Part shown: one piece after another, positions 1 to 64,000 of the stretch
How positions within the stretch are numbered: the stretch's first letter is position 1
Layout: each line of letters starts with the position of its first letter
Assembly (NCBI GenBank): GCA_021462855.1
Contig: JAJTXQ010000041.1
Coordinates: forward strand, 43,031-107,030
Origin: Dehalococcoidia bacterium
GTDB taxonomy: Bacteria; Chloroflexota; Dehalococcoidia; DSTF01; JACRBR01
Direction of reading: 5' to 3'
Length of the DNA stretch: 64,000 bases
Position numbers and translations under genes: made by a program
Notes under the pieces: generated by a model
The model's input: only the letters and a program-made list of their open reading frames with translations
The model's database searches: none
What the model was told of the DNA's origin: nothing

Positions 1-146
1 AGCAGCTCGCGCAGCGCGCTCGAGAGGCGGCGCCGGCCGCGCGCGTGTACGTCGGGCGGTTCGGCGCGTCGCTTGGCGTGCACGGCGGGCCGGGCATGCT
101 CGGCATCGCCATCGTTGGCGACGAGGCGCCCGACGCGAGCGCGTGA
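1..146 (+). CDS. DegV family protein, C-terminal end (partial)
   Basis: Only the last 47 codons are in the window (frame starting at base 3, stop TGA 144-146). The visible end carries a segment reading VYVGRFGASLGVHGGPGMLG. This matches the closing strand of DegV fatty-acid-binding proteins, where the pattern '...G..igvHtGPGalG' lies near the C-terminus. DegV proteins (FakB type) bind long-chain fatty acids and in many bacteria feed them to a fatty-acid kinase. The call rests on this one short motif, so it is a family-level guess. It reads toward the thioredoxin-fold gene, with about 60 nt between them. Confidence 0.55.
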   Translation, partial: QLAQRAREAAPAARVYVGRFGASLGVHGGPGMLGIAIVGDEAPDASA

Positions 147-207
147 CGTTCGGCGGCGCGATTTCCGCCGAACGGCCCCCCGCGCCGCTTGCTAGAGTGG
201 ATCTGCG

Positions 208-696
208 ATGGTGACGAGCGGCGGGGACGCGCCCGACTTCACGCTGCCGGGGCTGGATGGCCTGGACTACGCGCTGCACGAGGCGCGCGGCAAGGGACCG
301 GTGTTGCTGGCGATCTGGCAGGCCGGATGCGGCACGTGCCGGCTCGCGGCGCCGTACCTCAACCGCCTGCACGGCGCGTACGAGAACCTGGGCTGGTCGT
401 TCTGGGCGATCGCGCAGGACGGCGCCGAGCGGGCGCGCGAGTTCGTGCGCGCGCATGACTTCCGGCCCACGGTGCTGATCGATGCGCCGGCGCTCGCCGT
501 ATCGGACGCCTACGACCCGGACGCAACGCCGACGCTCTACCTCATCGAGCCGGGGCAGGGCGTGACGGTCGAAAGCGGCGGATTTGACAAGGAAGCGCTG
601 AACGAGATCTCGCGCCGCATCGCAGCGTATTCCGGGGCGGAGTACGTGGAGATCGCGCCGGCGGACGACGGCAATCCGCCCTACAAACCGGGTTGA
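208..696 (+). CDS. Thioredoxin-fold (redoxin/TlpA-like) protein
   Basis: 162 residues. A peroxiredoxin-like opening 'DAPDFTLPGLDG' (8-19) is followed by a CxxC redox motif C41-G-T-C44 and the cis-proline loop around T107-P108-T109, the three hallmarks of the AhpC/TSA-TlpA thioredoxin fold. There is no signal peptide or membrane anchor, so it is probably cytoplasmic. It likely acts as a thiol-disulfide reductase or atypical peroxiredoxin; the substrate cannot be told. There is no clear Shine-Dalgarno, and a TAGAGT hexamer ends 9 nt before the ATG, suggesting a very short leader. Confidence 0.8.
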   Translation: MVTSGGDAPDFTLPGLDGLDYALHEARGKGPVLLAIWQAGCGTCRLAAPYLNRLHGAYENLGWSFWAIAQDGAERAREFVRAHDFRPTVLIDAPALAVSDAYDPDATPTLYLIEPGQGVTVESGGFDKEALNEISRRIAAYSGAEYVEIAPADDGNPPYKPG

Positions 697-776
697 GGCC
701 CGCTGCACCGGTAGGCCGTGTGCCTGCGCGCTTCCTTGACGGCCTCCAGCGCCGCCGCGCGAAGTAGACGTAATGA

Positions 777-805
777 TTGACAGATGCGCCGGAAACAAAG
801 ACAAT
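777..805 (+). promoter_or_regulatory. Sigma70-type promoter of the patatin gene
   Basis: TTGACA (777-782), 17-nt spacer, GACAAT (800-805). The expected start is near 812 and leaves a 40-nt leader to the ATG at 855. An in-frame TTG at 777 is simply the -35 box. Confidence 0.6.
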
Positions 806-854
806 CGCCGGCACATTACTCCATGCAGAGGAGCGCCCCGCCAGAGGTGATGCC

Positions 855-1733
855 ATGCGGGAGTTGAAGCTGGGCCTCGCGCTCGGCGCAGGAGGCACGA
901 AGGGAGCCGCGCACGTCGGGGTGATGCGCGTGCTCGACGAGGCGGGGATCCGTGTCGACGCGGTCGCCGGCACGAGCATCGGCTCGCTGTACGGCGGGGC
1001 GTACGCCGTCGGACGGTCGTCCGAGGAGATGGAGGACGGCATCCGCACCTGCCCGCCGCAGGACGTGATCAACTTCTTCCGCCATCGCCTGAAGATCCGC
1101 CACAACAACCGCCTGGCGCGCCGCTTCTACGAGGCGCTGGCCGGCCACCGCATCGAAGACCTGCCGATCAAGTACGCGGCGACGGCGTCCGACATCGTCG
1201 AGAAGTCGCACGTGTTCCTCGACCGCGGCCCCCTCATCGACGCGATCGAGGCCAGCATCGCGATCCCCGTGATCGCGCGGCCGGTCGCGCACCAGGGGCG
1301 CTGGCTGCTCGATGGCGGCTTCTGGGACAGCGCGCCGGTCGACGCCTGCATGGCGCTCGGCGCCGATGTCGTCGTCTCGGTGGAGCTCGGGAACCCGGTG
1401 ACGCTTCCGGAGCGGATCCACCGGCCGGCCGCGTGGCTGGCGCGGCGGCTCGACTTCGTGGGGCTGCGGCACGCGCTCGCGGGCATCCCGTTCACCATCC
1501 ACGCGACGACGCAGTTGCACGAGCGCGGGCGCGCGGCGCACGTCGTCATCCGGCCCTCGCTGAAGGGCGGCGGCGCTTCGCCGTTCCAGATGGTCAGCTG
1601 CCTCGATGCGGGGATGGCCAGCGCCCGGGAGGCGCTGCCGGCGATCCGCGCGCTGCTCGCCGGCGAAGCGCCGGCCGCCGTCGCCGGGGAGTACGTCGCC
1701 ACGCCGCGCCTCGCGCTCGAACCGGGTACATAG
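855..1733 (+). CDS. Patatin-like phospholipase (RssA/YchK type)
   Basis: 292 residues. It shows the patatin catalytic layout: oxyanion glycine loop GAGGTKG (11-17), nucleophile elbow G39-T-S41-I-G43 and the dyad aspartate in the DGG motif at about D153. These enzymes hydrolyse acyl esters of lipids with a Ser-Asp dyad. Short bacterial single-domain members like this are cytoplasmic and mostly of unknown substrate. The ATG at 855 is chosen because AGAGGTG precedes it and the protein then starts right at the first beta strand. The frame is open further upstream, but that part covers the promoter. Confidence 0.85.
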   Translation: MRELKLGLALGAGGTKGAAHVGVMRVLDEAGIRVDAVAGTSIGSLYGGAYAVGRSSEEMEDGIRTCPPQDVINFFRHRLKIRHNNRLARRFYEALAGHRIEDLPIKYAATASDIVEKSHVFLDRGPLIDAIEASIAIPVIARPVAHQGRWLLDGGFWDSAPVDACMALGADVVVSVELGNPVTLPERIHRPAAWLARRLDFVGLRHALAGIPFTIHATTQLHERGRAAHVVIRPSLKGGGASPFQMVSCLDAGMASAREALPAIRALLAGEAPAAVAGEYVATPRLALEPGT

Positions 1734-1746
1734 CCCGTAGGGGTGA

Positions 1747-1760
1747 AATTGACGTCAATT
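1747..1760. promoter_or_regulatory. 14-bp perfect palindrome over a -35-like box
   Basis: AATTGACGTCAATT is a perfect inverted repeat. It contains TTGACG (1749-1754) and lies 13 nt after the patatin stop, upstream of the 62-residue gene. A TGTAAC hexamer sits at 1775-1780, but the 20-nt spacing is long for sigma70. It is a plausible operator; no known regulator is assigned. Confidence 0.4.
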
Positions 1761-1832
1761 CGGGGCGTTCGGCCTGTAACAACCGGCCGGGCGCTGCGTT
1801 AGGGTCTTTGGCGCTTCGCACCACGAGCCCCC

Positions 1833-1887
1833 GGCGGGATCCGTGGGAGTGGGTGCAAGCACCGCGACAGATTCCCGGATGCCCGCC
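1833..1887 (+). promoter_or_regulatory. Structured 5' leader of the 62-residue gene
   Basis: Bases 1833-1848 can pair with 1873-1887 in a stem of about 14 pairs with two single-base bulges (GGCGGG with CCCGCC, ATCCG with CGGAT, GGGA with TCCC). The stem encloses a smaller GGT/ACC hairpin at 1852-1863. It sits 27 nt before the ATG at 1915. I do not recognise it as a known riboswitch. Confidence 0.4.
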
Positions 1888-1914
1888 GATTCTGGAACTG
1901 ACGAAGGCTTTGAC

Positions 1915-2103
1915 ATGACGAAGAACACGGCCGCCATCACGAATATCGAAGACGCCGCCGCCGCACGCTGGCTCACCAGGACGCTCAAGCCGGCGCGCGT
2001 CCACATCCTGGGCACGCCCACCGACGAGGCGATCGCCCGCATGCGCCTGCGGATCTTCGGCGAGGTGCCGGCGCGCAAGCCGCGCAAGATCATCGCCGCG
2101 TAA
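1915..2103 (+). CDS. Small basic protein of unknown function (62 aa)
   Basis: Not recognised. Visible features are a likely helical N-terminal half, 'HILGTPTDEAIARMRLRIFG' in the middle and a basic tail (ARKPRK). There is no membrane segment, signal peptide or Cys cluster. It looks like its own transcription unit: a palindrome-bearing promoter region, a foldable leader and an intrinsic terminator 26 nt after the stop. The ATG at 1915 follows a weak GAAGG; an ATG further upstream in the same frame would put the start inside the leader stem. The self-contained unit argues that the gene is real. Confidence 0.55.
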   Translation: MTKNTAAITNIEDAAAARWLTRTLKPARVHILGTPTDEAIARMRLRIFGEVPARKPRKIIAA

Positions 2104-2128
2104 CGGCAACGACCCGGTAACGCGCGAG

Positions 2129-2156
2129 CGCCCGCCCATTGGCGGGCGTTTCGTTG
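2129..2156 (+). terminator. Intrinsic terminator after the 62-aa gene
   Basis: Perfect 8-bp stem CGCCCGCC (2129-2136) / GGCGGGCG (2141-2148), loop CATT, followed by TTTCGTT. Confidence 0.75.
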
Positions 2157-2193
2157 TCTGTCGCGGTTGCCCGTGCCGATGCGGAGGCGCCGG

Positions 2194-2199
2194 TATACT
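2194..2199 (+). promoter_or_regulatory. -10 box (TATACT) of the MFS gene
   Basis: TATACT preceded by CGG, 36 nt before the GTG start, with no convincing -35. The same hexamer recurs before lysA, thiL, rsfS, tRNA-Ser, mscL, the CoA transferase and the phage module. Confidence 0.45.
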
Positions 2200-2234
2200 C
2201 CGGCATCCCGCACAGCCGAACGCCGGAGCGCCGT

Positions 2235-3464
2235 GTGAAGCTCGAGACCTGGGAGAAGAACCTCTACGCCGTCTGGGTCTCCCAGTTCCTCGCGCTCATG
2301 GGCGCCAACCTGGTCTTCCCGTTCATCCCGTTCTTCGTGCAGGACCTCGGCATCGAGTCCGACTCGGATGCGGCGCTGTGGTCGGGCGTCCTCGCCACGG
2401 CCACCGGCGTGATGCTGTTCATCTCGTCGCCGCTGTGGGGGTCGCTGGCCGACCGCTTCGGCCGCAAGACGATGCTGCTGCGGGCGTACGCCGGCGCGAC
2501 GGTGACGATCACGCTGCAGGCGGCGGTGACGAGCGTCTGGCAGCTGCTGGTGCTGCGGGGGTTGCAGGGCGCGTTCGTCGGCACGATCCCGGCGGCGACG
2601 GCGCTGGTCGCGGGCGGCACGCCGGCGCGGCGGATGGCGTACGCGCTCGGCCTGGTGCAGATGGCGGTGTTCACCTCGCAGACCGTTGGTCCGGTCGTCG
2701 GCGGGCTGATGGCCCAGGCCGTCGGGTTTCGCACGACGTTCGCGCTCGGCGGGCTGGCGTACGTGGTCTCGTTCGTCGTCTGCCTGGTGTTCGTGAAGGA
2801 GGACTTCCAGCGGCCGCTGCCGGGCGCGGAACGCCCTTCGTACGTCGAGAACCTGCGCGCCGTGATGCGCGTCCCGACGATGCTGCTGCTGATCACGGTG
2901 ATGTTCCTCGTGTCGTCGGCGGCGGTGTTCGTGCGGCCCGTGGTCCCGCTGGTGGTCGAGGGGTTCACCGACGCCAGCGTGGAGACGAAGTCCGGCTTTG
3001 TCTTCGCCGCGGTCGCGCTCACGAGCGCCATCGCTGCAGTGGCCTCCAGCCGTATTGCCGCGCGCACGGGCTATCGCAACATGCTCGTCGTCGCCACGCT
3101 CGGCGCGGGCATTGCGTACATCCCGGTGGGCGTCGCCAACAGCATGCTGCCGTTGATGGTGCTGATGGCGCTCGTCGGCGTATTCAGCGGCGCGATGATC
3201 CCGATGGTGAACGCGCTGATCGGGGCCAGCGCGCCCGATGGCAAGCACGGTTCGGCATTCGGGCTCGTCGGCAGCGCGCAAGCACTGAGCTTCGCCATCG
3301 CGCCGCTGCTTGGCGGGCTGACGGCGCAGCGGCTGGGCATCCACGCCGGCTTCCCGATCATCGGCGCGATGCTCGTCGCGGTGTCGGTGCTGGCATGGCT
3401 GACCGTGCGCGAACCCGCGTCGATGCGCGAAGAGGCGCGCGAGCCGGAGGCGGCGCCGGCGTAA
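2235..3464 (+). CDS. MFS transporter, multidrug-efflux type
   Basis: 409 residues with about 12 hydrophobic segments in two six-helix halves. Between helices 2 and 3 lies MFS motif A, 'GSLADRFGRKTMLL', and the fifth segment carries 'GPVVGGLMAQAVGF', which resembles antiporter motif C of drug:proton antiporters. This supports proton-driven export across the cytoplasmic membrane; the cargo is unknown. GTG 2235 (VKLETWEKN) is preferred because the first membrane helix follows directly and the open frame upstream runs into the previous gene's terminator. It is expressed from the TATACT box at 2194. Confidence 0.85.
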   Translation: MKLETWEKNLYAVWVSQFLALMGANLVFPFIPFFVQDLGIESDSDAALWSGVLATATGVMLFISSPLWGSLADRFGRKTMLLRAYAGATVTITLQAAVTSVWQLLVLRGLQGAFVGTIPAATALVAGGTPARRMAYALGLVQMAVFTSQTVGPVVGGLMAQAVGFRTTFALGGLAYVVSFVVCLVFVKEDFQRPLPGAERPSYVENLRAVMRVPTMLLLITVMFLVSSAAVFVRPVVPLVVEGFTDASVETKSGFVFAAVALTSAIAAVASSRIAARTGYRNMLVVATLGAGIAYIPVGVANSMLPLMVLMALVGVFSGAMIPMVNALIGASAPDGKHGSAFGLVGSAQALSFAIAPLLGGLTAQRLGIHAGFPIIGAMLVAVSVLAWLTVREPASMREEAREPEAAPA

Positions 3465-3520
3465 ACCCGCGCGCGCTGCTTGGTATCCTTCGGATCCACG
3501 CACAAGAAGAGGAGACCACA

Positions 3521-4237
3521 TTGAGCAAGCTCGCAGACAAGATCCGCAAAGCCGCGCGCGGCGAGCCACAGCCGCTCGGCTTCGTCGCCGCGCGGTCGCA
3601 GGCGACGGCGACGATGGTGCTGGCCGGCATCGCGAAGAACGCGGGCGATGCCGCCGAGCTCGCCCGACGCGGCGCCGATACCGTGATCGTGAGCTCGCCC
3701 AAACCCGCGGACGGCAAGCAGGGCGACGTGGCCTGCGGCGCGCACATCGCCGGCGATGACGACGCGAAGGCGTATCGCGAGGGTGGCTTCGACTTCGTCG
3801 TGTTCGACCCGGACCGCACATCGTCGACAGCCGTCCTGGAAGAGGAGATCGGCTATGTCCTCTCGCTCCCGAAGGATGTGACCGATGTCGAACTGCGCGC
3901 GATCGAGGGCTTTCGGCTCGACGCGATCGATGTCGGCGCGGTGGAGCGATCGCTCACGGTGCGGCGGCAGATCGACCTGCGGCGCGTCTTCGCGCTGGCG
4001 CACAAGCCGCTGATGGCGCGCGTGGCGGCGGACATCGACGTTCGCGCGCTGCAGGCGCTTCGCGACACGAACGTGCTGGTGGTGGCGGTCGAAGGGGCGG
4101 ACAACGTCGAGCGGCTGCGGAAGACGATCGACGCGTTGCCGCCGCGCAGCAAGCGCCGCGAGGACGGCGACCGCCCTGCGCCGCTCGTGCCCGCCGCCGC
4201 ATCGGCCGGCGATGCGGATGACGACGACGACGATTAG
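3521..4237 (+). CDS. Conserved-looking protein of unknown function, acidic tail
   Basis: 238 residues from a TTG start chosen for the strong ribosome site AGAGGAG (3508-3514) 6 nt upstream. I do not recognise the family. Visible are alternating hydrophobic strands and helices ('GADTVIVSSP', 'GGFDFVVFDPD', 'NVLVVAVEGADNVERLRK') that suggest an alpha/beta barrel or Rossmann-like fold, and a run of six Asp at the very end. There is no transmembrane segment. A TATCCT hexamer at 3484-3489 is a candidate -10. The gene starts 56 nt after the MFS stop, so it could also be read from upstream. Confidence 0.6.
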   Translation: MSKLADKIRKAARGEPQPLGFVAARSQATATMVLAGIAKNAGDAAELARRGADTVIVSSPKPADGKQGDVACGAHIAGDDDAKAYREGGFDFVVFDPDRTSSTAVLEEEIGYVLSLPKDVTDVELRAIEGFRLDAIDVGAVERSLTVRRQIDLRRVFALAHKPLMARVAADIDVRALQALRDTNVLVVAVEGADNVERLRKTIDALPPRSKRREDGDRPAPLVPAAASAGDADDDDDD

Positions 4238-4271
4238 ATCCGGGCGGCGATCCTGCAAGGCGCGTGCAATC

Positions 4272-4283
4272 CGTCACGCGTGA
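4272..4283. promoter_or_regulatory. 12-bp palindrome GTCACGCGTGAC
   Basis: A perfect inverted repeat in the 297-nt gap 4238-4534. It lies 35 nt after the preceding stop and could be an operator. The rest of the gap holds the hairpin at 4371-4396 and a CATACT hexamer (4489-4494) before the Nudix gene; nothing else is seen. Confidence 0.25.
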
Positions 4284-4370
4284 CCGTTTGCCGCAAGCTT
4301 GACGCGCGCCGGCGTAGGATGCCCCTGACGGTCCGGATCGCAGCGGCTCCCCCCTGCATCCACCGAGAAG

Positions 4371-4396
4371 CGAAGCGCGCAGCAATGCGCGCTTCG
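4371..4396 (+). terminator. Hairpin, possible terminator
   Basis: Perfect 10-bp stem CGAAGCGCGC / GCGCGCTTCG with loop AGCAAT, followed by TCTCGT. The poor T-tract and the 130 nt from the upstream stop make its role uncertain. Confidence 0.4.
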
Positions 4397-4534
4397 TCTC
4401 GTACCGGCCGCGGCGGGTCGGCGGCGGCGCGTCGCAGCGCGCCCGGGACGGCTGTCAACGCATCTACCGGCGCGCCGGCGCGATCGCCCATACTGAAGGT
4501 CATGCCTGTTTCGGGCTGAGGGAAACGGAGAAGC

Positions 4535-5749
4535 ATGGCCGAGCCACGCTATGTCCCGCGTTCGATCTCCGCCGGCGTGATCCTCGTCGATCCGCACGGC
4601 CGCGTGCTGATGCAGTTGCGGGACGATGACCCGCGCATCATGTACCCGGGGCACTGGGGCCTCACCGGCGGCGCCGCCGACAAGGACGAGCCGCCCGAGG
4701 ACACCGCCCGCCGCGAGGTGCGCGAGGAGACGGGCATCGACTTGGAGCACTTCGAGCCGTTCCGCGCGTATTACTTCGCCGGCGCGCCCGCAGCGAAGCC
4801 ATCGTCGCGGGCGCGAGCGGAGTACGAACTCTACATCTATCACGCCGCCTGCACGACGCCGCTCGAAGACATGATCTGCGGCGAGGGCCGCGAGCTGCGC
4901 TTCCTCGCGCCGGAGGAGATCGGCGCGCTCGACATCGCCTACAACCACCGCGAGGTGCTGGCGGAGTTCTTCGCGTCGCCGGCGTACCGGCTCTACGTGA
5001 GCGGCGTGCCGTTCGAGGACGGCGGAGGGTCGCACATCGACCCGCGCGACCGCTTTCTCGCCGACCTCGACGCCGGTGCGCCGTGGTTCGAGGCGCTGAT
5101 GAGCGCGATCGCCACGTGGGAGCGTGCCGAAGAGCGCGCCGGCGACCGCGAGTACCGCTACCTCGTCGGCGGCGAGGCGTTCGACTGGCTGTTGCTCGCC
5201 GAGCGGCTCGCCGGCGACCCGGCCGCGCGCGTCGACCGGTCGGAGGTGGAGCGGCTGTTGTTCCACGGCATCGCGCCGGACGGCGACGGGCGGCCGATCG
5301 AGGACGCGCGCCTGCGCGAGCTGATCGGCGAGGCGAAGCACCGCGCGCACCTCAACTACGTCTACGGCGTGACGGTCGAGGAGGCGCTGCAGTACGCCGT
5401 CGAACTCGAGGTGGCGAAGGAGCGCAGCGCCGTGTCGATCCGCGATCCGCGCGCCGACCCGGAGCTCGCCGATCCCGTGTTCGAGCGCATCTACGGCAAG
5501 GCGCGCGTGTCGCTGCTCGGCGAGTTCCGCGAGGAGCGCGGGTTGGCACACGCGGCAGCGGTCACGCTCGGCGAGTTGCGCGAGTTCACGTACTGGCTGT
5601 TCAAGTACCGCGTGAAGCACAGCGAGCCGGCGCGCGTCGCCTCCGACACGCGCAAGGCGCTGGCGCAGCTGTCGGCGATCGAGGATGCCGTGCGCCGGGC
5701 GCGCGCCCGCGCCGACGCCGATCGCGCACCCGCCGCCGTCCCGCAATGA
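4535..5749 (+). CDS. Nudix hydrolase fused to an uncharacterised C-terminal domain
   Basis: 404 residues. Residues 8-140 form a Nudix domain with an exact Nudix box (G-x5-E-x7-REVREETGI, about 46-68); such domains hydrolyse nucleoside diphosphates linked to another moiety, using Mg2+ bound by the box glutamates. Residues 180-390 are a helical domain I do not recognise, rich in charged residues ('FDWLLLAERLAGDP', 'FTYWLFKYRVKHSEPAR'), with no Cys cluster or membrane segment. CGGAGAA precedes the ATG. The next gene starts 10 nt after the stop, so they are probably co-transcribed. Confidence 0.8.
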   Translation: MAEPRYVPRSISAGVILVDPHGRVLMQLRDDDPRIMYPGHWGLTGGAADKDEPPEDTARREVREETGIDLEHFEPFRAYYFAGAPAAKPSSRARAEYELYIYHAACTTPLEDMICGEGRELRFLAPEEIGALDIAYNHREVLAEFFASPAYRLYVSGVPFEDGGGSHIDPRDRFLADLDAGAPWFEALMSAIATWERAEERAGDREYRYLVGGEAFDWLLLAERLAGDPAARVDRSEVERLLFHGIAPDGDGRPIEDARLRELIGEAKHRAHLNYVYGVTVEEALQYAVELEVAKERSAVSIRDPRADPELADPVFERIYGKARVSLLGEFREERGLAHAAAVTLGELREFTYWLFKYRVKHSEPARVASDTRKALAQLSAIEDAVRRARARADADRAPAAVPQ

Positions 5750-5759
5750 CGCGGCCGCG

Positions 5760-6728
5760 ATGACACCGCGCCCGCGCGTCTTCGTCACGCGCACGCTGCC
5801 GGGCGACGCCGTCGACGAGCTCGCGCGGCACGCGGAGGCCGAAGTATGGCCGGGCGGCCTGCCGCCGCCGTACGACGCGCTCGCATCGCACGTGGCCGGC
5901 GCCGATGCGGTCATCTGCCTGCTCACCGACCGCATCGATGCCGCGCTGATCGCCGGCGCGCCGCGCCTGCGCGCGATCAGCAACGTCGCCGTCGGCTACG
6001 ACAACATCGATGTCGCGGCCGCGACGGCGCGCGGCATCCCCGTCGGCAACACGCCGGGCGTGCTGACCGAGGCGACGGCGGACCTGGCGTTCGCGCTGAT
6101 CCTGGCGGCCGCGCGCCGGATCAGCGAGGCGGAGCGATACGTGCGTGACGGCCGCTGGCGCACGTGGGATCCGAACCTGCTCCTCGGCATGGAACTGCAC
6201 GGGGCGACGATCGGCATCGTCGGCATGGGGAAGATCGGGCGGGCGGTGGCGCGCCGCGCGGCCGGGTTCGGCATGCGCATCGTGTACGCGTCTCGCGGCG
6301 ACGCTGAAGGCGCGCCGGGCGCACGCATGCCGCTCGACGCGCTGCTGCGCGCGGCGGACATCGTGACGCTGCACGCGCCGCTCACCGATGAGACGCGCGG
6401 GATGATCGGCGAGCACGAGCTGCGGTCGATGAAGCCGGCGGCGCTGCTCATCAACACCGCGCGCGGCGCGATGGTCGACCAGGCGGCGCTCGCGCGCGCC
6501 CTCAACGAGGGCTGGATCGCCGGCGCCGGGCTCGATGTCGCGGATCCGGAGCCGGTCCCGGCGGGCGACCCGCTGCTCGCCGCACCGAACCTCGTGCTGC
6601 TCCCGCACATCGGCAGCGCGACGGTGGCCACGCGCACGCGCATGGCGGCGATGGCCGTGGAGAACTGCCTCGCGGCGCTCCGCGGCGACCGCATGCCGCA
6701 CTGCGTGAACCCGCGGGTGTACGGCTGA
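5760..6728 (+). CDS. D-isomer-specific 2-hydroxyacid dehydrogenase (glyoxylate/hydroxypyruvate reductase type)
   Basis: 322 residues. It has an N-terminal substrate domain, then the NAD(P) fold with GMGKIGRAVA, the 'NTARGAMVDQ' segment holding the substrate Arg, and 'PHIGSA' with the catalytic His. The family reduces 2-keto acids such as glyoxylate or hydroxypyruvate to D-2-hydroxy acids. There is no ACT domain, so it is less likely to be a serine-pathway SerA. The ATG lies 10 nt after the Nudix stop. A second, divergent family member follows on the opposite strand. Confidence 0.85.
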   Translation: MTPRPRVFVTRTLPGDAVDELARHAEAEVWPGGLPPPYDALASHVAGADAVICLLTDRIDAALIAGAPRLRAISNVAVGYDNIDVAAATARGIPVGNTPGVLTEATADLAFALILAAARRISEAERYVRDGRWRTWDPNLLLGMELHGATIGIVGMGKIGRAVARRAAGFGMRIVYASRGDAEGAPGARMPLDALLRAADIVTLHAPLTDETRGMIGEHELRSMKPAALLINTARGAMVDQAALARALNEGWIAGAGLDVADPEPVPAGDPLLAAPNLVLLPHIGSATVATRTRMAAMAVENCLAALRGDRMPHCVNPRVYG

Positions 6729-6817
6729 CGCGGTGGCACGCCGTTGACCAGCGGCGTTCGTGGTCGGCGCCTGCTGACCGGGCAGCTGCGCTTACACGCG
6801 CGCTGTCATTCCCCGGC

Positions 6818-7894
6818 TCAGTAGCCGCGCGCCGGGTCGACGACGTTCTCGAGCGGCTCGCCGGCGAGATAGCGGCGCAGGTTGCGCGCGAAGATCTCCA
6901 CCGCGCGCTCGTTGTATCGCTCGGTGCCGCCGGAGATGTGCGGCGTCAGGATCACGTTCTCCATCGACCAGAACGGATGCTCCGGCGCCAGCGGCTCGCG
7001 GTCGAACACGTCGAGCGCGGCGCCGGCGATCCACCCCTCGCCCAGCGCGCGGACGAGGTCCGCTTCGACCGTCACGGGCCCGCGGGCGATGTTCACGAGC
7101 AGCGCGGTGGGCTTCATCGACCGCAGCTCGCGCTCGCCGATCATGCCGCGCGTCTCCGACGTGAGGGGGACGCAGAGCACGACGTAGTCGCTCTCGGCGA
7201 GTACGCGACCGAGCTCCGCCGCGGGCAGGATCTCGTCGGCGTACGAGGCGATCCCGGACGACCGCACGGAGCGCTTCGTCGCGATGACGCGGCAGCCGAA
7301 CGCCTTCGCCAGCCGCCCGACCTCGGCGCCGATATGGCCGATGCCGACGATGCCGACGGTCTTGCCGTACAGCTCCGTCGGCGCGAAGCGCACCCATTCG
7401 TGCGCCGCCTGCGCGCGCATCGCCCGCGGCATGCCCTTCGCCCACATGAGCATCGTGCACAGCACGTGCTCGCCGATCGGGGTCGCGTGCAGGCCGCTGA
7501 CCGTCGTCACGGTGATCCCCTGCTCGACGAAGCCGCTGTTGAGCAGCCGGTCGGCGCCGGCGCTCGTCAGCTGGATCCACCTGAGGCGCGGGGCGGCCTC
7601 GCGCAGCGTCTTGGGCGCTGCGACTGCGTCCTTCGCCCTGGCGTCCGTGAGCGCGGTGTGCAGGTCCGCACCCCAGAAGCCGAAGACGACTTCCGCGCGG
7701 TCGAAGGCGCCGTGCAACCCTTCGGCGACGGCCTCGCGCTCGCGTTCGCTCGGGTATTTGAACCCGCGCAGCATCTTCCGCTGGTCGGAGCCGAGCACCT
7801 CGATCTCGATCCGCCCGGGCGCGACCGCGCGGATCGTGTCGACCAGTTCCGGTTCCAGCGCGAAGGTGATGAGGATGCGGGCGGGCTCCGTCAT
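6818..7894 (-). CDS. D-isomer-specific 2-hydroxyacid dehydrogenase
   Basis: 358 residues, with the same fold as the converging neighbour but a distinct sequence. The N-terminal domain carries an extra 'GSDQRKMLRGFKYPSE' segment, the Rossmann motif is GIGHIGAEVG, the Arg segment is 'VNIARGPVTVEADL' and the catalytic His is in 'TPHISGGTERYNERA'. Its ATG overlaps the lysA stop as ATGA (7891-7894), so it is translationally coupled behind lysA. Substrate unknown. Confidence 0.85.
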   Translation of the reverse strand: MTEPARILITFALEPELVDTIRAVAPGRIEIEVLGSDQRKMLRGFKYPSEREREAVAEGLHGAFDRAEVVFGFWGADLHTALTDARAKDAVAAPKTLREAAPRLRWIQLTSAGADRLLNSGFVEQGITVTTVSGLHATPIGEHVLCTMLMWAKGMPRAMRAQAAHEWVRFAPTELYGKTVGIVGIGHIGAEVGRLAKAFGCRVIATKRSVRSSGIASYADEILPAAELGRVLAESDYVVLCVPLTSETRGMIGERELRSMKPTALLVNIARGPVTVEADLVRALGEGWIAGAALDVFDREPLAPEHPFWSMENVILTPHISGGTERYNERAVEIFARNLRRYLAGEPLENVVDPARGY

Positions 7895-9246
7895 CGCGCG
7901 GCGTCCGGAGCGATGTGCGCGGGCTCGTCCCACGCGTCGGTCGCGAGCAGGTCGGCGTAGGTTTCGCGACGGCGGATGAGCCGCGCGACGCCGTCGCGCG
8001 CGGCGACGACCGCCGGTTTGAGCGACATGTTGTAGTTGCTCGCCATCGTCAGGCAGTACGCGCCCGAAGCCGGCAGCGCGATGACGTCACCGGGCTCGGT
8101 GTGCGGCAGCCGCGCGTCCTTCACGAGCAGGTCGCCGGATTCGCAGAACTTCCCGGCGATCGTGACGGTTTCCGCAGGCTCATCGTCGGCGCGGTTGACG
8201 ACGACGGCCTCGTACTTCGCGTCGTAGATCGCGGGGCGGATGTTGTCCGCCATGCCCCCGTCGACCGAGACCCACGTGCGGAGGCCCTCGACCTCCTTGC
8301 GCGCGCCGACGGTGTACAGCGCGACGCCCGCGCGCGCGACGAGCGACCGGCCCGGCTCGACGAACAAGTGCGGCAGCGGCAGCCCGTTTTCGGCGCAGCG
8401 CCGCTTGAACGACGACACGACCGCCTCGGCGTACGTCTCGGTGGACGGCGCGGGCCGCTCGCGGATGTACTGCGCGGCGTAGCCGCCGCCCGGGCTGTAC
8501 TCGCGCAGTTCCAGGCCGTGCTTGCGGCGCATCTCCGCCGCGAAGGGCAGCATGACGGCGTTCGCCTCGTCGTACGGCTCCAGGTCGAACAGCGGCGAGC
8601 CCAGGTGGCAGTGCAGGCCACGCAGGTCGACGCCCTTCAGCCGCTGCGCTTCGGCGATCGCCTGCTCGGCGGCGCCGGTGCTGATCGGAAAGCCGAACTT
8701 CGTGTCCAGCGTGCCAGTGGTCGTCTTTGCGTGCGTGTGCGCGTCGACGCCGGGCGCGACCCGCAGGATGATCGGCTGCGCGGCGCCGAGCGCCCGCGCG
8801 ATGCGGTCGAGCATCTCGAGCTCGTGGAAGTTGTCGACGATGATCCGGCCGACGCCGGCGTCGAGCGCCTCGCGCAGTTCCTGCTCGCTCTTGTTGTTGC
8901 CGTGGAAGTGGCAGCGCGCCGCCGGAAAGCCGGCGGCCAGCGCCACCGCGAGCTCGCCGCCGGAGACGATATCCAGCCCGATGCCCTCTTCCGCCGCGAC
9001 GGCGGCCATCCAGCGGCTGAGGTACGCCTTGGACGCGTAGGTGACCTCGGTGGCGGCGTGGCGCGAGGTGAACGCGCGCACGTACTCCCGGCACGTCTCT
9101 CGAAGCTCCGTCTCATCGAAGACGTAGAGCGGCGAGCCGAAGTCGCGCGTCAACTCCTGCGCATCGAGCCCGCCGATCGACAGGCGGCCGCGTTCGACGC
9201 GCGTCGTGCGCGGAAAGATCGATGCGTACGCGGGGTCGAACGCCAT
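7891..9246 (-). CDS. lysA: Diaminopimelate decarboxylase
   Basis: 451 residues. A fold-III PLP barrel (alanine-racemase-like) with the PLP lysine K73 in 'YASKAYL', phosphate-binding 'GGGYA', 'HCHLGS' and 'EPGRSLVARAG', and the C-terminal 'ESGDLL' and 'GAYCLTMASNYN' motifs of LysA. It converts meso-diaminopimelate to L-lysine, the last step of lysine synthesis. The ATG at 9246 has no Shine-Dalgarno; TATACT lies 9 nt upstream (9256-9261 on the plus strand), implying a near-leaderless mRNA. It forms an operon with the downstream 2-hydroxyacid dehydrogenase (4-nt overlap). Confidence 0.93.
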   Translation of the reverse strand: MAFDPAYASIFPRTTRVERGRLSIGGLDAQELTRDFGSPLYVFDETELRETCREYVRAFTSRHAATEVTYASKAYLSRWMAAVAAEEGIGLDIVSGGELAVALAAGFPAARCHFHGNNKSEQELREALDAGVGRIIVDNFHELEMLDRIARALGAAQPIILRVAPGVDAHTHAKTTTGTLDTKFGFPISTGAAEQAIAEAQRLKGVDLRGLHCHLGSPLFDLEPYDEANAVMLPFAAEMRRKHGLELREYSPGGGYAAQYIRERPAPSTETYAEAVVSSFKRRCAENGLPLPHLFVEPGRSLVARAGVALYTVGARKEVEGLRTWVSVDGGMADNIRPAIYDAKYEAVVVNRADDEPAETVTIAGKFCESGDLLVKDARLPHTEPGDVIALPASGAYCLTMASNYNMSLKPAVVAARDGVARLIRRRETYADLLATDAWDEPAHIAPDAAR

Positions 9247-9255
9247 GGTGGAGGG

Positions 9256-9261
9256 AGTATA
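9256..9261 (-). promoter_or_regulatory. -10 box of lysA
   Basis: TATACT on the minus strand, 9 nt before the ATG; no ribosome-binding site in between. Confidence 0.55.
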
Positions 9262-9345
9262 CGGAACGCAAGCCGCGGGCGCGGCGCGGGGCGAGCGGCA
9301 CACGGCAACCCCGGGCCGAGGCTAGTGCGCCGCGGCGGCACGCAC

Positions 9346-9351
9346 TACCAT
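9346..9351 (+). promoter_or_regulatory. Leaderless -10 box of the FAD oxidoreductase gene
   Basis: TACCAT, then 6 nt, then ATG; no Shine-Dalgarno. Confidence 0.5.
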
Positions 9352-9357
9352 CGCCGT

Positions 9358-10662
9358 ATGGCGGATACGATCACGATCCCCGAGCAGCAGGTGCAGGTCA
9401 TCGCCGAGTGCGACGTGCTCGTCGTCGGCGGCGGCGCGGCGGGGATGTCGGCGGCGATCGCCGCGGCGCGCCAGGGCGCCGACGGGATCCTCGCCGAGCG
9501 CTACGGCTATCTCGGCGGGCTTGCGTCGGGCGGCCTGATCGCGCTGCTCCTCACGCTCGATGACGGCGAGGGGCGGCAGGTGATCGCCGGCCAGTGCCAG
9601 GAACTTGTCGAGCGGCTCGAAGCGCGCGGCGCGTGCTTCTACCCGCCAAAGGGCGAGTGGGGCGCGGCCGACGATGCGCTCGTCGAGCGATACCGCCGGT
9701 GGGGCCTGGTGTGGGGGTCGGCGCCGCACGTCGTGCGGTACTCCGTCGCGTACGACCCGGAGGAGTACAAGTACATCGCCAACACGTGGGTCGGCGAGGC
9801 CGGCGTCCGTCTGCTTTACCACCGGTGGGCGAGCGACGCGGCGGTGGAGATGGACCGCCCGCACGGCGGCGCGCCGTGGCGGATCTCGCACGTCGTCTTC
9901 ACGTCAAAGGCGGGCCGGCAGGCCGTGCGCGCGTCGTACGTGATCGATGCAACCGGTGACGGCGACATCTTCCTGCTGGCCGGCGAGTCGTACGCGCGTG
10001 AGCTCGTGCACCCGTGGCTGTGGTTCCGCATGGCCGGCGTGAACGACGCCGGCGCCGCGCAGGCGGGGCGCGAAGGGTTTTTCTTCCGCACCGTGCACGG
10101 CGGGCAGGCGCTGATGCCGTGGGGCGCCGCCGAGCGCATCTCCCGCAAGATCGACGCGACCGACCCGGACGACCTGACGTTCGCGGAAGTCGAGTGCCGT
10201 CGCATGGTGATGGACGAGGTCGACCGCCTGCGCGCCCAGGTGCCCGGCTTCGAGGACGCGTACCTGACCGACGTGGCGCTGACGCTGGGCATCACCGAAT
10301 CGCGCCGGCTCGAGGGCGCGTACACGCTCACGCGCGAGGACATGGGCCGCGCGTTCGACGACGCGATCGCGACGACGGGTCACTGGACGAAGTACGGCGC
10401 CGTCTACCACATCCCGTACCGCAGCCTGCTGCCGCGCCGCGTGTCGAACCTGCTCGTCGCGGGACGCTGCATCAGCGTCGACCATCGCGCGCACCACGCG
10501 ACGAAGGAGATCCCGCCGGCGTTCGCCACGGGTGAGGCGGCGGGCATCGCCGCCGTGCAGGCGCTGCGTGCGGCGAAGCCGGTGCAGGAGGTCGACGTCA
10601 CGGCGCTGCGCGAGGCGCTTCGCCGCGCCGGCGCCATCGTGCCGGGCGCGCCAGCGAGCTGA
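9358..10662 (+). CDS. FAD-dependent oxidoreductase
   Basis: 434 residues. The dinucleotide-binding motif VVGGGAAGMSAAIAAARQGA sits near residues 22-41, an 'IDATGDGDIFLLAG' motif is typical of the FAD_oxidored family, and a C-terminal 'LLVAGRCISVDHRAHHATKEI...ATGEAAGIAA' segment closes the FAD site. The cytoplasmic flavoprotein's substrate is not predictable. There is no membrane anchor or Fe-S cysteine set. It converges with the DinB/MDMPI-type gene, leaving 16 nt between the stops. Confidence 0.8.
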   Translation: MADTITIPEQQVQVIAECDVLVVGGGAAGMSAAIAAARQGADGILAERYGYLGGLASGGLIALLLTLDDGEGRQVIAGQCQELVERLEARGACFYPPKGEWGAADDALVERYRRWGLVWGSAPHVVRYSVAYDPEEYKYIANTWVGEAGVRLLYHRWASDAAVEMDRPHGGAPWRISHVVFTSKAGRQAVRASYVIDATGDGDIFLLAGESYARELVHPWLWFRMAGVNDAGAAQAGREGFFFRTVHGGQALMPWGAAERISRKIDATDPDDLTFAEVECRRMVMDEVDRLRAQVPGFEDAYLTDVALTLGITESRRLEGAYTLTREDMGRAFDDAIATTGHWTKYGAVYHIPYRSLLPRRVSNLLVAGRCISVDHRAHHATKEIPPAFATGEAAGIAAVQALRAAKPVQEVDVTALREALRRAGAIVPGAPAS

Positions 10663-10678
10663 GCAACGCCGCCTCACG

Positions 10679-11515
10679 TCAGGCGATGATCGACCGCATG
10701 GTGAGCGCGATGCTTGCCAGCGCCGCGTCGCCGCTGATGCGCGCCCGCGGGCGCACGTCGCCGGGAGCCAGCCCCGCCGTGAACAGGCGCCAGGCGTCAT
10801 CCTGCCCGATCGCGATCGTGGCATCGGGAGCGCGCTCGACGTCTTCGTACAGGCCCCAGGCGCCATTGCGCGCGACGAGCGACCACGCGCCGCCCGCCTC
10901 GCCGGTGATTTCGAGACGGAGATGCGTGCCGTCGGGCGCGGCGATGTCGCGGTAGGTGTGCGGCAGCGCGCGGGCGAACGCGTCGAGCACGGGCGCGAAG
11001 AATCGCCGCGACGCCAGCGGCGCCGCGCCCACGGCATCGCGGATCTGCTGGTGGTGGTGCCACCGCTCGGTGTACTCCCGCGCGACGTCGAGCCAGTTCG
11101 GCGCCGGGCCGGGGCCGGCCCAGTCAACCGCGCCGCCGAGCGCATCGAGGTCGATCTCGCCGTAATGCCGCTCGGCGAGATCGCCGCTGAACCGGAGCAT
11201 CGCCAGTACGATCGACGGGTGGAAGCGGCGCATCGCCGTGACCCACTGCTCGTTCTGCGCGTTGACCAGGTCGACGACCTCGGGCCACGCGAGGCGGGGC
11301 GCATCGCGCACGGCGCGCCAGCGGCCGCCGCCCTTCCACGAGACGACGTTCAGGTCGTCGCCGGCGATGTGCGCGGCGAGGTCTTTCACGCACCAGCCGT
11401 CGCACACCGTGGGCGCGCGCCATGTCTCGTCATCGAGCGGCTCCAGGAGCGCGAGGAGCGCCGCGCGTTCGGGCGCGAACAGGTCCAGCACGTGCACGGG
11501 TCCGAGCGGACGCAT
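10679..11515 (-). CDS. Maleylpyruvate isomerase-like DinB/MDMPI family protein
   Basis: 278 residues. The N-terminal four-helix DinB/MDMPI domain has 'PTVCDGWCVKDLAAHIAGDD' and 'YTERWHHHQQIRDA', whose histidines would hold a divalent metal. The C-terminal about 90 residues look like the SCP2-type domain seen in TIGR03083-like members. Family enzymes use thiol cofactors such as mycothiol; whether this organism makes one is not shown. The ATG at 11515 has no Shine-Dalgarno and TACAAT lies 5 nt upstream, so it is probably leaderless. Confidence 0.75.
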   Translation of the reverse strand: MRPLGPVHVLDLFAPERAALLALLEPLDDETWRAPTVCDGWCVKDLAAHIAGDDLNVVSWKGGGRWRAVRDAPRLAWPEVVDLVNAQNEQWVTAMRRFHPSIVLAMLRFSGDLAERHYGEIDLDALGGAVDWAGPGPAPNWLDVAREYTERWHHHQQIRDAVGAAPLASRRFFAPVLDAFARALPHTYRDIAAPDGTHLRLEITGEAGGAWSLVARNGAWGLYEDVERAPDATIAIGQDDAWRLFTAGLAPGDVRPRARISGDAALASIALTMRSIIA

Positions 11516-11520
11516 GGGCA

Positions 11521-11526
11521 ATTGTA
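11521..11526 (-). promoter_or_regulatory. Leaderless -10 box of the MDMPI-like gene
   Basis: TACAAT on the minus strand, 5 nt before the ATG at 11515. Confidence 0.55.
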
Positions 11527-11650
11527 GCGGCCCCGCAGATCTACATGTTGTCGACACGCCGGCGCGGGTTTTCCCGCTTATGCCGCATCGCGCGCGCGGC
11601 GTACGCTGGATCGAGCAACACGGGCGGTACGGCCCGCTGAAGGAGGTCGC

Positions 11651-11770
11651 ATGAAGAAGATCCTGGTGCTGCTCGGCATCGCCGCCGTGGCGTACGGTGC
11701 GTTCAAGGTGTTCAAGGGCGCCGGCGACGAATTTGCGCTGCCGGAGGAGTACGCGCCCGCGCAGGGATAG
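11651..11770 (+). CDS. 39-residue single-pass membrane protein
   Basis: MKKILVLLGIAAVAYGAFKV opens a one-helix protein with an acidic, proline-containing tail (EFALPEEYAPAQG). A strong AGGAGG (11641-11646) lies 4 nt before the ATG and a 12-bp intrinsic terminator follows 33 nt after the stop, so the gene is real despite its size. The layout (short N-terminal helix, small soluble tail) recalls tiny actinobacterial membrane proteins such as DLW-39, but no homology is claimed. Confidence 0.65.
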   Translation: MKKILVLLGIAAVAYGAFKVFKGAGDEFALPEEYAPAQG

Positions 11771-11803
11771 CGCGGCACTAACCACGAGGGTTCCTTAGCC
11801 CGT

Positions 11804-11842
11804 CAGGCGGCGCGCAATGAGGCGCGCCGCCTGTTCTTCTTC
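11804..11842 (+). terminator. Intrinsic terminator
   Basis: Perfect 12-bp stem CAGGCGGCGCGC / GCGCGCCGCCTG, loop AATGAG, then TTCTTCTTC. It serves the 39-residue gene and abuts the stop of the converging lipid kinase. Confidence 0.8.
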
Positions 11843-12812
11843 ACGGCCCGCCCACGCGCCCGACCGGGCCGGCCGGCGGCTGCCGGAACAGCGGCGTACG
11901 CAGCCGCGCCGGCACAACCACCAGGAGCGCGCCCGGCGCGACTTCGATGCGCACCGGCGTCGTCCCGTGCAGCTCGCCGTCGACCTGCACCGAAATGCCC
12001 GGCGTCTCGAAGTCGACGGTGCGCGCCGTCTCGTACGAGAGATTCGCGGAGCGCTGCTGCCGCCGCAGCAGCACGAGCGCGCCCGCCATCGCGAGGCGAA
12101 GCGCGCCGCCCCGCTTCATGATCGCGATGTCGAGCAGGCCGTCATCGGCGGCGGCGCGCGGTGTGAGGTTGACGACGCCGCCATACGAGCGCGTGTTTCC
12201 GGCGAGCATCCAGTACACGCTTGACTCGCGCGCGACGCCATCGACGACGATGCGCGCCCGGTCGGAGCGGCGGCGAAGGATCGTGGTCAGCCCGGCGATG
12301 ATGTACGCCAGCGCGCCGAGCCGCCGCTTCATGCGCGCGCCGACGCGCGGGATGATCTCCGCATCGAGCCCGATGCCGCACATGAGCAGGAAGTAGCGCC
12401 CGCCCGCGCGCCCGAGGTCGACGCGCCGCCGCACGCCGCCGACGATCGCACGCATCGACACCACGGGATCCTTCGCGCACCGCGTCTCCTTCGCCCACAC
12501 GTTGGCGGTGCCGCCGCGGAGCACCGCGAGCGCGACGCGCGTGCCGGCGATTCCGTTCACCACCTCGTTGACCGTGCCGTCGCCGCCGTGCACGACGACG
12601 ACGTCGACCCCGCGCGCGACGGCGTCGCGGGCGAGCGCCGTCGCGTGCGCGGGCGCCTCCGTCGCGACAGCTTCGATGCGCCAGCCGGCGTCGCGAGCGA
12701 CCTGCAGCACGCGCGCGAGTTGCGCCGGCGCGATCGGGTGGCGCGCCACGGGGTTGCGGAGCAGCAGCGCCTCGACCGGGCGCGCGGGCGGGTGTGGGGT
12801 GAGCGGCAGCAT
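11841..12812 (-). CDS. Diacylglycerol kinase-family lipid kinase (YegS/BmrU type)
   Basis: 323 residues. The DAGK catalytic fold has the ATP-binding signature VVHGGDGTVNEVVNGIAG, then 'AVLRGGTANVWA' and 'CGIGLDAEII', with a C-terminal beta-sandwich ending 'VQVDGELHGTTPVRIEVAPGAL'. It phosphorylates a lipid hydroxyl, either diacylglycerol recycling or a related step, at the inner face of the membrane. TAGCAT lies 9 nt before the ATG and no Shine-Dalgarno is seen. Downstream of ccr and separated from it by a hairpin, it probably has its own start. Confidence 0.85.
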   Translation of the reverse strand: MLPLTPHPPARPVEALLLRNPVARHPIAPAQLARVLQVARDAGWRIEAVATEAPAHATALARDAVARGVDVVVVHGGDGTVNEVVNGIAGTRVALAVLRGGTANVWAKETRCAKDPVVSMRAIVGGVRRRVDLGRAGGRYFLLMCGIGLDAEIIPRVGARMKRRLGALAYIIAGLTTILRRRSDRARIVVDGVARESSVYWMLAGNTRSYGGVVNLTPRAAADDGLLDIAIMKRGGALRLAMAGALVLLRRQQRSANLSYETARTVDFETPGISVQVDGELHGTTPVRIEVAPGALLVVVPARLRTPLFRQPPAGPVGRVGGP

Positions 12813-12821
12813 CGTCGCGTC

Positions 12822-12827
12822 ATGCTA
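12822..12827 (-). promoter_or_regulatory. -10-like box of the lipid kinase gene
   Basis: TAGCAT on the minus strand, 9 nt before the ATG, as at lysA and the thioredoxin-fold gene. Confidence 0.4.
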
Positions 12828-12842
12828 TCGCGAGACGCGGGG

Positions 12843-12867
12843 ACGGGCGCGCTCGCGGCGCGCCCGT
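12843..12867. terminator. Hairpin between ccr and the lipid kinase
   Basis: Perfect 10-bp stem ACGGGCGCGC / GCGCGCCCGT, loop TCGCG. It lies 29 nt after the ccr stop. There is no T-run on the minus strand, so it may be a weak terminator or an mRNA 3'-end stabiliser. Confidence 0.45.
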
Positions 12868-12895
12868 TGCCGGCGATTCCGTCCCGTCGTGCCGG

Positions 12896-14149
12896 TCAGG
12901 GCACATCCTTCATCCCCGTGCGGGGCGCGCCGACGAGCGCGGCCATGTTGCCGTCCGGGTTCTTGCCCTCGTACATCAGTTGGTGGCAGTCGCCGATCTC
13001 GTCGAACGTGAACGTGCGGGAGAGGCACGGGTCGATCTTGCCTTCGATGACGAGCTGGTTGAAGGCGTACGCCTGGTCGTCGTTGGCGAAGTGCGAGCCT
13101 TGCAGCCGCTTCTGGCGCATCCACAGGTAGCGCAGGTCGACGGTCGCGTTGTAGCCGCTGGTGCCGGCGCAGATGACGACCATGCCGCCGTTGTCGACGA
13201 CGAAAATCGACGTCGGGATCGTGTCCTCGCCGGGATGCTCGAAGACAATGCGCGGGTTGCGCCGCTCGCCGATCGCCTCCCAGAGCGCCTTGCCGAACGC
13301 GCGGGCGCCCTTCGTCCACTCGGCGAACTTCGCGTCGTCGGTCCAGTGGGGCAGCATGCCCCAGTGGTCGTAGTCCTTGCGGTTGAGGTAGCCCTGTGCG
13401 CCGAGCCGCTTGACGTACTCGCCCTTGGCGTCGCTGGAGACGACGGCGACGGGGATGCCGCCCATGGCGCGCGTGAGCTGGATTGCCATCGTGCCGAGGC
13501 CGCCGGCGCCGCCCCAGACGAGGACGATGTCGTTCGGGCGCACGTTGTGCGGCTTCCAGTTCGTGAGCATGCGGTACGCCGTGGAGCCGACCAGCGTGGG
13601 CGCGGCCGCTTCCTCCCACGTCAGGTGCGGCGCCTTGGGCATGCACTGGTGCGCCCACGCCTTCGTGAACTGGGCGAACGAGCCCCAGTTCGTCTCGTAG
13701 CCCCAGATCTTGAACGACGGCGCGAACATCGGGTCGCCGGATGCCTTCACGTCAGCGGCTTCGGGATCCCATGAGCCGCAGTGGATGACGACCTCGTCCC
13801 CGACCTTGACGTTCGTGACCTCGGCGCCGGCCGCGTAGACGATGCCCGACGCGTCGCTGCCGCCGATGTGGAAGCCCGTCTCGTCGCCCTGGGCGGCGCG
13901 CGCCTTGATCACGTCGACGGGGACGCCGAGCGCGGCCCAGACGTTGTTGTAGTTGATGCCGGCGGCCATGACGTAGACGAGCACCTCGCGCGGGCCGATC
14001 TCCGGCGTGGGGACGACTTCGCGCGTGAAGGCGCTCTTCGGCTCGCCGAAGTTGGCCTGGCGCACCGTCATCGCGTGCATCCGCGGCGGGATGTGGCCGA
14101 GCGGCGGCGTCTCGCCCAGTTCGTAGAGGTCCTTCGTTACGGTGCTCAT
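12896..14149 (-). CDS. ccr: Crotonyl-CoA carboxylase/reductase
   Basis: 417 residues, MDR superfamily. It shows '[14 protein letters not shown]' (CO2-pocket Asn), the NADPH loop '[15 protein letters not shown]', the '[15 protein letters not shown]' strand with the Phe-Glu pair, and '[10 protein letters not shown]' with the catalytic-pocket His. These distinguish Ccr from plain quinone or crotonyl reductases. It makes ethylmalonyl-CoA from crotonyl-CoA, CO2 and NADPH, for the ethylmalonyl-CoA pathway or polyketide extender supply. GGAGG precedes the ATG. It is divergent from the ABC importer, sharing a 357-nt intergenic region. Confidence 0.9.
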
Positions 14150-14352
14150 GTGGCCTCCGGAGGCAGGCGGGCGTCGCGCGGCGGCGCGGCTTCCCGGGTA
14201 CCGGCGTGTCGGTGTGGCCCAGCATATCGGGTGGATTGCGAGCGTGCATTCGGCTTCCGGGCGGTGCGCGGAGGCGGCGTCCGGCCGATATCCACTTCGG
14301 TGGGCGGAATGTGGGCGCCACGCAGATACGTAACATAACGATGCGGGTGTGA

Positions 14353-14382
14353 TTGCCGTGCGCTTGACGGCGGGGTTACGAT
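14353..14382 (+). promoter_or_regulatory. Candidate promoter of the peptide ABC importer
   Basis: TTGCCG (14353-14358), 18 nt, TACGAT (14377-14382). Both boxes are imperfect. A TTGACG at 14364 has no matching -10. Confidence 0.35.
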
Positions 14383-14502
14383 TGCAACACGCAAGTCGCT
14401 CTGGGCCGTTGCAAGGAGGTGCGCCAAAGCCAACAACCCGCCTGGGGCGGCAACGCCCGAACAGTTGGAGGGGATGAAGCAGGCAGCTTCGTCCCAGGGA
14501 GG
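14382..14502 (+). promoter_or_regulatory. Structured leader upstream of the substrate-binding protein
   Basis: TTGCAAC (14382-14388) pairs with GTTGCAA (14408-14414). GGGA-T-GAAGC (about 14471-14481) pairs with GCTTC-G-TCCC (to 14494) right before the ribosome site GGGAGG (14497-14502). A decoy AGGAGGT lies at 14414-14420. It could control translation; no known RNA family is recognised. The rest of the gap 14150-14506 shows no gene. Confidence 0.35.
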
Positions 14503-14506
14503 ATGC

Positions 14507-16246
14507 ATGAGTATTAAGAACCGATGGTTCGCCCTTGTCGTCGGGCTCCTCTCGGTCGCGCTGGTATTCGGCGCGGCGTGCGGCGGAGACGACGACGACG
14601 ACGGCGACGGCGGGGGCGAGACGCCATCCGCCGGCGCTTCGGCAACCCCCAGCGGCGGCGGGGACGGCGACCAGGCGCCCGCCGACCAGCAGAAGATCTC
14701 CATCCAGTTCCCCGAGCCCGAGTTCTACGACCCGCACCGCTCGAACTTCGAGCAGGATATTGGCGTGGAGCGCATGCTCTTCCGCGGCCTGTACAACCTG
14801 ACCGACGACGGCAGCGGCGGCGTGAAGGTCGAGAACGCGATGGCCGCCGGCGACCCGACGATCAACGGCGCGGTGTACACCGTGAAGCTCGGCGCCCACA
14901 AGTGGTCGGACGGCAAGGCGGTGACGGCGCAGGACTTCGTCTACGGCATCACGCGGGCGTGTGACCCGGCGGTCGCGAGTCCCTACCAGTACCTGCTGGG
15001 CGCGGGCCTCGGCGATGTCGTTGGCTGCGACGCGCTGACGAAGAACGAAGACCCGGCGCAGGCCGAGACGCTCAAGGCCGCGCTCGGCGTGAAGGCGGTC
15101 GACGAGACGACGCTCGAGATCACGCTGACGAAGGCGATCCCGACGTTCAAGACCGTGTTCTCGCTCTGGCCGACGTTCCCGGCGCGCCAGGACGTGATCG
15201 AGGCGAAGGGCGACGCGTGGACGGACGCCGGAAACATCGTCACCAACGGCCCGTTCACGATCTCCGCGAAGACGCCGGGTGACTCGGTCGTCCTGGCGCC
15301 GAACGCGAACTGGGCCGGCAAGAAGCCCGCGCTCCAGGAGATCACGATCAAGTTCATCGATGACATCGCCGCGGCGTACAAGGCGTTCCAGAACGGCGAG
15401 CTGCAGGCGACGAGCATCCTGAGCACCGACATCAAGACGGCGAAGGCCGACGCGGACCTTGCCGACCAGCTGGTCGTCGTCGGCTCGGCGCGCATCACGG
15501 CCGTCGAGATCCAGATGGAGAACGAGGCGCTCAGCGACCTCAACCTCCGCATGGCGCTCTCGCGCTCGATCGACCGCGAGACGCTGAACAACATCGTGTA
15601 CGACGGCTCGCACAAGCCGGCGACCTACTGGGTCGTCGAGGGCGTGACGGGCTTCCAGGGCAACGCCGCGTTCGAAGACAAGATCGGCTACGACGTCGAT
15701 GCGGCGAAGGCCGCGCTGAAGGCGTACACCGACAGCGGCAAGACGCTGCCGACGCTTCGATTCACGACGCGCGACACGCCACAGCGGCGCAACGAGTTCG
15801 ACTTCCTGTCGAAGGCGTGGAAGGACACGCTGGGCATCGAGGTCACACCGGAGTTCGTCGACAGCAAGACGCGCTCACAGCGCTTCAACGCCGAGGACTT
15901 CGACCTGTTCCCCGGTGGCTGGCAGCTTGACTACCCGGACATCGAGAACCCGCTCGTCGGGCTCTTTGACACGGATGGTGGTAACAACCACTACAACTGC
16001 TCCATGCCGGAGATCGACGCCGCGTTCGCCGAGGCGAACGCCGCGACGAGCAACGAGGCGCGCATCAAGGCGTACCAGAAGGTTGAGACGCTCGTCGTCA
16101 CAAACCTCTGCGGCGTCATTCCGATGTACCAGGATGGCCTGCCGTTCCTGGTCAGCGACAAGCTCGGCGGCGTCGTGCCCAACGGCACGATTGACGCCGG
16201 TCTGCCCGGCACGTACTGCGTCGAGTGCTGGTTCGTGAAGAAGTAG
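14507..16246 (+). CDS. ABC transporter substrate-binding lipoprotein, peptide/nickel type (SBP_bac_5)
   Basis: 579 residues. A lipoprotein signal ends in the lipobox F-G-A-A-C with an Asp/Gly/Ser-rich linker behind it. Then comes the DppA/OppA-type family 5 domain ('[13 protein letters not shown]', 'LFRGLYNL', '[20 protein letters not shown]', '[21 protein letters not shown]', '[15 protein letters not shown]'). It captures oligopeptides or similar solutes outside the membrane for the two permeases downstream. The ATG at 14507 follows GGGAGG; in-frame ATGs further upstream lie inside the leader hairpin. Confidence 0.88.
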
Positions 16247-16276
16247 CGCGCGCGAGCGCGTGAGGGAGTGACCGTT

Positions 16277-16305
16277 CCGGGGGAGGGCAGCGCGCCCTCC
16301 CCCGG
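16277..16305 (+). other. Intercistronic hairpin between binding protein and permease
   Basis: Perfect 11-bp stem CCGGGGGAGGG / CCCTCCCCCGG, loop CAGCGCG, no T-tract. Placed between a highly needed binding protein and the permeases, it likely protects the upstream mRNA or lowers permease expression rather than ending transcription. Confidence 0.6.
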
Positions 16306-16316
16306 CACACAACCAG

Positions 16317-17273
16317 ATGCTTGCCTATACGATCCGCCGCCTGCTGTGGGCAATCCCCGTCCTCTGGGCGATCGCCACCATCACGTTCCTGTTGATGCAC
16401 GCGGTACCCGGCGGGCCGTTTACGCAAGACAAGACGCTGCCACCGGCCACGCAGGCCGCGCTGAACCGGCGCTACAACCTCGATGAGCCACTTCCGAAGC
16501 AGTACGTGCTCTACCTGTGGAACGGCATGCAGGGCGACCTGGGCCTCTCGGTAAAGGGCGACCAGGAGGTGTCGGATGTCGTGCGGCGCACGTTCTTTGT
16601 GACGGCGCAGCTCGGCGCGCTCGGCTTTCTGCTCGCGGTGCTCGTGGGGATGACGCTGGGCACGCTTTCGGCGCTCAACCACAACGGGCCGCTGGACTAC
16701 CTCGGCGTCGCCTTCGCGACGATCGGCGCGAGCGTGCCCCACTTCATCATGGGCGCGTTCCTCGTCATCGTGTTCGCCGTGCAGCTCAGCTGGCTCGATG
16801 TGCTCGGGTGGGGCGGGCCGCTGAAGGTCGGCCAGATCACCGACCTCGGCGTCTACGACTACCGGAAGCTCATCATCCCCGTCGTGGCGGTGAGCACGCT
16901 GCCGGCGGCGTTCATCGCGCGGATCACGCGCGCGAGCGTGCTGGAGGTGCTGAGCCAGGACTACATCCGCACGGCGCGGGCGAAGGGGCTCCGCGAGCGG
17001 CGCGGGGTCCTTCGCCACACGATCAAGAACGCGATGATCCCGGTGCTCACGCTGATGGGCCCGCTGTTCGCGGGCCTCGTGACGGGCTCGTTCATCATCG
17101 AGACGATGTTCGGCATCCCGGGGCTCGGGCGTGAGTCGATCCGCGCGGTGATCGCGCGCGACTACAACGTGATCATGGGCACGACGCTACTGTTCACGTT
17201 CATCGTCGTCATGTCCAACCTGTTCGTCGACTTGATGTACGCGGTGGTCGACCCGCGGATCCGGTATAGCTGA
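16317..17273 (+). CDS. ABC transporter permease, DppB type
   Basis: 318 residues with six predicted membrane helices. The N-terminus 'LAYTIRRLLWAIPVLWAIAT' is typical of DppB/OppB permeases, and an EAA-loop region 'YIRTARAKGLRERRGVLRHT' docks the ATPase. It forms the channel with the DppC-type partner, with which it overlaps by one base (TGATG). It has no good ribosome site of its own; only 11 nt separate the hairpin from the ATG. Confidence 0.9.
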   Translation: MLAYTIRRLLWAIPVLWAIATITFLLMHAVPGGPFTQDKTLPPATQAALNRRYNLDEPLPKQYVLYLWNGMQGDLGLSVKGDQEVSDVVRRTFFVTAQLGALGFLLAVLVGMTLGTLSALNHNGPLDYLGVAFATIGASVPHFIMGAFLVIVFAVQLSWLDVLGWGGPLKVGQITDLGVYDYRKLIIPVVAVSTLPAAFIARITRASVLEVLSQDYIRTARAKGLRERRGVLRHTIKNAMIPVLTLMGPLFAGLVTGSFIIETMFGIPGLGRESIRAVIARDYNVIMGTTLLFTFIVVMSNLFVDLMYAVVDPRIRYS

Positions 17274-18220
17274 TGGCGACGACGACAACCGAGGGCAGCG
17301 GGTCGGCGCGGCTCTTCGTGGCGGAGCAGGAGCTCGGCAAGCAGCGCGGGCTCTGGGGTGACGCGTTCCGGCGGCTGCTGCGCAACCGCCTCGCGACGGC
17401 CGCGGGCGCGCTGCTGCTCATCATCTTCGCGCTGGCGTTTGTCGGCGCGCGCTGGGGCCCCGTCGCGCGCTACGGGCCGGACGACCGCGACTATACGCCC
17501 GGCGCGCAGCAGGCCGGTCCGACGTGGGACCACTGGTTCGGCACGGACCAGTTGGGCCGCGACCTCTTCGCGCGCGTGCTTGAAGGGACGCGCATCTCGC
17601 TCCAGATCGGGCTCGGCACGCAGTTGCTGGTGTTGGCGATCGGCATCGCCGTCGGCTCCGCGGCGGCATTCGGGGGCAAGCTCGGCGACAACCTGCTGAT
17701 GCGGTTCACGGACATCTGGTTCAGCATCCCGGACCTGCTGGCGATCATCCTGCTGCGCGCGGTGCTGGTGGGCCGCGACATCCCGATCCTGACGGAGCCG
17801 AAGGTGCTGATGATCGTCGCCATCGCCATGGTGCAGTGGACGACGGTGGCGCGGCTCGTGCGCGGGCAGATGCTGTCGCTGGCGGAGCGCGACTTCGTGA
17901 CGGCGGCGCGCGCGCTCGGCGCGTCGCGGACGAGCATCGTGTTCAAGCACATGCTCCCGAACACGCTGGGGCCCGTGATCGTCGCGATTACCTTCGGCAT
18001 TCCGGTGGCGATCTTCGCCGAGGCGGCGCTGGGATTCGTGGGGCTGGGCGTCCCGCCTCCGGCCGCCAGCCTGGGCACGCTTGTGAACGTGGGATATAGC
18101 CTGATCCAGCGCAATACGTGGGCGGTCGTCTTCCCGGCGGCGGCGATCGCCATGCTCATGCTCAGCTTCACATTCCTCGGCGATGGCCTGCGCGACGCCC
18201 TCGACCCGCGCACGCGCTGA
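17273..18220 (+). CDS. ABC transporter permease, DppC type
   Basis: 315 residues. The N-terminal OppC-type segment ('FRRLLRNRLATAAGALLLII'), 'HWFGTDQLGRDLFARVLEGT' and the EAA loop 'FVTAARALGASRTSIVFKHM' are diagnostic. It is the second half of the membrane channel. The cluster stops here: the next genes are unrelated, so the DppD/DppF-type ATPases must be encoded elsewhere. Confidence 0.9.
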   Translation: MATTTTEGSGSARLFVAEQELGKQRGLWGDAFRRLLRNRLATAAGALLLIIFALAFVGARWGPVARYGPDDRDYTPGAQQAGPTWDHWFGTDQLGRDLFARVLEGTRISLQIGLGTQLLVLAIGIAVGSAAAFGGKLGDNLLMRFTDIWFSIPDLLAIILLRAVLVGRDIPILTEPKVLMIVAIAMVQWTTVARLVRGQMLSLAERDFVTAARALGASRTSIVFKHMLPNTLGPVIVAITFGIPVAIFAEAALGFVGLGVPPPAASLGTLVNVGYSLIQRNTWAVVFPAAAIAMLMLSFTFLGDGLRDALDPRTR

Positions 18221-18278
18221 GCGTCCGAGGCGCTCCTTGACATCGCCTGGCGCGATATTCCGGCGGTGGCATTGGTGA

Positions 18279-18284
18279 TATGAT
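18279..18284 (+). promoter_or_regulatory. -10-like box (TATGAT)
   Basis: TATGAT, 30 nt before the TTG start at 18315; no matching -35. Confidence 0.3.
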
Positions 18285-18314
18285 TCCCCCGCACGCTGTC
18301 AGTGAGGAGCGCCG

Positions 18315-18665
18315 TTGTTGTCCGAGTCCCTGCTCTTCGTCGCGACGTTCCGCGACTGGGTGATCATCTTCATGGGCATCGCTGTTGCCGCGTTTTTCGT
18401 CGTGGCGATGGTCGTGATGCTCGTGCTCGGGTTGCTGACGCGCTCGCTGCTGAAGAAGACGTCGTCGGTGCTCGATGACAACGTGCGGCCGCTGCTCGAC
18501 AGCGCGAAGCAGACGACCGACGGCGTAAAGGGCACGACGACGTACGTCTCGAACGCTGCCGTCACGCCGATCATCAAGACCTATGGCGTGGTCGCGGGCG
18601 TGCGGCGCGCGGCCGGCGTGCTGGCGGGGCTCACCGGCTCCGGCGGCGACCGTCCACGGGAATAA
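18315..18665 (+). CDS. Small membrane-anchored protein of unknown function
   Basis: 116 residues from a TTG start behind GTGAGGAG. One strong membrane helix (about 13-42) precedes an amphipathic helix-rich segment ('LDDNVRPLLDSAKQTTDGVKGTTTYV'), a layout like DUF948-type proteins. The soluble part ends in a basic, Gly-rich tail. Function unknown. The next gene, 49 nt downstream, also encodes a membrane-anchored helical protein, so they may act together at the membrane. Confidence 0.6.
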   Translation: MLSESLLFVATFRDWVIIFMGIAVAAFFVVAMVVMLVLGLLTRSLLKKTSSVLDDNVRPLLDSAKQTTDGVKGTTTYVSNAAVTPIIKTYGVVAGVRRAAGVLAGLTGSGGDRPRE

Positions 18666-18714
18666 GCGGCTCCCCGCCGCGCATCGTTCGTTTCGCCAGT
18701 CCCGGAGGTGCGAC

Positions 18715-19323
18715 ATGGCCGACCACAACGGCACGGGCAACGACTCCGCCACCGCCGTCCTCGAACCGGCGGCGGTGAAGCCTGCGGCGGCGGAGATCGC
18801 GTCGCCGGCAAAGGACGCCGAGCAGACGAAGAAGAAGCGGGGCAAGGAGAAGCCGAAGAAGGACGAGAAGGACGCTCTCGAGTACGAAGTCGAGTTCGAG
18901 ACGCCGTTCGGGAAGATCGAGTTCGAGTTCGAGCCGATCGACCGCAAGAAGAAGAAGGACGAGGAACGCCGCGAGAAAGCCGAGAAGGCGGCGCTGAAGC
19001 TCGCCGAGAAACAGGCGAAGCTTGCCGAGAAGCGCGCGAAGCGGGGCGACGGCCGGCGGCGCGGCGGCATCCTGGTGCCGCTGCTGATCTTCGCACTGAT
19101 CGCCGGCGCGATCATCGCCGCGTACTGGCTGTTCGCGCGGCCGGGCGAGGACGAGGTGCCACCGGAGTACCTCACCGACCCCGACATGCAGCCGCAGCCG
19201 CAGGGGTTCGTCGAGAAGGCGCGCGCGCGCGTGAGCAGCGCGGTGCGCGCCGGCCGGCAGGCGTCACGCGAAGCGCAGCGCGAGCAGGAGCAGCGGTTCG
19301 AGGACTTGACGAGCGGGCGGTAG
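18715..19323 (+). CDS. Charged single-pass membrane protein of unknown function
   Basis: 202 residues; CGGAGGTG precedes the ATG. Residues 1-118 are extremely Lys/Glu-rich with a probable coiled coil ('EKAALKLAEKQAKLAEKRAK'). One membrane helix (about 119-141, 'ILVPLLIFALIAGAIIAAYW') and a C-terminal amphipathic Arg/Gln/Glu-rich helix follow. No catalytic motif. Not recognised. Confidence 0.6.
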   Translation: MADHNGTGNDSATAVLEPAAVKPAAAEIASPAKDAEQTKKKRGKEKPKKDEKDALEYEVEFETPFGKIEFEFEPIDRKKKKDEERREKAEKAALKLAEKQAKLAEKRAKRGDGRRRGGILVPLLIFALIAGAIIAAYWLFARPGEDEVPPEYLTDPDMQPQPQGFVEKARARVSSAVRAGRQASREAQREQEQRFEDLTSGR

Positions 19324-19363
19324 GCCCAATCGCGGGGGTTCGTCCGTCATCCGGAGGCGTTGC

Positions 19364-19369
19364 TATACT
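19364..19369 (+). promoter_or_regulatory. -10 box of the tRNA-Ser genes
   Basis: TATACT, 6 nt before the mature 5' end of tRNA-Ser(CGA), so the primary transcript would have almost no 5' leader. Confidence 0.6.
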
Positions 19370-19375
19370 CCACCC

Positions 19376-19462
19376 GGAGAGGTGTCCGAGTGGTTGATGG
19401 TGCCGCTCTCGAAAAGCGGTAGGCGATGAGCCTCGCGGGTTCGAATCCCGCCCTCTCCGCCA
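19376..19462 (+). tRNA. tRNA-Ser (anticodon CGA)
   Basis: Acceptor GGAGAGG/CCTCTCC, anticodon stem CCGCT/AGCGG with loop CTCGAAA (anticodon CGA, codon UCG), a long class II variable arm, T-arm GCGGG-TTCGAAT-CCCGC, discriminator G and an encoded CCA. Confidence 0.95.
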
Positions 19463-19474
19463 TTTGACCGCGCG

Positions 19475-19500
19475 GAACCCGGGCGCTGCTCCGGGTTCTT
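19475..19500 (+). terminator. Hairpin between the two tRNA-Ser genes
   Basis: 8-bp stem GAACCCGG / CCGGGTTC, loop of 8, then TT. Weak T-tract, so partial termination or a processing signal. Confidence 0.4.
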
Positions 19501-19517
19501 GCATGCGGAGGCCACGC

Positions 19518-19607
<90 letters not shown>

Positions 19608-19713
19608 CCCGCACCGCATGAAGGCGGGCGCCGCCCGGGCCGCGGGCCGGGCGACCGGCCCCGGTGCGATCATCGAGGCGCCGTACGCCGGGCGCGCGCG
19701 CCACGTGGGCGTG

Positions 19714-20208
19714 CTAGAACGGCAGGCCTTTCAACCCCTGGAACCCCTTGACGGTGGAGATGTCGCCGGCGTGTCCCGCCACGTGCATGCCCATCAACTG
19801 CAGCACGAACGCGACGGTCTGCTTGCCGAAGAAGCGCGTATCGACCTCGCGGTCGAGGTCCGCCTCGGAGAGCGTGCCGACGTACGCGAGCGCCCCGTCG
19901 AGCATGCGCTGCTGGTAGTCCATCACCGGGGCGATGGAGATCTGGCCGTCGTGCTTCCACACCTCGAGGGGGTTGGCGGGCAGGCCGTGCTCCGAGGCGA
20001 AGGCCGTCCACGACGGCTGCTCGCCGCGCAGGATGCCGTTGATGAAGAAGTCGAGCGACGAAATGACGTGCACGTGCGTGTGCGCGACGGAGTTCGCCGT
20101 GCCGGGCGGCGTGAAGTTGTACTGGACCTGGTCCATGCCGTCGACCGACGGCCTGAGCAGGTTGAAGGTCTGTTCGAGCGCCTGGCGGGCGTATGTCACG
20201 GAATCCAC
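19714..20208 (-). CDS. DinB family protein
   Basis: 164 residues from the GTG at 20208, chosen because AGGGGG lies 4 nt upstream; a longer frame is open to 20280. Helical DinB/YfiT-like fold with metal-ligand histidines in 'AHTHVHVISSLDF' and 'HVAGHAGDIS'. DinB relatives are metal-dependent and often thiol-handling; the specific role is unknown. It faces the tRNA genes, its stop lying 106 nt beyond the second tRNA. Confidence 0.75.
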   Translation of the reverse strand: MDSVTYARQALEQTFNLLRPSVDGMDQVQYNFTPPGTANSVAHTHVHVISSLDFFINGILRGEQPSWTAFASEHGLPANPLEVWKHDGQISIAPVMDYQQRMLDGALAYVGTLSEADLDREVDTRFFGKQTVAFVLQLMGMHVAGHAGDISTVKGFQGLKGLPF

Positions 20209-20300
20209 GTTTCCCCCTGTCCTCGCGAAACCTCGGTTTTCACAGGGGCGCAGCGTGGCACGCGCGGTCACTACCGTCAAGCTAGTCGCTGCGGATTCGC

Positions 20301-21383
20301 TCAGTCGCTGCGTGCGCGGGCAATCGTGCCGCCGCCGATGACCTCATCGCCGTCGTAGAAGACGGCGGCCTGGCCGGGCGTGATCGCGCGCTGCCGCGCG
20401 TCGAACGTCACCGTTGCGCCACCGCCGGGCGATGGCGAGACGAGCGCGGGCGCGGCGGGCGTGCGGTAGCGCACCTTCACAGCGGCGCGGAACGGCGCGG
20501 CGGGCGTGGCGCCGGCCGTCCAGTTCAGGCGTTCGGCTTCGAGCCCGCGCGCGTACAGGCCGGCTTCGTCGCCGACGACGACGACCTGTGCCGCGGCATC
20601 GATGTCCGTTACGAAGCGCGGCGCGCCCGCAGCCACGCCAAGTCCGCGGCGCTGGCCGATGGTGAATCCGGCCACGCCGTCGTGCGCGCCGATGTCGTTG
20701 CCGGCGGTGTCGCGGAGGACGCCCGCGGCGGCAGGAAGCCGCTGGCGCAGGAACGCCTTGTAGTCGCCGTCGGGCACAAAGCAGATGTCGGCGCTGTCGG
20801 GCTTGTCGGCGAGGCCGAGGCGCATCTCCTGCGCCAGCGCGCGGATCGCCGGCTTGTCGTATCCCCCGACGGGGAACAGGGTGCGTGCCAGCTCCGCCTG
20901 GCCGAGCGTGTACAGCACGTACGACTGATCCTTCGCGTCGTCGACGGCGCGCCGCAGGCGGTAGCGCCCGCCGGCGCGGTCGATGCGCGCATAGTGGCCG
21001 GTGGCGAGGAAATCCGCGTCGAACGCGAGCGCGCGGTCGAGCAGCGCGCGAAACTTGACGTGCTCGTTGCAGGCGAGGCAGGGGTTGGGCGTGCGCCCGC
21101 GCGCGTATTCGTCGATGAAGTAGTCGACGACGCGCTCCTTGAACTCGCGCTCCATGTTCAGCACGTAGTGGGGTATGCCGATGGCGGCGGCGGCCTGCCT
21201 CGCGTCGTCGGTGTCCTCGACGGAGCAGCAGCGCTTCTTGTGGCGCGGCGCCGCCGGGTCGTCGAGTGTCCACAGCCGCATCGTGATGCCGATGACGTCG
21301 TACCCGGCGCGCGCGAGGAGGCCCGCCGCCACCGCCGAATCGACGCCGCCGCTCATCGCCACGACCACACGCTGCGTTGTCAC
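20301..21383 (-). CDS. mnmA: tRNA-specific 2-thiouridylase MnmA
   Basis: 360 residues from a GTG start with AAGGAG upstream. PP-loop motif S11-GGVDS16 binds ATP. The catalytic cysteine pair is C102 in 'NPCLACNEHVKF' and the Cys of 'ADICFVPDGDY', and 'ATGHYARI' is also present. It installs the 2-thio group on U34 of tRNA Lys, Glu and Gln. Full length for the family. Confidence 0.95.
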   Translation of the reverse strand: MTTQRVVVAMSGGVDSAVAAGLLARAGYDVIGITMRLWTLDDPAAPRHKKRCCSVEDTDDARQAAAAIGIPHYVLNMEREFKERVVDYFIDEYARGRTPNPCLACNEHVKFRALLDRALAFDADFLATGHYARIDRAGGRYRLRRAVDDAKDQSYVLYTLGQAELARTLFPVGGYDKPAIRALAQEMRLGLADKPDSADICFVPDGDYKAFLRQRLPAAAGVLRDTAGNDIGAHDGVAGFTIGQRRGLGVAAGAPRFVTDIDAAAQVVVVGDEAGLYARGLEAERLNWTAGATPAAPFRAAVKVRYRTPAAPALVSPSPGGGATVTFDARQRAITPGQAAVFYDGDEVIGGGTIARARSD

Positions 21384-21458
21384 GATCGCGCTGTCACTCC
21401 TTCGTCACGCCCGCCGTCCATCCAGCCTAGCGCACGCTTCGCGCGCCCCGCTACGCGA

Positions 21459-21464
21459 TATACT
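21459..21464 (+). promoter_or_regulatory. -10 box of rsfS
   Basis: TATACT; the predicted start near 21471 leaves a leader of about 38 nt that contains ACGGAGG (21495-21501). Confidence 0.5.
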
Positions 21465-21509
21465 TGCACCGGCCTTGACGCGCCCGCGCGCACGACGGAG
21501 GACACGCGA

Positions 21510-21854
21510 CTGGAGTCCAGCGAACTCGCCCAGCGGCTTGCGGACCTGCTCTCGGAGCGGCAAGCGCAGGACATCGCCCTGATGGACATCAGCAAGGTCT
21601 CCACGTTCACCGACTACTTCGTCATCGCCACGGCGGGCAACCCGCGGCAGATGAACGCGCTCATTGACTCGCTCGACCGCGACCTGCGCGAGGAAGGCAT
21701 CCGCCCGAGCCGGGTGGAGGGCGCGATCGACTCCGGATGGGTGCTGGTCGACTTCGGCGACGCCATCGTGCACCTGTTCGCGCCGCGCGAACGCACGTAT
21801 TACAACATCGAGGGGCTGTGGGCGAAGGGCGTGTCCGTCGTCCACATGCAGTGA
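21510..21854 (+). CDS. rsfS: Ribosomal silencing factor RsfS (probable CTG start)
   Basis: 114 residues. The RsfS/Iojap core is plain: 'ALMDISKVSTFTDYFVIATAGNPRQ', 'GWVLVDFGDAIVHLF', 'RTYYNIEGLW'. It binds ribosomal protein uL14 and blocks subunit joining when nutrients are short. Family members carry about 20 residues before the core. The only codon placed to give that here, 8 nt behind GGAGG, is a CTG at 21510; no ATG/GTG/TTG lies between the promoter and the core. ATG 21582 would cut into the domain. Confidence 0.85.
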   Translation: MESSELAQRLADLLSERQAQDIALMDISKVSTFTDYFVIATAGNPRQMNALIDSLDRDLREEGIRPSRVEGAIDSGWVLVDFGDAIVHLFAPRERTYYNIEGLWAKGVSVVHMQ

Positions 21855-21857
21855 GGG

Positions 21858-22325
21858 CTACCGGCGGGGCCGCAGCTTCCGCACGATCGCCTCGTACCGC
21901 TCGCCCGACGCGATGACGTCGATCTCGCGCGCCTTCGCGCCGTCGTACGCCAGGACGATGCGCAGGTGCTCCGGCGGCATCTCGGCGCCGGCCCGTTCCG
22001 GCCACTCGATGCAGAGCACACCGCTGGCGGCAAGCTCGTCGAGCGCGAGCTCGGCGACCTGCTCGGGGTCTTCGAGCCGGTAGAGGTCAGCGTGGTACAG
22101 CCGCAGCGCCGGCCCCTGGTACTCGTTCATGATCACGAACGACGAACTCTTGATCTGGTCCTCGATCCCCATGCCGCGGCCGACGCCCTGCGCGAGCACC
22201 GTCTTGCCGGCGCCGAGCTCGCCCGACAGCAGCACGACGTCGCCCGCGCGCAGCAGGCGGCCGATGCGCTCGCCGAAACGGCGCGTGCCGGAGGGGCCGC
22301 GCGAGTGCAGGCGCACGCCGCTCAC
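21858..22325 (-). CDS. tsaE: tRNA threonylcarbamoyladenosine synthesis ATPase TsaE
   Basis: 155 residues. Walker A GELGAGKTVLAQ, 'SSSFVIMNEYQG' and 'LYHADLYRLEDPEQVAEL' are TsaE signatures. With TsaB and TsaD it makes t6A37 of ANN-decoding tRNAs. GTG 22325 overlaps the thiL stop as GTGA, so the pair is translationally coupled. The frame is open upstream, but the overlap start fits the family's length. Confidence 0.9.
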   Translation of the reverse strand: MSGVRLHSRGPSGTRRFGERIGRLLRAGDVVLLSGELGAGKTVLAQGVGRGMGIEDQIKSSSFVIMNEYQGPALRLYHADLYRLEDPEQVAELALDELAASGVLCIEWPERAGAEMPPEHLRIVLAYDGAKAREIDVIASGERYEAIVRKLRPRR

Positions 22326-23317
22326 GTCTCGCGTCCCAGGTGGTCCCACCCGGCGGAGGTCAGGCGCACCTCGCCGCCGGCGGCGTCGAGCATGCGCACG
22401 CCGCGCCGCTCGGTGATCGAGCCGATGATCGTCACGCCGGTCGCGCCATCCGCGCGCAGCGCCGCATCGGCGGCGCGCAGGCGCGGTTCCGGCGCGACGA
22501 GCAGCAGTTCGTAGTCCTCGCCGCCGCTGGCCGCCATCGTGCGGGCGTCGGCGGGGTACGCCGCGGCGAGCGCGGGCGCGATGGGGATGTCACGGAAGCG
22601 CACATCGGCGCCGCAGCCGCTCTCGTCGCAGATGTGGCCGAGGTCTTGCGCCAGCCCGTCGCTGATGTCCATGCCGCACGTCACGCCGGCCGCGATGGCG
22701 GCGACGCCGGCATCGACGCGCGGGCGCGGGCGCATGTGCGCGGCGACGAGCGCGGCGCGCGTCGCGCCTTCGAGCAGCGCGCGCAAGCCGCCGGCCGAGG
22801 CGCCGAGCGTGCCCGTCACGCCGACCGCGTCACCCGGGCGGGCAGCGTCGCGCCGCAGCAGCAGCGGCGTGCCATCGGCGGCGCACGCCGCCTCGCCAAG
22901 AAGCGCGACGGTGACGGAGAACACGGGGGCCGCGACGATATCGCCGCCGGCGATGGTCACGGCGTGCGCCTCCGCGCACTCGCGCAGCCCGGCGTACAGC
23001 TCGTCGATCGGGTCGACGGACATGCGCGGCAGGGACAGCGTGACGAGCGCGAACGACGGCCGTCCGCCCATCGCGGCGATGTCGCTGACGTTTGACGCCA
23101 GCGCCTTCCACCCGACATCGGACCACGCCACCTGGCCGGGAAGGAAGTGGACGCCGGCGACCATCGTGTCGGTGGTGGCGATGACGCAGGCGGCGCCGCT
23201 GCGCCAGACCGCCGCATCGTCGCCGATGCCGGCGACCAGGCGCGCGTCCGCGGGCGCGCCGAGCATGCCGCGGATGCGCTCGATCAGCCCGAACTCGCCG
23301 AGGTCGGTGGTGTCCAC
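22322..23317 (-). CDS. thiL: Thiamine-monophosphate kinase
   Basis: 331 residues. PurM/ThiL fold: 'GEFGLIERI' start, 'GIGDDAAVW', 'ATTDTMVAGVHFLP', 'ASNVSDIAAMGGRPSFALVTL', 'AGGDIV', 'ISDGLAQDLGHI', 'GGEDYELL'. It phosphorylates thiamine phosphate to thiamine diphosphate. The GTG at 23317 is preferred to the ATG at 23344 because TATACT ends exactly 6 nt before it, which would make the mRNA leaderless and leave the ATG outside the transcript. The tsaE gene follows. Confidence 0.92.
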   Translation of the reverse strand: MDTTDLGEFGLIERIRGMLGAPADARLVAGIGDDAAVWRSGAACVIATTDTMVAGVHFLPGQVAWSDVGWKALASNVSDIAAMGGRPSFALVTLSLPRMSVDPIDELYAGLRECAEAHAVTIAGGDIVAAPVFSVTVALLGEAACAADGTPLLLRRDAARPGDAVGVTGTLGASAGGLRALLEGATRAALVAAHMRPRPRVDAGVAAIAAGVTCGMDISDGLAQDLGHICDESGCGADVRFRDIPIAPALAAAYPADARTMAASGGEDYELLLVAPEPRLRAADAALRADGATGVTIIGSITERRGVRMLDAAGGEVRLTSAGWDHLGRET

Positions 23318-23323
23318 GCGGCC

Positions 23324-23329
23324 AGTATA
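23324..23329 (-). promoter_or_regulatory. Leaderless -10 box of thiL
   Basis: TATACT on the minus strand, 6 nt before GTG 23317. It is divergent from the metallophosphoesterase box at 23339. Confidence 0.65.
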
Positions 23330-23338
23330 CGTAGCTGC

Positions 23339-23344
23339 TAGCAT
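23339..23344 (+). promoter_or_regulatory. Leaderless -10 box of the metallophosphoesterase gene
   Basis: TAGCAT, then 5 nt, then ATG; back to back with the thiL box. Confidence 0.45.
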
Positions 23345-23349
23345 GCGCC

Positions 23350-24081
23350 ATGCGCATCGCCATCGTCTCCGACGTGCACGCGAACATCGAGGCGCTCGAC
23401 GCTGTGCTGGCCGACGCCGCCGCTGGCGGCGAAGTCGGCGCGGTGTGGTGCACCGGCGATCTCGTGGGCTACGGGCCGGATCCGGGCGCCGTGATCGACC
23501 GCCTGCGCGCCGCGGGCGCGCTCTGCATCGCCGGCAACCATGACCTGGCGGCGACCGGCCGGATGGACGACAACGAGTTCAACCCGGCGGCCAGGGCGGC
23601 GGCGCGCTGGACGGCGAGCGCCCTGTCGGCGGAGCATCGTGCGTGGCTTGCCGCGCTGCCGCTGGTGTGCGTGGAAGGCGAGTTCACGCTGGTGCACGGC
23701 AGCCTGCGGGAGCCCGCGTGGGAGTACCTGCTGTCGGGCGAGCAGGCGCTGGACCAGTTCGCGCTGCAGGAGACGCACGCGAGCATCGTCGGGCACTCGC
23801 ACGTCCAGTTCTACGCAGAGGAATGCGAGACGACCCCGGAGCTGATCGGCGTGCGCGACGGCGATAGCCTCGCGCTAGGAGAGGCGCGCGTCATTCTCAA
23901 CCCGGGCGGCGCCGGGCAGCCGCGCGATGGCGACCCGCGCGCGCCGTACATGCTGTACGATGACGCGGCGCGGACCGTCAGGTGGCGCCGCGTGCCGTAC
24001 GACTTCACCAGCACCCAGCGCAAGATCGTCGCGGCAGGGTTGCCGCAGCGGCTCGCCGACCGCCTCGCGCTGGGGCGATAG
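23350..24081 (+). CDS. Metallophosphoesterase (YfcE/MJ0936-like phosphodiesterase)
   Basis: 243 residues. The five calcineurin-type motifs are in order: 'IVSDVHANIEAL', 'GDLVGYG', 'GNHD', 'LVHGS' and 'GHSHVQ', binding two metals. The fold hydrolyses phosphodiesters or phosphomonoesters; small members act on nucleotides or signalling molecules, but the substrate here is unknown. holB starts 10 nt downstream, so they are likely co-transcribed. Confidence 0.85.
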   Translation: MRIAIVSDVHANIEALDAVLADAAAGGEVGAVWCTGDLVGYGPDPGAVIDRLRAAGALCIAGNHDLAATGRMDDNEFNPAARAAARWTASALSAEHRAWLAALPLVCVEGEFTLVHGSLREPAWEYLLSGEQALDQFALQETHASIVGHSHVQFYAEECETTPELIGVRDGDSLALGEARVILNPGGAGQPRDGDPRAPYMLYDDAARTVRWRRVPYDFTSTQRKIVAAGLPQRLADRLALGR

Positions 24082-24091
24082 GGGGCTTCGC

Positions 24092-25156
24092 ATGCCCTGG
24101 ACCGTCATTGGGCAGGACCACGCGCTCGGCGTGCTGAAGAACGCCGCGCGCGACGGCGGCCGGCTGGCGCACGCGTACCTGTTCGCCGGCCCGGCGCACA
24201 CCGGCAAGACGCTCGCCGCGCTGCAGTTCGCGCAGGCGCTGAACTGCACGGGCGAGGAGCCGCCGTGCGGCCGCTGCCGCGCCTGCGAGAAGATCGCCTC
24301 CGGCGCCCACCCGGATGTCGAGGTCGTCGGCGTGGGCGGGCCGTGCAACGAAGCGGATCACGCGCACACGGCCGCGGACTCGCGCGGGATCCGCATCTGC
24401 CAGGTACGGCGGATGGAGACGGTGATCAGCCGCGCGCCCTTCGAGGGGCGCTACCGCGTGCAGATCATCGAGCCGGCGGAGCGGCTGAACCCCGAAGCCG
24501 AGGTGGCGTTGCTCAAGACGCTCGAAGAGCCGCCGCCGAACGTGGTGCTGATCCTGATCACCGAGCAGGAGGACAAGCTGCTCGAGACGGTGCGCTCGCG
24601 CGCCCGCCGGCTCGCCTTCGGCGGCGCGCCAAAGGAGATCATCGAAACGGCGTTGCGCACGCGGTGGAGCGCCGAGCCCGAGCGCGCGGCGGAACTGGCG
24701 CGGCTCTCCGGCGGCCGCATCGGCTGGGCGGTGATCGCGCTGCACGACGAGACGATGATGGAGCAGCGCCACCGCGCCCTCGCCGAGGCCGAGGCGATGG
24801 CAGCGGCGGCGCTGGCCGAGCGGTTCGCGTATGCCGGGAAGCTCGGCGGCAGCTACACGAAGGAGCGTGCGCTGGTGCAGCAGACGCTCGAACTATGGCA
24901 GGAGTGGTGGCGCGACATCCTGCTCATCGCCGCCGGGCGCGAGGAGCGCGCGGTGCACCGCGACCGATTGGACAGGCTGCGCGCGCTCGCGGCACAATGC
25001 GAGGTCAGCGCGGCCGTGCGCGCGCTCCGCGCGATCGCCGACGCCCGCGAGCAGCTCGAGGAGAACGCGAGCCCGGTGCTCGCGCTCGAGGTGATGATGC
25101 TGGCGGTGCCGCGCCTGCGCCCGAACGCCGTCGCGGCGCGATTGTCCGCGAGCTGA
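24092..25156 (+). CDS. holB: DNA polymerase III clamp-loader subunit delta'
   Basis: 354 residues. AAA+ domain starting 'MPWTVIGQDHALGVLKNAAR', P-loop 'AGPAHTGKTLAA', a zinc knuckle from Cys residues in 'CTGEEPPCGRCRACEKI', 'RYRVQIIEPAERLNPEAEVA', 'LLKTLEEPPPNVVLILIT'. The sensor region reads VRSRARRL, where many DnaX relatives have SRC. It is part of the clamp loader that places the sliding clamp on primed DNA. ricT follows 32 nt on, a common pairing in Gram-positive genomes. Confidence 0.9.
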   Translation: MPWTVIGQDHALGVLKNAARDGGRLAHAYLFAGPAHTGKTLAALQFAQALNCTGEEPPCGRCRACEKIASGAHPDVEVVGVGGPCNEADHAHTAADSRGIRICQVRRMETVISRAPFEGRYRVQIIEPAERLNPEAEVALLKTLEEPPPNVVLILITEQEDKLLETVRSRARRLAFGGAPKEIIETALRTRWSAEPERAAELARLSGGRIGWAVIALHDETMMEQRHRALAEAEAMAAAALAERFAYAGKLGGSYTKERALVQQTLELWQEWWRDILLIAAGREERAVHRDRLDRLRALAAQCEVSAAVRALRAIADAREQLEENASPVLALEVMMLAVPRLRPNAVAARLSAS

Positions 25157-25188
25157 CGCGACCAGAAAGGAACCGCCTCGGCGGGAGA

Positions 25189-26280
25189 ATGAGCGAACGC
25201 CAGCGCGTGCCCGTCGGGGTGCGTTTCAAGGAAGCCGGCAAGGTTTACTACTTCGACGCCGGCGAGCACGAGGTCGAGACCGGCAACTACGTCGTGGTCG
25301 AGACGTCGCACGGGCTCGAGGTGGGGCGCGTCGTCATCGCGCCGGATCAGGTGCTGGCGAACGAGATCAAGGAGACGCTGAAGCCGATCCTGCGAGCCGC
25401 CTCGCCCGAGGACATCGTGCAGTGGAACGCGCTGAAGGCGCGCGCGCGCGATGACCTGCGCGCGGCGAAGTCGCACGTCGCGGATCACGGGGGCGACATG
25501 CAGGTCGTCTCCGCCGAATACAACCTCGATGGCTCACAGCTGACGTTCTACTTCACCGCGCCCGACCGCGTCGACTATCGCCAGGCCGTCCGCGACCTGT
25601 CGCAGCAGATCGGCGTGAAGGTGCAGTTCCTGCAGGTCGGCGACCGCGACCGCGCCAAGCTGCTCGATGGCTACGACGTGTGCGGCCAGCGGCTCTGCTG
25701 CTCATCGTGGCAGACGGCGTTCCCTTCCGTTTCGATCAAGATGGCGAAGGAGCAGGACCTGCCGCTCAACCCGCAGAAGATCTCCGGCGTGTGCGGCCGC
25801 CTGTACTGCTGCCTGACGTTCGAGTTCGAAGGCTACCGCGAACTGCGCGGCCAGTTGCCGAAGGTCGGCTCGATGGTCTCGACGCCGGTCGGCGAGGCGA
25901 AGGTGCGCAGCATCAACGTGCTCAAGAAGACGGTGTCGCTCTGGGTCGAGGAAGCGCGTCAGGTGATCGAGATGCCCGCGGTGGACCTGCAGATGCAGTA
26001 CGGGCTCACGGTGCGCCCGGTCGAACTGGTGCGCGAGATCGAGGCGCCGTTGCGCGCGCAGGCCGAGGCGTCGGCGCCGCCGCCGGCGTTCCCGCCGCCG
26101 CCATCACCATCGGCGCCCGCGCCGGAGTTCGAGGATGGTGCGCCCGCGCCGGAAGGCGCGCAGGAACGCGCGCCAGAAGGCACGTCCCCCGACGCCGACC
26201 AGCGCCGCCGGCGCCGCGGACGCCGCGGCGGTCGCAACCGCCGCCGCCCGGACGAGGGCCCGCCCCCGCCACAGAGCTAA
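25189..26280 (+). CDS. ricT: PSP1-domain protein RicT (YaaT family)
   Basis: 363 residues. PSP1 core with the paired cysteine motifs 'CGQRLCC' and 'CGRLYCCL', the Fe-S ligand region known from the Bacillus RicA/F/T complex that steers RNase Y mRNA processing. Residues about 285-363 are a Pro/Ala/Glu tail ending in an Arg/Gly-rich stretch, longer than in Bacillus and possibly RNA-binding. The stop TAA overlaps the stop of the converging gene (CTAA, 26277-26280). Confidence 0.88.
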   Translation: MSERQRVPVGVRFKEAGKVYYFDAGEHEVETGNYVVVETSHGLEVGRVVIAPDQVLANEIKETLKPILRAASPEDIVQWNALKARARDDLRAAKSHVADHGGDMQVVSAEYNLDGSQLTFYFTAPDRVDYRQAVRDLSQQIGVKVQFLQVGDRDRAKLLDGYDVCGQRLCCSSWQTAFPSVSIKMAKEQDLPLNPQKISGVCGRLYCCLTFEFEGYRELRGQLPKVGSMVSTPVGEAKVRSINVLKKTVSLWVEEARQVIEMPAVDLQMQYGLTVRPVELVREIEAPLRAQAEASAPPPAFPPPPSPSAPAPEFEDGAPAPEGAQERAPEGTSPDADQRRRRRGRRGGRNRRRPDEGPPPPQS

Positions 26281-27530
26281 CGCCGCGCGAACGCCAGCCG
26301 CACACCCATGCCGATGAGCGCCGCGCCGGCCGCACGCTCGATCCAGGCGCGCACGCTCGCCTTGCGGAGCGTCGTGCCGACGCGGTCGAGGCTCAGCGTC
26401 CACAGGGTCAGCCACGTCGCGCCCATGACCATGAACACGGCGCCGTGCGCGAGCATGCTGAGCTCCGGCATGCGGTCCGGGTCGACGAACTGCGGCAGAA
26501 ACGTCAGAAAGAACACGCCGAGCTTCGGGTTGAGCAGCGCGGAAAGGAACCCCTGCGTGACCGGCGACGACGGCGATGCCACGAGCCGCGGCGGCGCGCG
26601 GTCGAACGCGTCGCCGCTCACGTGGCGGGAGTCGAGCAGCGCGCGCACGCCGAGGTAGAGCAGGTACGCGACACCGGCGACCTTCACGACGGCGAATGCC
26701 TGCGCCGAGCTCGTCAACACGGCCGACAGGCCCGCGACCGCCGCCAGGACGTGCACGCTGACGCCGCCGATCGCGCCGGCCGCCGTCTGCATGCCGGCGC
26801 CCCGCCCTTGCGCGATCGTGTTGCGCGCGACCAGCGTCATGTCTGGCCCGGGCGTGATCGTCAGCACCGCCGAGGCGAGCAAGAACGTCAGCGGCGACAC
26901 GCCGATGATGGCATCCACGCGCCGAGCGTATCCCTCGCGCGCGCGAAACGCCCACAGCCGCCACGCCACCGTCGCGTACGACAACAGGCCGATCGCCAGC
27001 AGCGCGATGTACGCCTGCCCGAGGGCCGCGCCGGCCGCCAGCGCCAGCAGCCGCACGTCGCGCGACGCGACGCCGAGCACCTCGGCGGTCGCGGCGGCGC
27101 CGGCTTCGCGCTCGATCCGCGCGCGGGAGTACGAGACGGCCAGGAAGCCGACGGCCGCGGCGGCGCCTGCGAGCAGCGCGCCCGGCGCATCCTCGTGCGC
27201 GCGGGCGTACCACGCGAGCCCGCCGGCGATCGCGACATCGGCGTACCGGTCGAGGACCGCATCGAACAGCCCGCCGAAGGGTGACGCCATGCGCTTCGCG
27301 CGCGCGAGGTCGCCATCGACGCCGTCGACGATCGATGATGCCTGGATCAGCACGCCGGCCTCGATGTTCCGGCCGGCGGCGAGCAGCGGCACCGTCGCCA
27401 GCGCCATCGCGAAGGCGGCGAGCGATACCTGGTTCGGCGTGACCGGCGTGCGCGCGAGCGCCCGGGCGACCGGCACGGAGACGCGGCGGTTGAGGTAGCG
27501 CGATACCGGCCCCTCAAGCGGTGCGGGCAT
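26277..27530 (-). CDS. CDP-alcohol phosphotransferase fused in frame to a LysE-family exporter
   Basis: One uninterrupted 417-codon frame. Residues 1-204 are a CDP-alcohol phosphatidyltransferase with an exact motif (D72-G-x2-A-R-x8-G-x3-D-x3-D94), joining an alcohol phosphate to a CDP-linked partner in the membrane. Residues 205-417 are a complete LysE/RhtB exporter ('LTITPGPDMTLVARN', 'GFLSALLNPKLGVFFLTFLP'). No stop separates them. However, codon 205 is a GTG (26918) with TACGCT exactly 6 nt upstream, so LysE may also be made alone. The start (ATG 27530, or 27545) lies inside the preceding nucleotidyltransferase gene, so they are coupled. Confidence 0.75.
   Translation of the reverse strand: MPAPLEGPVSRYLNRRVSVPVARALARTPVTPNQVSLAAFAMALATVPLLAAGRNIEAGVLIQASSIVDGVDGDLARAKRMASPFGGLFDAVLDRYADVAIAGGLAWYARAHEDAPGALLAGAAAAVGFLAVSYSRARIEREAGAAATAEVLGVASRDVRLLALAAGAALGQAYIALLAIGLLSYATVAWRLWAFRAREGYARRVDAIIGVSPLTFLLASAVLTITPGPDMTLVARNTIAQGRGAGMQTAAGAIGGVSVHVLAAVAGLSAVLTSSAQAFAVVKVAGVAYLLYLGVRALLDSRHVSGDAFDRAPPRLVASPSSPVTQGFLSALLNPKLGVFFLTFLPQFVDPDRMPELSMLAHGAVFMVMGATWLTLWTLSLDRVGTTLRKASVRAWIERAAGAALIGMGVRLAFARR
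26925..26930 (-). promoter_or_regulatory. Internal leaderless -10 box for the LysE half
   Basis: TACGCT on the minus strand, 6 nt before the in-frame GTG at 26918. Same hexamer and spacing as at folC. Confidence 0.45.
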
Positions 27531-28242
27531 GCGCCTCTTCGTCATGGATCGATGCGGCGACCGCTTCGGCGGCGCGGAGGTCGGCCGGCGTGTCGACATC
27601 GGCCCAGCGCAGGCCGGTGACGTCGACGGCATCGAGCGCGCCGCGCGCCGCGAGCGACGCGAACACCGCGCCTGCCTCGCCATCGCGCAGGTCCGGCGTG
27701 ATCGCTTCGAAGACGGCGGGCGTGAGCCAGAAGACGCCGGTGTCGAGCGCGTTCCAGCGTTCGATCGCCTTGCCGAGCGCGTGGACGCGGCGGCGCCGCA
27801 CCAGCGCGCGCGTCGCCTCGTCCGCGCGCGGGTCGTCACGGCCCGCGCGCTCGACCGCGAGGGCGCAGCGGCCGCGTGCGACGGCTGCGACACGCCGCAC
27901 GATCTCCGGTTCGACGATGTGGTCGGCCATCGCCAGCACGAACGGCGCGCGTTGCGTGTCCCGCGCGGCCCACAGCGAGCGCGCGTTTCCGAGCATCCAG
28001 GCGTCATTTTCGACGAAGCGCAGCGCCATGACGCCGGGCCGAAGCGGGGCGACGGCGCGCCGCACCTGCTCGCCGCGGTAGCCGATGACGACCGTCGTGT
28101 CGCGCACCCCGGCGTCCTTGAGCGCTTCGAGGACATGGTGGATCAGCGGGCGGCCGCGGACGGGCAGCAGGGGCTTCGGCAGGCTGGCGATATGCGGGAG
28201 CAAGCGACCGCCATCGCCCGCGGCGAGGATCACGGCGTTCAT
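27514..28242 (-). CDS. Sugar/inositol-phosphate nucleotidyltransferase (IPCT-like)
   Basis: 242 residues. Nucleotidyltransferase signature 'VILAAGDGGRLLPH...PKPLLPVRGRPL', then 'VIGYRGEQVRRA' and 'VLAMADHIVEPEIVRR', where the 'MADH' motif and overall layout resemble CTP:inositol-1-phosphate cytidylyltransferase. Paired with a CDP-alcohol phosphotransferase directly downstream (17-nt overlap), the likely path is CDP-inositol formation followed by transfer to an inositol phosphate or a lipid. The IPCT assignment is an inference; a generic hexose-phosphate enzyme is the alternative. Confidence 0.75.
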   Translation of the reverse strand: MNAVILAAGDGGRLLPHIASLPKPLLPVRGRPLIHHVLEALKDAGVRDTTVVIGYRGEQVRRAVAPLRPGVMALRFVENDAWMLGNARSLWAARDTQRAPFVLAMADHIVEPEIVRRVAAVARGRCALAVERAGRDDPRADEATRALVRRRRVHALGKAIERWNALDTGVFWLTPAVFEAITPDLRDGEAGAVFASLAARGALDAVDVTGLRWADVDTPADLRAAEAVAASIHDEEAHARTA

Positions 28243-28420
28243 GAGGCATTTCCTCGCTGCGCCGGCGAGTGGCACGACGGTGCCGCAGCTCTTCCAACCT
28301 AGCGGGCGCCTTGCGCCGGTGTCAACGCGGGTGCCAGGCCGCCCGGATCGCACGGCGGTTCGGCCCTTCCGCTCACGCGGAGCTTCACACACACTGCGCT
28401 GGATATTGGAGGTGCCCGAA

Positions 28421-29203
28421 ATGGAACTGAAAGGTGCGGTGGCGATCGTCACCGGCGGCGCGCGCGGCATCGGCCGCGGGATCGCCTACGAGCTGGCGAA
28501 GCAGGGAACGCGCATCGCGATCGCCGACCTGCCGGTGGTCGGCGCGGACCGCGACGAGACCGTGGCCGAGATCAAGCGCCTCGGCGGCGACGCGATGGCC
28601 GTCGACTGCGACGTCACCGACGCGGCGCAGGTGCAGGCGATGGCGCAGGCGGTGCTCTCGGCGTGGGGGCAGATCGACATCCTGGTGAACAACGCCGGCG
28701 TGATCCGCATCGGCCCGGTGATGGCGTTCTCGGAGGCGGACTGGGACCTGGTGACGGGCGTGAATCTGAAGGGCACGTTCCTCTGCTCGAAAGCGGTGCT
28801 GCCGCACATGATGCAGCGGCAGCAGGGCAAGATCATCAACCTGTCGTCGATCGCCGGCAAGCGGGGGCGTTCGGGGACGGCGTGCTACTCGGCGACGAAG
28901 TTCGGCGTCATCGGCTTCACGCAGTCGCTGGCGAACGAGATGGGGCAGTTCAACATCACCGCGAACGCGATCTGCCCCGGCGAAGTGGCGACGCACATGT
29001 GGACGGACGTGCTCGCGCCGGCGATCGGCGCGGTGTCCGGCCTCTCGGCCGACGAGGCCTTCGGCCAGTGGATCGAGCGCGAGGGGCCGCTGAAGCGCGC
29101 GCAGACGGCCGAGGACATGGGCCAAGCCGTGGTGTACCTGTGCCAGGCGGACAATGTGACCGGCGTCGCGCTCAACGTGAGCGGCGGCACGGAGATGCAC
29201 TGA
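28421..29203 (+). CDS. Short-chain dehydrogenase/reductase (FabG-like)
   Basis: 260 residues. Classical SDR: TGGARGIGRGIA cofactor loop, 'NNAGV', the catalytic Ser in 'LSSIAGKRG' and Tyr/Lys in 'CYSATKFG', C-terminal 'NVSGGTEMH'. It oxidises or reduces a hydroxyl/keto group with NAD(P). TTGGAGGTG gives a clear ribosome site. 37 nt before npdG. Confidence 0.88.
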   Translation: MELKGAVAIVTGGARGIGRGIAYELAKQGTRIAIADLPVVGADRDETVAEIKRLGGDAMAVDCDVTDAAQVQAMAQAVLSAWGQIDILVNNAGVIRIGPVMAFSEADWDLVTGVNLKGTFLCSKAVLPHMMQRQQGKIINLSSIAGKRGRSGTACYSATKFGVIGFTQSLANEMGQFNITANAICPGEVATHMWTDVLAPAIGAVSGLSADEAFGQWIEREGPLKRAQTAEDMGQAVVYLCQADNVTGVALNVSGGTEMH

Positions 29204-29240
29204 GCCGCCGGCCGGTATCATCGACCGGGAGGAGCAGCGG

Positions 29241-29885
29241 ATGAAGGTCGGCCTGATCGGCGGCACCGGCGAAGAGGGCATGGGCCTCGCGTACCGCTTC
29301 GCAAAGGCGGGGCACGCGTGCATCATCGGCTCGCGCAGCATCGAGAAGGCGCAGGCCGCCGTCGCCGAGTTGCGCGAGAAGGACGCATCGCTCGACATCG
29401 CGGGCGCGGAGAACGCGGTCGCCGCGGAAGCGGCGGACATCGTCGTCATCACGACGCCGTACAGCGCGCAGGCGGCGACGCTGCCGCCCCTCGCCGGGGC
29501 GTGCGCGGGAAAGATCGTCGTCAGCACCGTCGTGCCGATGTCGTTCGAGGGCGGCAAGGCCGCGCTCGTGCCCGTCGCCGAGAGCTCGGCGGCGCAGCAG
29601 GCGCAGGCGCTGCTGCCGCGATCGACGGTCGTCGCGGCGTTTCAGAACCTGAGCGCGAAGAAGCTGCTGAAGGGCGCCCCGCTCGACGCCGACGTCATCG
29701 TCTGCGCCGATGACGGCGACGCGAAGGCGCGAGTGAGCGAGCTCGCGGCGCAGATCGCGGGCGTGCGCGCCGTCGACGGCGGGCCGCTCGCCTGCTCGCA
29801 GTTCGTCGAGAGCATCACGGTGTTGCTCGTCTACATCAACCGCAACTACAAGACGCAAGCCGGCGTGCGCGTCGCGGGGATCTGA
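29241..29885 (+). CDS. npdG: NADPH-dependent F420 reductase
   Basis: 214 residues. Opens 'MKVGLIGGTGEEGMGLAYRF', the NADP-binding loop of F420:NADP oxidoreductase, with 'IIGSRSIEKA' (Arg for the NADP phosphate) and 'VVPMSFEGG'. It transfers hydride between NADPH and coenzyme F420. Its TGA overlaps the cofE ATG by one base, and the adjacency to an F420 biosynthesis gene strengthens the call. Confidence 0.88.
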   Translation: MKVGLIGGTGEEGMGLAYRFAKAGHACIIGSRSIEKAQAAVAELREKDASLDIAGAENAVAAEAADIVVITTPYSAQAATLPPLAGACAGKIVVSTVVPMSFEGGKAALVPVAESSAAQQAQALLPRSTVVAAFQNLSAKKLLKGAPLDADVIVCADDGDAKARVSELAAQIAGVRAVDGGPLACSQFVESITVLLVYINRNYKTQAGVRVAGI

Positions 29886-30634
29886 TGGCCGAGGTGCGCA
29901 TCTTCGGCCTGCCCGGCATCCCGGAGGTGCGCGCGGGCGATGACCTCGCCGGCATGATCGCGGCGGCTGCGCGCGGCGCCGGCGGGCTCGAAGCCGGCGA
30001 CGTGCTTGTCGTCACGCAGAAGGTCGTGTCGAAGGCGGAGGGCCGGATCGTCGACCTGGCGACCGTGACGCCGTCGCGTTTCGCGCTCGATCTCGCGTCG
30101 CAGTGGGACAAGGACCCGCGGCAGGTCGAAGTCGTGCTCGGCGAGACGAAGCGCATCGTCCGCATGGGCCACGGCGTGATGATCTGCGAGACGCACCACG
30201 GGTTCATCTGCGCTAACGCCGGGGTCGATGCGTCGAACGTCGAGCGCACGGGCACGGTGTGCTTGCTGCCGGTCGACTCGGACGCATCGGCGCGAGCGAT
30301 CCGCGCCCGACTGCGCGCGGAGCTCGGCGTCGATGTGGCGGTGGTGGTGTCGGACTCGTTCGGCCGCCCCTGGCGCGAGGGGATCGTCAACTTCGCGATC
30401 GGCTGCGCGGGGATCGCGCCTCTGCTCGACTACACGGGCCAGCACGACCCGGCGGGCTACGAGCTGCGCGTCACCGCGATGGCCGTCGTCGACGAGTTGG
30501 CGGCGGCGGCGGAGCTGGTGCACGGCAAACTCGCGCGCACACCCGTCGCGGTGATCCGCGGCGCGGAGTACACGCGGGGCGAAGGCTCCGTGCGCGAGAT
30601 GATCCGGGACGCCGAGCGCGACCTCTTCCGCTAG
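29885..30634 (+). CDS. cofE: Coenzyme F420-0:L-glutamate ligase
   Basis: 249 residues, a single CofE domain without the FbiB-type nitroreductase extension. Visible are 'LVVTQKVVSKAEGRIVDL', 'GFICANAGVDASNV', 'VVVSDSFGRPWREG' and 'AGIAPLLDYTGQ', the GTP/metal and F420 contact motifs. It adds glutamates to F420-0. The stop TAG is shared, on the opposite strand, with hpf in a CTAG overlap (30631-30634). Confidence 0.9.
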   Translation: MAEVRIFGLPGIPEVRAGDDLAGMIAAAARGAGGLEAGDVLVVTQKVVSKAEGRIVDLATVTPSRFALDLASQWDKDPRQVEVVLGETKRIVRMGHGVMICETHHGFICANAGVDASNVERTGTVCLLPVDSDASARAIRARLRAELGVDVAVVVSDSFGRPWREGIVNFAIGCAGIAPLLDYTGQHDPAGYELRVTAMAVVDELAAAAELVHGKLARTPVAVIRGAEYTRGEGSVREMIRDAERDLFR

Positions 30635-31212
30635 GCGCGGCGCGGCGAGAGCAGGCCGTAGTCGCCGTCCTTGCGTTTGTACAGCACGGCGAACTCGCGC
30701 GTGGCGGCGTCGAGGAAGAGGAAGAAGTCGTGGCCGAGCAGGTCCATCTGCGCCAGCGCCTCCTCCTCTGACATCGGCTTGGCGTCGAAGCGCTTCGTGC
30801 GCACGACGTGGCCACCGGCGTACTCCTCCTCGTGCTCAGCGTCCGCGTCGGCCGGCTCGGCCGGCGTCGCGGCGATCGCCGCGGCGTACTCCTTCGAGGC
30901 GCCGTCGCGGTGGCGGTCGTGGATGCGCTTCTGGTGGCGCCGCGCCTGCCGCACCACGACATCGGTCGCGAGGTCGAGCGCCGACTTCGGGTCGGCGGCG
31001 CGTTCGTCGCCGCGCAGGACGGAGTTCGCCGCGTGGACGGTGATCTGCACGCGGTAACGGTGGACGGCCGAGCGCGTCTCCTCGTGCGTCAGTTCGATGG
31101 CGACGTCGTCGATCCGCGGCAGCAGGCGCGCGAGGCGCGACAGCTTCTTGTCGGTGTAATCGCGCAGATCGTCGGAGATGGTGGTGTTGTGGGAGCGGAA
31201 TTTAAGGTTCAT
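30631..31212 (-). CDS. hpf: Ribosome hibernation promoting factor, long form
   Basis: 193 residues. The N-terminal S30AE/YfiA domain begins 'MNLKFRSHNTTISDDLRDYT', followed by an acidic linker and the C-terminal dimerisation domain 'VVRTKRFDAKPMSEEEALAQ...GLLSP'. Long HPF alone joins ribosomes into 100S dimers in resting cells. TACAAT lies 7 nt before the ATG with no Shine-Dalgarno, so it is probably leaderless. Confidence 0.93.
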   Translation of the reverse strand: MNLKFRSHNTTISDDLRDYTDKKLSRLARLLPRIDDVAIELTHEETRSAVHRYRVQITVHAANSVLRGDERAADPKSALDLATDVVVRQARRHQKRIHDRHRDGASKEYAAAIAATPAEPADADAEHEEEYAGGHVVRTKRFDAKPMSEEEALAQMDLLGHDFFLFLDAATREFAVLYKRKDGDYGLLSPRRA

Positions 31213-31219
31213 GGCAGGG

Positions 31220-31225
31220 ATTGTA
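31220..31225 (-). promoter_or_regulatory. Leaderless -10 box of hpf
   Basis: TACAAT on the minus strand, 7 nt before ATG 31212. Confidence 0.6.
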
Positions 31226-31383
31226 TCGGCCGCCGGCGGCCGGCAGAACAGCGCTCCGCCTCGGGACGCCGGGCGGGGGCGCCGCGCGTCAGACCGCGCC
31301 ACGCGGGGCGGAGGTAGCGGCCAACAGGCCGTGCTCGTCTCAGTCATTTCTCATGAAGGTGGGCGGACTTGGCACGCTTCCCT

Positions 31384-31389
31384 CATAAT
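31384..31389 (+). promoter_or_regulatory. Leaderless -10 box of the methyltransferase gene
   Basis: CATAAT, 6 nt before ATG 31396; no Shine-Dalgarno. Confidence 0.5.
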
Positions 31390-31395
31390 GACGGC

Positions 31396-32013
31396 ATGGA
31401 ACAGCAGCAGGCATCGGCCGAGCGCGGGCACCGGTGGTTCGCGGCCTTCTACCAGCTGAGCGCGTCGGCGATGGAGCGCGGCGCGGTCGGGCGTATCCGG
31501 CGCGAGCTGATCCCGCCGCTCGCCGGCGACGTGCTGGAGATCGGCGCTGGCGCCGGCGCGAACTTCCCGCTGTACGGCGACGCCGCGCGCGTGGTCGCGC
31601 TGGAGCCAGACCCGCACATGATCAAGCGCGCGAAGGAGCGCGCCGGCGCGAACATCGAGATCCGCGTCGCGCCGGCCGAGCGCCTGCCCTTTCCCGACGC
31701 CTCGTTCGAGAGCGTGGTGTCGACGCTGGTGCTCTGCAGTGTCGACGACCTGCCGCAGTCGCTCGCGGAGATCCGGCGCGTGCTGCGCCCGGGCGGCGAG
31801 CTCCTGTTCATCGAGCACGTGCGTGGCGCGGGCGTGCTGGGGCGCGCGCAGGACATCGTGCAGCCGGTGTACGGGTGGTTCGCGGGCGGGTGCCACGCAA
31901 ACCGCCGTACCGAGCGGGCGCTGCGTGCCGCAGGCTTCGCGTTCGACAGGATCGAGCGCGGAAAGGTGAACCCGCTGCTCCCCGGCATCTGGGGCATCGC
32001 ACGGCCGGAGTGA
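31396..32013 (+). CDS. Class I SAM-dependent methyltransferase (UbiE/METTL7-like)
   Basis: 205 residues. SAM motif I 'VLEIGAGAGANFPLY', post-I 'ALEPDPHMIKRAKERA', motif II 'SVVSTLVLCSVDDLPQSLAEI', motif III 'VLRPGGELLFIEHVR'. The C-terminal 'GCHANRRTERALRAAGF' matches the methyltransferase 11 / METTL7-like group. Substrate unknown. The next gene's GTG overlaps its stop (GTGA). Confidence 0.85.
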   Translation: MEQQQASAERGHRWFAAFYQLSASAMERGAVGRIRRELIPPLAGDVLEIGAGAGANFPLYGDAARVVALEPDPHMIKRAKERAGANIEIRVAPAERLPFPDASFESVVSTLVLCSVDDLPQSLAEIRRVLRPGGELLFIEHVRGAGVLGRAQDIVQPVYGWFAGGCHANRRTERALRAAGFAFDRIERGKVNPLLPGIWGIARPE

Positions 32014-32447
32014 AGGCGCCGCGCATCGTCATCGCCGGCACGCAGCGCGAGCGCGATGACGCGTTCGCCGTGCGCATCGCCGTGTTCGTCGACGAGCAGC
32101 GCATCCCGCGCGAGGAGGAGCTCGACGAGCTCGACGCGACGGCGGTGCACTGCGTGGCGTACGACGGCGATGCGGCGGTGGGCGCCGGCCGCCTCGTGAT
32201 GGCCGACGGGTACGCGAAGGTCGGGCGGATGGCGGTGCTGGCGTCGCACCGCGGCCGCGGGCTGGGCGCCGCGGTGCTTGCCGCACTCGAGCGCGAGGCG
32301 GCCGCGCGCGCGGCGCCGCGCGTGCGGCTGAGCGCGCAGCTGTCGGCGCGGGGCTTCTACGAGCGCGCCGGCTACACCGCCCGCGGAGATGTGTACGACG
32401 AGGTCGGCATCCCGCACATCGCGATGGAGAAGGCGGCCCTTCCGTAG
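32010..32447 (+). CDS. GNAT N-acetyltransferase
   Basis: 145 residues from a GTG overlapping the previous stop by 4 nt. GNAT core 'RIAVFVDEQRIPREEELDELD' (ElaA/YjcF-like), 'VGRMAVLASHRGRGLGAAVL' with the R-x-x-G-x-G acetyl-CoA loop, 'ARGFYERAGYTARGDVYDE'. Acetyl-CoA-dependent; target unknown. Confidence 0.82.
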   Translation: MKAPRIVIAGTQRERDDAFAVRIAVFVDEQRIPREEELDELDATAVHCVAYDGDAAVGAGRLVMADGYAKVGRMAVLASHRGRGLGAAVLAALEREAAARAAPRVRLSAQLSARGFYERAGYTARGDVYDEVGIPHIAMEKAALP

Positions 32448-32555
32448 CGGCGGAGCTTCCGCTCCACCCGGCTCATTCGCCCGGTCCGCCAGCAGCACGG
32501 ACGGCGCGCCGGCGCCGGCCGCCGGGCGGGTATTCACGCGTGGTGCGGCGCAGCC

Positions 32556-32561
32556 CTATAC
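32556..32561 (+). promoter_or_regulatory. -10 box of the CoA-transferase gene
   Basis: TATACT, 25 nt before ATG 32587; no clear -35. Confidence 0.45.
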
Positions 32562-32586
32562 TGGCGCCACTCCGGCGGGATCGCCG

Positions 32587-33903
32587 ATGCGCGAGGTGCG
32601 GATGTACGGCGACGGTCACAGCGGCCCGCTTGCGGGCATCAACGTCCTCGAATTCTCGGAGATTATCGCCGCGCCGTTCGCGGGGATGCTGCTCGCGGAC
32701 ATGGGCGCGACGGTGACGAAGGTCGAGCCGCCGCAAGGCGACCCGTGGCGTGGCTTCCAGCCCCTCGGCCTGCGCGAGGGCCGCGGCTACATCTCGCTGA
32801 ACCGCGGCAAGCGCGGCGTCGTCCTCGACCTGAACACGCCGGACGGCCGCGATGTCGCGCAGAAGCTCGCCGCCGCCTGCGACGTCGTGCTCATCAACTA
32901 CCGGCCGGACGTGGCCGCGAAGCTCGGCATCGACTACGAGACGCTGTCGGCGCGGAACCCGCGGCTGGTGTACTGCGACAATACCGCGTTCGGCCGCCGC
33001 GGCCCGTACTCGCACCGGCCGGGCTACGACCTCATCGCGCAGGCGGTGACAGGGCTGATGTCCGTCGAGGGGCGCAACGAAAACGGCGTGCCGCTCGTGA
33101 ACGCGCTGCCATCCGCCGACCTGGCGACAGGCATCGCGATGGCGTGGGGCGTCTGCGCCGCGCTCTACGCGCGCGAGCGCACCGGCCGCGGCCAGCTCAT
33201 CAGCACGACGCTGATGGCGAGCGCGCTCGGCCTGCAGAACACGCGCGTGATGTCGATCGAGGCCGTCGACACGGACGTCCGGGCCGATGCGTTGCGGAAG
33301 GTCAACGAGCTGCGCGCCGCCGGCAGTGAGTATCGCGAGCAGCTGGCGGTGATGGCGGCGGTGCGCCCGGCGGTCGGGAACATCTACTACCGGTGCTACC
33401 GCACGCGGGACGGGTTCATCGCCGTCGGCTGTTTGAGCACGCCGCTGCGCAGGAAGTTTCTCGCGGCCACCGGCATGCACGACTGGCGTGTCGGCCTGGC
33501 GCCGGAGGAGATCGACTACGCCGATGTCGCCGTGGTGCATCGCGCGGAGGCGCTGGTCACCGAGGCCGAGGCGCTGTTCGCCGACAGGCCCACGGACGAC
33601 TGGCTGCGCCTCCTCGACGAGGGCGGCGTGCCCGCCGGCCCGCTGCGCTTCACGGAGGAGCTGCTCGACGACCCGCAGGTGCTGGAGAACGAGTTCATGA
33701 CGAGCGTCGACCACCCGTTGATGGGCCCCGTGCGCATGGCCGGCCCGATGATCCAGATGTCGGCGACGCCGCTGGCGGCGCTCGGCCCTTCACCGACGCT
33801 GGGCGAGCACACCGACGCCGTCCTCGCGGAACTCGGCTACACGCCCGAGGCGATCGCGGCGATGCGCGCGGCGGGCATCCTCGGCCGAAGCGTCGTGGAG
33901 TAG
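32587..33903 (+). CDS. CaiB/BaiF family (type III) CoA-transferase
   Basis: 438 residues. 'PLAGINVLEFSEIIAAPFAGMLLADMGATVTKVEPPQGDPWR' region, 'LNRGKRGVVLDLN', the catalytic-Asp segment 'PSADLATGIAMAWGVCAALY' and 'RTGRGQLI'. It moves CoA between carboxylic acids through an aspartyl-CoA intermediate. An ATG at 32602 is an alternative, but GAGGTG is only 3 nt from it. Together with ccr, ECH and the SDRs it fits acyl-CoA metabolism. It converges with glyS, with a 4-nt gap. Confidence 0.88.
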   Translation: MREVRMYGDGHSGPLAGINVLEFSEIIAAPFAGMLLADMGATVTKVEPPQGDPWRGFQPLGLREGRGYISLNRGKRGVVLDLNTPDGRDVAQKLAAACDVVLINYRPDVAAKLGIDYETLSARNPRLVYCDNTAFGRRGPYSHRPGYDLIAQAVTGLMSVEGRNENGVPLVNALPSADLATGIAMAWGVCAALYARERTGRGQLISTTLMASALGLQNTRVMSIEAVDTDVRADALRKVNELRAAGSEYREQLAVMAAVRPAVGNIYYRCYRTRDGFIAVGCLSTPLRRKFLAATGMHDWRVGLAPEEIDYADVAVVHRAEALVTEAEALFADRPTDDWLRLLDEGGVPAGPLRFTEELLDDPQVLENEFMTSVDHPLMGPVRMAGPMIQMSATPLAALGPSPTLGEHTDAVLAELGYTPEAIAAMRAAGILGRSVVE

Positions 33904-33907
33904 CGCG

Positions 33908-35245
33908 CTAGATGACGTCCGGCAGGCGTTCGCGCAGCGCGCCGGCGAGCCCTTCGATGGGCACACGGACCTGCGCCATGCTGTCGCGCTCGCGGATCGT
34001 CACCGCGTTGTCGTCCTCGACGGTCTGGAAGTCGACGGTGACGCAGAGCGGCGTGCCGATCTCGTCCTGCCGCCGGTAGCGGCGGCCGATGCTTTGCGCG
34101 TCGTCGTACTGCACCATCCAGTGCTTGCGAAGGCGTGCGTAGATGTCGCGCGCGGCCGGTGTCAGCTTCTCGTTGCGGCTGAGCGGCAGCACCGCCACCT
34201 TTATCGGCGCGATGGCGGGGTGGAGGCGCAGCACGACGCGCTTCTCGCCCTTGTCGTCCGTCTCCTCGGCGTACGAGTCGGCGAGGAACGCCAGCGTGCA
34301 ACGGTCGACGCCGAGCGACGGCTCGATGACGTGCGGGACGACGTGCTCCTTGCGCTCCTCGTCGAAGTAGCTGAGCTCTTTGCCGCTGAACTTCGCGTGC
34401 TGCGTCAGGTCGAAGTCGCCGCGGTGGGCGATGCCCTCGAGCTCGGCCCAGCCGATCGGGAAGTAGTACTCGACGTCGGACGTGCCGCGCGAGTAGTGCG
34501 ATAGCTCCTCCTGCGCGTGGGCGCGAAGGCGCAGGCGGTCGCGCTTCATGCCGAATCGCTCGTACCAGGCCATGCGATCCCGCATCCACTGGTCGTGGAG
34601 GCGGAGCGACTCCTCCGGGTGGCAGAAGTACTCGATCTCCATCTGCTCGAATTCGCGCGTGCGGAAGATGAAGTTGCGGGGCGTGATCTCGTTGCGGAAC
34701 GACTTGCCGATCTGGCCGACGCCGAACGGGAGCTTGCGGCGCGTCGTCGTCAGCACGTTCTCGAAGTTGACGAAGATGCCCGCGGCGGTCTCCGGGCGCA
34801 GGTACACGGTCGCGGCGTCGTCCTGCACCGGGCCGACGAACGTGCGCAGCATGAGGTTGAACATCCGCGGCTCGGTGAATGTGCCGCGCTCGCCGCAGTT
34901 CGGGCAGACGTCGGAGTCGAGCTCATCCTCGCGAAAGCGGGACTTGCAGTTGCGGCAGTCGACCATGGGGTCCGTGAACGTGTCGAGGTGGCCGCTGGCG
35001 CGCCAGACCTCCGGGTGCATCAGGATCGCGGCGTCGAGCCCGACCATGTCGTCGCGCTCCTGGACGTTGGCGCGCCACCACGCGCGCTTCACGTTGTTCT
35101 TCATCTCGACGCCGAGCGGGCCGTAGTCCCACGCGCCGGCGAGGCCGCCGTAGATCTCGCTGCTCTGGAAGATGAACCCGCGGCGCTTGCACAGCGAGAC
35201 GAGCGTCTCCATGTCGACCGAGGGCTTGAGTTCGGTTTCGCTCAC
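33908..35245 (-). CDS. glyS: Glycine--tRNA ligase (single-chain, alpha2 type)
   Basis: 445 residues from a GTG with GGGAGG upstream. Class II core: 'SSEIYGGLAGAWDYGPLG' opening, motif 2 'FRNEITPRNFIFRTREFEQMEIE' region, motif 3 'PSLGVDRCTLAFL', and a C-terminal anticodon-binding domain. A Cys4 zinc insertion (C-x2-C...C-x2-C, 'CRNCKSR...CPNCGER') lies near residues 95-118. It charges tRNA-Gly. Confidence 0.95.
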   Translation of the reverse strand: MSETELKPSVDMETLVSLCKRRGFIFQSSEIYGGLAGAWDYGPLGVEMKNNVKRAWWRANVQERDDMVGLDAAILMHPEVWRASGHLDTFTDPMVDCRNCKSRFREDELDSDVCPNCGERGTFTEPRMFNLMLRTFVGPVQDDAATVYLRPETAAGIFVNFENVLTTTRRKLPFGVGQIGKSFRNEITPRNFIFRTREFEQMEIEYFCHPEESLRLHDQWMRDRMAWYERFGMKRDRLRLRAHAQEELSHYSRGTSDVEYYFPIGWAELEGIAHRGDFDLTQHAKFSGKELSYFDEERKEHVVPHVIEPSLGVDRCTLAFLADSYAEETDDKGEKRVVLRLHPAIAPIKVAVLPLSRNEKLTPAARDIYARLRKHWMVQYDDAQSIGRRYRRQDEIGTPLCVTVDFQTVEDDNAVTIRERDSMAQVRVPIEGLAGALRERLPDVI

Positions 35246-35410
35246 GTGATCCTCCCGCCCCGGGTGGGCGATGAACGAGGGAAGCGTATCGGCGCGCCGC
35301 CGCCGTCACAATACGCGCGGCGTGCCTTGTCGCGTTCGTTGACACGTTCGAACGGCAGCACGTACGATCACAGGGGCGCGGCCGCGAGCGCGGCCCCCGC
35401 GGGAGGTGCC

Positions 35411-35755
35411 TTGGACGACGGGCAACTGAAGCTTGTCATCATCATCGCGTCCGACCCCGACGCCGACAAGCTGATGAAGAAGCTCATCGAGCAGGGCTAT
35501 CCCGCCACCAAGGTGAGCAGCACCGGCGGGTTCCTCCGCAAGGGCAATGCGACCATCCTCTCCGGCGTCGACGCCAACGAGGTCGACCAGATCCTCGCGA
35601 TGGTGCGCATGGAGTGCTACGCGCGCACGGAGTACGTGCCCGTGCAGACGCTGCCGTTCTTCGGCGAGGGGTCGGTCGTGCAGGAGCCGATCGAGGTGCG
35701 CGTCGGCGGAGCGATCGTCTTCGTGCTGAACGTCGAGCGGTTCGAGAAGACCTAG
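35411..35755 (+). CDS. darA: Cyclic-di-AMP receptor, PstA/DarA family (PII-like)
   Basis: 114 residues from TTG 35411 with GGGAGGTG upstream. 'KLVIIIASDPDADKLMKKLI', 'YPATKVSSTGGFLRKGNATIL' and 'VQTLPFF' are DarA/PstA signatures; the Thr-Gly-Gly and Phe-Leu-x-x-Gly-Asn loop contacts c-di-AMP in known structures. It is a PII-like trimer and signal receptor. Its presence supports real c-di-AMP signalling in this organism, matching the riboswitch at 46.5 kb. The stop is shared with the converging gene (CTAG, 35752-35755). Confidence 0.9.
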   Translation: MDDGQLKLVIIIASDPDADKLMKKLIEQGYPATKVSSTGGFLRKGNATILSGVDANEVDQILAMVRMECYARTEYVPVQTLPFFGEGSVVQEPIEVRVGGAIVFVLNVERFEKT

Positions 35756-36966
35756 CCTGCGGTCTCGGCCGGCTCTTTGCGCGGCCACTCGGCATCGAAC
35801 CCCTGGTTGCCCAGTTCCGAGGCAGGCACCACTTCCTCGAGCACCCAGCGCGTGCGCAGGGCCGCGGCGCCGTACTCGCCGAGGGCGCGGTCGAGCGCGT
35901 CATCGGGCGGCACCTTGCCCACGCGCAGGTACGTGTACTGGTACAGGTCGCGGATGAACGCGGCGAGCGGGATCGCGAAGATCGCGAAGACGAACCCTCC
36001 GATCGACCCGGCGACCACGAGGATGACGATGATCACACCCGGGTGCATCCGCAGGAAGTCGCCCTGGATCTTCGGCACGATCAGGTTGTTCTCGATTTGC
36101 TGGATGACGAGGAAGGCGAGCGCGACCCACAGCCCCTTCCACGGGTCCTGCGCCACGGCCACGAGGATCGCCGGAATGGCGCCGATGATCGGCCCGATGA
36201 TCGGGATCATCTCGGTGACGCCGGCGATGATCGCCAGGCCGATCGGATAGCGGACGTCGAGCAGTTCGAGCGCGATGTACGCCATGCCGCCGATGATCAT
36301 CCCCTGCAGCAGCATCGCGCGGATGTAGTTGCGCAGCACCGCGTCGCCGATGCCGAGCACGTTCCGCGCATCGTGGCGCAGGTCCGGCGGGAACATGCCG
36401 ATGAACGAGCGCACGCCGCGCGGGTGATCTTTCAGTGTGAAGTAGAGCCAGATCGGGATCGTGAAGTAGCCGATGAGGATCGAGAACGTGTCGCCGACGA
36501 ACTTCAGCGCGTCGGGTGCAAGGCCGGTCGTCCAGTCGCCGGCGGCGTCGCCCGCGTCGTCGAGCCAGCGGTCGACGCGGTCGTGCTGCTCCGCCGGCAC
36601 GTACTCGTCGTACCACTTCGTCAGCCGCTCGCGCGCCTGGTCGATCGTATCGGGCAGGTTGTCGCTGAACTCCTGGATCTCGTCGATCGCGCCGGGGATG
36701 AAGAGGAACCCCAGGCCGGTGCCGATGCCCGCGATCGACGCATACACGACGAGGATGGCGATGCCGCGCGCCAGGTGTGGCCGCGCGTCGCGGAACGGCA
36801 TGAACGCGGCGATGTAGTTCACCGCCGGCGCGATGACGTAGGCGATCGCCATGCCGAGCACGAACGGGAAGAGCGCCGTCCGCTCGTTCCAGGCGACGAA
36901 CAGCGCGAGCAGCACAGGCGCGATCACCATGCCCGCGCGGATCCGCCGGCGAAGGACGTCGCTCAT
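35752..36966 (-). CDS. AI-2E family transporter
   Basis: 404 residues, about eight membrane helices around a central coiled segment ('DEIQEFSDNLPDTIDQARERL'), with the conserved 'GITEMIP-IIGPIIGAIPAI' type stretch (here GVTEMIPIIGPIIGAIPAIL) and 'NNLIVPKIQGD...LHP' type motif. The family includes AI-2 exporters and Na+/H+ antiporters; cargo unassigned. CACACT lies 7 nt before the ATG, a weak leaderless candidate. Confidence 0.85.
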   Translation of the reverse strand: MSDVLRRRIRAGMVIAPVLLALFVAWNERTALFPFVLGMAIAYVIAPAVNYIAAFMPFRDARPHLARGIAILVVYASIAGIGTGLGFLFIPGAIDEIQEFSDNLPDTIDQARERLTKWYDEYVPAEQHDRVDRWLDDAGDAAGDWTTGLAPDALKFVGDTFSILIGYFTIPIWLYFTLKDHPRGVRSFIGMFPPDLRHDARNVLGIGDAVLRNYIRAMLLQGMIIGGMAYIALELLDVRYPIGLAIIAGVTEMIPIIGPIIGAIPAILVAVAQDPWKGLWVALAFLVIQQIENNLIVPKIQGDFLRMHPGVIIVILVVAGSIGGFVFAIFAIPLAAFIRDLYQYTYLRVGKVPPDDALDRALGEYGAAALRTRWVLEEVVPASELGNQGFDAEWPRKEPAETAG

Positions 36967-37024
36967 GCGGTCGAGTGTGCCACCTGCGTCCCTAGGAGCG
37001 CTATAGGGACTGCCCTCATGCCGC

Positions 37025-37030
37025 TACACT
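37025..37030 (+). promoter_or_regulatory. Leaderless -10 box of the NIF3 gene
   Basis: TACACT, 6 nt before ATG 37037; no Shine-Dalgarno. Confidence 0.6.
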
Positions 37031-37036
37031 TGCCCC

Positions 37037-37798
37037 ATGCACCCCAACGCATCCGTCGACGAGATCTCGGCCTGGCTCGACGACCTGCTCGATGTCCGGC
37101 GCTACGCCTCGGAGGAGCAGGCGAACGGTCTGCTGCACCGCGCCGGCGATGGCGTCTCGAAGTTTGCCGTGGCCGTGAACACGTCGCTCGCGACGATCCT
37201 GGCCGCGGCGAAGTCCGGCGTTCAATTGATGGTCGTGCACCACGCGTCGTGGGACCACATCGACCTGCACCTGCGCGGGGAGAAGATGCAGGCGCTGTCG
37301 ATGGCCGGCATCTCGCTGTACGGCGCGCATGCCGCGCTCGACTGCGCCGGCCCCGGCATCGGCAACGGGTGGGTGCTGGCCGGCCTGCTCGGCATCGAGG
37401 TCGAGGACACGTTCGCGGAGTTCCACGGCGGCCACTGCGGCGTCGTGGGCTCGTACGCCGGGAGCTTCGGTGAACTGATCGCGACGGCGTCGGCGGCCCT
37501 CGGCGTGCAGGTGGAGGCGCATGAGCATGCGAAGGGCACCGGGCGCGTGGCGATCATCACCGGCGCGGGCGGCATGACGAGCGACCTCGACGCGGCGCAC
37601 CGACTGGGCGCGCGGACGTACCTCACCGGCGAGGGAAGCATGTACACGCGCATGTTCGCGCGCGAGACCGGCATGAACCTCATCCTCGGCACGCACCACG
37701 CGACCGAGGCCCCCGGCATCCGCGCGCTCGGCGAGCGCATCGCCGCGCATACGGCGCTGCCGTGGGAGTTCTTCGCCGACACGCCGGACGTGTTCTGA
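37037..37798 (+). CDS. NIF3-like dinuclear metal-centre protein
   Basis: 253 residues. NIF3/YbgI motifs: 'LMVVHHASWDH' (metal histidines), 'AAHAALD' type segment (GAHAALDCA), 'VAIITGAGG', 'TYLTGEGSMY' and 'LGTHHATEAPGI'. Members bind two metals and are annotated as GTP cyclohydrolase 1 type 2 homologues, with true function unsettled. The TGA overlaps the next ATG (TGATG). Confidence 0.88.
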   Translation: MHPNASVDEISAWLDDLLDVRRYASEEQANGLLHRAGDGVSKFAVAVNTSLATILAAAKSGVQLMVVHHASWDHIDLHLRGEKMQALSMAGISLYGAHAALDCAGPGIGNGWVLAGLLGIEVEDTFAEFHGGHCGVVGSYAGSFGELIATASAALGVQVEAHEHAKGTGRVAIITGAGGMTSDLDAAHRLGARTYLTGEGSMYTRMFARETGMNLILGTHHATEAPGIRALGERIAAHTALPWEFFADTPDVF

Positions 37799-38697
37799 TG
37801 CCGGAAGCGCCGCCGAACGCCATCCCGCGCGAGCTGCTGGCGCGCGTCCGGCGCATCGAGCTGCAGGCGCGGCGGCTGGTCTCGAACGTCTTTCTCGGCG
37901 AGTACCACAGCGTGTTCCGCGGCCGCGGCATCGAGTTCTCGGAAGTGCGCCAGTACGAACCGGGCGATGACGTGCGGCTCATCGACTGGAACGTCACGGC
38001 GCGCATGGGCGCGCCGTACATCAAGAAGTACATCGAAGAGCGCGAACTCACGGTGATGCTGCTGGTCGATGTCAGCGCGTCGTCGGCGTTCACATCGACG
38101 GCGATGAGCAAGCGCGAGCTGGCGGCGGAGGTGGCCGCGACGCTCGCCTTCTCGGCGGTGGCGAACGGCGACCGCGTGGGCCTGCTGGCGTTCAGCGACC
38201 GCATCGAGGCGTACATCCCGCCGGCGAAGACGCGCCGCCACGTGTTGCGCCTCATCCGCGAGCTGCTGTACCTGCGGCCGGGCGGGCAGCGCACGGACAT
38301 CGGCGCGGCGCTGGCGTACCTGGCGCGCGTCGTGAAGCGGCGCTCGATCGTCTTCGTGCTGTCGGACTTCTTCGACGCGGGGTACGAGCCGGCAATGCGC
38401 GCCGCCTCGCTGAAGCATGAAGTGATCGCGCTGTCGCTCGCCGACCGCCGCGAGTCGGACCTGCCCGACGTTGGCCTGCTCGAGGTGCGGGACGCGGAGA
38501 CGGGCGAGCGGGCGCTCATCGATACATCCGACCGGGCGACGCGGGCGTCGTGGTCGCGCCGCGCGGCCGAGCAGCGGGATGCGCGCCGCCGCGCGCTCGC
38601 CGCCCTCGGCGTCGAGGAGATCGCGCTGGCCACGGACCGCTCATACGTCGAGCCGCTGCTGCAGGCCTTCCGCCGCCGCGCCCGGCGCGTGCGATAG
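37798..38697 (+). CDS. DUF58 domain protein
   Basis: 299 residues. 'YHSVFRGRGIEFSEVRQYEP', 'GDDVRLIDWNVTARMGAPYI' and 'ELTVMLLVDVSAS' are the DUF58 signature with a von Willebrand A-like MIDAS strand (D-x-S-x-S). Such proteins usually sit beside MoxR AAA+ ATPases; here no MoxR is adjacent. Role unknown, possibly assembly of a metal- or membrane-linked complex. Confidence 0.88.
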   Translation: MPEAPPNAIPRELLARVRRIELQARRLVSNVFLGEYHSVFRGRGIEFSEVRQYEPGDDVRLIDWNVTARMGAPYIKKYIEERELTVMLLVDVSASSAFTSTAMSKRELAAEVAATLAFSAVANGDRVGLLAFSDRIEAYIPPAKTRRHVLRLIRELLYLRPGGQRTDIGAALAYLARVVKRRSIVFVLSDFFDAGYEPAMRAASLKHEVIALSLADRRESDLPDVGLLEVRDAETGERALIDTSDRATRASWSRRAAEQRDARRRALAALGVEEIALATDRSYVEPLLQAFRRRARRVR

Positions 38698-38755
38698 GCG
38701 GTGGTTGCGCTTCCGGACACGGCGGCGCGCGTGCCGCCGCACCGCCCTCGCGCGG

Positions 38756-39499
38756 CTACCGCCCCTCGAAGCGTGGCGGGCGCTTGTCGAGGAACGCGCG
38801 GACGCCCTCGGCGCGGTCGGCGGTCGTCTGCAGGATCACGGTGAGGTCCGTCTCGTAGCGCAGCGCCTGGTCGAGCGGCATGTCGAGCCCGCGCAGCACC
38901 GCTTCCTTCGCGTAGCGGACGGCCAGCGGCCCGCGCGACGCGATCGTCTGCGCCAGGGTCAACGCCCGCGCGCGCACGCCGCTGCGCGGCGCGACTTCGT
39001 TCACGAGCCCCCATGCGAGCGCGCGGCCCGCGTCGACGGTTTCGCCGAGCAGCAGGATCTCCGACGCGCGCGCGCGGCCGATGAGCCGCGGCAGCCGCTG
39101 CGTCGCCCCGCCCGACGGCAGCATGCCCATCGCGACGTCGGGCACGGCGAACCGCACGCCCTCGGCCGCGACGCGGATGTCGCATGCGAGCGCGAGCTCG
39201 AGCCCGGCGCCGGTCGCGTCGCCCTCGATGGCGGCGATGACCGGCTGCGCCATCAGCTCCAGGCAGCGGAAGGCGTCGGCGGGCATGCGCGGCTCGTTGT
39301 CGCGCCAGCCGTGCGAGAACATGTCGCCTGTCGATGTCAGCAGCACGACCGACACCGTGTCGTCGTCGTGGATGCGCGCGGCCGCCGCATCGAGCTCGGC
39401 GAGCAGGCGCATGTCGATGGGATTCGTTTCGTCGGGCCGTTCGAGGCGGATCTCCGCGACGGGGCCGTCCGCCGAGAGCGAGAGCGTGGTGAACGTCAT
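38756..39499 (-). CDS. Enoyl-CoA hydratase/isomerase family protein
   Basis: 247 residues. Crotonase fold: 'DMFSHGWRDNEP' near the first oxyanion strand, 'QPVIAAIEGDATGAGLELALACDIRVA', 'MGMLPSGGATQRLPRLIG' with a Gly-rich oxyanion hole. The usual catalytic Glu of hydratases is not obvious, since the second position reads PSGGATQ. It acts on acyl-CoA substrates. TATGAT lies 6 nt before the ATG: leaderless. Confidence 0.85.
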   Translation of the reverse strand: MTFTTLSLSADGPVAEIRLERPDETNPIDMRLLAELDAAAARIHDDDTVSVVLLTSTGDMFSHGWRDNEPRMPADAFRCLELMAQPVIAAIEGDATGAGLELALACDIRVAAEGVRFAVPDVAMGMLPSGGATQRLPRLIGRARASEILLLGETVDAGRALAWGLVNEVAPRSGVRARALTLAQTIASRGPLAVRYAKEAVLRGLDMPLDQALRYETDLTVILQTTADRAEGVRAFLDKRPPRFEGR

Positions 39500-39505
39500 G
39501 ACGCG

Positions 39506-39511
39506 ATCATA
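39506..39511 (-). promoter_or_regulatory. Leaderless -10 box of the crotonase gene
   Basis: TATGAT on the minus strand, 6 nt before ATG 39499. Confidence 0.6.
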
Positions 39512-39517
39512 CGCGCT

Positions 39518-40279
39518 TCACACCGGCTTGTCGCCGGGCACCGGGATGACCGCGCCGTTGACGCGCGCCGCCCGTTCAGAACACAGCCACGCGACGGCTT
39601 CGGCGATGTGCTGCGGCGTGTTGGCGGCGGCTTCGGGCGCGCGCTCGAGCGCGGCGAGCGCTTCTTCGCGCGTGAACCGCCGCGTGGGGCCGGGCGCCAC
39701 GGCGTTGACCGTGATGCCGTGCGCGGCCTCGCGCGGGCCGATCGTGCGGGCGATCCAGTGCCGCGCTGCTTTACCGAGCGGGTAGTCGAGCGGCGCGTCC
39801 GGCGGCCCGAACGTCCACGCGTCGGCCATGTGCCCGCCGATCAGCACGATGCGGCCCCACCCGCGCGCGCGCATGCCGGGCAGCGCCGCGCGGAGCAGGT
39901 GGTACACGCCCTCGATCTCCGCCGCCACGACGCGCCGGAGGTGAGCGGCGTCGATCTCCGTGACATCGCGCGGCTTCCACGGCGCGCCGGCGTTCGCGAC
40001 GACGATATCCACGGAGCCGAACGCGGCGGCGGTCTCCCGCACCATCGCCTCGACCGATGCGGCGTCGCTCGCGTCGCCCTGGAGCGGGAGCGCGCGGCGG
40101 CCCATCGCCTCGATCGCGGCGGCTGTCGCCGCGACGTGCTCGCCGCGCCGGTGGTAGTTGAGCGCGATGTCCGCGCCATCGCGCGCGAGCGTGAGGGCGA
40201 TGCTGCGGCCCATGCCCTGGCCGCCCGCGCCCGTGACGAGCGCGACCCGGCCGGCGAGCATCGAGCGTTCGGGCGCCAT
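39518..40279 (-). CDS. Short-chain dehydrogenase/reductase
   Basis: 253 residues. TGAGGQGMGRSIA cofactor loop and 'VANAGAPWKPRD'. The active-site segment is 'LIGGHMADA...PLDYPLGKAARHW', where Y-x-x-x-K is present as YPLGK, and the usual catalytic Ser position falls in LIGGH, which lacks Ser. Substrate unknown. CATACT lies 6 nt before ATG 40279 with no Shine-Dalgarno, so this start is preferred to upstream in-frame ones. Confidence 0.82.
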   Translation of the reverse strand: MAPERSMLAGRVALVTGAGGQGMGRSIALTLARDGADIALNYHRRGEHVAATAAAIEAMGRRALPLQGDASDAASVEAMVRETAAAFGSVDIVVANAGAPWKPRDVTEIDAAHLRRVVAAEIEGVYHLLRAALPGMRARGWGRIVLIGGHMADAWTFGPPDAPLDYPLGKAARHWIARTIGPREAAHGITVNAVAPGPTRRFTREEALAALERAPEAAANTPQHIAEAVAWLCSERAARVNGAVIPVPGDKPV

Positions 40280-40285
40280 GCGGTG

Positions 40286-40291
40286 AGTATG
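40286..40291 (-). promoter_or_regulatory. Leaderless -10 box of the SDR gene
   Basis: CATACT on the minus strand, 6 nt before ATG 40279. Confidence 0.5.
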
Positions 40292-40373
40292 CGGGCGGCG
40301 CGCCGGCCGGTGCAATTGACTCATGGAGCGGCGCCGCCCCAGCGATTACCCTCTGGTGAGCGGAGGGGCAGGC

Positions 40374-41135
40374 ATGGGCACATTCTCGGGGAAAGCGGCG
40401 CTCGTCACCGGCGGCACGCGGGGCATCGGCAAGGCGATCGCGATGAAGCTGGCGCGCGAGGGCGCCGACGTGACGGTGAACTACTCCCGCAACGTCGAGC
40501 ACGCGGAGGCGACCGTCGCCGATCTGCGCGCGCTCGGCGTGCGCGCCGAAGCCGTGCGCTGCGACATCGGCGAGCGCGAGGACGTGTTCGCGATGGTGCG
40601 CGGCGCCGCCGAGCGGATGGGCCGGCTCGATGTCGTCGTGAACAGCGCGGCCCGCGGGCTCGAGCGGCCGCGTCCGGCGATCGACTCCCTGCCGAAGCAC
40701 CTGCGCCACACGATGGACATCAACCTCTTCGGCCCGTGGTTCGCCGCGCAGGCCGCCGCCCCGCTGATGACCGAAGGTGGCGCGATCATCAACCTGCTGA
40801 GCCCGGGCTCCGACCGCTACCTGCCGAAGTACGCGCCCGTCGGCGTGTCGAAGGGAGCGCTCGAATCGCTGACGGTGTACCTCGCCGTAGAGCTGGCGCC
40901 GCGCGGGATCCGCGTCAACGCCGTGTCGGCCGGGCTCGTCGAGGGCACGGACGGCGTGCGGTTGATGGACAGCGAGCTCGTCGGCGGCTACGGCGCGAAG
41001 GTGCCCGCCGGCCGCCACGTGCAACCCGGCGACGTCGCCGAGGCGGTCGCGTTTCTCGCGTCGCCCGCGGCGTCGATGATCATCGGCCAGACGCTGCTCG
41101 TCGACGGCGGGTACGCCCTGCTCGGCATGGTGTGA
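40374..41135 (+). CDS. fabL: Enoyl-ACP reductase, FabL-like SDR
   Basis: 253 residues. The SDR fold opens 'ALVTGGTRGIGKAIAMKLA', but the active site is Y-x6-K ('KYAPVGVSKGALESL') rather than Y-x3-K, and 'VNSAARGLERP' replaces NNAG. Both features match Bacillus FabL (enoyl-ACP reductase III), as does 'VYLAVELAPRGIRVNAVSAG'. It would reduce trans-2-enoyl-ACP with NADPH in fatty-acid elongation. CGGAGGGG lies 6 nt before ATG 40374, so the longer in-frame start at 40323 is not used. Confidence 0.8.
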   Translation: MGTFSGKAALVTGGTRGIGKAIAMKLAREGADVTVNYSRNVEHAEATVADLRALGVRAEAVRCDIGEREDVFAMVRGAAERMGRLDVVVNSAARGLERPRPAIDSLPKHLRHTMDINLFGPWFAAQAAAPLMTEGGAIINLLSPGSDRYLPKYAPVGVSKGALESLTVYLAVELAPRGIRVNAVSAGLVEGTDGVRLMDSELVGGYGAKVPAGRHVQPGDVAEAVAFLASPAASMIIGQTLLVDGGYALLGMV

Positions 41136-41239
41136 GAAAGGGCGCGGCTGCGCCTCTGCGCGTTCAGCCGCCGTCGCGTCGCCATTCCTCGGCTTGACAT
41201 CGTCCGCGCGGCGCAGGCCGAATGATGACCCAACGCTGC

Positions 41240-41245
41240 TATACT
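41240..41245 (+). promoter_or_regulatory. -10 box of mscL
   Basis: TATACT, 41 nt before the ATG; the leader carries CCAGGAGGGG (41271-41280). Confidence 0.5.
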
Positions 41246-41286
41246 CGCGGCACTTTCGTTTGAACGGAGACCAGGAGGGGAATGTC

Positions 41287-41691
41287 ATGCTCCAGGAATT
41301 CAAGGAGTTCATGCTGCGCGGGAATGTCATTGACCTCGCGATCGCGGTCGTGATTGGCGCCGCGTTCAAGACGGTCGTTGACACGTTCGTTTCGGGGCTC
41401 ATCACGCCGCTGATCGCGGCGTTCGGCGGCCAGCCCGACTTCTCGGCGCTGGACTTCACGATCAACGACAGCCGCTTCCTGTACGGCACGTTCCTGAACG
41501 CGGTGATCGCGTTCGTCATCGTCGGCGCGGTGCTGTTCTTCTTCGTGATCAAGCCGATGAACGAGCTGATCAAGCGCTCGCGCAAGGAGCCGCCGGCCGA
41601 CCCAACGGTGAAGAAGTGCAGCGAGTGCCTGAGCGAGATCCCGATCGACGCGCGGCGCTGCGCGTTCTGCACGTCGCAGCAGGCGGCCTAG
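41287..41691 (+). CDS. mscL: Large-conductance mechanosensitive channel with C-terminal zinc-ribbon-like knuckle
   Basis: 134 residues. MscL core 'MLRGNVIDLAIAVVIGAAFKTVVDTFVS', a periplasmic loop and TM2 'LNAVIAFVIVGAVLFFFVIKPMNEL'. It opens on membrane tension to release solutes during hypo-osmotic shock. The C-terminus ends in C-x2-C-x10-C-x2-C (KCSECLSEIPIDARRCAFC), replacing the usual charged helix with a probable zinc site. Confidence 0.93.
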   Translation: MLQEFKEFMLRGNVIDLAIAVVIGAAFKTVVDTFVSGLITPLIAAFGGQPDFSALDFTINDSRFLYGTFLNAVIAFVIVGAVLFFFVIKPMNELIKRSRKEPPADPTVKKCSECLSEIPIDARRCAFCTSQQAA

Positions 41692-41692
41692 C

Positions 41693-42319
41693 TTAACGAT
41701 CGGGCGTGGGGCGCTCGCGGCGGGCGCCCCACCGTTCCCAGTACACCACTTTCTCGGCCGGCAGCCGGATGGGCGGCCCGAACGTGCCCTTCGGCCAACC
41801 GACGGGGATCATCGCCAGCGGCTCGGCGTCGTCCGGGATGCCGAGCAGCGCGCGGACGTCGGCCTGGTGCAGCATGTGCAGCGTGGTCAGCGTCGCGCCG
41901 AGCCCGAGCGCGCGCGCCGCGAGCAGCAGGTTCTGCACGGCGGGATACAGCGACGCGCCGAGCACCGGCCCCGTGTTGAACCGGTCGGTGCGGACCGTCG
42001 CGAAGATCAGCACCGGCACCTCTGCGATGTGATGCGCGAGATGGTCGGCCGACTTGTAGGCGCTCGCGCGCCGGGCGTCGGCGAGCATGGCTTCGCGCGC
42101 GGGGCCGTACATCTGCCGCCACGCTTCGAGGTACCACTCGCCGATCTTGCGCTTGTCCTCGGCGCCGGTGACGACGACAAAGTTCCACGACTGCACGTTG
42201 CCGCCGCTCGGCGCCTTCGTCGCCGTCTCGAGCAGCTTCCAGAGCAGCTCGTCAGGCACGGGGTCCGGCTTCAGCCGGCGCATCGCCCGCTGCGTGTTCA
42301 CGACATCCCAAAAGTCCAT
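41693..42319 (-). CDS. Nitroreductase family protein
   Basis: 208 residues. FMN-binding nitroreductase fold starting 'VVNTQRAMRRLKPDPVPDEL', 'APSGGNVQSWNFVVVTG', 'LLAARALGLGATLTTLHM', 'PVGWPKG'. It transfers electrons from NAD(P)H to nitro or enone compounds; substrate unknown. GGGAGGAG before the ATG. It converges with mscL with a 1-nt gap; folC lies 17 nt upstream on the same strand, so the two may form an operon. Confidence 0.87.
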   Translation of the reverse strand: MDFWDVVNTQRAMRRLKPDPVPDELLWKLLETATKAPSGGNVQSWNFVVVTGAEDKRKIGEWYLEAWRQMYGPAREAMLADARRASAYKSADHLAHHIAEVPVLIFATVRTDRFNTGPVLGASLYPAVQNLLLAARALGLGATLTTLHMLHQADVRALLGIPDDAEPLAMIPVGWPKGTFGPPIRLPAEKVVYWERWGARRERPTPDR

Positions 42320-42336
42320 CGTTCTCCTCCCGTTCG

Positions 42337-43719
42337 CTAGAGCGCGGCGCTTCGCCGCTCGAGGATCTGTTCTTCCGGCACCCAGCGCTCGCGCAGCGCG
42401 CCGACGAGAAACATCGACCCGGTGACGCAGACGACGTCGCGCCTGCGCGCGCGGGACAGCGCCGCATCGAGCGCGCGTTCGGGCGATGGCTCGAACGAGA
42501 CGGCGCCCGCGCCGAGCGCCGCGGCGAACAGGCGCAGCATACGCTCCGGGTCGCCCGTGCGTTCGGCGAGCGGCGGCTGCGTGACGACGACCGATGTCGC
42601 GACGCTCGCCAGTGCGCGCACCATCGCCTGCTGGTCCTTGTCGGCGAGGATCCCGGCGACGAGGTGCAGGCGCGCGCCACCCGTCAGCCAGTGTTCGCCG
42701 AGCGCGCGCGCCAGCATCCGCGCCTCGACGGGATTGTGCGCGCCGTCGAGCAGCACGCGCGGCGCCTTCTGCACCGTCTCCAGCCTGCCGGTGATCCGCA
42801 CCGAGGCGAGGCCGGCGCGCACCTGCGCGTCATCGAGCGCGCGGCCCTCGTCGCGGGCGAGCGCGAGGGCCGCGGCGACGGCGAGCGCGGCGTTCCGCAC
42901 CTGGTGCGCGCCGGCGAGAGGCACGCGGAGCGCATCGAACTCACCGAGCGGGGTGCGTAGGCCGAACGTCGTGCCCTCCGGGCCGGCGGCTTGCACGCGT
43001 GCGCGCACGTCGAGGCCCAGGCGCCACAACTCCGCCCCCGTCTCTTCGCAGCGTGCGGCGATCACGTCGAGCGGCGCCCCGCGCGCGCCCGTGACAACGG
43101 CGCCGCCGCGGATGATCGCCGCCTTTTCGCGCGCGATCGATGTCAGCGACCAGCCGAGGCGCTCGCGATGCTCGTAGTCGACGTTCGTCAGCACCGCCAC
43201 ATGCGGCGCGTCGAACACGTTCGTGCAGTCGGTGCGCCCGCCGAGGCCGACCTCGACCACCGCCGCGTCGCACCGCTCGCCGGCGAAGTGCCGCATGCCG
43301 GCGGCGAACGCGACCTCGACGAGCGACGGGCGCCCGTAGCCGTGGCCGTCGAGCACGCGCAGGTGCATGTCCCGCACGAGCGGGTCGAGACCGAGCACGA
43401 GGCCGGCGAACCGGTCCGGCGCGATCAGCCGGTCATCGACGAGCACGCGCTCGATGAATGTCTGCAGGTGCGGCGACGTGTAGAGCCCGGTCCGCAGGCC
43501 GGCCGCGCGCAGCACCGACTGCGTGATCGCCGCGGTTGAACCCTTGCCGGCGCTGCCGCCGACGTGCACGACGGGCATCGCCCGGTGCGGGTCGCCGAAG
43601 TGCGCGAGCAACTCGCGGATGCGCCCCTGCAGCGCCCGCTCGACGGGCACGATCGGCAGCTCGTGCCACAGCCGCCGCTGCAGATAGTCCACCGCGCGAT
43701 GGTAGCGCTGGAAACGCAT
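42337..43719 (-). CDS. folC: Folylpolyglutamate synthase / dihydrofolate synthase
   Basis: 460 residues. Mur-ligase fold: P-loop 'HVGGSAGKGSTAAITQSVL' (usually GTNGKGS), 'TGLYTSPHLQTFIERVLVD', 'VVEVGLGGRTDCTNVF', 'LTNVDYEHRERLGWSLTSIAREKA', 'LLDGAHNPVEA'. It adds glutamate to dihydropteroate or folates. The ATG at 43719 lacks a Shine-Dalgarno and has TACGCT 6 nt upstream: leaderless. Confidence 0.93.
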   Translation of the reverse strand: MRFQRYHRAVDYLQRRLWHELPIVPVERALQGRIRELLAHFGDPHRAMPVVHVGGSAGKGSTAAITQSVLRAAGLRTGLYTSPHLQTFIERVLVDDRLIAPDRFAGLVLGLDPLVRDMHLRVLDGHGYGRPSLVEVAFAAGMRHFAGERCDAAVVEVGLGGRTDCTNVFDAPHVAVLTNVDYEHRERLGWSLTSIAREKAAIIRGGAVVTGARGAPLDVIAARCEETGAELWRLGLDVRARVQAAGPEGTTFGLRTPLGEFDALRVPLAGAHQVRNAALAVAAALALARDEGRALDDAQVRAGLASVRITGRLETVQKAPRVLLDGAHNPVEARMLARALGEHWLTGGARLHLVAGILADKDQQAMVRALASVATSVVVTQPPLAERTGDPERMLRLFAAALGAGAVSFEPSPERALDAALSRARRRDVVCVTGSMFLVGALRERWVPEEQILERRSAAL

Positions 43720-43725
43720 GCCGGG

Positions 43726-43731
43726 AGCGTA
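43726..43731 (-). promoter_or_regulatory. Leaderless -10 box of folC
   Basis: TACGCT on the minus strand, 6 nt before ATG 43719. Confidence 0.5.
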
Positions 43732-43857
43732 TCGCCGCCGTCCGCGGGCCGGTAGCGGCGGCGGTGGGAGGCGGCGGCCGTCGCTCCGTCTGTCCGCGGG
43801 CGCGAACCGTCGCGGCGGTATGCCGGCCACACCCTCAATCCGCGCGCCCCGGCCGCC

Positions 43858-43863
43858 GATACT
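43858..43863 (+). promoter_or_regulatory. Leaderless -10 box of the GGDEF-like gene
   Basis: GATACT, 7 nt before ATG 43871. Confidence 0.45.
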
Positions 43864-43870
43864 GAACGCG

Positions 43871-44296
43871 ATGGATGACTTCCGGTCCCAGTTGACGACG
43901 GTCCTCGACCAGATGATCGAGCGAGGCGAGCGGCCGGCGTTCCTCGTCGTCGACCTCGAAGGCGCGGCGGAGATCAAGCAGTCGCACGGGCAGGAGAGCC
44001 TCGACAAGTTCAAGAACGCGGCGATCGATGCCCTGGTGGCCGCCACGAACGGCGCCGACGCCTTCACGTACGGCGAGGATCGGGTGGTCGCGATCCTCGG
44101 CCACGAATGGGACCGGCTCAAGACCTTCGCGCTGATCCAGAAGCTCCGGCGGGCGATTCCGCTGCTCGGCCAGTCGTTCGACTGCTACCTGCGGCCGGAG
44201 TTCGACGTCATCGAGTACGAGGCGTCGGCCGGCGTCGCGGGGCTGATCCGCCAGATCACGAACAAGCGCTCCGACGCCCAGCAAGCGGCCGTCTGA
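43871..44296 (+). CDS. Degenerate GGDEF-like domain protein
   Basis: 141 residues. The segment 'PAFLVVDLEGAAEIKQSHGQESLDKFKNAA' has the strand-turn-helix pattern of a GGDEF domain, and 'FTYGEDRVVAILG' sits where RxGGDEFxxxL would be, so the catalytic Gly-Gly and Glu-Phe are lost. If the fold call is right it cannot make c-di-GMP and would be a binding or structural relic. No other domain. Confidence in the fold is moderate. Confidence 0.5.
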   Translation: MDDFRSQLTTVLDQMIERGERPAFLVVDLEGAAEIKQSHGQESLDKFKNAAIDALVAATNGADAFTYGEDRVVAILGHEWDRLKTFALIQKLRRAIPLLGQSFDCYLRPEFDVIEYEASAGVAGLIRQITNKRSDAQQAAV

Positions 44297-44405
44297 GCGG
44301 GCTTCCGGCCGCCACGGCCGCCAACGACCCCCTCCTCCTGCTCACGCTCTCTGCAACGGCGGTGAAGCCGGCGCGGCGCCCCTCCGGACCCGCACGTCGC
44401 GGCAC

Positions 44406-44435
44406 TTGACGGGACCTTGCCGGCGATCGCACAAT
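44406..44435 (+). promoter_or_regulatory. Promoter of the ferritin-like operon
   Basis: TTGACG (44406-44411), 18 nt, CACAAT (44430-44435); the start is expected near 44442. Confidence 0.5.
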
Positions 44436-44444
44436 TCGCCACGC

Positions 44445-44460
44445 TTTAGCACTCGCTAAA
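44445..44460. promoter_or_regulatory. Inverted repeat TTTAGC-N4-GCTAAA, operator candidate
   Basis: A 6-bp perfect inverted repeat right at the predicted transcription start. Its left part, TTAGCACTC, equals one CIRCE half-site (HrcA), but the second half-site GAGTGCTAA is absent, so it is not a full CIRCE element. Confidence 0.4.
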
Positions 44461-44486
44461 CTACGGTCCGGACCGGGAGGACTGCC

Positions 44487-45860
44487 ATGGCGAACGAAAC
44501 GGTACCCGTCTCCATCCCCGACAACCTGGCGGCAAAGGCTCGGGAGAAGGGCTGGCCGCTCGACCTCGTGCAGCAGGCGCTCGCCGCCGGCGCGCAGCCG
44601 GCCCAGATCATCCAGTACATGGACCAGGGCGTGACGGCGGACCAGGCACGGCAGTTCCTGGCGGCGCAGGCCGGCGGCGGCAAGGAGCTGTCCGAGGAGA
44701 TCAGGGCGAAAGCCGAAGCGTCGGCGTGGCCGATCGAGCTGGTGCAAGCCGCCGTCAACATGGGCGCCGCAGAGGGCGACCTGATGCGCTTCATGGAGAT
44801 GGGCGTGACGGCCGAGCAGGCGCGCCAGTTCATGGCGCAAGGCGGGCAGGCGCAGCTCGACCTCAGCTGGATGAACGTGCCGACGGAGTGGAACACGCGC
44901 GCGCGCCCGACGAAGCACGGCCTGACGCTCGACGCGATCAACATCGGCAAGTACGGCGAGGTGCCGGATGTCTGGGAGCACCAGACGGAGATGCCGCGGG
45001 GCGCGTTCCCGATCCCGGGCGTCGAAGGCATGGGCTACTCGATCTACCAGAAGCAGGAGGTGTGGAGCGACGCCTGCGCGCCGTTGTACGAAGAGTCGAT
45101 CCAGCGCCGCTGGCGGCCCGCGACCGATGTGCCGTGGACGACCATCGAGCCGCTCGACGATGACCTGGAGCGCGGCGCCTGCCAGGTAATGACGTACCTG
45201 AGCGAGAAGGCGCAGCTCGAGGCCGACGTGCTCGGGCGCTGGGAGCCGGAGATCTCGTACGGCTACCACGAGGTGAAGTTGTACCTGGCGACGGTGATCT
45301 TCGAGGGCGCGCGCGCGGTCGAGGTGTTCCGAAAGCGCGCGCTGTCGAACGGGGGCGGGCTCGGCATCCAGTCGCCGGGCTGGTCGCACCGTTCGGTGAT
45401 CGACGCGCGCAACTTCAGCGAGATGGCGACGGTGCAGATGGTGCTGCAGGACAGCCTGACGCTGGCGGAGTACCAGTTCGGCGAGATGTACGCGCACAAC
45501 GCGGCGGAGAAGTTCATCTTCACGCGCGCGATGCAGGACAAGGCGCGGCACCTGGCGTATGGCGTGTCGCACCTGAAGTACGTGCTCCTGCGCCGCGACG
45601 ACCGGCGCGAGGAGATGCAGCGGTACCTCGACAAGGGCGAAACCGCGCTGCTGATGGACGACAGGAAGGACCATGCGACCCGGCCGGCATGGGCGATCTA
45701 CTTCGGCGGCGGCACGGCGAACATCGGCGAAGGGCTCCGGGTATACAATCAGATGCGGCGGCGGTTCATCGAGCAGTACCTCGCGCGGCTCAAGTGGGCT
45801 ACCCTCGACCGGGGCGAGCGCCTGTTGCCGGGCCTTCGCGCATTCATCGACAGCGAGTAG
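44487..45860 (+). CDS. Ferritin-like diiron-fold protein with two N-terminal helical repeats
   Basis: 457 residues; GGGAGGA before the ATG. Two about 45-residue repeats (about 15-59 and 73-117) share the pattern 'A..WP.-LVQ-A...GA....-..M..GVTA.QARQF-A', each likely three short helices, reminiscent of UBA-type modules. Residues about 230-430 form a ferritin-like helical bundle with 'FEGARAVEVF', 'EYQFGEMYAH' and 'DKARHLAYGV', acidic/His positions suited to a diiron site. Enzyme or storage role unknown. The partner gene 30 nt downstream encodes a probable sterol/lipid-carrier fold, hinting at oxidation of a hydrophobic substrate. Confidence 0.65.
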   Translation: MANETVPVSIPDNLAAKAREKGWPLDLVQQALAAGAQPAQIIQYMDQGVTADQARQFLAAQAGGGKELSEEIRAKAEASAWPIELVQAAVNMGAAEGDLMRFMEMGVTAEQARQFMAQGGQAQLDLSWMNVPTEWNTRARPTKHGLTLDAINIGKYGEVPDVWEHQTEMPRGAFPIPGVEGMGYSIYQKQEVWSDACAPLYEESIQRRWRPATDVPWTTIEPLDDDLERGACQVMTYLSEKAQLEADVLGRWEPEISYGYHEVKLYLATVIFEGARAVEVFRKRALSNGGGLGIQSPGWSHRSVIDARNFSEMATVQMVLQDSLTLAEYQFGEMYAHNAAEKFIFTRAMQDKARHLAYGVSHLKYVLLRRDDRREEMQRYLDKGETALLMDDRKDHATRPAWAIYFGGGTANIGEGLRVYNQMRRRFIEQYLARLKWATLDRGERLLPGLRAFIDSE

Positions 45861-45890
45861 CGAGCGGACAGCAGGAGCAGGAGAGCAGCG

Positions 45891-46331
45891 ATGCCAACAT
45901 TCCCATCCGTCGAGTGGTTCAACGCGATCAAGGACCTCGTGAACAGTGACCCTGCGTTCCGCCAGCTGGGCACGGTGGACAGCGTCGTCGGCGTGAAGGT
46001 CGGCAACAAGGTCTACGAGCTGACCTTCGAGGCGTTCGAGTGCACGAATGTGCGCGAGGCGACCGAGAACGCGCTTCGGGATATGGACTTCTGGCTGGAG
46101 CAGCCCTACGACAAGTGGCAGGAGATGCTCCAGAACATCAAGCGGAACGGCGCGGCGGACCTGCAACACACGCTGAACACGATCGACCTGAACATGCCGG
46201 ACGGGTTCGCGCGGTCGCACGACGGCTACCGGCGCGACGCGTTCTACCGGTTCAACCAGTCGATCCAGGACTTCTTCAACGCGTCGGCGAAGATCGATAC
46301 GCAGTTCGCGGAGCCGGCCGCCGTCGCATAG
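45891..46331 (+). CDS. Probable SCP2-fold (sterol-carrier-like) protein
   Basis: 146 residues, with an AGGAGAG ribosome site. 'WFNAIKDLVNSDPAFRQLGT', then alternating strands 'VVGVKVGNKVYELTFEAFEC', suggest an SCP2-like lipid-binding fold; the later part is helical ('LQHTLNTIDLNM', 'FYRFNQSIQDFFNAS'). No catalytic motif. Co-transcribed with the ferritin-like gene and closed by a terminator. Recognition of the fold is by pattern only. Confidence 0.6.
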   Translation: MPTFPSVEWFNAIKDLVNSDPAFRQLGTVDSVVGVKVGNKVYELTFEAFECTNVREATENALRDMDFWLEQPYDKWQEMLQNIKRNGAADLQHTLNTIDLNMPDGFARSHDGYRRDAFYRFNQSIQDFFNASAKIDTQFAEPAAVA

Positions 46332-46358
46332 CGACGCTCGCTCGATCCGGGCACAACG

Positions 46359-46394
46359 GGACCCCCCCGCGCTGGTCGCGGGGGTGTCCTGTCT
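46359..46394 (+). terminator. Terminator after the ferritin-like operon
   Basis: GGACCCCCCCGCG / CGCGGGGGTGTCC, 12 of 13 pairs, loop CTGGT, then TGTCT. It lies 28 nt after the stop. Confidence 0.6.
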
Positions 46395-46503
46395 GCCGGC
46401 ACGCGCACCGCCGGGCGTGCCCGGCGATCGAGGCAGGCGTGCCGGGCAATGCGCACCGCCTGCGGGATCAGCGGTCCGCTGCGCGAAGGAATTCCGGCGA
46501 GAA

Positions 46504-46533
46504 TTGACAGCCTGACGCGGCCGCGATTAGCAT
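46504..46533 (+). promoter_or_regulatory. Promoter of the c-di-AMP riboswitch and glucan operon
   Basis: Perfect -35 TTGACA (46504-46509), 18 nt, TAGCAT (46528-46533). The start is predicted near 46540, just before the aptamer. The stretch 46395-46503 shows nothing else. Confidence 0.75.
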
Positions 46534-46544
46534 GTCGTTATCAG

Positions 46545-46737
46545 AACGGCCGAATCTTCGTCACATCCTGGCGGAGGACGGGGGAACCGTTTACCGCGCC
46601 GAAGCCGGCGTAACCGGTCCTGTAGCGCCTTTGCGATGGGCCGGATGCTACGCTCGACGCGGTCGGGGTGAATCGCCCGGAAGGGCGTAGGGCAGGCTCT
46701 CCGGCCCGAATCCGTCAGCTAACCCCGTAGGCCACCG
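46545..46737 (+). promoter_or_regulatory. Cyclic-di-AMP riboswitch (ydaO/yuaA class)
   Basis: All conserved blocks of the ydaO/yuaA aptamer appear in order: GGCCGAATC (46548 on), GGGGGAACCG (46581-46590), GGGGTGAATC (46665-46674), a GTAGGGCAGG block (46687 on), and the diagnostic CCCGAATCCGTCAGCTAACC (46705-46724) followed by CCGTAGGC. The ends GGCC (46548-46551) and GGCC (46730-46733) close the P1 helix. It is long (about 190 nt) because of a GC-rich insert near 46600-46660. Known members bind c-di-AMP and turn expression off by termination, and an intrinsic terminator sits 28 nt downstream. It controls the glucan operon. Confidence 0.93.
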
Positions 46738-46761
46738 AGAGAGACGTTGCCCCCTGGCACG

Positions 46762-46789
46762 GCCCGGGCGAACGCCTCCGGGCTTTTTT
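46762..46789 (+). terminator. Riboswitch expression-platform terminator
   Basis: Stem GCCCGG (46762-46767) / CCGGGC (46778-46783) with an extra GCG/CGC pair set in the loop, followed by six T (46784-46789). It lies between the aptamer and the first gene. Confidence 0.85.
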
Positions 46790-46821
46790 GTACCCGCGCG
46801 GAGCCTGAGGAGGATGCGGCA

Positions 46822-48063
46822 ATGTACGGCACGCTCGCCATTTCCCATCGCGCGCTCGATGACCTGACCGAGGCGGCAGGCGACGACGCGATCGACGAGC
46901 TGCGCACGCTGGCGCGGCCGCTCGAGGGGCTGCGGGTGCTGAACCTGAGCGTCACGGCGTTTGGCACCGGCACGGCGGAGCTGCTCAACTCGTCGGTGCC
47001 GCTGCTCACCGACCTTGGCCTCGACTGCCACTGGCAGGTCGTGCGCGCGCCCGAGGATACGTTGTCCGTCACCCGCGCGATGTACCAGGCCATGGCGGGC
47101 ACGAACGTCACATGGACGCCGGACATGACGGACCGGTGGCTGCGTTACGCGGAGATGAACGCCGCGCTGCTGACCGAGCCGTTCGACATCGTCATCGTCC
47201 ACGACCCGCAGCCGGCGGCGCTCCGTTCGTATGTCGAGGGCGTGCCGGACACGCGCTGGCTGTTCCACTCGCACCTGGACCTGTCTTCTGCGCAGGAGGA
47301 CGTGTGGCTGCTCGTGCGGCGGCACATCGAGCGGTACGACGGCGCGATCTTCGAATCGCCGTCGTTCACGCGCGCCGACGTGAACGTGCCGACGTACATC
47401 GTGCCGCCGGCGATAGCCCCGACGGGCCCGCGCAACATGCCGCTGCCCGACGACGTGGTGCGGACGATGCTCGAGCGCCACGGCATCGACCCGGAGCGGC
47501 CGATCGTCTGCCAGGTGTCGCCGTGCGACCCGGGAAGCGACCTGCTCGGCGCGGTCGACGTGTACGCCGCGGCGCGCGAGCGGGTGCCGGGCCTGCAGTT
47601 CGTGCTGCTGCTGACGACGGAGCCCGCCGACCCGCGGGCGCGCGGCTGCTACGACGAACTGGCGCGCCGCTCGGCCGAGGACCGCGGACTGTTCGTCCTG
47701 AGCATGGGAAACGAGGTCGGGAACGTGGAGCTGAACGTGGTCCAGCGTGCTGCCGACGTGGTGATCCAGCGCGGCCTGGGCAAGGGCTTCGGCATGTGGG
47801 TCAGCGACGCGATGTGGAAGCAGCGGCCGGTCATCGTGTGTCCGCATGCTGGCCTGCAGGAGCAAGTGGTCGATGGCGAGACCGGCGTCATCGTGGAGAC
47901 GCAGGAGCAGTTCGCCGCCGCGATCGTCGGTCTGCTCGGCGACCCTGGCCGCGCGCGGCAACTCGGCGCAGCCGGCCGCCGCCGCGTGCAGCAGCGGTTC
48001 ATGATCACGCGCTATCTGCGCGACTATCTGCGCATCCTCGGCGAAATGCACAGGAGCGCCTGA
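46822..48063 (+). CDS. TreT-like glycosyltransferase paralogue with lost catalytic residues
   Basis: 413 residues; GAGGAGG lies 9 nt before the ATG. It is a GT-B (GT4) protein collinear with the next gene: 'LNLSVTAFGTGTAELLNSSVPLL', 'VIVHDPQPAAL', 'VGNVELNVVQRAADVVIQR', 'RYLRDYLRIL'. Where the neighbour has SRFDPWKD (Arg and Lys that grip the sugar-nucleotide phosphates), this protein reads S233-P-C-D-P-G-S-D, so Arg is Pro234 and Lys is Ser239. The E-x7-E motif is K321...D329. It is probably not catalytic; a regulatory or scaffold partner of the intact TreT is the simplest idea. First gene behind the c-di-AMP riboswitch. Confidence 0.85.
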   Translation: MYGTLAISHRALDDLTEAAGDDAIDELRTLARPLEGLRVLNLSVTAFGTGTAELLNSSVPLLTDLGLDCHWQVVRAPEDTLSVTRAMYQAMAGTNVTWTPDMTDRWLRYAEMNAALLTEPFDIVIVHDPQPAALRSYVEGVPDTRWLFHSHLDLSSAQEDVWLLVRRHIERYDGAIFESPSFTRADVNVPTYIVPPAIAPTGPRNMPLPDDVVRTMLERHGIDPERPIVCQVSPCDPGSDLLGAVDVYAAARERVPGLQFVLLLTTEPADPRARGCYDELARRSAEDRGLFVLSMGNEVGNVELNVVQRAADVVIQRGLGKGFGMWVSDAMWKQRPVIVCPHAGLQEQVVDGETGVIVETQEQFAAAIVGLLGDPGRARQLGAAGRRRVQQRFMITRYLRDYLRILGEMHRSA

Positions 48064-49356
48064 GTGCTCGGCTCCGTCCCCACCACACCAAAGTCGTTCG
48101 AAGACTACCGCCCGGTGATCGGCGACGAGCGCACGGAGGAGATCCTCGCGCTGGCGGCGCTGCTGCGCGGCGCGCGCGTGCTGCACGTCAACGCGACGGC
48201 GTTCGGCGGCGGCGTCGCCGAGATCCTCGGCACGATGGTGCCGCTGATGAACGACATCGGCCTTGCCGCCGATTGGCAGGTGATCAAGGGAGCCGACGAA
48301 TTCTTCAACGTCACGAAGGCGATGCACAATAGCCTGCAGGGCATGTACTACGACTGGACGCCCGAAGCGCGCAACATCTGGCTCGAATACAACCGGCTGA
48401 ACGCCGAACTGTTCGATGACAGCTACGACTACGTTGTGATCCACGACCCGCAGCCGGCCGGCATCCTGGGGCTGGTCGACGAGATGCGCGGGACGCACCA
48501 CGGTAAGTGGGTGTGGCGCTGTCATATCGACCTGACCGATGCGCAGGCGGAGGTTTGGGACATCCTGCGCCCGCACGTCGAGCGGTACGACGGCGCGATC
48601 TTTACGCTGCCCGACTATGTGAAAGACGATCTGCACGGGCCGACAGTGTTCTGCGTGCCGCCGGCGATCGACCCGCTCAGCCCGAAGAACGTCGACCTGC
48701 CGATGGAGACGGTGCACGAGATCCTGCGCAGGTACGGCGTCGATCCGGACCGGCCGATGATCACGCAGATCTCCCGTTTCGACCCGTGGAAGGATCCGCT
48801 CGGCGTGATCGATGTCTATCGCGCGCTGAAGCGCGCAGTCCCCGAGCTGCAACTGGTGATGGTGGCATCGATGGCCAGCGATGACCCGGAGGGGTGGGCG
48901 TGGTACGAACGCACCGTCCGCCGGGCCGGCGAGGACTTCGATATCCACATCCTGTCGAATCTCAACGGCGTGGGGAACGTCGAGGTGAACGCGTTCCAGC
49001 GTGCGGCGCGCGTGGTGATCCAGAAGTCGACGCGCGAAGGGTTCGGGCTCGTAGTATCGGAGGCCTTATGGAAGGGACGTCCGGTGGTCGCGGGGAACGT
49101 CGGCGGGATCCCGCTGCAGATCGTGAACGGGAAGACGGGGTACCTGGTGAACAACGCCGAGGAGTGCATCGACCGTACGCTGTCGCTGCTGCAGTCGCCG
49201 GAGGAAGCCGACCGCATGGGCGCGCTCGGGATCGAGTACGTACGGGACAATTTCCTCACGACACGCTATCTTCGAGACTATCTGAATATCTTCCGCCAGC
49301 TGTCGGGGATCGCGCCCGCCGTGCGCGCACCCCAGCCCCAGCAGCTGCGCCACTAG
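48064..49356 (+). CDS. treT: Trehalose-synthase-type glycosyltransferase (TreT/GT4)
   Basis: 430 residues from a GTG directly after the previous stop. GT-B fold with 'VNATAFGGGVAEILGTMVPLM', 'VVIHDPQPAGIL', the donor-phosphate motif R238-F-D-P-W-K243-D-P-L-G and the nucleotide-sugar E325-x7-E333 (EGFGLVVSE). These match the trehalose glycosyltransferring synthase group, which makes trehalose from NDP-glucose and glucose reversibly. Supply of ADP-glucose by the next gene, glgC, fits. A glucosyl transfer to another acceptor is possible. Confidence 0.85.
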   Translation: MLGSVPTTPKSFEDYRPVIGDERTEEILALAALLRGARVLHVNATAFGGGVAEILGTMVPLMNDIGLAADWQVIKGADEFFNVTKAMHNSLQGMYYDWTPEARNIWLEYNRLNAELFDDSYDYVVIHDPQPAGILGLVDEMRGTHHGKWVWRCHIDLTDAQAEVWDILRPHVERYDGAIFTLPDYVKDDLHGPTVFCVPPAIDPLSPKNVDLPMETVHEILRRYGVDPDRPMITQISRFDPWKDPLGVIDVYRALKRAVPELQLVMVASMASDDPEGWAWYERTVRRAGEDFDIHILSNLNGVGNVEVNAFQRAARVVIQKSTREGFGLVVSEALWKGRPVVAGNVGGIPLQIVNGKTGYLVNNAEECIDRTLSLLQSPEEADRMGALGIEYVRDNFLTTRYLRDYLNIFRQLSGIAPAVRAPQPQQLRH

Positions 49357-49370
49357 ACACGGGGGTGTCG

Positions 49371-50660
49371 ATGAAGCGTGTCGTCGCGTTGATCCTCGCA
49401 GGCGGGCAGGGCGACCGGCTCAGCGTGCTTAGCGAGGAGCGGGCGAAACCCGCGGTGATCTTTGGCGGCCGCTACCGGATCATCGACTTCGCGCTCAGCA
49501 ACATCGTCAACTCCGGCGTCACCCGTGTCGGCGTGCTGACCCAGTACCGCCCGCGCTCGCTCAACGACCACATCGGCATCGGCCGTCCGTGGGACCTCGA
49601 CCGCTCGGGCGGTGGCGTGACGCTGCTGCAGCCGTACCTCGGCCGCGAGAGCTCGGACTGGTACCGCGGCACCGCCGACGCGATCTTCCAGAACATCTAC
49701 TTCATCGAGGAGACGCGCGCGGAGGTCGTGCTGATCCTCGCCGGCGACCACGTGTACAAGATGAACTACGATGAGCTGATCGCCACGCACCTGCGGAAAG
49801 GGGCCGACGTCACCGTCCCGCTCTACGAGGTGCCTGTCGCAGAGGCGCACCGGTACGGCGTCCTCACGACGGATGCCGATGACCGCATCATCGAGTTCGA
49901 CGAGAAACCCGACCGCCCGAAATCCAACCTGATCTCGATGGGCATCTACGTGTTCAACCGGCAGGTGCTGATCGATCAATTGATGGCCGACTCGATGCGC
50001 GACTCCACCCACGACTTCGGCCGCGACATCATCCCGGCGATGGTCGACGACCCGTCGATGAAGGTGTACGGCTCTCGCTTCGACGGTTACTGGCGCGATG
50101 TCGGCACGATCGAGTCGTACTACGACGGGAACATGGACCTGCTCGAGGATCTGCCGAAGCTCAACCTCTACGACCCCGACACGCGCATCCGCACGCGCGT
50201 CACCGGCTACCCGCCGGCGAAGATCGGCCGCCGCGCGTACATCTCGCGCTCGCTGCTCGACCTGGGGTGCATCGTCAACGGGCACGTCGAGCACTCGGTG
50301 CTGTCTCCGGGCGTGTACATCGAGGAGGGGGCGGTGGTGCGCGACTCGATCGTTTTCGACGATTGCCGTATCGAATCGGGAGCGATCGTCGAGCGCGCGA
50401 TCGTCGACAAGCAGACGGTGATCGACAAGAACGCGTACGTCGGCTACGGCGACGACTGGGCGCCGAATCACGAGCGCCCGGATATCGTCAACTGCGGCAT
50501 CACGATCATCGGCAAGCGCGCGCGCATCCTGCCGTACACGCGGGTCGGGCGGAACGTCGTCGTCGGGGCGAACGTCGAGGCGCAGGGCGTGGTCGATGGT
50601 ACGATCCCGAGCGGGACGACGCTGCGCGCGCCGGACAGGCACTTCCCGTACACGGTGTAG
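49371..50660 (+). CDS. glgC: Glucose-1-phosphate adenylyltransferase
   Basis: 429 residues. 'VALILAGGQGDRLSVLSEERAKPAVIFGG' region, 'RIIDFALSNIVNSG', 'GTADAIFQNI', 'AGDHVYKMNY', 'EFDEKPDRPKS', 'YWRDVGTIESYYDGNMDL', then a left-handed beta-helix C-terminal domain. It makes ADP-glucose, the committed step of bacterial glycogen synthesis and a donor for TreT-type enzymes. The ribosome site is weak (GGGGGTG). 14 nt after treT. Confidence 0.95.
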   Translation: MKRVVALILAGGQGDRLSVLSEERAKPAVIFGGRYRIIDFALSNIVNSGVTRVGVLTQYRPRSLNDHIGIGRPWDLDRSGGGVTLLQPYLGRESSDWYRGTADAIFQNIYFIEETRAEVVLILAGDHVYKMNYDELIATHLRKGADVTVPLYEVPVAEAHRYGVLTTDADDRIIEFDEKPDRPKSNLISMGIYVFNRQVLIDQLMADSMRDSTHDFGRDIIPAMVDDPSMKVYGSRFDGYWRDVGTIESYYDGNMDLLEDLPKLNLYDPDTRIRTRVTGYPPAKIGRRAYISRSLLDLGCIVNGHVEHSVLSPGVYIEEGAVVRDSIVFDDCRIESGAIVERAIVDKQTVIDKNAYVGYGDDWAPNHERPDIVNCGITIIGKRARILPYTRVGRNVVVGANVEAQGVVDGTIPSGTTLRAPDRHFPYTV

Positions 50661-50716
50661 CCGGTGCGCCGCCGGCGCATGGAGAAAGGACGGCCGGGGC
50701 CCGATCGCCGGGCCCG

Positions 50717-52417
50717 ATGATGAGCGAGAAGCAGGGCGCGTTCACCTTCGTGCTGCACTCCCATCTGCCGTATGCGCGCATGGCGGGCCGCTGGCCCCAC
50801 GGCGAGGAGTGGATCCACGAGGCCGCGACAGACACGTACCTGCCGCTCGTCGCGGCGCTCCACGACCTCGCGGCCGAGGGCGTGCGCTACCGCCTGACGA
50901 TCAGCATTACGCCGGTGCTCGCCGAGCAGCTGGCCGACCCCGACGTGCTGGCGAACCTCGAGGCATACCTCACGGACCTGCGGGATCGCGCGGCGGCGGA
51001 CATCGACCGGTTCGAGCGCGAAGGGGATTCGGCGCGCGCCGGCGGGGCGGCGTTCTACCGCGTGCGCTACGCATGGCTGCTCGACCAGCTGACGGCGCGC
51101 TTCGGGCGCGACATCATCGGCGCGTTCCGCTGGCTGCAGGACAACGGCTATGCGGAGCTTTCGACGAGCGCGGCGACGCACGGCTACCTGCCGCTGTTCG
51201 CGCGCGACTCGTCGATTCATGCGCAGGTGCGCACCGGGGTGCGGACATACGAGCGGCACTTCGGCCGCAAGCCGGCGTCGTTCTGGCTGCCGGAGTGCGC
51301 GTATCGCCCGGCGTTCATCGCCGGGGACGGCACGCGCAAGCCTGGCATCGAGGAGTTCCTCGCGGCGCAGGGCCTGACGACGTTCTTCGTGGAGACGCAC
51401 ATGGTGCTCGGCGGGCACCCGGTCGGCAAGGCCGCCGGCGATGTGGTGGGCCCGTACGGCGCGGTGCCGCGGCGCTACACCGTGCCGCACGCGCCCGAGC
51501 GCAAGGCGAACGGGCAGACGACGTTCGAGCCGTACTGGGTTGCGCGTCCCCGCGTCGCGGCGATCGCGCGGAACCTCGCGACGGGGCTGCAGGTGTGGTC
51601 GGCCGACCACGGCTACCCGGGCGACTTCGCGTACCGCGAGTTCCACAAGAAGGACGGCGAGTCAGGGCTGCGCTACTGGCGCGTCACCGGCGCGCGCGTG
51701 GAGCTCGGCGACAAGGCGACGTATGACCCGGCGCCGGCGCACGAACGCGCGGTCGCGCACGCGCGGCACTTCGCCGGCCTGGTCGAAGAACAGGTCGCGG
51801 GATACCACGCGTCGAGCGGCAACTACGGGCTCGTCAGCGCGGCGTACGATACGGAGCTGTTCGGCCACTGGTGGTTCGAGGGCACCGTCTGGATCAAGGA
51901 AGTGCTGCGCAATCTCGCGGCCAGCGAGGCCGTCGCGCTCACCGGCGCCGCCCAGTTCATCGCCGAGCACCCGCCCGGGGAGGTGATCGACCTGCCGGAG
52001 GGCTCGTGGGGGCAACAGGGCACGCACTTCACGTGGATGAACGCCGATACGCAGTGGATGTGGCCGGTGATCAACGACGCCCAGCGGCGGATCGAGGAGA
52101 TCGTCGCCCGGCACGGCGATGCGGCGGGCGATACGGCCGTCGCCCTGGCGCAGCTCGGCCGCGAGCTGTTGCTGCTCGAGTCGAGCGACTGGCCGTTCCT
52201 GGTCACCACGGGCCAGGCGCGCGCCTACGCGGAGCTGCGCTTCACGCAGCACGCGGAGCGCTTCGACGAGCTGGCGGCGCAGATCGAACGGGGCACGATC
52301 GACCGCGCGCTGGTCGATGATCTCTGTGAACGGGATAAGGTCTTCGCTGATATACAGATTCAAGACTTCGCCGCGCGCGAGGGCATGGCCGAGGCTCCGA
52401 GCGGGGCACTAGCATAA
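50717..52417 (+). CDS. GH57 1,4-alpha-glucan branching enzyme
   Basis: 566 residues. GH57 motifs in order: HSHLPY (motif 1), 'FWLPECAYRP' with the nucleophile-type E193, 'TTFFVETHMVLG', 'VWSADHGYPGD' and 'YDTELFGHWWFEG' with the acid/base D378, then the helical C-terminal domain ('WGQQGTHFTWMNADTQWMW'). This set matches archaeal and Thermus GH57 branching enzymes (TK1436 type), which create alpha-1,6 branches. Two ATGs in tandem (50717, 50720). Confidence 0.88.
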   Translation: MMSEKQGAFTFVLHSHLPYARMAGRWPHGEEWIHEAATDTYLPLVAALHDLAAEGVRYRLTISITPVLAEQLADPDVLANLEAYLTDLRDRAAADIDRFEREGDSARAGGAAFYRVRYAWLLDQLTARFGRDIIGAFRWLQDNGYAELSTSAATHGYLPLFARDSSIHAQVRTGVRTYERHFGRKPASFWLPECAYRPAFIAGDGTRKPGIEEFLAAQGLTTFFVETHMVLGGHPVGKAAGDVVGPYGAVPRRYTVPHAPERKANGQTTFEPYWVARPRVAAIARNLATGLQVWSADHGYPGDFAYREFHKKDGESGLRYWRVTGARVELGDKATYDPAPAHERAVAHARHFAGLVEEQVAGYHASSGNYGLVSAAYDTELFGHWWFEGTVWIKEVLRNLAASEAVALTGAAQFIAEHPPGEVIDLPEGSWGQQGTHFTWMNADTQWMWPVINDAQRRIEEIVARHGDAAGDTAVALAQLGRELLLLESSDWPFLVTTGQARAYAELRFTQHAERFDELAAQIERGTIDRALVDDLCERDKVFADIQIQDFAAREGMAEAPSGALA

Positions 52418-52429
52418 GTACAGGCGCCT

Positions 52430-52458
52430 CCCGGCGGCACGGGCGCCGTGCCGCCGGG
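52430..52458 (+). other. Intercistronic hairpin
   Basis: Perfect 11-bp stem CCCGGCGGCAC / GTGCCGCCGGG, loop GGGCGCC, no T-run. It lies between the first and second GH57 genes and is likely an mRNA stability or processing element. Confidence 0.5.
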
Positions 52459-52501
52459 CTGGCGCTCTTGCTCAATCGGGGGACTTCCGGGGGAGACGCA
52501 G

Positions 52502-53809
52502 ATGCCGACGATCTACTGGGGACAGCTCCTGCACTTCTACCAGCCGCCGATCCAGATCCCCGAGATCCTGCGCAAGGTCGTCGACGAGTCGTACCGGCCG
52601 CTGATCGATGTGTTCAAGCAGCAGCCGCACGCGAAGGCGTCGGTGAACATCAACGGCGTGCTGACGGAGATGCTCTTCGAGAGCGGCTACCAGGATGTGA
52701 TCGATGGCCTGCGCGACCTGGCCGAGCGCGGCCAGATCGAGTTCGTCGGGTCGGCGAAGTACCACGCGATCCTGCCGCTGATCAGCGAGGCGGAGCAGCG
52801 GCGGCAGATCCGCCGCAACCACCTGACGAACCGGCACTTCTTTGGCGATGCGTACCAGCCGAAGGGGTTCTTCCCGCCGGAGATGTGCTACGACCGCGCG
52901 ATCCTGGGCCCCGTGGTCGACTTCGGGCACGAGTGGGTGATCATGAGCGGGGTGGCGTGCAACGCCGACTGGCCGATCCACTCCGTCTACCACGCGAAGT
53001 CGAACGCGGGCGATGACGTGGCCGTGGTGTTTCGCGACGACGTGCTGAGTAACCGTATCTCGTTCCAGGACATCGACGGGCGCGGGTTCGTCGAGCACCT
53101 CCGGACGTCGCACCCGGACGGCGACGGCGACATCTACATCGTCACGGCGATGGATGCGGAGACGTTCGGGCACCACATCGAGAACTGGGACCAGCTGTTC
53201 CTCGCCGAGGCGTACGAGGCGGTGCAGCCGTACCAGGGCGTCGTGCAGGCGCGCCCGCTCGCGCAGAGCACGCGGCGGCTGCTGACGATGACGAGCGAGG
53301 CGACGGAGGGGCCGGACCACGTCACCTCGTGCACGATCTCCGAGATCGTGGCGCGGATGCCGCGCGACGCGGAGATCGACCCGAAGCCGGCATCGTGGAG
53401 CAGCACGCACGATGACCTGAACGCCGGCGTGCCGTATCCGCTGTGGAAGCAGCCGGGCAACTACATCCACAAGCTGCAATGGGAGCACGTCGACATCGCG
53501 CTCGAGCTCGTAGGCAAGGCGCAGGAGGTCGCGGACAACGCGACGAGCCAGCGCCACGCCGAGATCGCGCGCGGGTTGATGGACCCGGCGCTGCATTCGT
53601 GCCAGTTCTGGTGGGCGAGCCGCCGCCCGCACTGGGACATCAACATGATCGCGCGCGGGATGGACCAGCAGACCGATGTGGTCGTCAACGCGTTCCGCTC
53701 GATCAACCTGAGCGGCGCGCCCGAGGAAGTGAAGCGGGACGCCTACTACAAGGTCGTCGCCGCGCGCGACCTGCGCGCGAAGCTGCACGACCAGCTGTTC
53801 TGGGACTAG
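52502..53809 (+). CDS. GH57 family glycoside hydrolase/glucanotransferase
   Basis: 435 residues. 'QLLHFYQPPIQIPEILRKVV' carries motif 1 (H-x-Y-Q variant of HQP), 'GFFPPEMCYDRAIL' the catalytic Glu motif, and 'VTAMDAETFGHHIE' the catalytic Asp motif. It is shorter than the branching enzyme and lacks its C-terminal domain; closest in form to GH57 alpha-amylase or glucanotransferase members. It would trim or rearrange alpha-1,4-glucan. GGGGGAGACG before the ATG. Confidence 0.82.
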   Translation: MPTIYWGQLLHFYQPPIQIPEILRKVVDESYRPLIDVFKQQPHAKASVNINGVLTEMLFESGYQDVIDGLRDLAERGQIEFVGSAKYHAILPLISEAEQRRQIRRNHLTNRHFFGDAYQPKGFFPPEMCYDRAILGPVVDFGHEWVIMSGVACNADWPIHSVYHAKSNAGDDVAVVFRDDVLSNRISFQDIDGRGFVEHLRTSHPDGDGDIYIVTAMDAETFGHHIENWDQLFLAEAYEAVQPYQGVVQARPLAQSTRRLLTMTSEATEGPDHVTSCTISEIVARMPRDAEIDPKPASWSSTHDDLNAGVPYPLWKQPGNYIHKLQWEHVDIALELVGKAQEVADNATSQRHAEIARGLMDPALHSCQFWWASRRPHWDINMIARGMDQQTDVVVNAFRSINLSGAPEEVKRDAYYKVVAARDLRAKLHDQLFWD

Positions 53810-53829
53810 CGCCGGGCCGGGTACGCCCC

Positions 53830-55752
53830 ATGAAACGGATCAACGTCATCCTCGCGTTCCACGCGCAGGAGCCGCTGTGGGACTTCCCCGCCCGCGTGCT
53901 CGAGTCGCTGCGCGACGGCGACGTGCGTCGCGAGGCCGTCGGCAACGACAACTGGGTGCGCAAGCGCGCCGAAGCCGGCCGCGACATCTACGCCGACCTG
54001 CTGCGCGCGGGCGAGCGCCTCGGCGCGCCGGTGTGCCTGGAGGCGACGAACGAGGTGCTGATGCAGATCCGGCGCTTCATGCCGGATACGTTCGGGCGCC
54101 TCGGCGACGCGTATCGCGCCGGCGCGATCTACCCGGTGTACGGCAACGCGTTTCACACGCACATCGCGATGCTGACCAATGCCGAACTCGCCGACGAATT
54201 GCGCCTCAACCGCGAGTTCCTGCGCGACGTGCTCGGCGCGCCCGAACCGCGCCACCCCGGCGCCTTCCCGATGGAAGGCTCGATCGACGCGCACAAGCTC
54301 GCCGGATTCCGCGAAGCAGGCATGGAGTACGTCATCTTCCCGAACCTCAGCGAGCGCAAGGCGCGCTACCGCTTCGAGGGGCTGCGGGAGGGCGCAGACC
54401 CGGCGCACGGCGCGTTCACGATCGACGACGGGCTGATCGCGCTGCCGCGCCACTTCCCGATCTCCCAGGAGATCTGGCGGCCGATCACGAAGTGGCAGCC
54501 GAAGCGCCTCGTGCCGCAGGGCTACATCCTCGGCAAGTTCGCGGTGCTCGACGAGGAATACCGCGACGGGCGAACGGTCGACTTCCCGATTGGCCGCGAG
54601 CAGGCCGTCGATGAGTACGCGCGGACGCTGCGCGGTGCCGTCGCCGGCGCGCCGGATGGCGGGCTGCTGCTGTACATCCAGGACCTCGAGCTGATGGACT
54701 TCGGCGAGGAGGCGCTCGAGATCCTCGTCGAGGCGTGGGAGCGCGTGCGCGCCGAGCGCCGCGCCGAGCTGCGCTTCACGACGCCCGACGAGTACATCGA
54801 CGACCTGCGCGCATCGGGGCAGGCGCTGCCGCACATGTGGTTCCACCAGGCGTCCTGGGCGCCGGAGATCCGCCTCGTGCTGCGCAGCGATGGGCACTAT
54901 CCGCCGCTGCATGCCGGCGCGTTCCGCGGCGCCGACAGCGACACGGAGGTCTTTCGCCGATGGCCGTTCATCTTCTGGGAGCCGGGGCGGTTCATCGCCG
55001 ATGCGTTCCGCTCGCTGGTCGCGAGCTTAGGCCACGACCTGCGCATCCCGCTGTCAGGCGCGGAGCTCGATGAGCGGGGATACGACCTCGACCCGTCGCT
55101 GGACGACGGCACGAAGCTCGCGCTGCACCTGCGGGCGATGCAGCGGGCGTGCAACTTCGGCTGGCAGCCCGACGAGGCGCGGCACAAGTGGCCGTACATG
55201 CACGGACTGGCGATCTGCGAGATCCTTCGCGCGCAACTCGCGGCGGGCGAGGCCGGCGCGGATGCCATGCGGTCGTTCCGGCCGTTGCCGGAGCGCGCGT
55301 TGCGCGGCCTCGACCGCGTGCTTGAGGTGATCGTCGACACGCGGGTGGCGTACCTGCGGCGCGGCATCGAGCGGCTCGGGGAGCGCGCGGGCACGCCCGC
55401 CGAGCGCGCGGAGGCCGAAGCGCACCTGCAAGCGGCGGAGCGGCGGCGGCGGCGCGCGTCGGCGCTGGCGCGGCAACTTCGCGCCGAGAACGGCAAGTTC
55501 ATCACGAACTGCCCGGTCGACGGGCGCGCCGTCGCGCGGCTGCTCGCGTTACTGCAGGAGCATTGCCGCGAGGCGTACCTCGCCGTCAACGAGATCCAGC
55601 GCGCGTGGATGCGCATCCGCGACACCGACGGAATGATCGTGGAGATGTACGAGTACCTGTACGACCTCTATCCGCCGCTGTTCCCGCAGATCCTCCGCGA
55701 CCTGGCGACCGAGGATGAGGTGGCCGCCATCGAGGATCCGCCGCTGGCGTGA
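53830..55752 (+). CDS. Third GH57-like protein, long form
   Basis: 640 residues. N-terminal (beta/alpha)7-type domain with 'NVILAFHAQEPLWDFP' (H-x-Q motif 1), 'YPVYGNAFHTHIAMLTNAEL', 'HPGAFPMEGSIDAHKL' at the place of the Glu motif, and 'LLLYIQDLELMDFGEEALE' at the place of the Asp motif. The C-terminal 300 residues are helical ('RHKWPYMHGLAICEIL', 'NGKFITNCPVDGRAV'). It is divergent from the two GH57 genes upstream; the specificity, and even whether it is a hydrolase, is open. Last gene of the riboswitch operon. Confidence 0.75.
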   Translation: MKRINVILAFHAQEPLWDFPARVLESLRDGDVRREAVGNDNWVRKRAEAGRDIYADLLRAGERLGAPVCLEATNEVLMQIRRFMPDTFGRLGDAYRAGAIYPVYGNAFHTHIAMLTNAELADELRLNREFLRDVLGAPEPRHPGAFPMEGSIDAHKLAGFREAGMEYVIFPNLSERKARYRFEGLREGADPAHGAFTIDDGLIALPRHFPISQEIWRPITKWQPKRLVPQGYILGKFAVLDEEYRDGRTVDFPIGREQAVDEYARTLRGAVAGAPDGGLLLYIQDLELMDFGEEALEILVEAWERVRAERRAELRFTTPDEYIDDLRASGQALPHMWFHQASWAPEIRLVLRSDGHYPPLHAGAFRGADSDTEVFRRWPFIFWEPGRFIADAFRSLVASLGHDLRIPLSGAELDERGYDLDPSLDDGTKLALHLRAMQRACNFGWQPDEARHKWPYMHGLAICEILRAQLAAGEAGADAMRSFRPLPERALRGLDRVLEVIVDTRVAYLRRGIERLGERAGTPAERAEAEAHLQAAERRRRRASALARQLRAENGKFITNCPVDGRAVARLLALLQEHCREAYLAVNEIQRAWMRIRDTDGMIVEMYEYLYDLYPPLFPQILRDLATEDEVAAIEDPPLA

Positions 55753-55779
55753 CGTCCGCCTGCGATTGGACGCGGCCGG

Positions 55780-56241
55780 CTACTCCCGCACTTCGAAGAT
55801 GAACTCGACCTCGACCGGCGCGCCGAGCGGCAGCTCCGCCATGCCGACGGCGCTGCGTGCGCCGATGCCGGCGTCGCCGAACACGTCGCGCAGCAGGTTC
55901 GACGCGCCATCGGCGACGGTGGGCTGATCGCCGAACCCGGCGGACGACGCGACGAACACCGTGAGTTTCACGGCGCGCACGATACGGTCGAGCGTGCCGA
56001 GGTGCGCCCGCGCGACCGCCAGCGCCGAGATCGCGCAGCCGCGCGCCGCCTCCGCGCCCTGTTCGACGGTGACGCCATCGCCCAGCTTCCCGGCATGCAA
56101 CGGCCGCCCGTTGGCGATCGCGATCTGCCCGCTGATGAACAGCAGGTTGCCTGCACGCACGCACGGCGCGTACGCCCAGCGCGGCTTCGCCGGCTCCGGC
56201 AGCGTGATCCCCAGCTCAGCGATGCGTTGCTCCGCGCTCAT
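55780..56241 (-). CDS. RidA family protein
   Basis: 153 residues. YjgF/RidA fold: 'NLLFISGQIAI...GKLGDGVTVEQG', 'DRIVRAVKLTVFVASSAGF', 'GARSAVGMAELPLGAPVEVE'. The conserved Arg of imine deaminases is present in GARSAVG. It belongs to the longer RidA subgroup; it removes reactive enamines/imines or has a related role. AGGAGGCGCC directly before the ATG. Confidence 0.88.
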   Translation of the reverse strand: MSAEQRIAELGITLPEPAKPRWAYAPCVRAGNLLFISGQIAIANGRPLHAGKLGDGVTVEQGAEAARGCAISALAVARAHLGTLDRIVRAVKLTVFVASSAGFGDQPTVADGASNLLRDVFGDAGIGARSAVGMAELPLGAPVEVEFIFEVRE

Positions 56242-56263
56242 GGCGCCTCCTCCTGTACTTCGA

Positions 56264-57775
56264 TCATCGCGCGTCGAGCCGTTGCTCGCATAGCACGTTG
56301 CCGTCCGCGTCCTTCGCCGTGATGCTCATGCTCGTCGCGTCGGCGTCGACGAGGGCGTAGGCGTAGGAGTTGAGCGATGCGCAGTCGACGCCGGCGACGC
56401 CGGTGAGGAACGAGCCGAGCAGTCCCGCGCCGGCTTCGCCGATCACCTCGACGATGTACTGCTCAAGCGGCGTCGTGGCGATCGGCCCGGCGATCGCCTC
56501 GTACGCGACGGGCGGCGCGCCGTCGAATGGGTCGATGCGCACCGGGCCGAAGATGTTGGCGTGGAAGTCCGTCGCGAGGAACACGACGTTCCGCACATCG
56601 TTGTCGCGGATGTACTGGAGGATCTCGCGTCGCTCGGCGGCGTAGCCCTCCCAGCGGTCGTACGGCAGGAACAGCAGCGCCTGGATCGGCACCGGGTTCA
56701 CCACGACCTTCCACGTCGCGTCGGTGTCCGTGAGCCAACGCTCGAACGCGGCCTGCTGCTCGCCGCCGAGCAGCGTGCGGGCCGGGTCGTCGAGCGTGGC
56801 GAGGCAGGCGGCGGGCAGCGTTTCCGGTACCTGCGCGAATGCGCCGGCGGCGCGCACGGCGTCGGGCACGCCGGGAGCGACGCGCGCGGGCAGCGGATCG
56901 CCGTCGCATGCGCCTTCCGCCGAAGCATCGCGGAAGCTGCGCTGGTCGAGGATGAAGATGTCGACGTCGCGGCCCCAGCGGAACGAGCGGTACATGGCCG
57001 CCGGGTCGCCGCTGTCCGCGATCGGCATGAACTCGCGGAAGGCGCGGCGTCCCGCCTCGAACATCGCGGGGTCGGCCGTCGTGCCCGCGAAGTCGTTGAC
57101 GACCTCGTGGTCGTCCCACATGGTGTACGCCGGCGCGGCGGCGAGGGTGTCGCGGAGCGCGCGGTAGCCGCGGTTCTCGCGGTACTTCGCGCGGTAGCCG
57201 GCGAGCGCCGTCGCCTTCGGCGCGCGGTCGGCGTAGATCGTGTCGCCGAAGTACAGGAAGAACGCCGGCTGCGCGGCGCGCGCGGCGTCGAGCACCTGGA
57301 ACTCGTTGAAGGGCGGCGAACCGTCGTCCTGGCGCGAGCCGTCGGAGTCGCCGCTGAACACGAAGCGCACCGGCGCCGATGTCGCGCTGTCGGGCGCGGT
57401 GCTGAACATGCCGGTGTCGCTGACCGCCGTCCCGGCGCGGAATCGATACCAGTAACGCGTGCCCGGCGTCAGCCCTTCGACGCGCACCTTCACGGTGAAG
57501 TCGCGCTCGGCCGACGTTTCGGTTTCGATCGTGGTGACGGCCCCGGCGAACGCGGAGTCCGGTGCGACTTCGGCGAGCAGGCGGTCGCCGTTATCGGCGA
57601 GCGTCCATAGCACGGCGCTGTCGGCCGTCACGTCGCCGCTGGCGACGCCGTGGTTGAAGCGCGCCGTGCTGCCGATCGTCCGTGTCGTGACATCGTCGCG
57701 CGAGCCGCCGCCGTCGCACGCAGCGGCGAACGTGGCGACGGCGACGAGCGTGGCGAGCATCGCGTGACGGAGCAT
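56264..57775 (-). CDS. phoD: PhoD-like alkaline phosphatase, lipoprotein
   Basis: 503 residues. A lipoprotein signal (MLRHAMLATLVAVATFAAAC) puts it on the outer face of the membrane. PhoD N-terminal domain 'FNHGVASGDVTADSAVLWT', then metal motifs 'SGDSDGS', 'FGDTIYAD', 'MWDDHEVVNDF' and 'ATDFHANI'. PhoD enzymes hydrolyse phosphomono- and diesters using Ca2+/Fe3+. GGGAGG before the ATG. Phosphate scavenging is likely; no Pho-box is identified. Confidence 0.88.
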   Translation of the reverse strand: MLRHAMLATLVAVATFAAACDGGGSRDDVTTRTIGSTARFNHGVASGDVTADSAVLWTLADNGDRLLAEVAPDSAFAGAVTTIETETSAERDFTVKVRVEGLTPGTRYWYRFRAGTAVSDTGMFSTAPDSATSAPVRFVFSGDSDGSRQDDGSPPFNEFQVLDAARAAQPAFFLYFGDTIYADRAPKATALAGYRAKYRENRGYRALRDTLAAAPAYTMWDDHEVVNDFAGTTADPAMFEAGRRAFREFMPIADSGDPAAMYRSFRWGRDVDIFILDQRSFRDASAEGACDGDPLPARVAPGVPDAVRAAGAFAQVPETLPAACLATLDDPARTLLGGEQQAAFERWLTDTDATWKVVVNPVPIQALLFLPYDRWEGYAAERREILQYIRDNDVRNVVFLATDFHANIFGPVRIDPFDGAPPVAYEAIAGPIATTPLEQYIVEVIGEAGAGLLGSFLTGVAGVDCASLNSYAYALVDADATSMSITAKDADGNVLCEQRLDAR

Positions 57776-57881
57776 CGGCCTCCCTGCGCCCTGGCGGCGA
57801 GCGGCCCGTCGACGGGCGCCGTGCCTTCGGCGCGCGGCGCGGGTACGATAGCATTCCCACGCACGAAGGAGAGATAGCCCG

Positions 57882-58460
57882 ATGCCGACGTACAAGCTCG
57901 AAGCGTTCCCGCGTTCCATGATCCTCCGCGACGGCTCGACCGTCGAGCTGCGGCCGATGACGGCCGGGGACGGGCAGAAGGTGCTCGACTTCTTCCTGCG
58001 GGTGCCCGACGAGGAGCGCTACTTCCTGAAGGACGACGTGACGTCGCCGAAGGTGATCGAGGGCTGGGCATCCCACCTGGACTACGACCGCGCGCTGCCG
58101 CTGCTGGCGTGGCGAGATGGCAATGTCGTCGGCGACGCGGTGCTCGTGCGCTCGCGCGTCGGCGCCCGGCGGCACATCGGCGAGATCCGCGTGGTGGTGC
58201 TGCCGGAGTGCCGCAATCAGGGGCTCGGCAGCATCATGGTGCGTCAGCTCTGCGACATCGCCGCGGACGCCGAGCTCGACAAGGTCGTCGCGGAGCTCGT
58301 CGCCGACCGCGAGCAGGAGGCGATGATGGCGATGGAGCGGCTGGGTTTCCTGCGCAGCGCCGTGCTGTCGGAGCATTTCCGCGATCCGCAGGGCCGCCCG
58401 CACGACCTGGTCGTCATGGTCCTGCCACTCGGCAAGTGGTACGAGTGGTGGCAGTACTAG
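57882..58460 (+). CDS. GNAT N-acetyltransferase
   Basis: 192 residues; AAGGAGAGA before the ATG. GNAT fold: 'RDGSTVELRPMTAGDGQKVLDFF', 'GEIRVVVLPECRNQGLGSIMV' with the acetyl-CoA loop (RNQGLGS), 'LGFLRSAVLSEHFRDPQGRPHDLVVM'. Target unknown. TACGAT at about 57844 is a candidate -10. Confidence 0.82.
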   Translation: MPTYKLEAFPRSMILRDGSTVELRPMTAGDGQKVLDFFLRVPDEERYFLKDDVTSPKVIEGWASHLDYDRALPLLAWRDGNVVGDAVLVRSRVGARRHIGEIRVVVLPECRNQGLGSIMVRQLCDIAADAELDKVVAELVADREQEAMMAMERLGFLRSAVLSEHFRDPQGRPHDLVVMVLPLGKWYEWWQY

Positions 58461-58512
58461 GGAGACAGGCGTTGCCCGGCCCGGGCGCCACGCAACACGA
58501 CGGGAAAACGGT

Positions 58513-58546
58513 GCGCCCCCTCCCCGGTGCGGTGGAGAGGGGGCGC
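58513..58546 (-). terminator. Terminator of the glutamine synthetase gene
   Basis: 10-bp stem GCGCCCCCTC (58513-58522) / GAGGGGGCGC (58537-58546). Read on the minus strand the tail is ACCGTTTTCC. Confidence 0.6.
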
Positions 58547-58568
58547 GGTCGGTGGGTGTCTCGGTACG

Positions 58569-59687
58569 CTACCTGCGCTTCGCGCCGGCCTTCTTTCGGG
58601 CGGGCGCCTTCGACTTCGTGGCGGCGGACCTGGCGCGCGACTTCACGCCGGGGATCGCCGCCTCGCTGTGCCCGTTCGAGGACGTGCCTTCGGCCGCCGA
58701 GCACACGGTCTCGACGATCAGGCGCGTGACGGTGTACGGGTCCATGTTCGCGTTCGGCCGGCGGTCCTCGATGTAGCCCTTGCGGTCGCGCGCGACCTGC
58801 CACGGGATGCGCACCGAAGCGCCGCGATCCGACACGCCGTAGCGGAACTGCTTGTAGGAGCACGTCTCGTGCAGGCCCGTGAGACGCTCCTCGATCGCGT
58901 AGCCGTAGTTGGCGATGTGCAGCTCGTGGCGCGTGCCGAGCGCCTGCGCTGCCTTGACGCACGGGTCGTACGCGGCGCGCATCTCCTTCGTCGAGAAGTT
59001 GGTGTGCGCGCCGGCGCCGTTCCAGTCGCCCTTCACGGGCTTGGGGTACAGCGTCGCCGCCACGCCGAAGTCCTCGGCGATGCGGTAGAGCAGCCAGCGC
59101 GCGACCCACAGCTCATCCGAGGCCTCGACGGCGCCGAGCGGGCCGATCTGGAACTCCCACTGGCCGGGCATCACCTCGCCGTTGGTGCCGGAAATCGTCA
59201 GGCCGGCCTTCAGGCACGCCTCGGTGTGCGCCTCGACGATGTCGCGGCCGAACACCTCGTCGGCGCCGACGCCGCAGTAGTAGCCGCCCTGCGGCGCGGG
59301 GAAGCCGTTGTCGGGCCAGCCGAGCGGCTTCGCGCCTTCAAAGAACGTGTACTCCTGCTCGATGCCGAACCACGTGTCGTGGCTCTTGTACTTGCGGGCG
59401 GCCTTGACGCACGCGGCGCGCGTGTTCGAGGGGTGCGGCTTCATGTCGGTGAGCAGCACTTCGTTGAGGACGAGCTTGTGCTCGCCGCCGCGCAGCGGGT
59501 CGGGGCAGACAAAGACCGGCTGCAGCACGCAGTCGGAGTTCGAGCCGGGCGCCTGGTTGGTGCTCGATCCGTCGAAGCCCCAGACCGGCGGCTTCTGACC
59601 CGATGGGACGATCTTGGTCTTGGAGCGCAGCTTGGCCGTCGGCTTCGTGCCGTCGATCCAGATGTACTCGGCCTTGTAGAAGCTCAT
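58569..59687 (-). CDS. glnII: Glutamine synthetase type II (eukaryote-like GSII)
   Basis: 372 residues. 'YIWIDGTKPTAKLRSKTKIV', 'WGFDGSSTNQAPGSNSDCVL', 'WFGIEQEYTFF', 'GPYYCGVG'-like GGYYCGVGADEVFGRD, 'MPGQWEFQIGPLGAVE' and 'GDWNGAGAHTNFSTK' identify the short decameric GSII class rather than GlnA (GSI). It makes glutamine from glutamate, ammonia and ATP, and has no adenylylation loop. An unusual Lys/Ala/Arg-rich tail of about 25 residues ends the protein. GGGAGAA before the ATG; TGTAGAAT at about 59746 (minus strand) is a likely extended -10. Confidence 0.92.
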   Translation of the reverse strand: MSFYKAEYIWIDGTKPTAKLRSKTKIVPSGQKPPVWGFDGSSTNQAPGSNSDCVLQPVFVCPDPLRGGEHKLVLNEVLLTDMKPHPSNTRAACVKAARKYKSHDTWFGIEQEYTFFEGAKPLGWPDNGFPAPQGGYYCGVGADEVFGRDIVEAHTEACLKAGLTISGTNGEVMPGQWEFQIGPLGAVEASDELWVARWLLYRIAEDFGVAATLYPKPVKGDWNGAGAHTNFSTKEMRAAYDPCVKAAQALGTRHELHIANYGYAIEERLTGLHETCSYKQFRYGVSDRGASVRIPWQVARDRKGYIEDRRPNANMDPYTVTRLIVETVCSAAEGTSSNGHSEAAIPGVKSRARSAATKSKAPARKKAGAKRR

Positions 59688-60028
59688 GTGTGTTCTCCCG
59701 CACGGCGCCGCCGCGGCGCCACTACACCCATCCGACAGGGCGCATTCTACACCGTTGATGTTACGGCCACGTTTCCGTTGTGCGACGGCGGTGCGACGGC
59801 GGTGCGACGGCGACGGCGCCGCACACGCGATCGCCGCGGCGTCGCGCGCACGCCGGGCGTTGCGCCTCCGAAGGCGCGCGCCCATGCGCGAGACGCCGCG
59901 GCGATGCCGCCGCTCCTCCGGATGGCGACCGCCGGCCGGTGACCGGTCCTCCCCGCGCGAGCGGCTGCGGGAGCGCCGGCCCGGAGCCCGCGGAGACGGC
60001 GCCGCGTGACACAGGATCATCGTCATAC
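59688..60028. other. Gene-free stretch between glnII and the phage module
   Basis: No convincing gene. It holds the glnII promoter region and a threefold 11-bp repeat (see next entry). No integrase or direct-repeat attachment site is evident. It may mark the phage module's left border. Confidence 0.4.
59781..59813 (+). repeat. Three tandem copies of TGCGACGGCGG
   Basis: 11-bp unit repeated three times (the last copy ends in A), in the glnII upstream region. Confidence 0.7.
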
Positions 60029-60044
60029 TAGAACACATGTTCTA
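60029..60044. promoter_or_regulatory. LexA/SOS-type box of the phage module
   Basis: Perfect 16-bp palindrome TAGAACACATGTTCTA, containing GAAC-N4-GTTC as in Gram-positive and actinobacterial LexA sites. It overlaps the -10 box, so binding would block transcription. Confidence 0.75.
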
Positions 60045-60048
60045 TACT
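60043..60048 (+). promoter_or_regulatory. -10 box of the phage module
   Basis: TATACT overlapping the right arm of the GAAC-N4-GTTC palindrome; 37 nt before the first gene. Confidence 0.6.
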
Positions 60049-60085
60049 GCCGCCGATACCCGCCCGCCAGCGAAAGGGCCACCGC

Positions 60086-60397
60086 GTGGACGCCGCATCC
60101 TTCGCCGTCGCCGCGAATCTCGCCACCGCACTGGCGGCGATGTTCAACGCCGCGGCGCTCGCGGTGCGCCGGGCAACCGCGGTCACTGCGGCGCGGCGCA
60201 CGGCCATCGCGGTCGTCGCGTGCGTGAACGGCGGTATCGCGGTCGAGGCGGCGGCGTCGCAGGCGATGTTCGCGGCGTGGCGCAGCGGCGCCGCGCTCGA
60301 TGCGTTCTTCGCGCCGGGGGCGTGGACGGCGGCGCGCATGCCGCTGCTCGCCGCCACGCTGGCGATGACCGCGCTGATCCTGCGGAGGCCGCGATGA
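60086..60397 (+). CDS. Small three-helix membrane protein, phage module
   Basis: 103 residues from GTG 60086 with GAAAGGG upstream. Three hydrophobic segments (about 5-27, 37-60, 83-100). Holin-like in size and topology, but no family is recognised. First gene behind the SOS-type box; its stop overlaps the next start (ATGA). Confidence 0.55.
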   Translation: MDAASFAVAANLATALAAMFNAAALAVRRATAVTAARRTAIAVVACVNGGIAVEAAASQAMFAAWRSGAALDAFFAPGAWTAARMPLLAATLAMTALILRRPR

Positions 60398-60594
60398 CGC
60401 GCGAGACGCGGACGGCGTCACGCCGCCGCGGCGGTGCGCTTGCCGCGGCGCTGAGGCGCGACGACTGGGAGCGCGTCGCGCTGTTCGTGCTGCTCGGCAT
60501 CGCTGAGGCCGCGCGCACGGCGCCGCCCGGAGCGATCGACGACGTGGTCGCGCTGCTGGCGCACGAACCGGAGGCGCGCGATGTCCGCGCGTAA
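60394..60594 (+). CDS. Small phage-module protein (66 aa)
   Basis: MTRETRTASRRRGGALAAAL opens a basic N-terminus, followed by a helix 'DDWERVALFVLLGIAEAART' and an acidic end. Coupled by ATGA overlap to the gene before and by a 14-nt overlap to the gene after. Unknown function. Confidence 0.5.
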   Translation: MTRETRTASRRRGGALAAALRRDDWERVALFVLLGIAEAARTAPPGAIDDVVALLAHEPEARDVRA

Positions 60595-60907
60595 GGCATC
60601 GCACGAAGGGAGCGCCGCGGCGCGGTTCTACAGCACCGCGCTCGACGCGGCGGAGCGGGCGGCCGAAGCGGCGCGTGTCGACGGGCTCGACGCCGAGATC
60701 GCGCTGCTCCGTGAGCGGCTGCACCGCGCGCTTGCGGATGGCGATGCGACCGACGCGGCGGTGCTGCGCAACGTCGAGGTCATCGTGCGCGCGGTGGTCG
60801 CGCGCTACCGCATCGGCCCGCGCCGCGCCGACGACCTGGCGGGAGCGTTGACGGGCGTGATCGACGCCGTCGGCGGGCAGCTGTGGCCGGAGGAGCGAGA
60901 GGTATGA
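60581..60907 (+). CDS. Small helical phage-module protein (108 aa)
   Basis: Helix-rich: 'RFYSTALDAAERAAEAARVDG', 'EIALLRERLHRALADGDATD', 'VRAVVARYRIGPRRADDLAG'. No membrane segment. It sits four genes before the large terminase; a packaging accessory role is possible but unproven. Confidence 0.55.
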   Translation: MSARKASHEGSAAARFYSTALDAAERAAEAARVDGLDAEIALLRERLHRALADGDATDAAVLRNVEVIVRAVVARYRIGPRRADDLAGALTGVIDAVGGQLWPEEREV

Positions 60908-60996
60908 CGCGGACGGCGTCGGGCGAACTGCGGCGGGCGATCGGCCGGCTGCGCCGGCGCGCGAGGACGGCGAGCGGCCGGCGCTCGAGACGATGA
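60904..60996 (+). CDS. Tiny Arg-rich peptide (30 aa)
   Basis: Starts and ends in ATGA overlaps with its neighbours (60904-60907, 60993-60996). Nine of its last seventeen residues are Arg. It may serve only to couple translation, or bind nucleic acid. Confidence 0.4.
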   Translation: MTRTASGELRRAIGRLRRRARTASGRRSRR

Positions 60997-61142
60997 CGGC
61001 GCCGGCGTTCCGCGCCGTCGTCGCGCAACGGCTGCGCGCGCTCGAGCGCGACGTGGCGGAAGTGCGGGCGCGCGTGAACGGGCTGCTGTTCGTCGTCGCC
61101 GGCGCCGTCGCGACGCAGGTGGTGTTGAGGCTGCTGGCATGA
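60993..61142 (+). CDS. Coiled-coil plus membrane-helix protein (49 aa)
   Basis: An amphipathic N-terminal helix ('RLRALERDVAEVRARVNGL') leads into one hydrophobic helix ('LFVVAGAVATQVVLRLLA'). This is the XhlA/hemolysin-like layout of small phage lysis proteins. ATGA overlaps at both ends. Confidence 0.5.
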   Translation: MTAPAFRAVVAQRLRALERDVAEVRARVNGLLFVVAGAVATQVVLRLLA

Positions 61143-62518
61143 TCATGAGCGCGTCATCGATCCCGCGCCTGCGCCCGTACCAGCGCCAGGCCGGACGCGC
61201 CGTGCTCGAATCGGTGCGGGGCGGCCATGGCCGCACGTTCAGCATCGAGATCGCGCGGCAGGGCGGCAAGAACGAGCTTTCGGCGCAGGTGGAGCTGTAC
61301 CTGCTGGCGCGCGCGGCAGCCATGCCGTGCGACGGCGTGAAGTGCGCGCCGACGTACCGGCCGCAACTGCGCGTGAGCATGCGACGGCTCCGCGACCGCA
61401 TCGCGCAGGCGGGGCTGCTGCGCCACGCGTCGATGCGCGAGCAGACGGTCGCGCTCGGCGCCGCGCGGATGCTGTTCCTGTCGGCCGAACCGTCGGCGAA
61501 CGTCGTCGGGCACACGGCGTCGCTGCTGCTCGAGGTCGACGAGGCGCAGGACGTCGACGCGGAGAAGTTCGACCGCGAGTTCCGCCCGATGGCGGCGACG
61601 GCAAATGCGACGACGGTGTTCTACGGCACCCCGTGGGGTGACCGCACGCTGCTCGAGCGCGCGAAACAGGCGCATCTCGAAGCGGCGCGGAGGGATGGCG
61701 TGCAGCGGCACTTCTCGTTCGACTGGGTGGAGGTGGCGCGCCACAACGCGGCGTACGGCGCCTACGTCGAGGCGGAGCGCGCGCGGCTTGGCGAAACGCA
61801 CCCGGTATTCCTCACGCAGTACTGCCTGAAGACGGTGCCGGGCGCCGGGCGGCTGTTCAGCCCGTCGCAGCTGGCGCAACTGGCGGGCGCGCACGGGCGG
61901 ATATCTATGCCGGAGCCGGGCGCCTGCTATGCCGCCGGCCTCGACATCGCCGGCGGCGACGGCGAGGGCGCGCCGCGCGCGAGCCGCGACAGCACCGTGC
62001 TGACGATCGGCCGCCTCGCGTTCCCCGAAGCGGGTGCGCTGGTGCAGGAGCCGCGCGTCGAGATCGCCGAGCACGTCGCCTGGTCCGGCGAGCCGCACGA
62101 GCGGCTGCTGCCGCGACTCGTCGACCTGCTGCGCGATGTCTGGCGCGTCGAGCGCGTCGCCGTCGATGCGACGGGCCTCGGCGAAACGATCGCGCGGATG
62201 CTCGCGGCCGCGCTCGGCGCCGCGCGCGTGGAGGCGGTGAAGTTCACGTCCGAGCGCAAGTCGGAGCTCGGGTTCGAGCTCATCGCGGCGCTCAACGGCG
62301 GCCGGCTGAAGGCGTATCGCGGCGACGGCTCGGCCGAGCATCGCGAGTTCTCGCGCCAGGCGGCAGCGGCGCGCGTCGCCTACCGCGCGAACAGCACGAT
62401 GAACTTCTACGTCGACGAGTCAGAAGGACACGACGATTACCTGGTGAGCGCGGCGTTGCTCGTGCGCGCGTCGCGCGGGCGGACGCGGCGCGTCGCGATG
62501 GGACGCGTGCGCGCGTGA
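61139..62518 (+). CDS. terL: Phage terminase large subunit
   Basis: 459 residues. ATPase domain with an adenine/Walker A region 'FSIEIARQGGKNELSAQ' (K44), Walker B 'LLLEVDEAQD' (D134-E135) and coupling segment 'TTVFYGTPWGDRTLLERA'. The C-terminal RNase H-like nuclease has 'AAGLDIAGGDG', 'VAVDATGLGETIARML' and a late acidic 'EGHDDYLVSAALL'. It packages DNA into the prohead and cuts it. The start overlaps the previous stop (ATGA). Confidence 0.9.
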   Translation: MIMSASSIPRLRPYQRQAGRAVLESVRGGHGRTFSIEIARQGGKNELSAQVELYLLARAAAMPCDGVKCAPTYRPQLRVSMRRLRDRIAQAGLLRHASMREQTVALGAARMLFLSAEPSANVVGHTASLLLEVDEAQDVDAEKFDREFRPMAATANATTVFYGTPWGDRTLLERAKQAHLEAARRDGVQRHFSFDWVEVARHNAAYGAYVEAERARLGETHPVFLTQYCLKTVPGAGRLFSPSQLAQLAGAHGRISMPEPGACYAAGLDIAGGDGEGAPRASRDSTVLTIGRLAFPEAGALVQEPRVEIAEHVAWSGEPHERLLPRLVDLLRDVWRVERVAVDATGLGETIARMLAAALGAARVEAVKFTSERKSELGFELIAALNGGRLKAYRGDGSAEHREFSRQAAAARVAYRANSTMNFYVDESEGHDDYLVSAALLVRASRGRTRRVAMGRVRA

Positions 62519-62565
62519 AGGCGCGCCACGCGCGAGCGTGCGCCCGGTGGAGGAGGGGCGGAACG

Positions 62566-62973
62566 ATGGTGGCGATCCGGAGAGAGGATATTGAGCATGC
62601 GCGGCGCGTGGCCGGCCGGCCGGCGCTGCGGCTCGTCGAGCCGCCGCCGCGGCGCGTGCGCGAGGACGCGCTGCCGGAACACACGGAGTACCGCGACACC
62701 GGCTGCGACCTGGCGTCGAGCTGCCTCGCCTGCCCGCTGGCGCGCTGCAAGCACGACGAGCCTGGCGCGCTCGCGCGGACGGCGATGGCGGCGCGCGACC
62801 GGGAGATCGCGTACCTGCGGCGGCGGCACGGCGCGCCGGTCGACATGCTCGCGCGGACGTACGGCCTCTCGCGCCGCACGATCTTCCGCATCATGCGGCG
62901 GGAGGAGGGCGGCGGCGACGGGCGCAAGCGCCGCCGCGCGGCCGCACAGGCGCACGAGGAGGCACGGCGATGA
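62566..62973 (+). CDS. Cys4 and helix-turn-helix phage protein
   Basis: 135 residues; GGAGGAGGGG precedes ATG 62566 (a GTG at 62515 overlapping the terL stop is the alternative). A compact cysteine cluster C47, C53, C56, C61 ('CLACPLARCKHDEPG') looks like a metal site, followed by a resolvase-type HTH 'DMLARTYGLSRRTIFRIMRRE' (about 92-113) and a basic tail. Placed between terminase and portal it could be a DNA-binding packaging factor (small-terminase-like) or a regulator. Confidence 0.65.
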   Translation: MVAIRREDIEHARRVAGRPALRLVEPPPRRVREDALPEHTEYRDTGCDLASSCLACPLARCKHDEPGALARTAMAARDREIAYLRRRHGAPVDMLARTYGLSRRTIFRIMRREEGGGDGRKRRRAAAQAHEEARR

Positions 62974-64000
62974 TCATCGACGAGATCCGCAACATGGACG
63001 CCGAGCGCATGCGGCGGTACGCCGAGCACCTGGCGTTCTACGGCGGCGAGCAATGGCCGGCGATGACGCGCCGCCAGCGGCGCCGCCTCGTGTTCAACTA
63101 CGCGCGGGCGATCATCGACAAGACAGCGTCATACCTGCTCAGCGGCACGAACATCGCCGTCGACCCCGCGGACGAGTCGCCCGCGGCGGCTCAGGCCGCG
63201 CGCGACGCCGAACGCGCGCTCGCCCGGGTGCACGACGAGAACCATCTCGACCAGCTCGACTTCGACACCGAGGTCGATGCCTCGGTGCTGGGCGATGGGG
63301 CGTACAAGGTGACGTGGGACGCCGGTGAGCAGCGCGTGCGCGTCACCGCGCCCGACGTGCAGGGGCTGTACGCCTGGTGGACCGGCGACGACGTCGCGCG
63401 CGTGTGGCGCGTCGCTTCGCGCTACCAGCTCGACGCGGAGGCGGCGGAGGCGCTGCACGGCATCGCGCCGAAGACGATGCGGCGGCGGGCCGGCGTGCAG
63501 CCGCGCCCCGTGGAGATCATCGAGGTGTGGACGGCGGCGCGCTTCGAGCTGTACGCCGGCGGCGCGCGCATCGACGAGCGCGAGAACCCGTACGGGTTCG
63601 TGCCGTTCGTGATCTTCCCGAACATCCGCGAGCCGAAGAAGTTCTGGGGCGTATCGGACCTCGTCGCGATCCGCGAGCCGCTGCGCGAGCTGAACCGCGC
63701 GCTGACGCAGCTCTCGATGATCCTGGAGCTGTCGGGCAACCCGATCGCCGTGCTGGAAAACGTCGCGGAGTCGCAGGACATCGCCGTCACGCCGGGCGCG
63801 GTGTGGGAGCTGCCGGAGCGCGCGCGGGCGTACCTGCTCGACCTGCTGCAGGGCGGCGGCGTGAAGCTGCACGCGGAGTACGTGGACCTGGTGTACCGGG
63901 CGCTGCACGACCTGGGCGAGTCGCCGCGGACGGCGTTCGGCGAGAACCGCGCCGGCCTGTCGGGCGTGGCGCTCAATGTCGAGCTGGACCCGCTGCTGAA
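62970..64000 (+). CDS. Phage portal protein, SPP1 gp6-like (partial, runs off the window)
   Basis: At least 343 residues. ATG 62970 overlaps the previous stop (ATGA). The opening 'YAEHLAFYGGEQWPAMTRRQ...NYARAIIDKTASYLL' and the later 'NPYGFVPFVIFPNIREPKKFWGVSDLVAIREP' and 'ELNRALTQLSMILELSGNPI' segments are typical of SPP1-type portals, which form the dodecameric DNA channel of the capsid. The C-terminus lies outside the window. Confidence 0.85.
   Translation, partial: MIIDEIRNMDAERMRRYAEHLAFYGGEQWPAMTRRQRRRLVFNYARAIIDKTASYLLSGTNIAVDPADESPAAAQAARDAERALARVHDENHLDQLDFDTEVDASVLGDGAYKVTWDAGEQRVRVTAPDVQGLYAWWTGDDVARVWRVASRYQLDAEAAEALHGIAPKTMRRRAGVQPRPVEIIEVWTAARFELYAGGARIDERENPYGFVPFVIFPNIREPKKFWGVSDLVAIREPLRELNRALTQLSMILELSGNPIAVLENVAESQDIAVTPGAVWELPERARAYLLDLLQGGGVKLHAEYVDLVYRALHDLGESPRTAFGENRAGLSGVALNVELDPLL

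Follow-up and report, generated by a model that had tools for sequence, protein, structure and literature searches.

In the available portions of the published accounts, c-di-AMP riboswitches target ablA as well as genes for cell-wall enzymes and for the transport of K+ and solutes, with 'synthesis of osmoprotectants' mentioned as a target in general terms. The members tested operate in OFF mode (PMC6488665, PMC9337991 and PMC9960051, each in the part available), and for leaders in which aptamer and terminator are separate, OFF behaviour was both predicted and seen (available text of PMC9337991). The RF00379 systems (ydaO/kimA, ktrAB, kdpFABC, rpfA and nlpC leaders) resemble the locus described here in the end-to-end aptamer match, the terminator-like hairpin and the presence of CdaA, but differ in target, which here is a predicted trehalose/glucan operon. 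A switch on an osmolyte-synthesis gene occurs in Dehalobacter sp. CF, which belongs to another phylum. Its ablA gene stands under a Na+/c-di-AMP tandem riboswitch that shares the OFF mode, whereas the osmolyte is N-acetyl-beta-lysine and the aptamers are in tandem (available text of PMC9337991). From the TreT pathway (PDB 2x6q, 2xa2, 6zj4) the locus takes the 2x6q active-site residues of one protein, TreT b; in contrast to that pathway, TreT b shares its operon with TreT-like a, a paralogue in which these residues are missing, and with glgC and GH57 genes. No report of a trehalose/glucan target of a c-di-AMP riboswitch was found in the literature searched, which stops short of the founding surveys. 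The aptamer class is already known and the target consists of predicted trehalose genes; riboswitches that elsewhere, by the available portions of these sources, control transporters of ions and solutes or cell-wall enzymes recur here before predicted trehalose-synthesis genes. Within the window, the 64,000-nucleotide stretch of DNA from a Dehalococcoidia bacterium that was analysed, a predicted trehalose/alpha-glucan operon has in its leader a c-di-AMP-class riboswitch, which quite probably works as an OFF switch (Table 1).

Table 1. Leader, operon and c-di-AMP/osmotic features by position in the window
Feature	Position	Strand	Evidence
Sigma-70-type promoter (predicted), TTGACA-18-TAGCAT	46504..46533	+	consensus scan
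c-di-AMP (ydaO/yuaA) riboswitch aptamer with long extra hairpin	46538..46748	+	RF00379, 89.3 bits
Extra hairpin within aptamer (predicted fold)	46593..46663	+	fold
Terminator hairpin, then T-run (predicted)	46761..46784	+	scan, fold
TreT-like protein a, 413 aa, probable pseudoenzyme	46822..48063	+	PF21269, 109 bits
TreT b, trehalose glycosyltransferring synthase (predicted), 430 aa	48064..49356	+	PF21269, 177 bits; 2x6q, 446 bits
glgC, glucose-1-phosphate adenylyltransferase, 429 aa	49371..50660	+	NCBIfam above cut-offs
GH57 1,4-alpha-glucan branching enzyme (predicted), 566 aa	50717..52417	+	PF03065 and PF09210
Second GH57 protein, 435 aa	52502..53809	+	PF03065, 116 bits
Third GH57-type protein, 640 aa	53830..55752	+	PF03065 in relatives
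DarA	35429..35752		PF06153
MscL	41194..41688		

Architecture of the leader

The RF00379 covariance model matches the + strand far above its gathering score of 38 (E 1.4e-19) and is spanned in full (positions 1-134), with no non-standard pair marked in the alignment, bearing out an earlier note on this DNA that had read a ydaO/yuaA aptamer with all conserved blocks and had proposed the covariance search. A chance match was ruled out because of this score and the recurrence of the aptamer in a second genus. A promoter-like and a terminator-like sequence were likewise located for the note's promoter and intrinsic terminator, although the consensus scan by itself is no evidence for either: against shuffles it found one promoter where 0.9 were expected and four terminators where 3.2 were expected. 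The promoter spacing is common to related loci, as TTGACA-18-TANNNT stands 5' of the first gene in all 11 tandem TreT loci read, and never appeared when the same slices were shuffled 2200 times by mononucleotide. The expression platform adjoins the aptamer as a terminator-like stem with a T-run. The ligand-free fold of the leader contains an antiterminator (-114.1 kcal/mol, against -107.0 kcal/mol with the terminator forced); the pairing between aptamer and terminator is not above shuffles (172 of 500 as low), terminator pairing stays at or below 0.09 even with ten aptamer pairs forced, and the whole-leader fold is no better than its own shuffles (z -0.67). A strong antiterminator argument was dropped because the duplex is at shuffle level.

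Nothing specific in the sequence favours an ON switch in which bound c-di-AMP promotes read-through. Such a switch is highly improbable, since the aptamer ends at 46748 and the terminator stem begins at 46761, a separation that corresponds to the OFF layout in the available text of PMC9337991, and tested members of the class act OFF (PMC6488665 and PMC9960051, in the parts available).

The six-gene operon

Six genes follow 3' of the leader on the same strand, separated by at most 84 bp. The first two both match the TreT_GT1 domain. TreT b retains E325, E333, R238, K243 and H127 (own numbering), matching 2x6q; by its sequence it is a homologue of the Thermococcales TreT family NF041139 and not a member of that equivalog, because it scores 494 bits, under the cut-off of 775. 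GlgC lies above both NCBIfam cut-offs (NF003670, 493 against 470 bits; TIGR02091, 426.8 against 424.9 bits). The predicted branching enzyme combines PF03065 (GH57, 107 bits) with PF09210 (BE_C, 92 bits) and matches the GH57 structures 5wu7 and 3n8t at about 462 bits, while falling below NF041133 (539.5 against 1000 bits) and NF041566 (490 against 920 bits). For the second GH57 protein the nearest solved structure is a 4-alpha-glucanotransferase (41 bits). The third has no Pfam match of its own, to PF03065 or otherwise, and PF03065 was recognised in 12 of 120 relatives among the matches listed, at 46-58% identity.

In TreT-like a the GT4 active site is degraded. Among the matches listed, a set of 120 that includes the query itself, the first Glu of the EX7E motif is replaced by K or R and the second by D in 120 of 120, and of the donor residues the Arg has become P and the Lys is gone, each in 120 of 120. 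TreT-like a is probably a pseudoenzyme, as judged from this loss. The operon assignments of the earlier note hold for glgC, for one of two TreT-type glycosyltransferases, with TreT-like a devoid of catalytic residues, and for two of three GH57 proteins by PF03065, the third being reached through its relatives. The locus reveals a conserved, apparently inactive TreT paralogue with a directly testable role.

For the TreT tree 77 rows were found and 67 used. The ten left out comprise six fragments (two each from L073 and L082, one each from L053 and L076) and four rows that duplicate loci already included (two each from L055 and L059); some rows labelled degenerate, such as L080 and L162, still have one or two of the residues. 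The count of riboswitch-linked TreT-like rows in this tree, 5 of 18 against 0 of 49, is biased because the TreT-like rows L158-L160 were fetched for their nearness to riboswitches.

c-di-AMP and trehalose genes of the genome

The diadenylate cyclase for which the earlier note advised a check is present as CdaA (TIGR00159, 228.4 bits, cut-off 188.8), with a YbbR/CdaR-type gene behind it, and the DarA and MscL that it had named in the window were both found. The genome also encodes TreZ, so that TreT may not be its only trehalose route; TreY was not recognised among its two GH13 matches.

Recurrence of the riboswitch before TreT

An orthologous six-gene operon in a second genus (G003) is likewise preceded by an RF00379 match, at 68.1 bits, so the riboswitch-operon pair that the earlier note suggested seeking in relatives does recur. 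The two aptamers are 211 nt (window) and 214 nt (G003) long, with a long extra-hairpin stretch in both, and agree in 132 of 216 aligned columns. Such pairing is not the rule, however: the aptamer accompanies two of 12 tandem TreT loci (a set in which the first TreT of G041 is only distantly related, with 38% identity, and that of G017 is split over two frames) and is absent from the other ten, among which all nine leaders read have the promoter at the same spacing. The riboswitch as a general trait of TreT operons was ruled out on this count. Family f4 likewise counts against the reading of a trehalose switch: none of its six genomes has OtsA above cut-off, and the three tandem loci searched there show no riboswitch ahead of TreT.

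This narrow distribution would suit an aptamer that is real yet (nearly) idle, one that was inserted recently behind a long-standing promoter and hardly alters expression of the operon. It would also agree with the G003 copy, in which the strict rule finds no terminator, with the terminator being strongly disfavoured in the ligand-free fold and with the shuffle-level antiterminator pairing. Yet both copies preserve the conserved blocks despite their divergence, the scores are 89 and 68 bits, and the window aptamer is followed by a terminator-like hairpin and T-run, so that idleness appears improbable.

A single gain of the TreT riboswitch is favoured by the GlgC tree (97/94), by the concatenated tree (95.5/91) and, in the 67-row tree, by TreT b (100/96), and is left undecided by TreT b in an 11-row tree; against it, the TreT-like a sequences of that 67-row tree join G003 with G002 and G005 (98/86). 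The two genomes with a TreT riboswitch are probably sisters (95.5/91).

Riboswitches before otsA and otsB

In family f1 (eight genomes), all five members with OtsA above cut-off have a riboswitch that precedes the GT20 domain by 100-180 nt. The gene is a fused OtsA-OtsB (that of G002 is bifunctional by NF011071, 942 bits against a cut-off of 634), and none of the five has a riboswitch before TreT. OtsA above cut-off is absent from both genomes with a TreT riboswitch, and in a further f1 genome, 84% complete, neither OtsA nor TreT was seen. This mutual exclusion has one chance in 21 (n=7) and may be a single event, given the probable sister relationship of the two genomes with a TreT riboswitch. 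It is best explained by a switch that sits on whichever trehalose enzyme is available, OtsA-OtsB if present and TreT if there is none; the riboswitches appear to have changed gene as the pathway enzyme changed, the regulation being kept and the enzyme swapped.

Across the class, strict filters give a lower bound of at least 17 riboswitches, in at least 14 genomes of at least eight families, that are followed on the same strand by a GT20 domain no more than 1 kb away; the otsA-linked riboswitches fall in two deeply separate OtsA clades. Ten linked genomes, chosen for being linked, hold 13 riboswitch-GT20 pairs where 0.012 are expected. OtsB sits between riboswitch and OtsA on G009 C172 and G011 C22, and G057 C455, with another gene after the riboswitch and OtsA 2 kb on, was left uncounted. 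Outside the class, riboswitches lie near OtsA in G174, G256 and G227, and near TreT-like genes in G227 and G300.

The earlier note had tied c-di-AMP to carbon storage or trehalose. The tie itself is supported by riboswitches before otsA, otsB or GH57 genes in relatives, and the comparison favours trehalose over storage glucan. A switch that governs glucan storage, in which GlgC-derived ADP-glucose and GH57 branching are the point of the operon, glycogen synthase comes from another locus and TreT has a secondary part, would accord with an operon of three GH57-type genes and one glgC, with a GlgA (GT5, 220.7 bits) encoded on contig C35 of the same genome, and with a second c-di-AMP riboswitch of G300 directly 5' of a GH57/DUF3536 protein. 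It is nevertheless unlikely, as the neighbour at the class-wide sites is otsA and not a glucan gene, and no riboswitch was found directly before a glgC or GH57 gene in 11 operon loci.

Proposed control of the operon

The preferred reading remains repression of trehalose synthesis. We infer that the leader binds c-di-AMP, that binding turns the operon off and that the product is trehalose. At high c-di-AMP the terminator would form behind the ligand-bound aptamer and transcription would stop; a drop in c-di-AMP, under salt stress or when potassium is low, would allow the operon to be transcribed and trehalose to be produced. GlgC would supply ADP-glucose, which TreT b would couple to glucose, and TreT-like a, its active site lost, may act as a regulatory or structural partner, while the task of the GH57 enzymes would be to remodel the glucan pool, which competes for or feeds the same glucose. 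Because the riboswitch recurs before the TreT operon and otsA, comparison of these loci suggests that its likely role is to repress the synthesis of trehalose (and glucan) in response to c-di-AMP. Bacteria of this group have likely wired the c-di-AMP osmotic signal to trehalose several times, since relatives carry the same switch class before a different predicted trehalose gene.

More tentatively, with the chances slightly against the whole, c-di-AMP may be a dedicated trehalose repressor in Chloroflexota, through riboswitches acquired on several occasions (by two OtsA clades, OtsB, the TreT operon and TreT-like genes) and moving to the replacement enzyme upon loss of OtsA-OtsB, and TreT-like a may found a conserved pseudo-glycosyltransferase clade, often under the same riboswitch, that tunes trehalose synthesis as a partner of TreT or OtsA.

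Other riboswitch sites

The strict rule finds no terminator at 10 of the 13 OtsA/OtsB sites scanned. It finds one 3' of 15 of 66 aptamers (59 of the order, three of G041 and four of G024), against 0.2 expected from mononucleotide shuffles. At other riboswitch sites the recurring neighbours are a gene of the GT2 family and small cysteine-rich genes.

Riboswitch, operon and c-di-AMP setting

Covariance searching across the window retrieved a single match to RF00379, the Rfam model of the c-di-AMP (ydaO/yuaA) riboswitch, which spans the complete model and lies well above the cut-off of 38 bits, thus bearing out the aptamer that the earlier note had placed before the operon. The GGGAACC and GGGGUGAAUC blocks of this aptamer are 69 nt apart, against a single nt in the model, and the insert is predicted to fold into a single long hairpin. 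A predicted promoter (TTGACA-18-TAGCAT) is positioned directly 5' of the riboswitch, and a hairpin with a T run directly 3'. Downstream, six genes share the riboswitch strand and encode, in order, TreT-like a, TreT b, GlgC, a GH57 branching enzyme, a second GH57 protein and a 640-residue protein (GH57 domain in 12 of 120 relatives among the matches listed). The six genes proposed in the earlier note are borne out, with the correction that the first TreT lacks the usual GT4 active-site residues.

Coordinates of the features described
Feature	Location	Positions	Strand	Remarks
c-di-AMP riboswitch	window	46538-46748	+	89.3 bits; model 1 to 134
TreT-like a	window	46822-48063	+	first operon gene
TreT b	window	48064-49356	+	second operon gene
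Frames resembling phage terminase and portal genes (by eye)	window	61139-64000		perhaps a prophage end
c-di-AMP riboswitch	L003 (G000 C30)	64803-64938	-	one of 13 similar sites
Small paired-cysteine protein	L001	1128-1448	-	behind c-di-AMP riboswitch
Small paired-cysteine protein	L110	1995-2261	-	behind c-di-AMP riboswitch
Riboswitch ahead of apparent OtsA fragment	L126 (G011 C66)	465
GH57/DUF3536 protein	L159 (G300 C491)	165-1670	-
Riboswitch	L159 (G300 C491)	1715-1913	-

The source genome (G000), a draft in 76 contigs with 97% completeness and 4.4% contamination, encodes the diadenylate cyclase CdaA, followed by a YbbR/CdaR-type gene, and the presence of DarA and MscL in the window, as previously noted, was confirmed. 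TreZ is present in G000, while no TreY was recognised among its two GH13 matches. Two further c-di-AMP riboswitches of G000 stand ahead of a GT2-family gene and a small gene with no Pfam hit, respectively. The riboswitch of locus L003 and 12 similar ones precede related frames, and the two of these searched with Pfam (L003 and L144) are GT2-family glycosyltransferases. The small proteins of L001 and L110, with no Pfam hit, appear zinc-ribbon-like by eye.

Proposed mechanism of control

The aptamer and terminator of the window are separate elements, a layout read as an OFF switch and confirmed in vitro for another member, as described in PMC9337991. In the Bacillus thuringiensis kdp riboswitch c-di-AMP leads to termination, and the c-di-AMP level drops under K+ limitation, according to PMC6488665. 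By analogy with these tested riboswitches, bound c-di-AMP would favour the terminator and turn the operon off. GlgC would provide ADP-glucose, a fitting donor for TreT since several NDP-glucoses are reported to be accepted by this enzyme (PMC11046441). Given the OFF layout, the K+-dependent c-di-AMP level and the suitability of ADP-glucose, salt or potassium stress would lower c-di-AMP and release trehalose synthesis. Alternatively, the main output of the operon may be glucan storage, a reading favoured by the GlgA gene found elsewhere in G000, outside the operon.

As to the switch proposed for trehalose synthesis, the computed leader folds (free, -114.1 kcal/mol; terminator forced, -107.0 kcal/mol) are compatible with two exclusive states, and forcing the terminator restores P1 and the model's 3' hairpins, though not all of its helices. 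The antiterminator duplex is no better than shuffles and terminator pairing reaches at most 0.09 when ten aptamer pairs are forced, so that modelled folding points only weakly to two exclusive states. Of 66 aptamers scanned, 15 have a strict terminator behind them, against 0.2 expected from mononucleotide shuffles; these include 3 of 13 OtsA/OtsB sites and the window, and no terminator was found by the strict rule at the riboswitch of G003. PMC9960051 describes a c-di-AMP riboswitch that likely acts on translation.

Conservation of the riboswitch-operon pair

The core of TreT-like a, TreT b and glgC recurs across the order, the exceptions being G008, with no glgC in the fetched stretch, and G007, where the contig ends. 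When 12 tandem loci (the window and L064-L074) were searched with all Rfam models, RF00379 was found ahead of TreT-like a in the window and in G003 (68.1 bits) and in none of the other ten. The same riboswitch-operon pair thus occurs in a different genus of the source family. All 11 leaders read (G041 left out) display TTGACA, exactly 18 bp and TANNNT upstream of the first gene, and this common element suggests that the operon promoter is probably old, the aptamer lying between promoter and gene only in the window and G003. The stretch from the end of the -10 element through the start codon measures 291 and 290 bases where the riboswitch is present, against 45-202 bases in the other nine loci. 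The aptamers, of 211 (window) and 214 nt (G003), are identical in 132 of 216 aligned columns. G000 and G003 are sisters in the GlgC (97/94) and concatenated (95.5/91) trees, which favours a single event behind their TreT riboswitch; the tree of TreT-like a alone disagrees.

Divergence of TreT-like a

TreT b and PDB 2x6q retain both glutamates of the GT4 EX7E motif as well as the R...K pair, whereas TreT-like a has K...D and P...S in their place. Among the 120 relatives listed of 1112 found (query included), the first Glu is Lys in 115 and Arg in 5, the second is Asp and the Arg is Pro in all 120, and the Lys is missing throughout, while the HDPQP His is retained in 118. Judged by these residues, the first operon gene is no ordinary TreT. 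GT4 enzymes are reported to require EX7E, although one active enzyme carries Asp as first Glu (PMC9692976), and because of this precedent TreT-like a may have a changed activity. In named genomes its relatives come from five MAGs assigned to Dehalococcoidia, Chloroflexi or Chloroflexota, with 58-66% identity, and from CPR2, a single distant match at 32%. Many of the listed relatives with a source name are annotated as trehalose synthase. In the tree, TreT-like a forms a single clade (100/99), separate from the remaining 49 rows, with copies elsewhere that have partly or wholly lost the residues and with the riboswitch-linked TreT-like genes of G174, G227 and G300, whose rows entered the tree because of their riboswitches.

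Riboswitches before otsA

G002 and G005 have a riboswitch past the operon on the opposite strand, ahead of an OtsA-OtsB fusion (G002 protein: PF00982 and PF02358; NF011071, 942 bits vs a cut-off of 634). Each of the 18 genomes available for the order carries RF00379, with 59 sites listed, of which 58 exceed the cut-off; nine have OtsA above cut-off. Within the source family OtsA exceeds the cut-off in five of eight genomes, with a riboswitch 100-180 nt before the GT20 (OtsA) domain in all five. OtsA above cut-off is absent from G000 (one match, 28.3 bits; cut-off 32.5) and G003, both with the TreT riboswitch, and neither OtsA nor TreT was found in G001. Family f4 breaks this OtsA/TreT rule, since its genomes have TreT, OtsA exceeds the cut-off in 0 of 6, and a search of three tandem loci (G012, G015, G017) showed no riboswitch ahead of TreT.

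Among 148 relatives, 62 carry the riboswitch and 84 OtsA above cut-off. Matching by position (GT20 at most 1 kb downstream, same strand) revealed at least 17 linked sites in 14 genomes of eight families, with OtsB intervening at two and a 171-residue frame at one (G091). In ten genomes picked for being linked, 13 pairs were observed against ~0.012 expected by random placement. A 100/100 split in the OtsA tree has riboswitch-linked proteins on either side, and therefore the link, as far as the protein tree indicates, probably arose more than once. At one linked site (G011 C66) OtsA looks like a fragment, matching profile positions 2-139 at 42.7 bits; here regulation may have outlasted the gene, or the assembly may be in error.

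Founding surveys being outside the scope, no priority is claimed, and no report of a trehalose/glucan operon as a c-di-AMP riboswitch target was found among the titles that literature searches listed or in the portions covered of PMC10117811, PMC9337991, PMC7288161, PMC8886135, PMC6753628, PMC5919688, PMC9960051, PMC8517857, PMC10243994 and PMC3890552. PMC7288161 places these riboswitches close to genes of the 'synthesis and transport of osmoprotectants', and Nelson 2013, as reported by PMC9960051, found them mostly with transporters in Bacillales and Clostridia, and in Actinobacteria with cell-wall genes.

Outside the class, 201 genomes drawn from the phylum contain RF00379 in 32 and TreT_GT1 above cut-off in 54. 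OtsA was found in five of the eight searched for it, preceded by a riboswitch in G174 C35, G256 C121 and G227 C62; in G174 OtsA precedes the TreT-like gene. A TreT-like domain lies ~320 nt behind a riboswitch in G227 C51, followed by OtsA, and in G300 C491. The small contig G300 C491 also has a second riboswitch, directly 5' of a GH57/DUF3536 protein.
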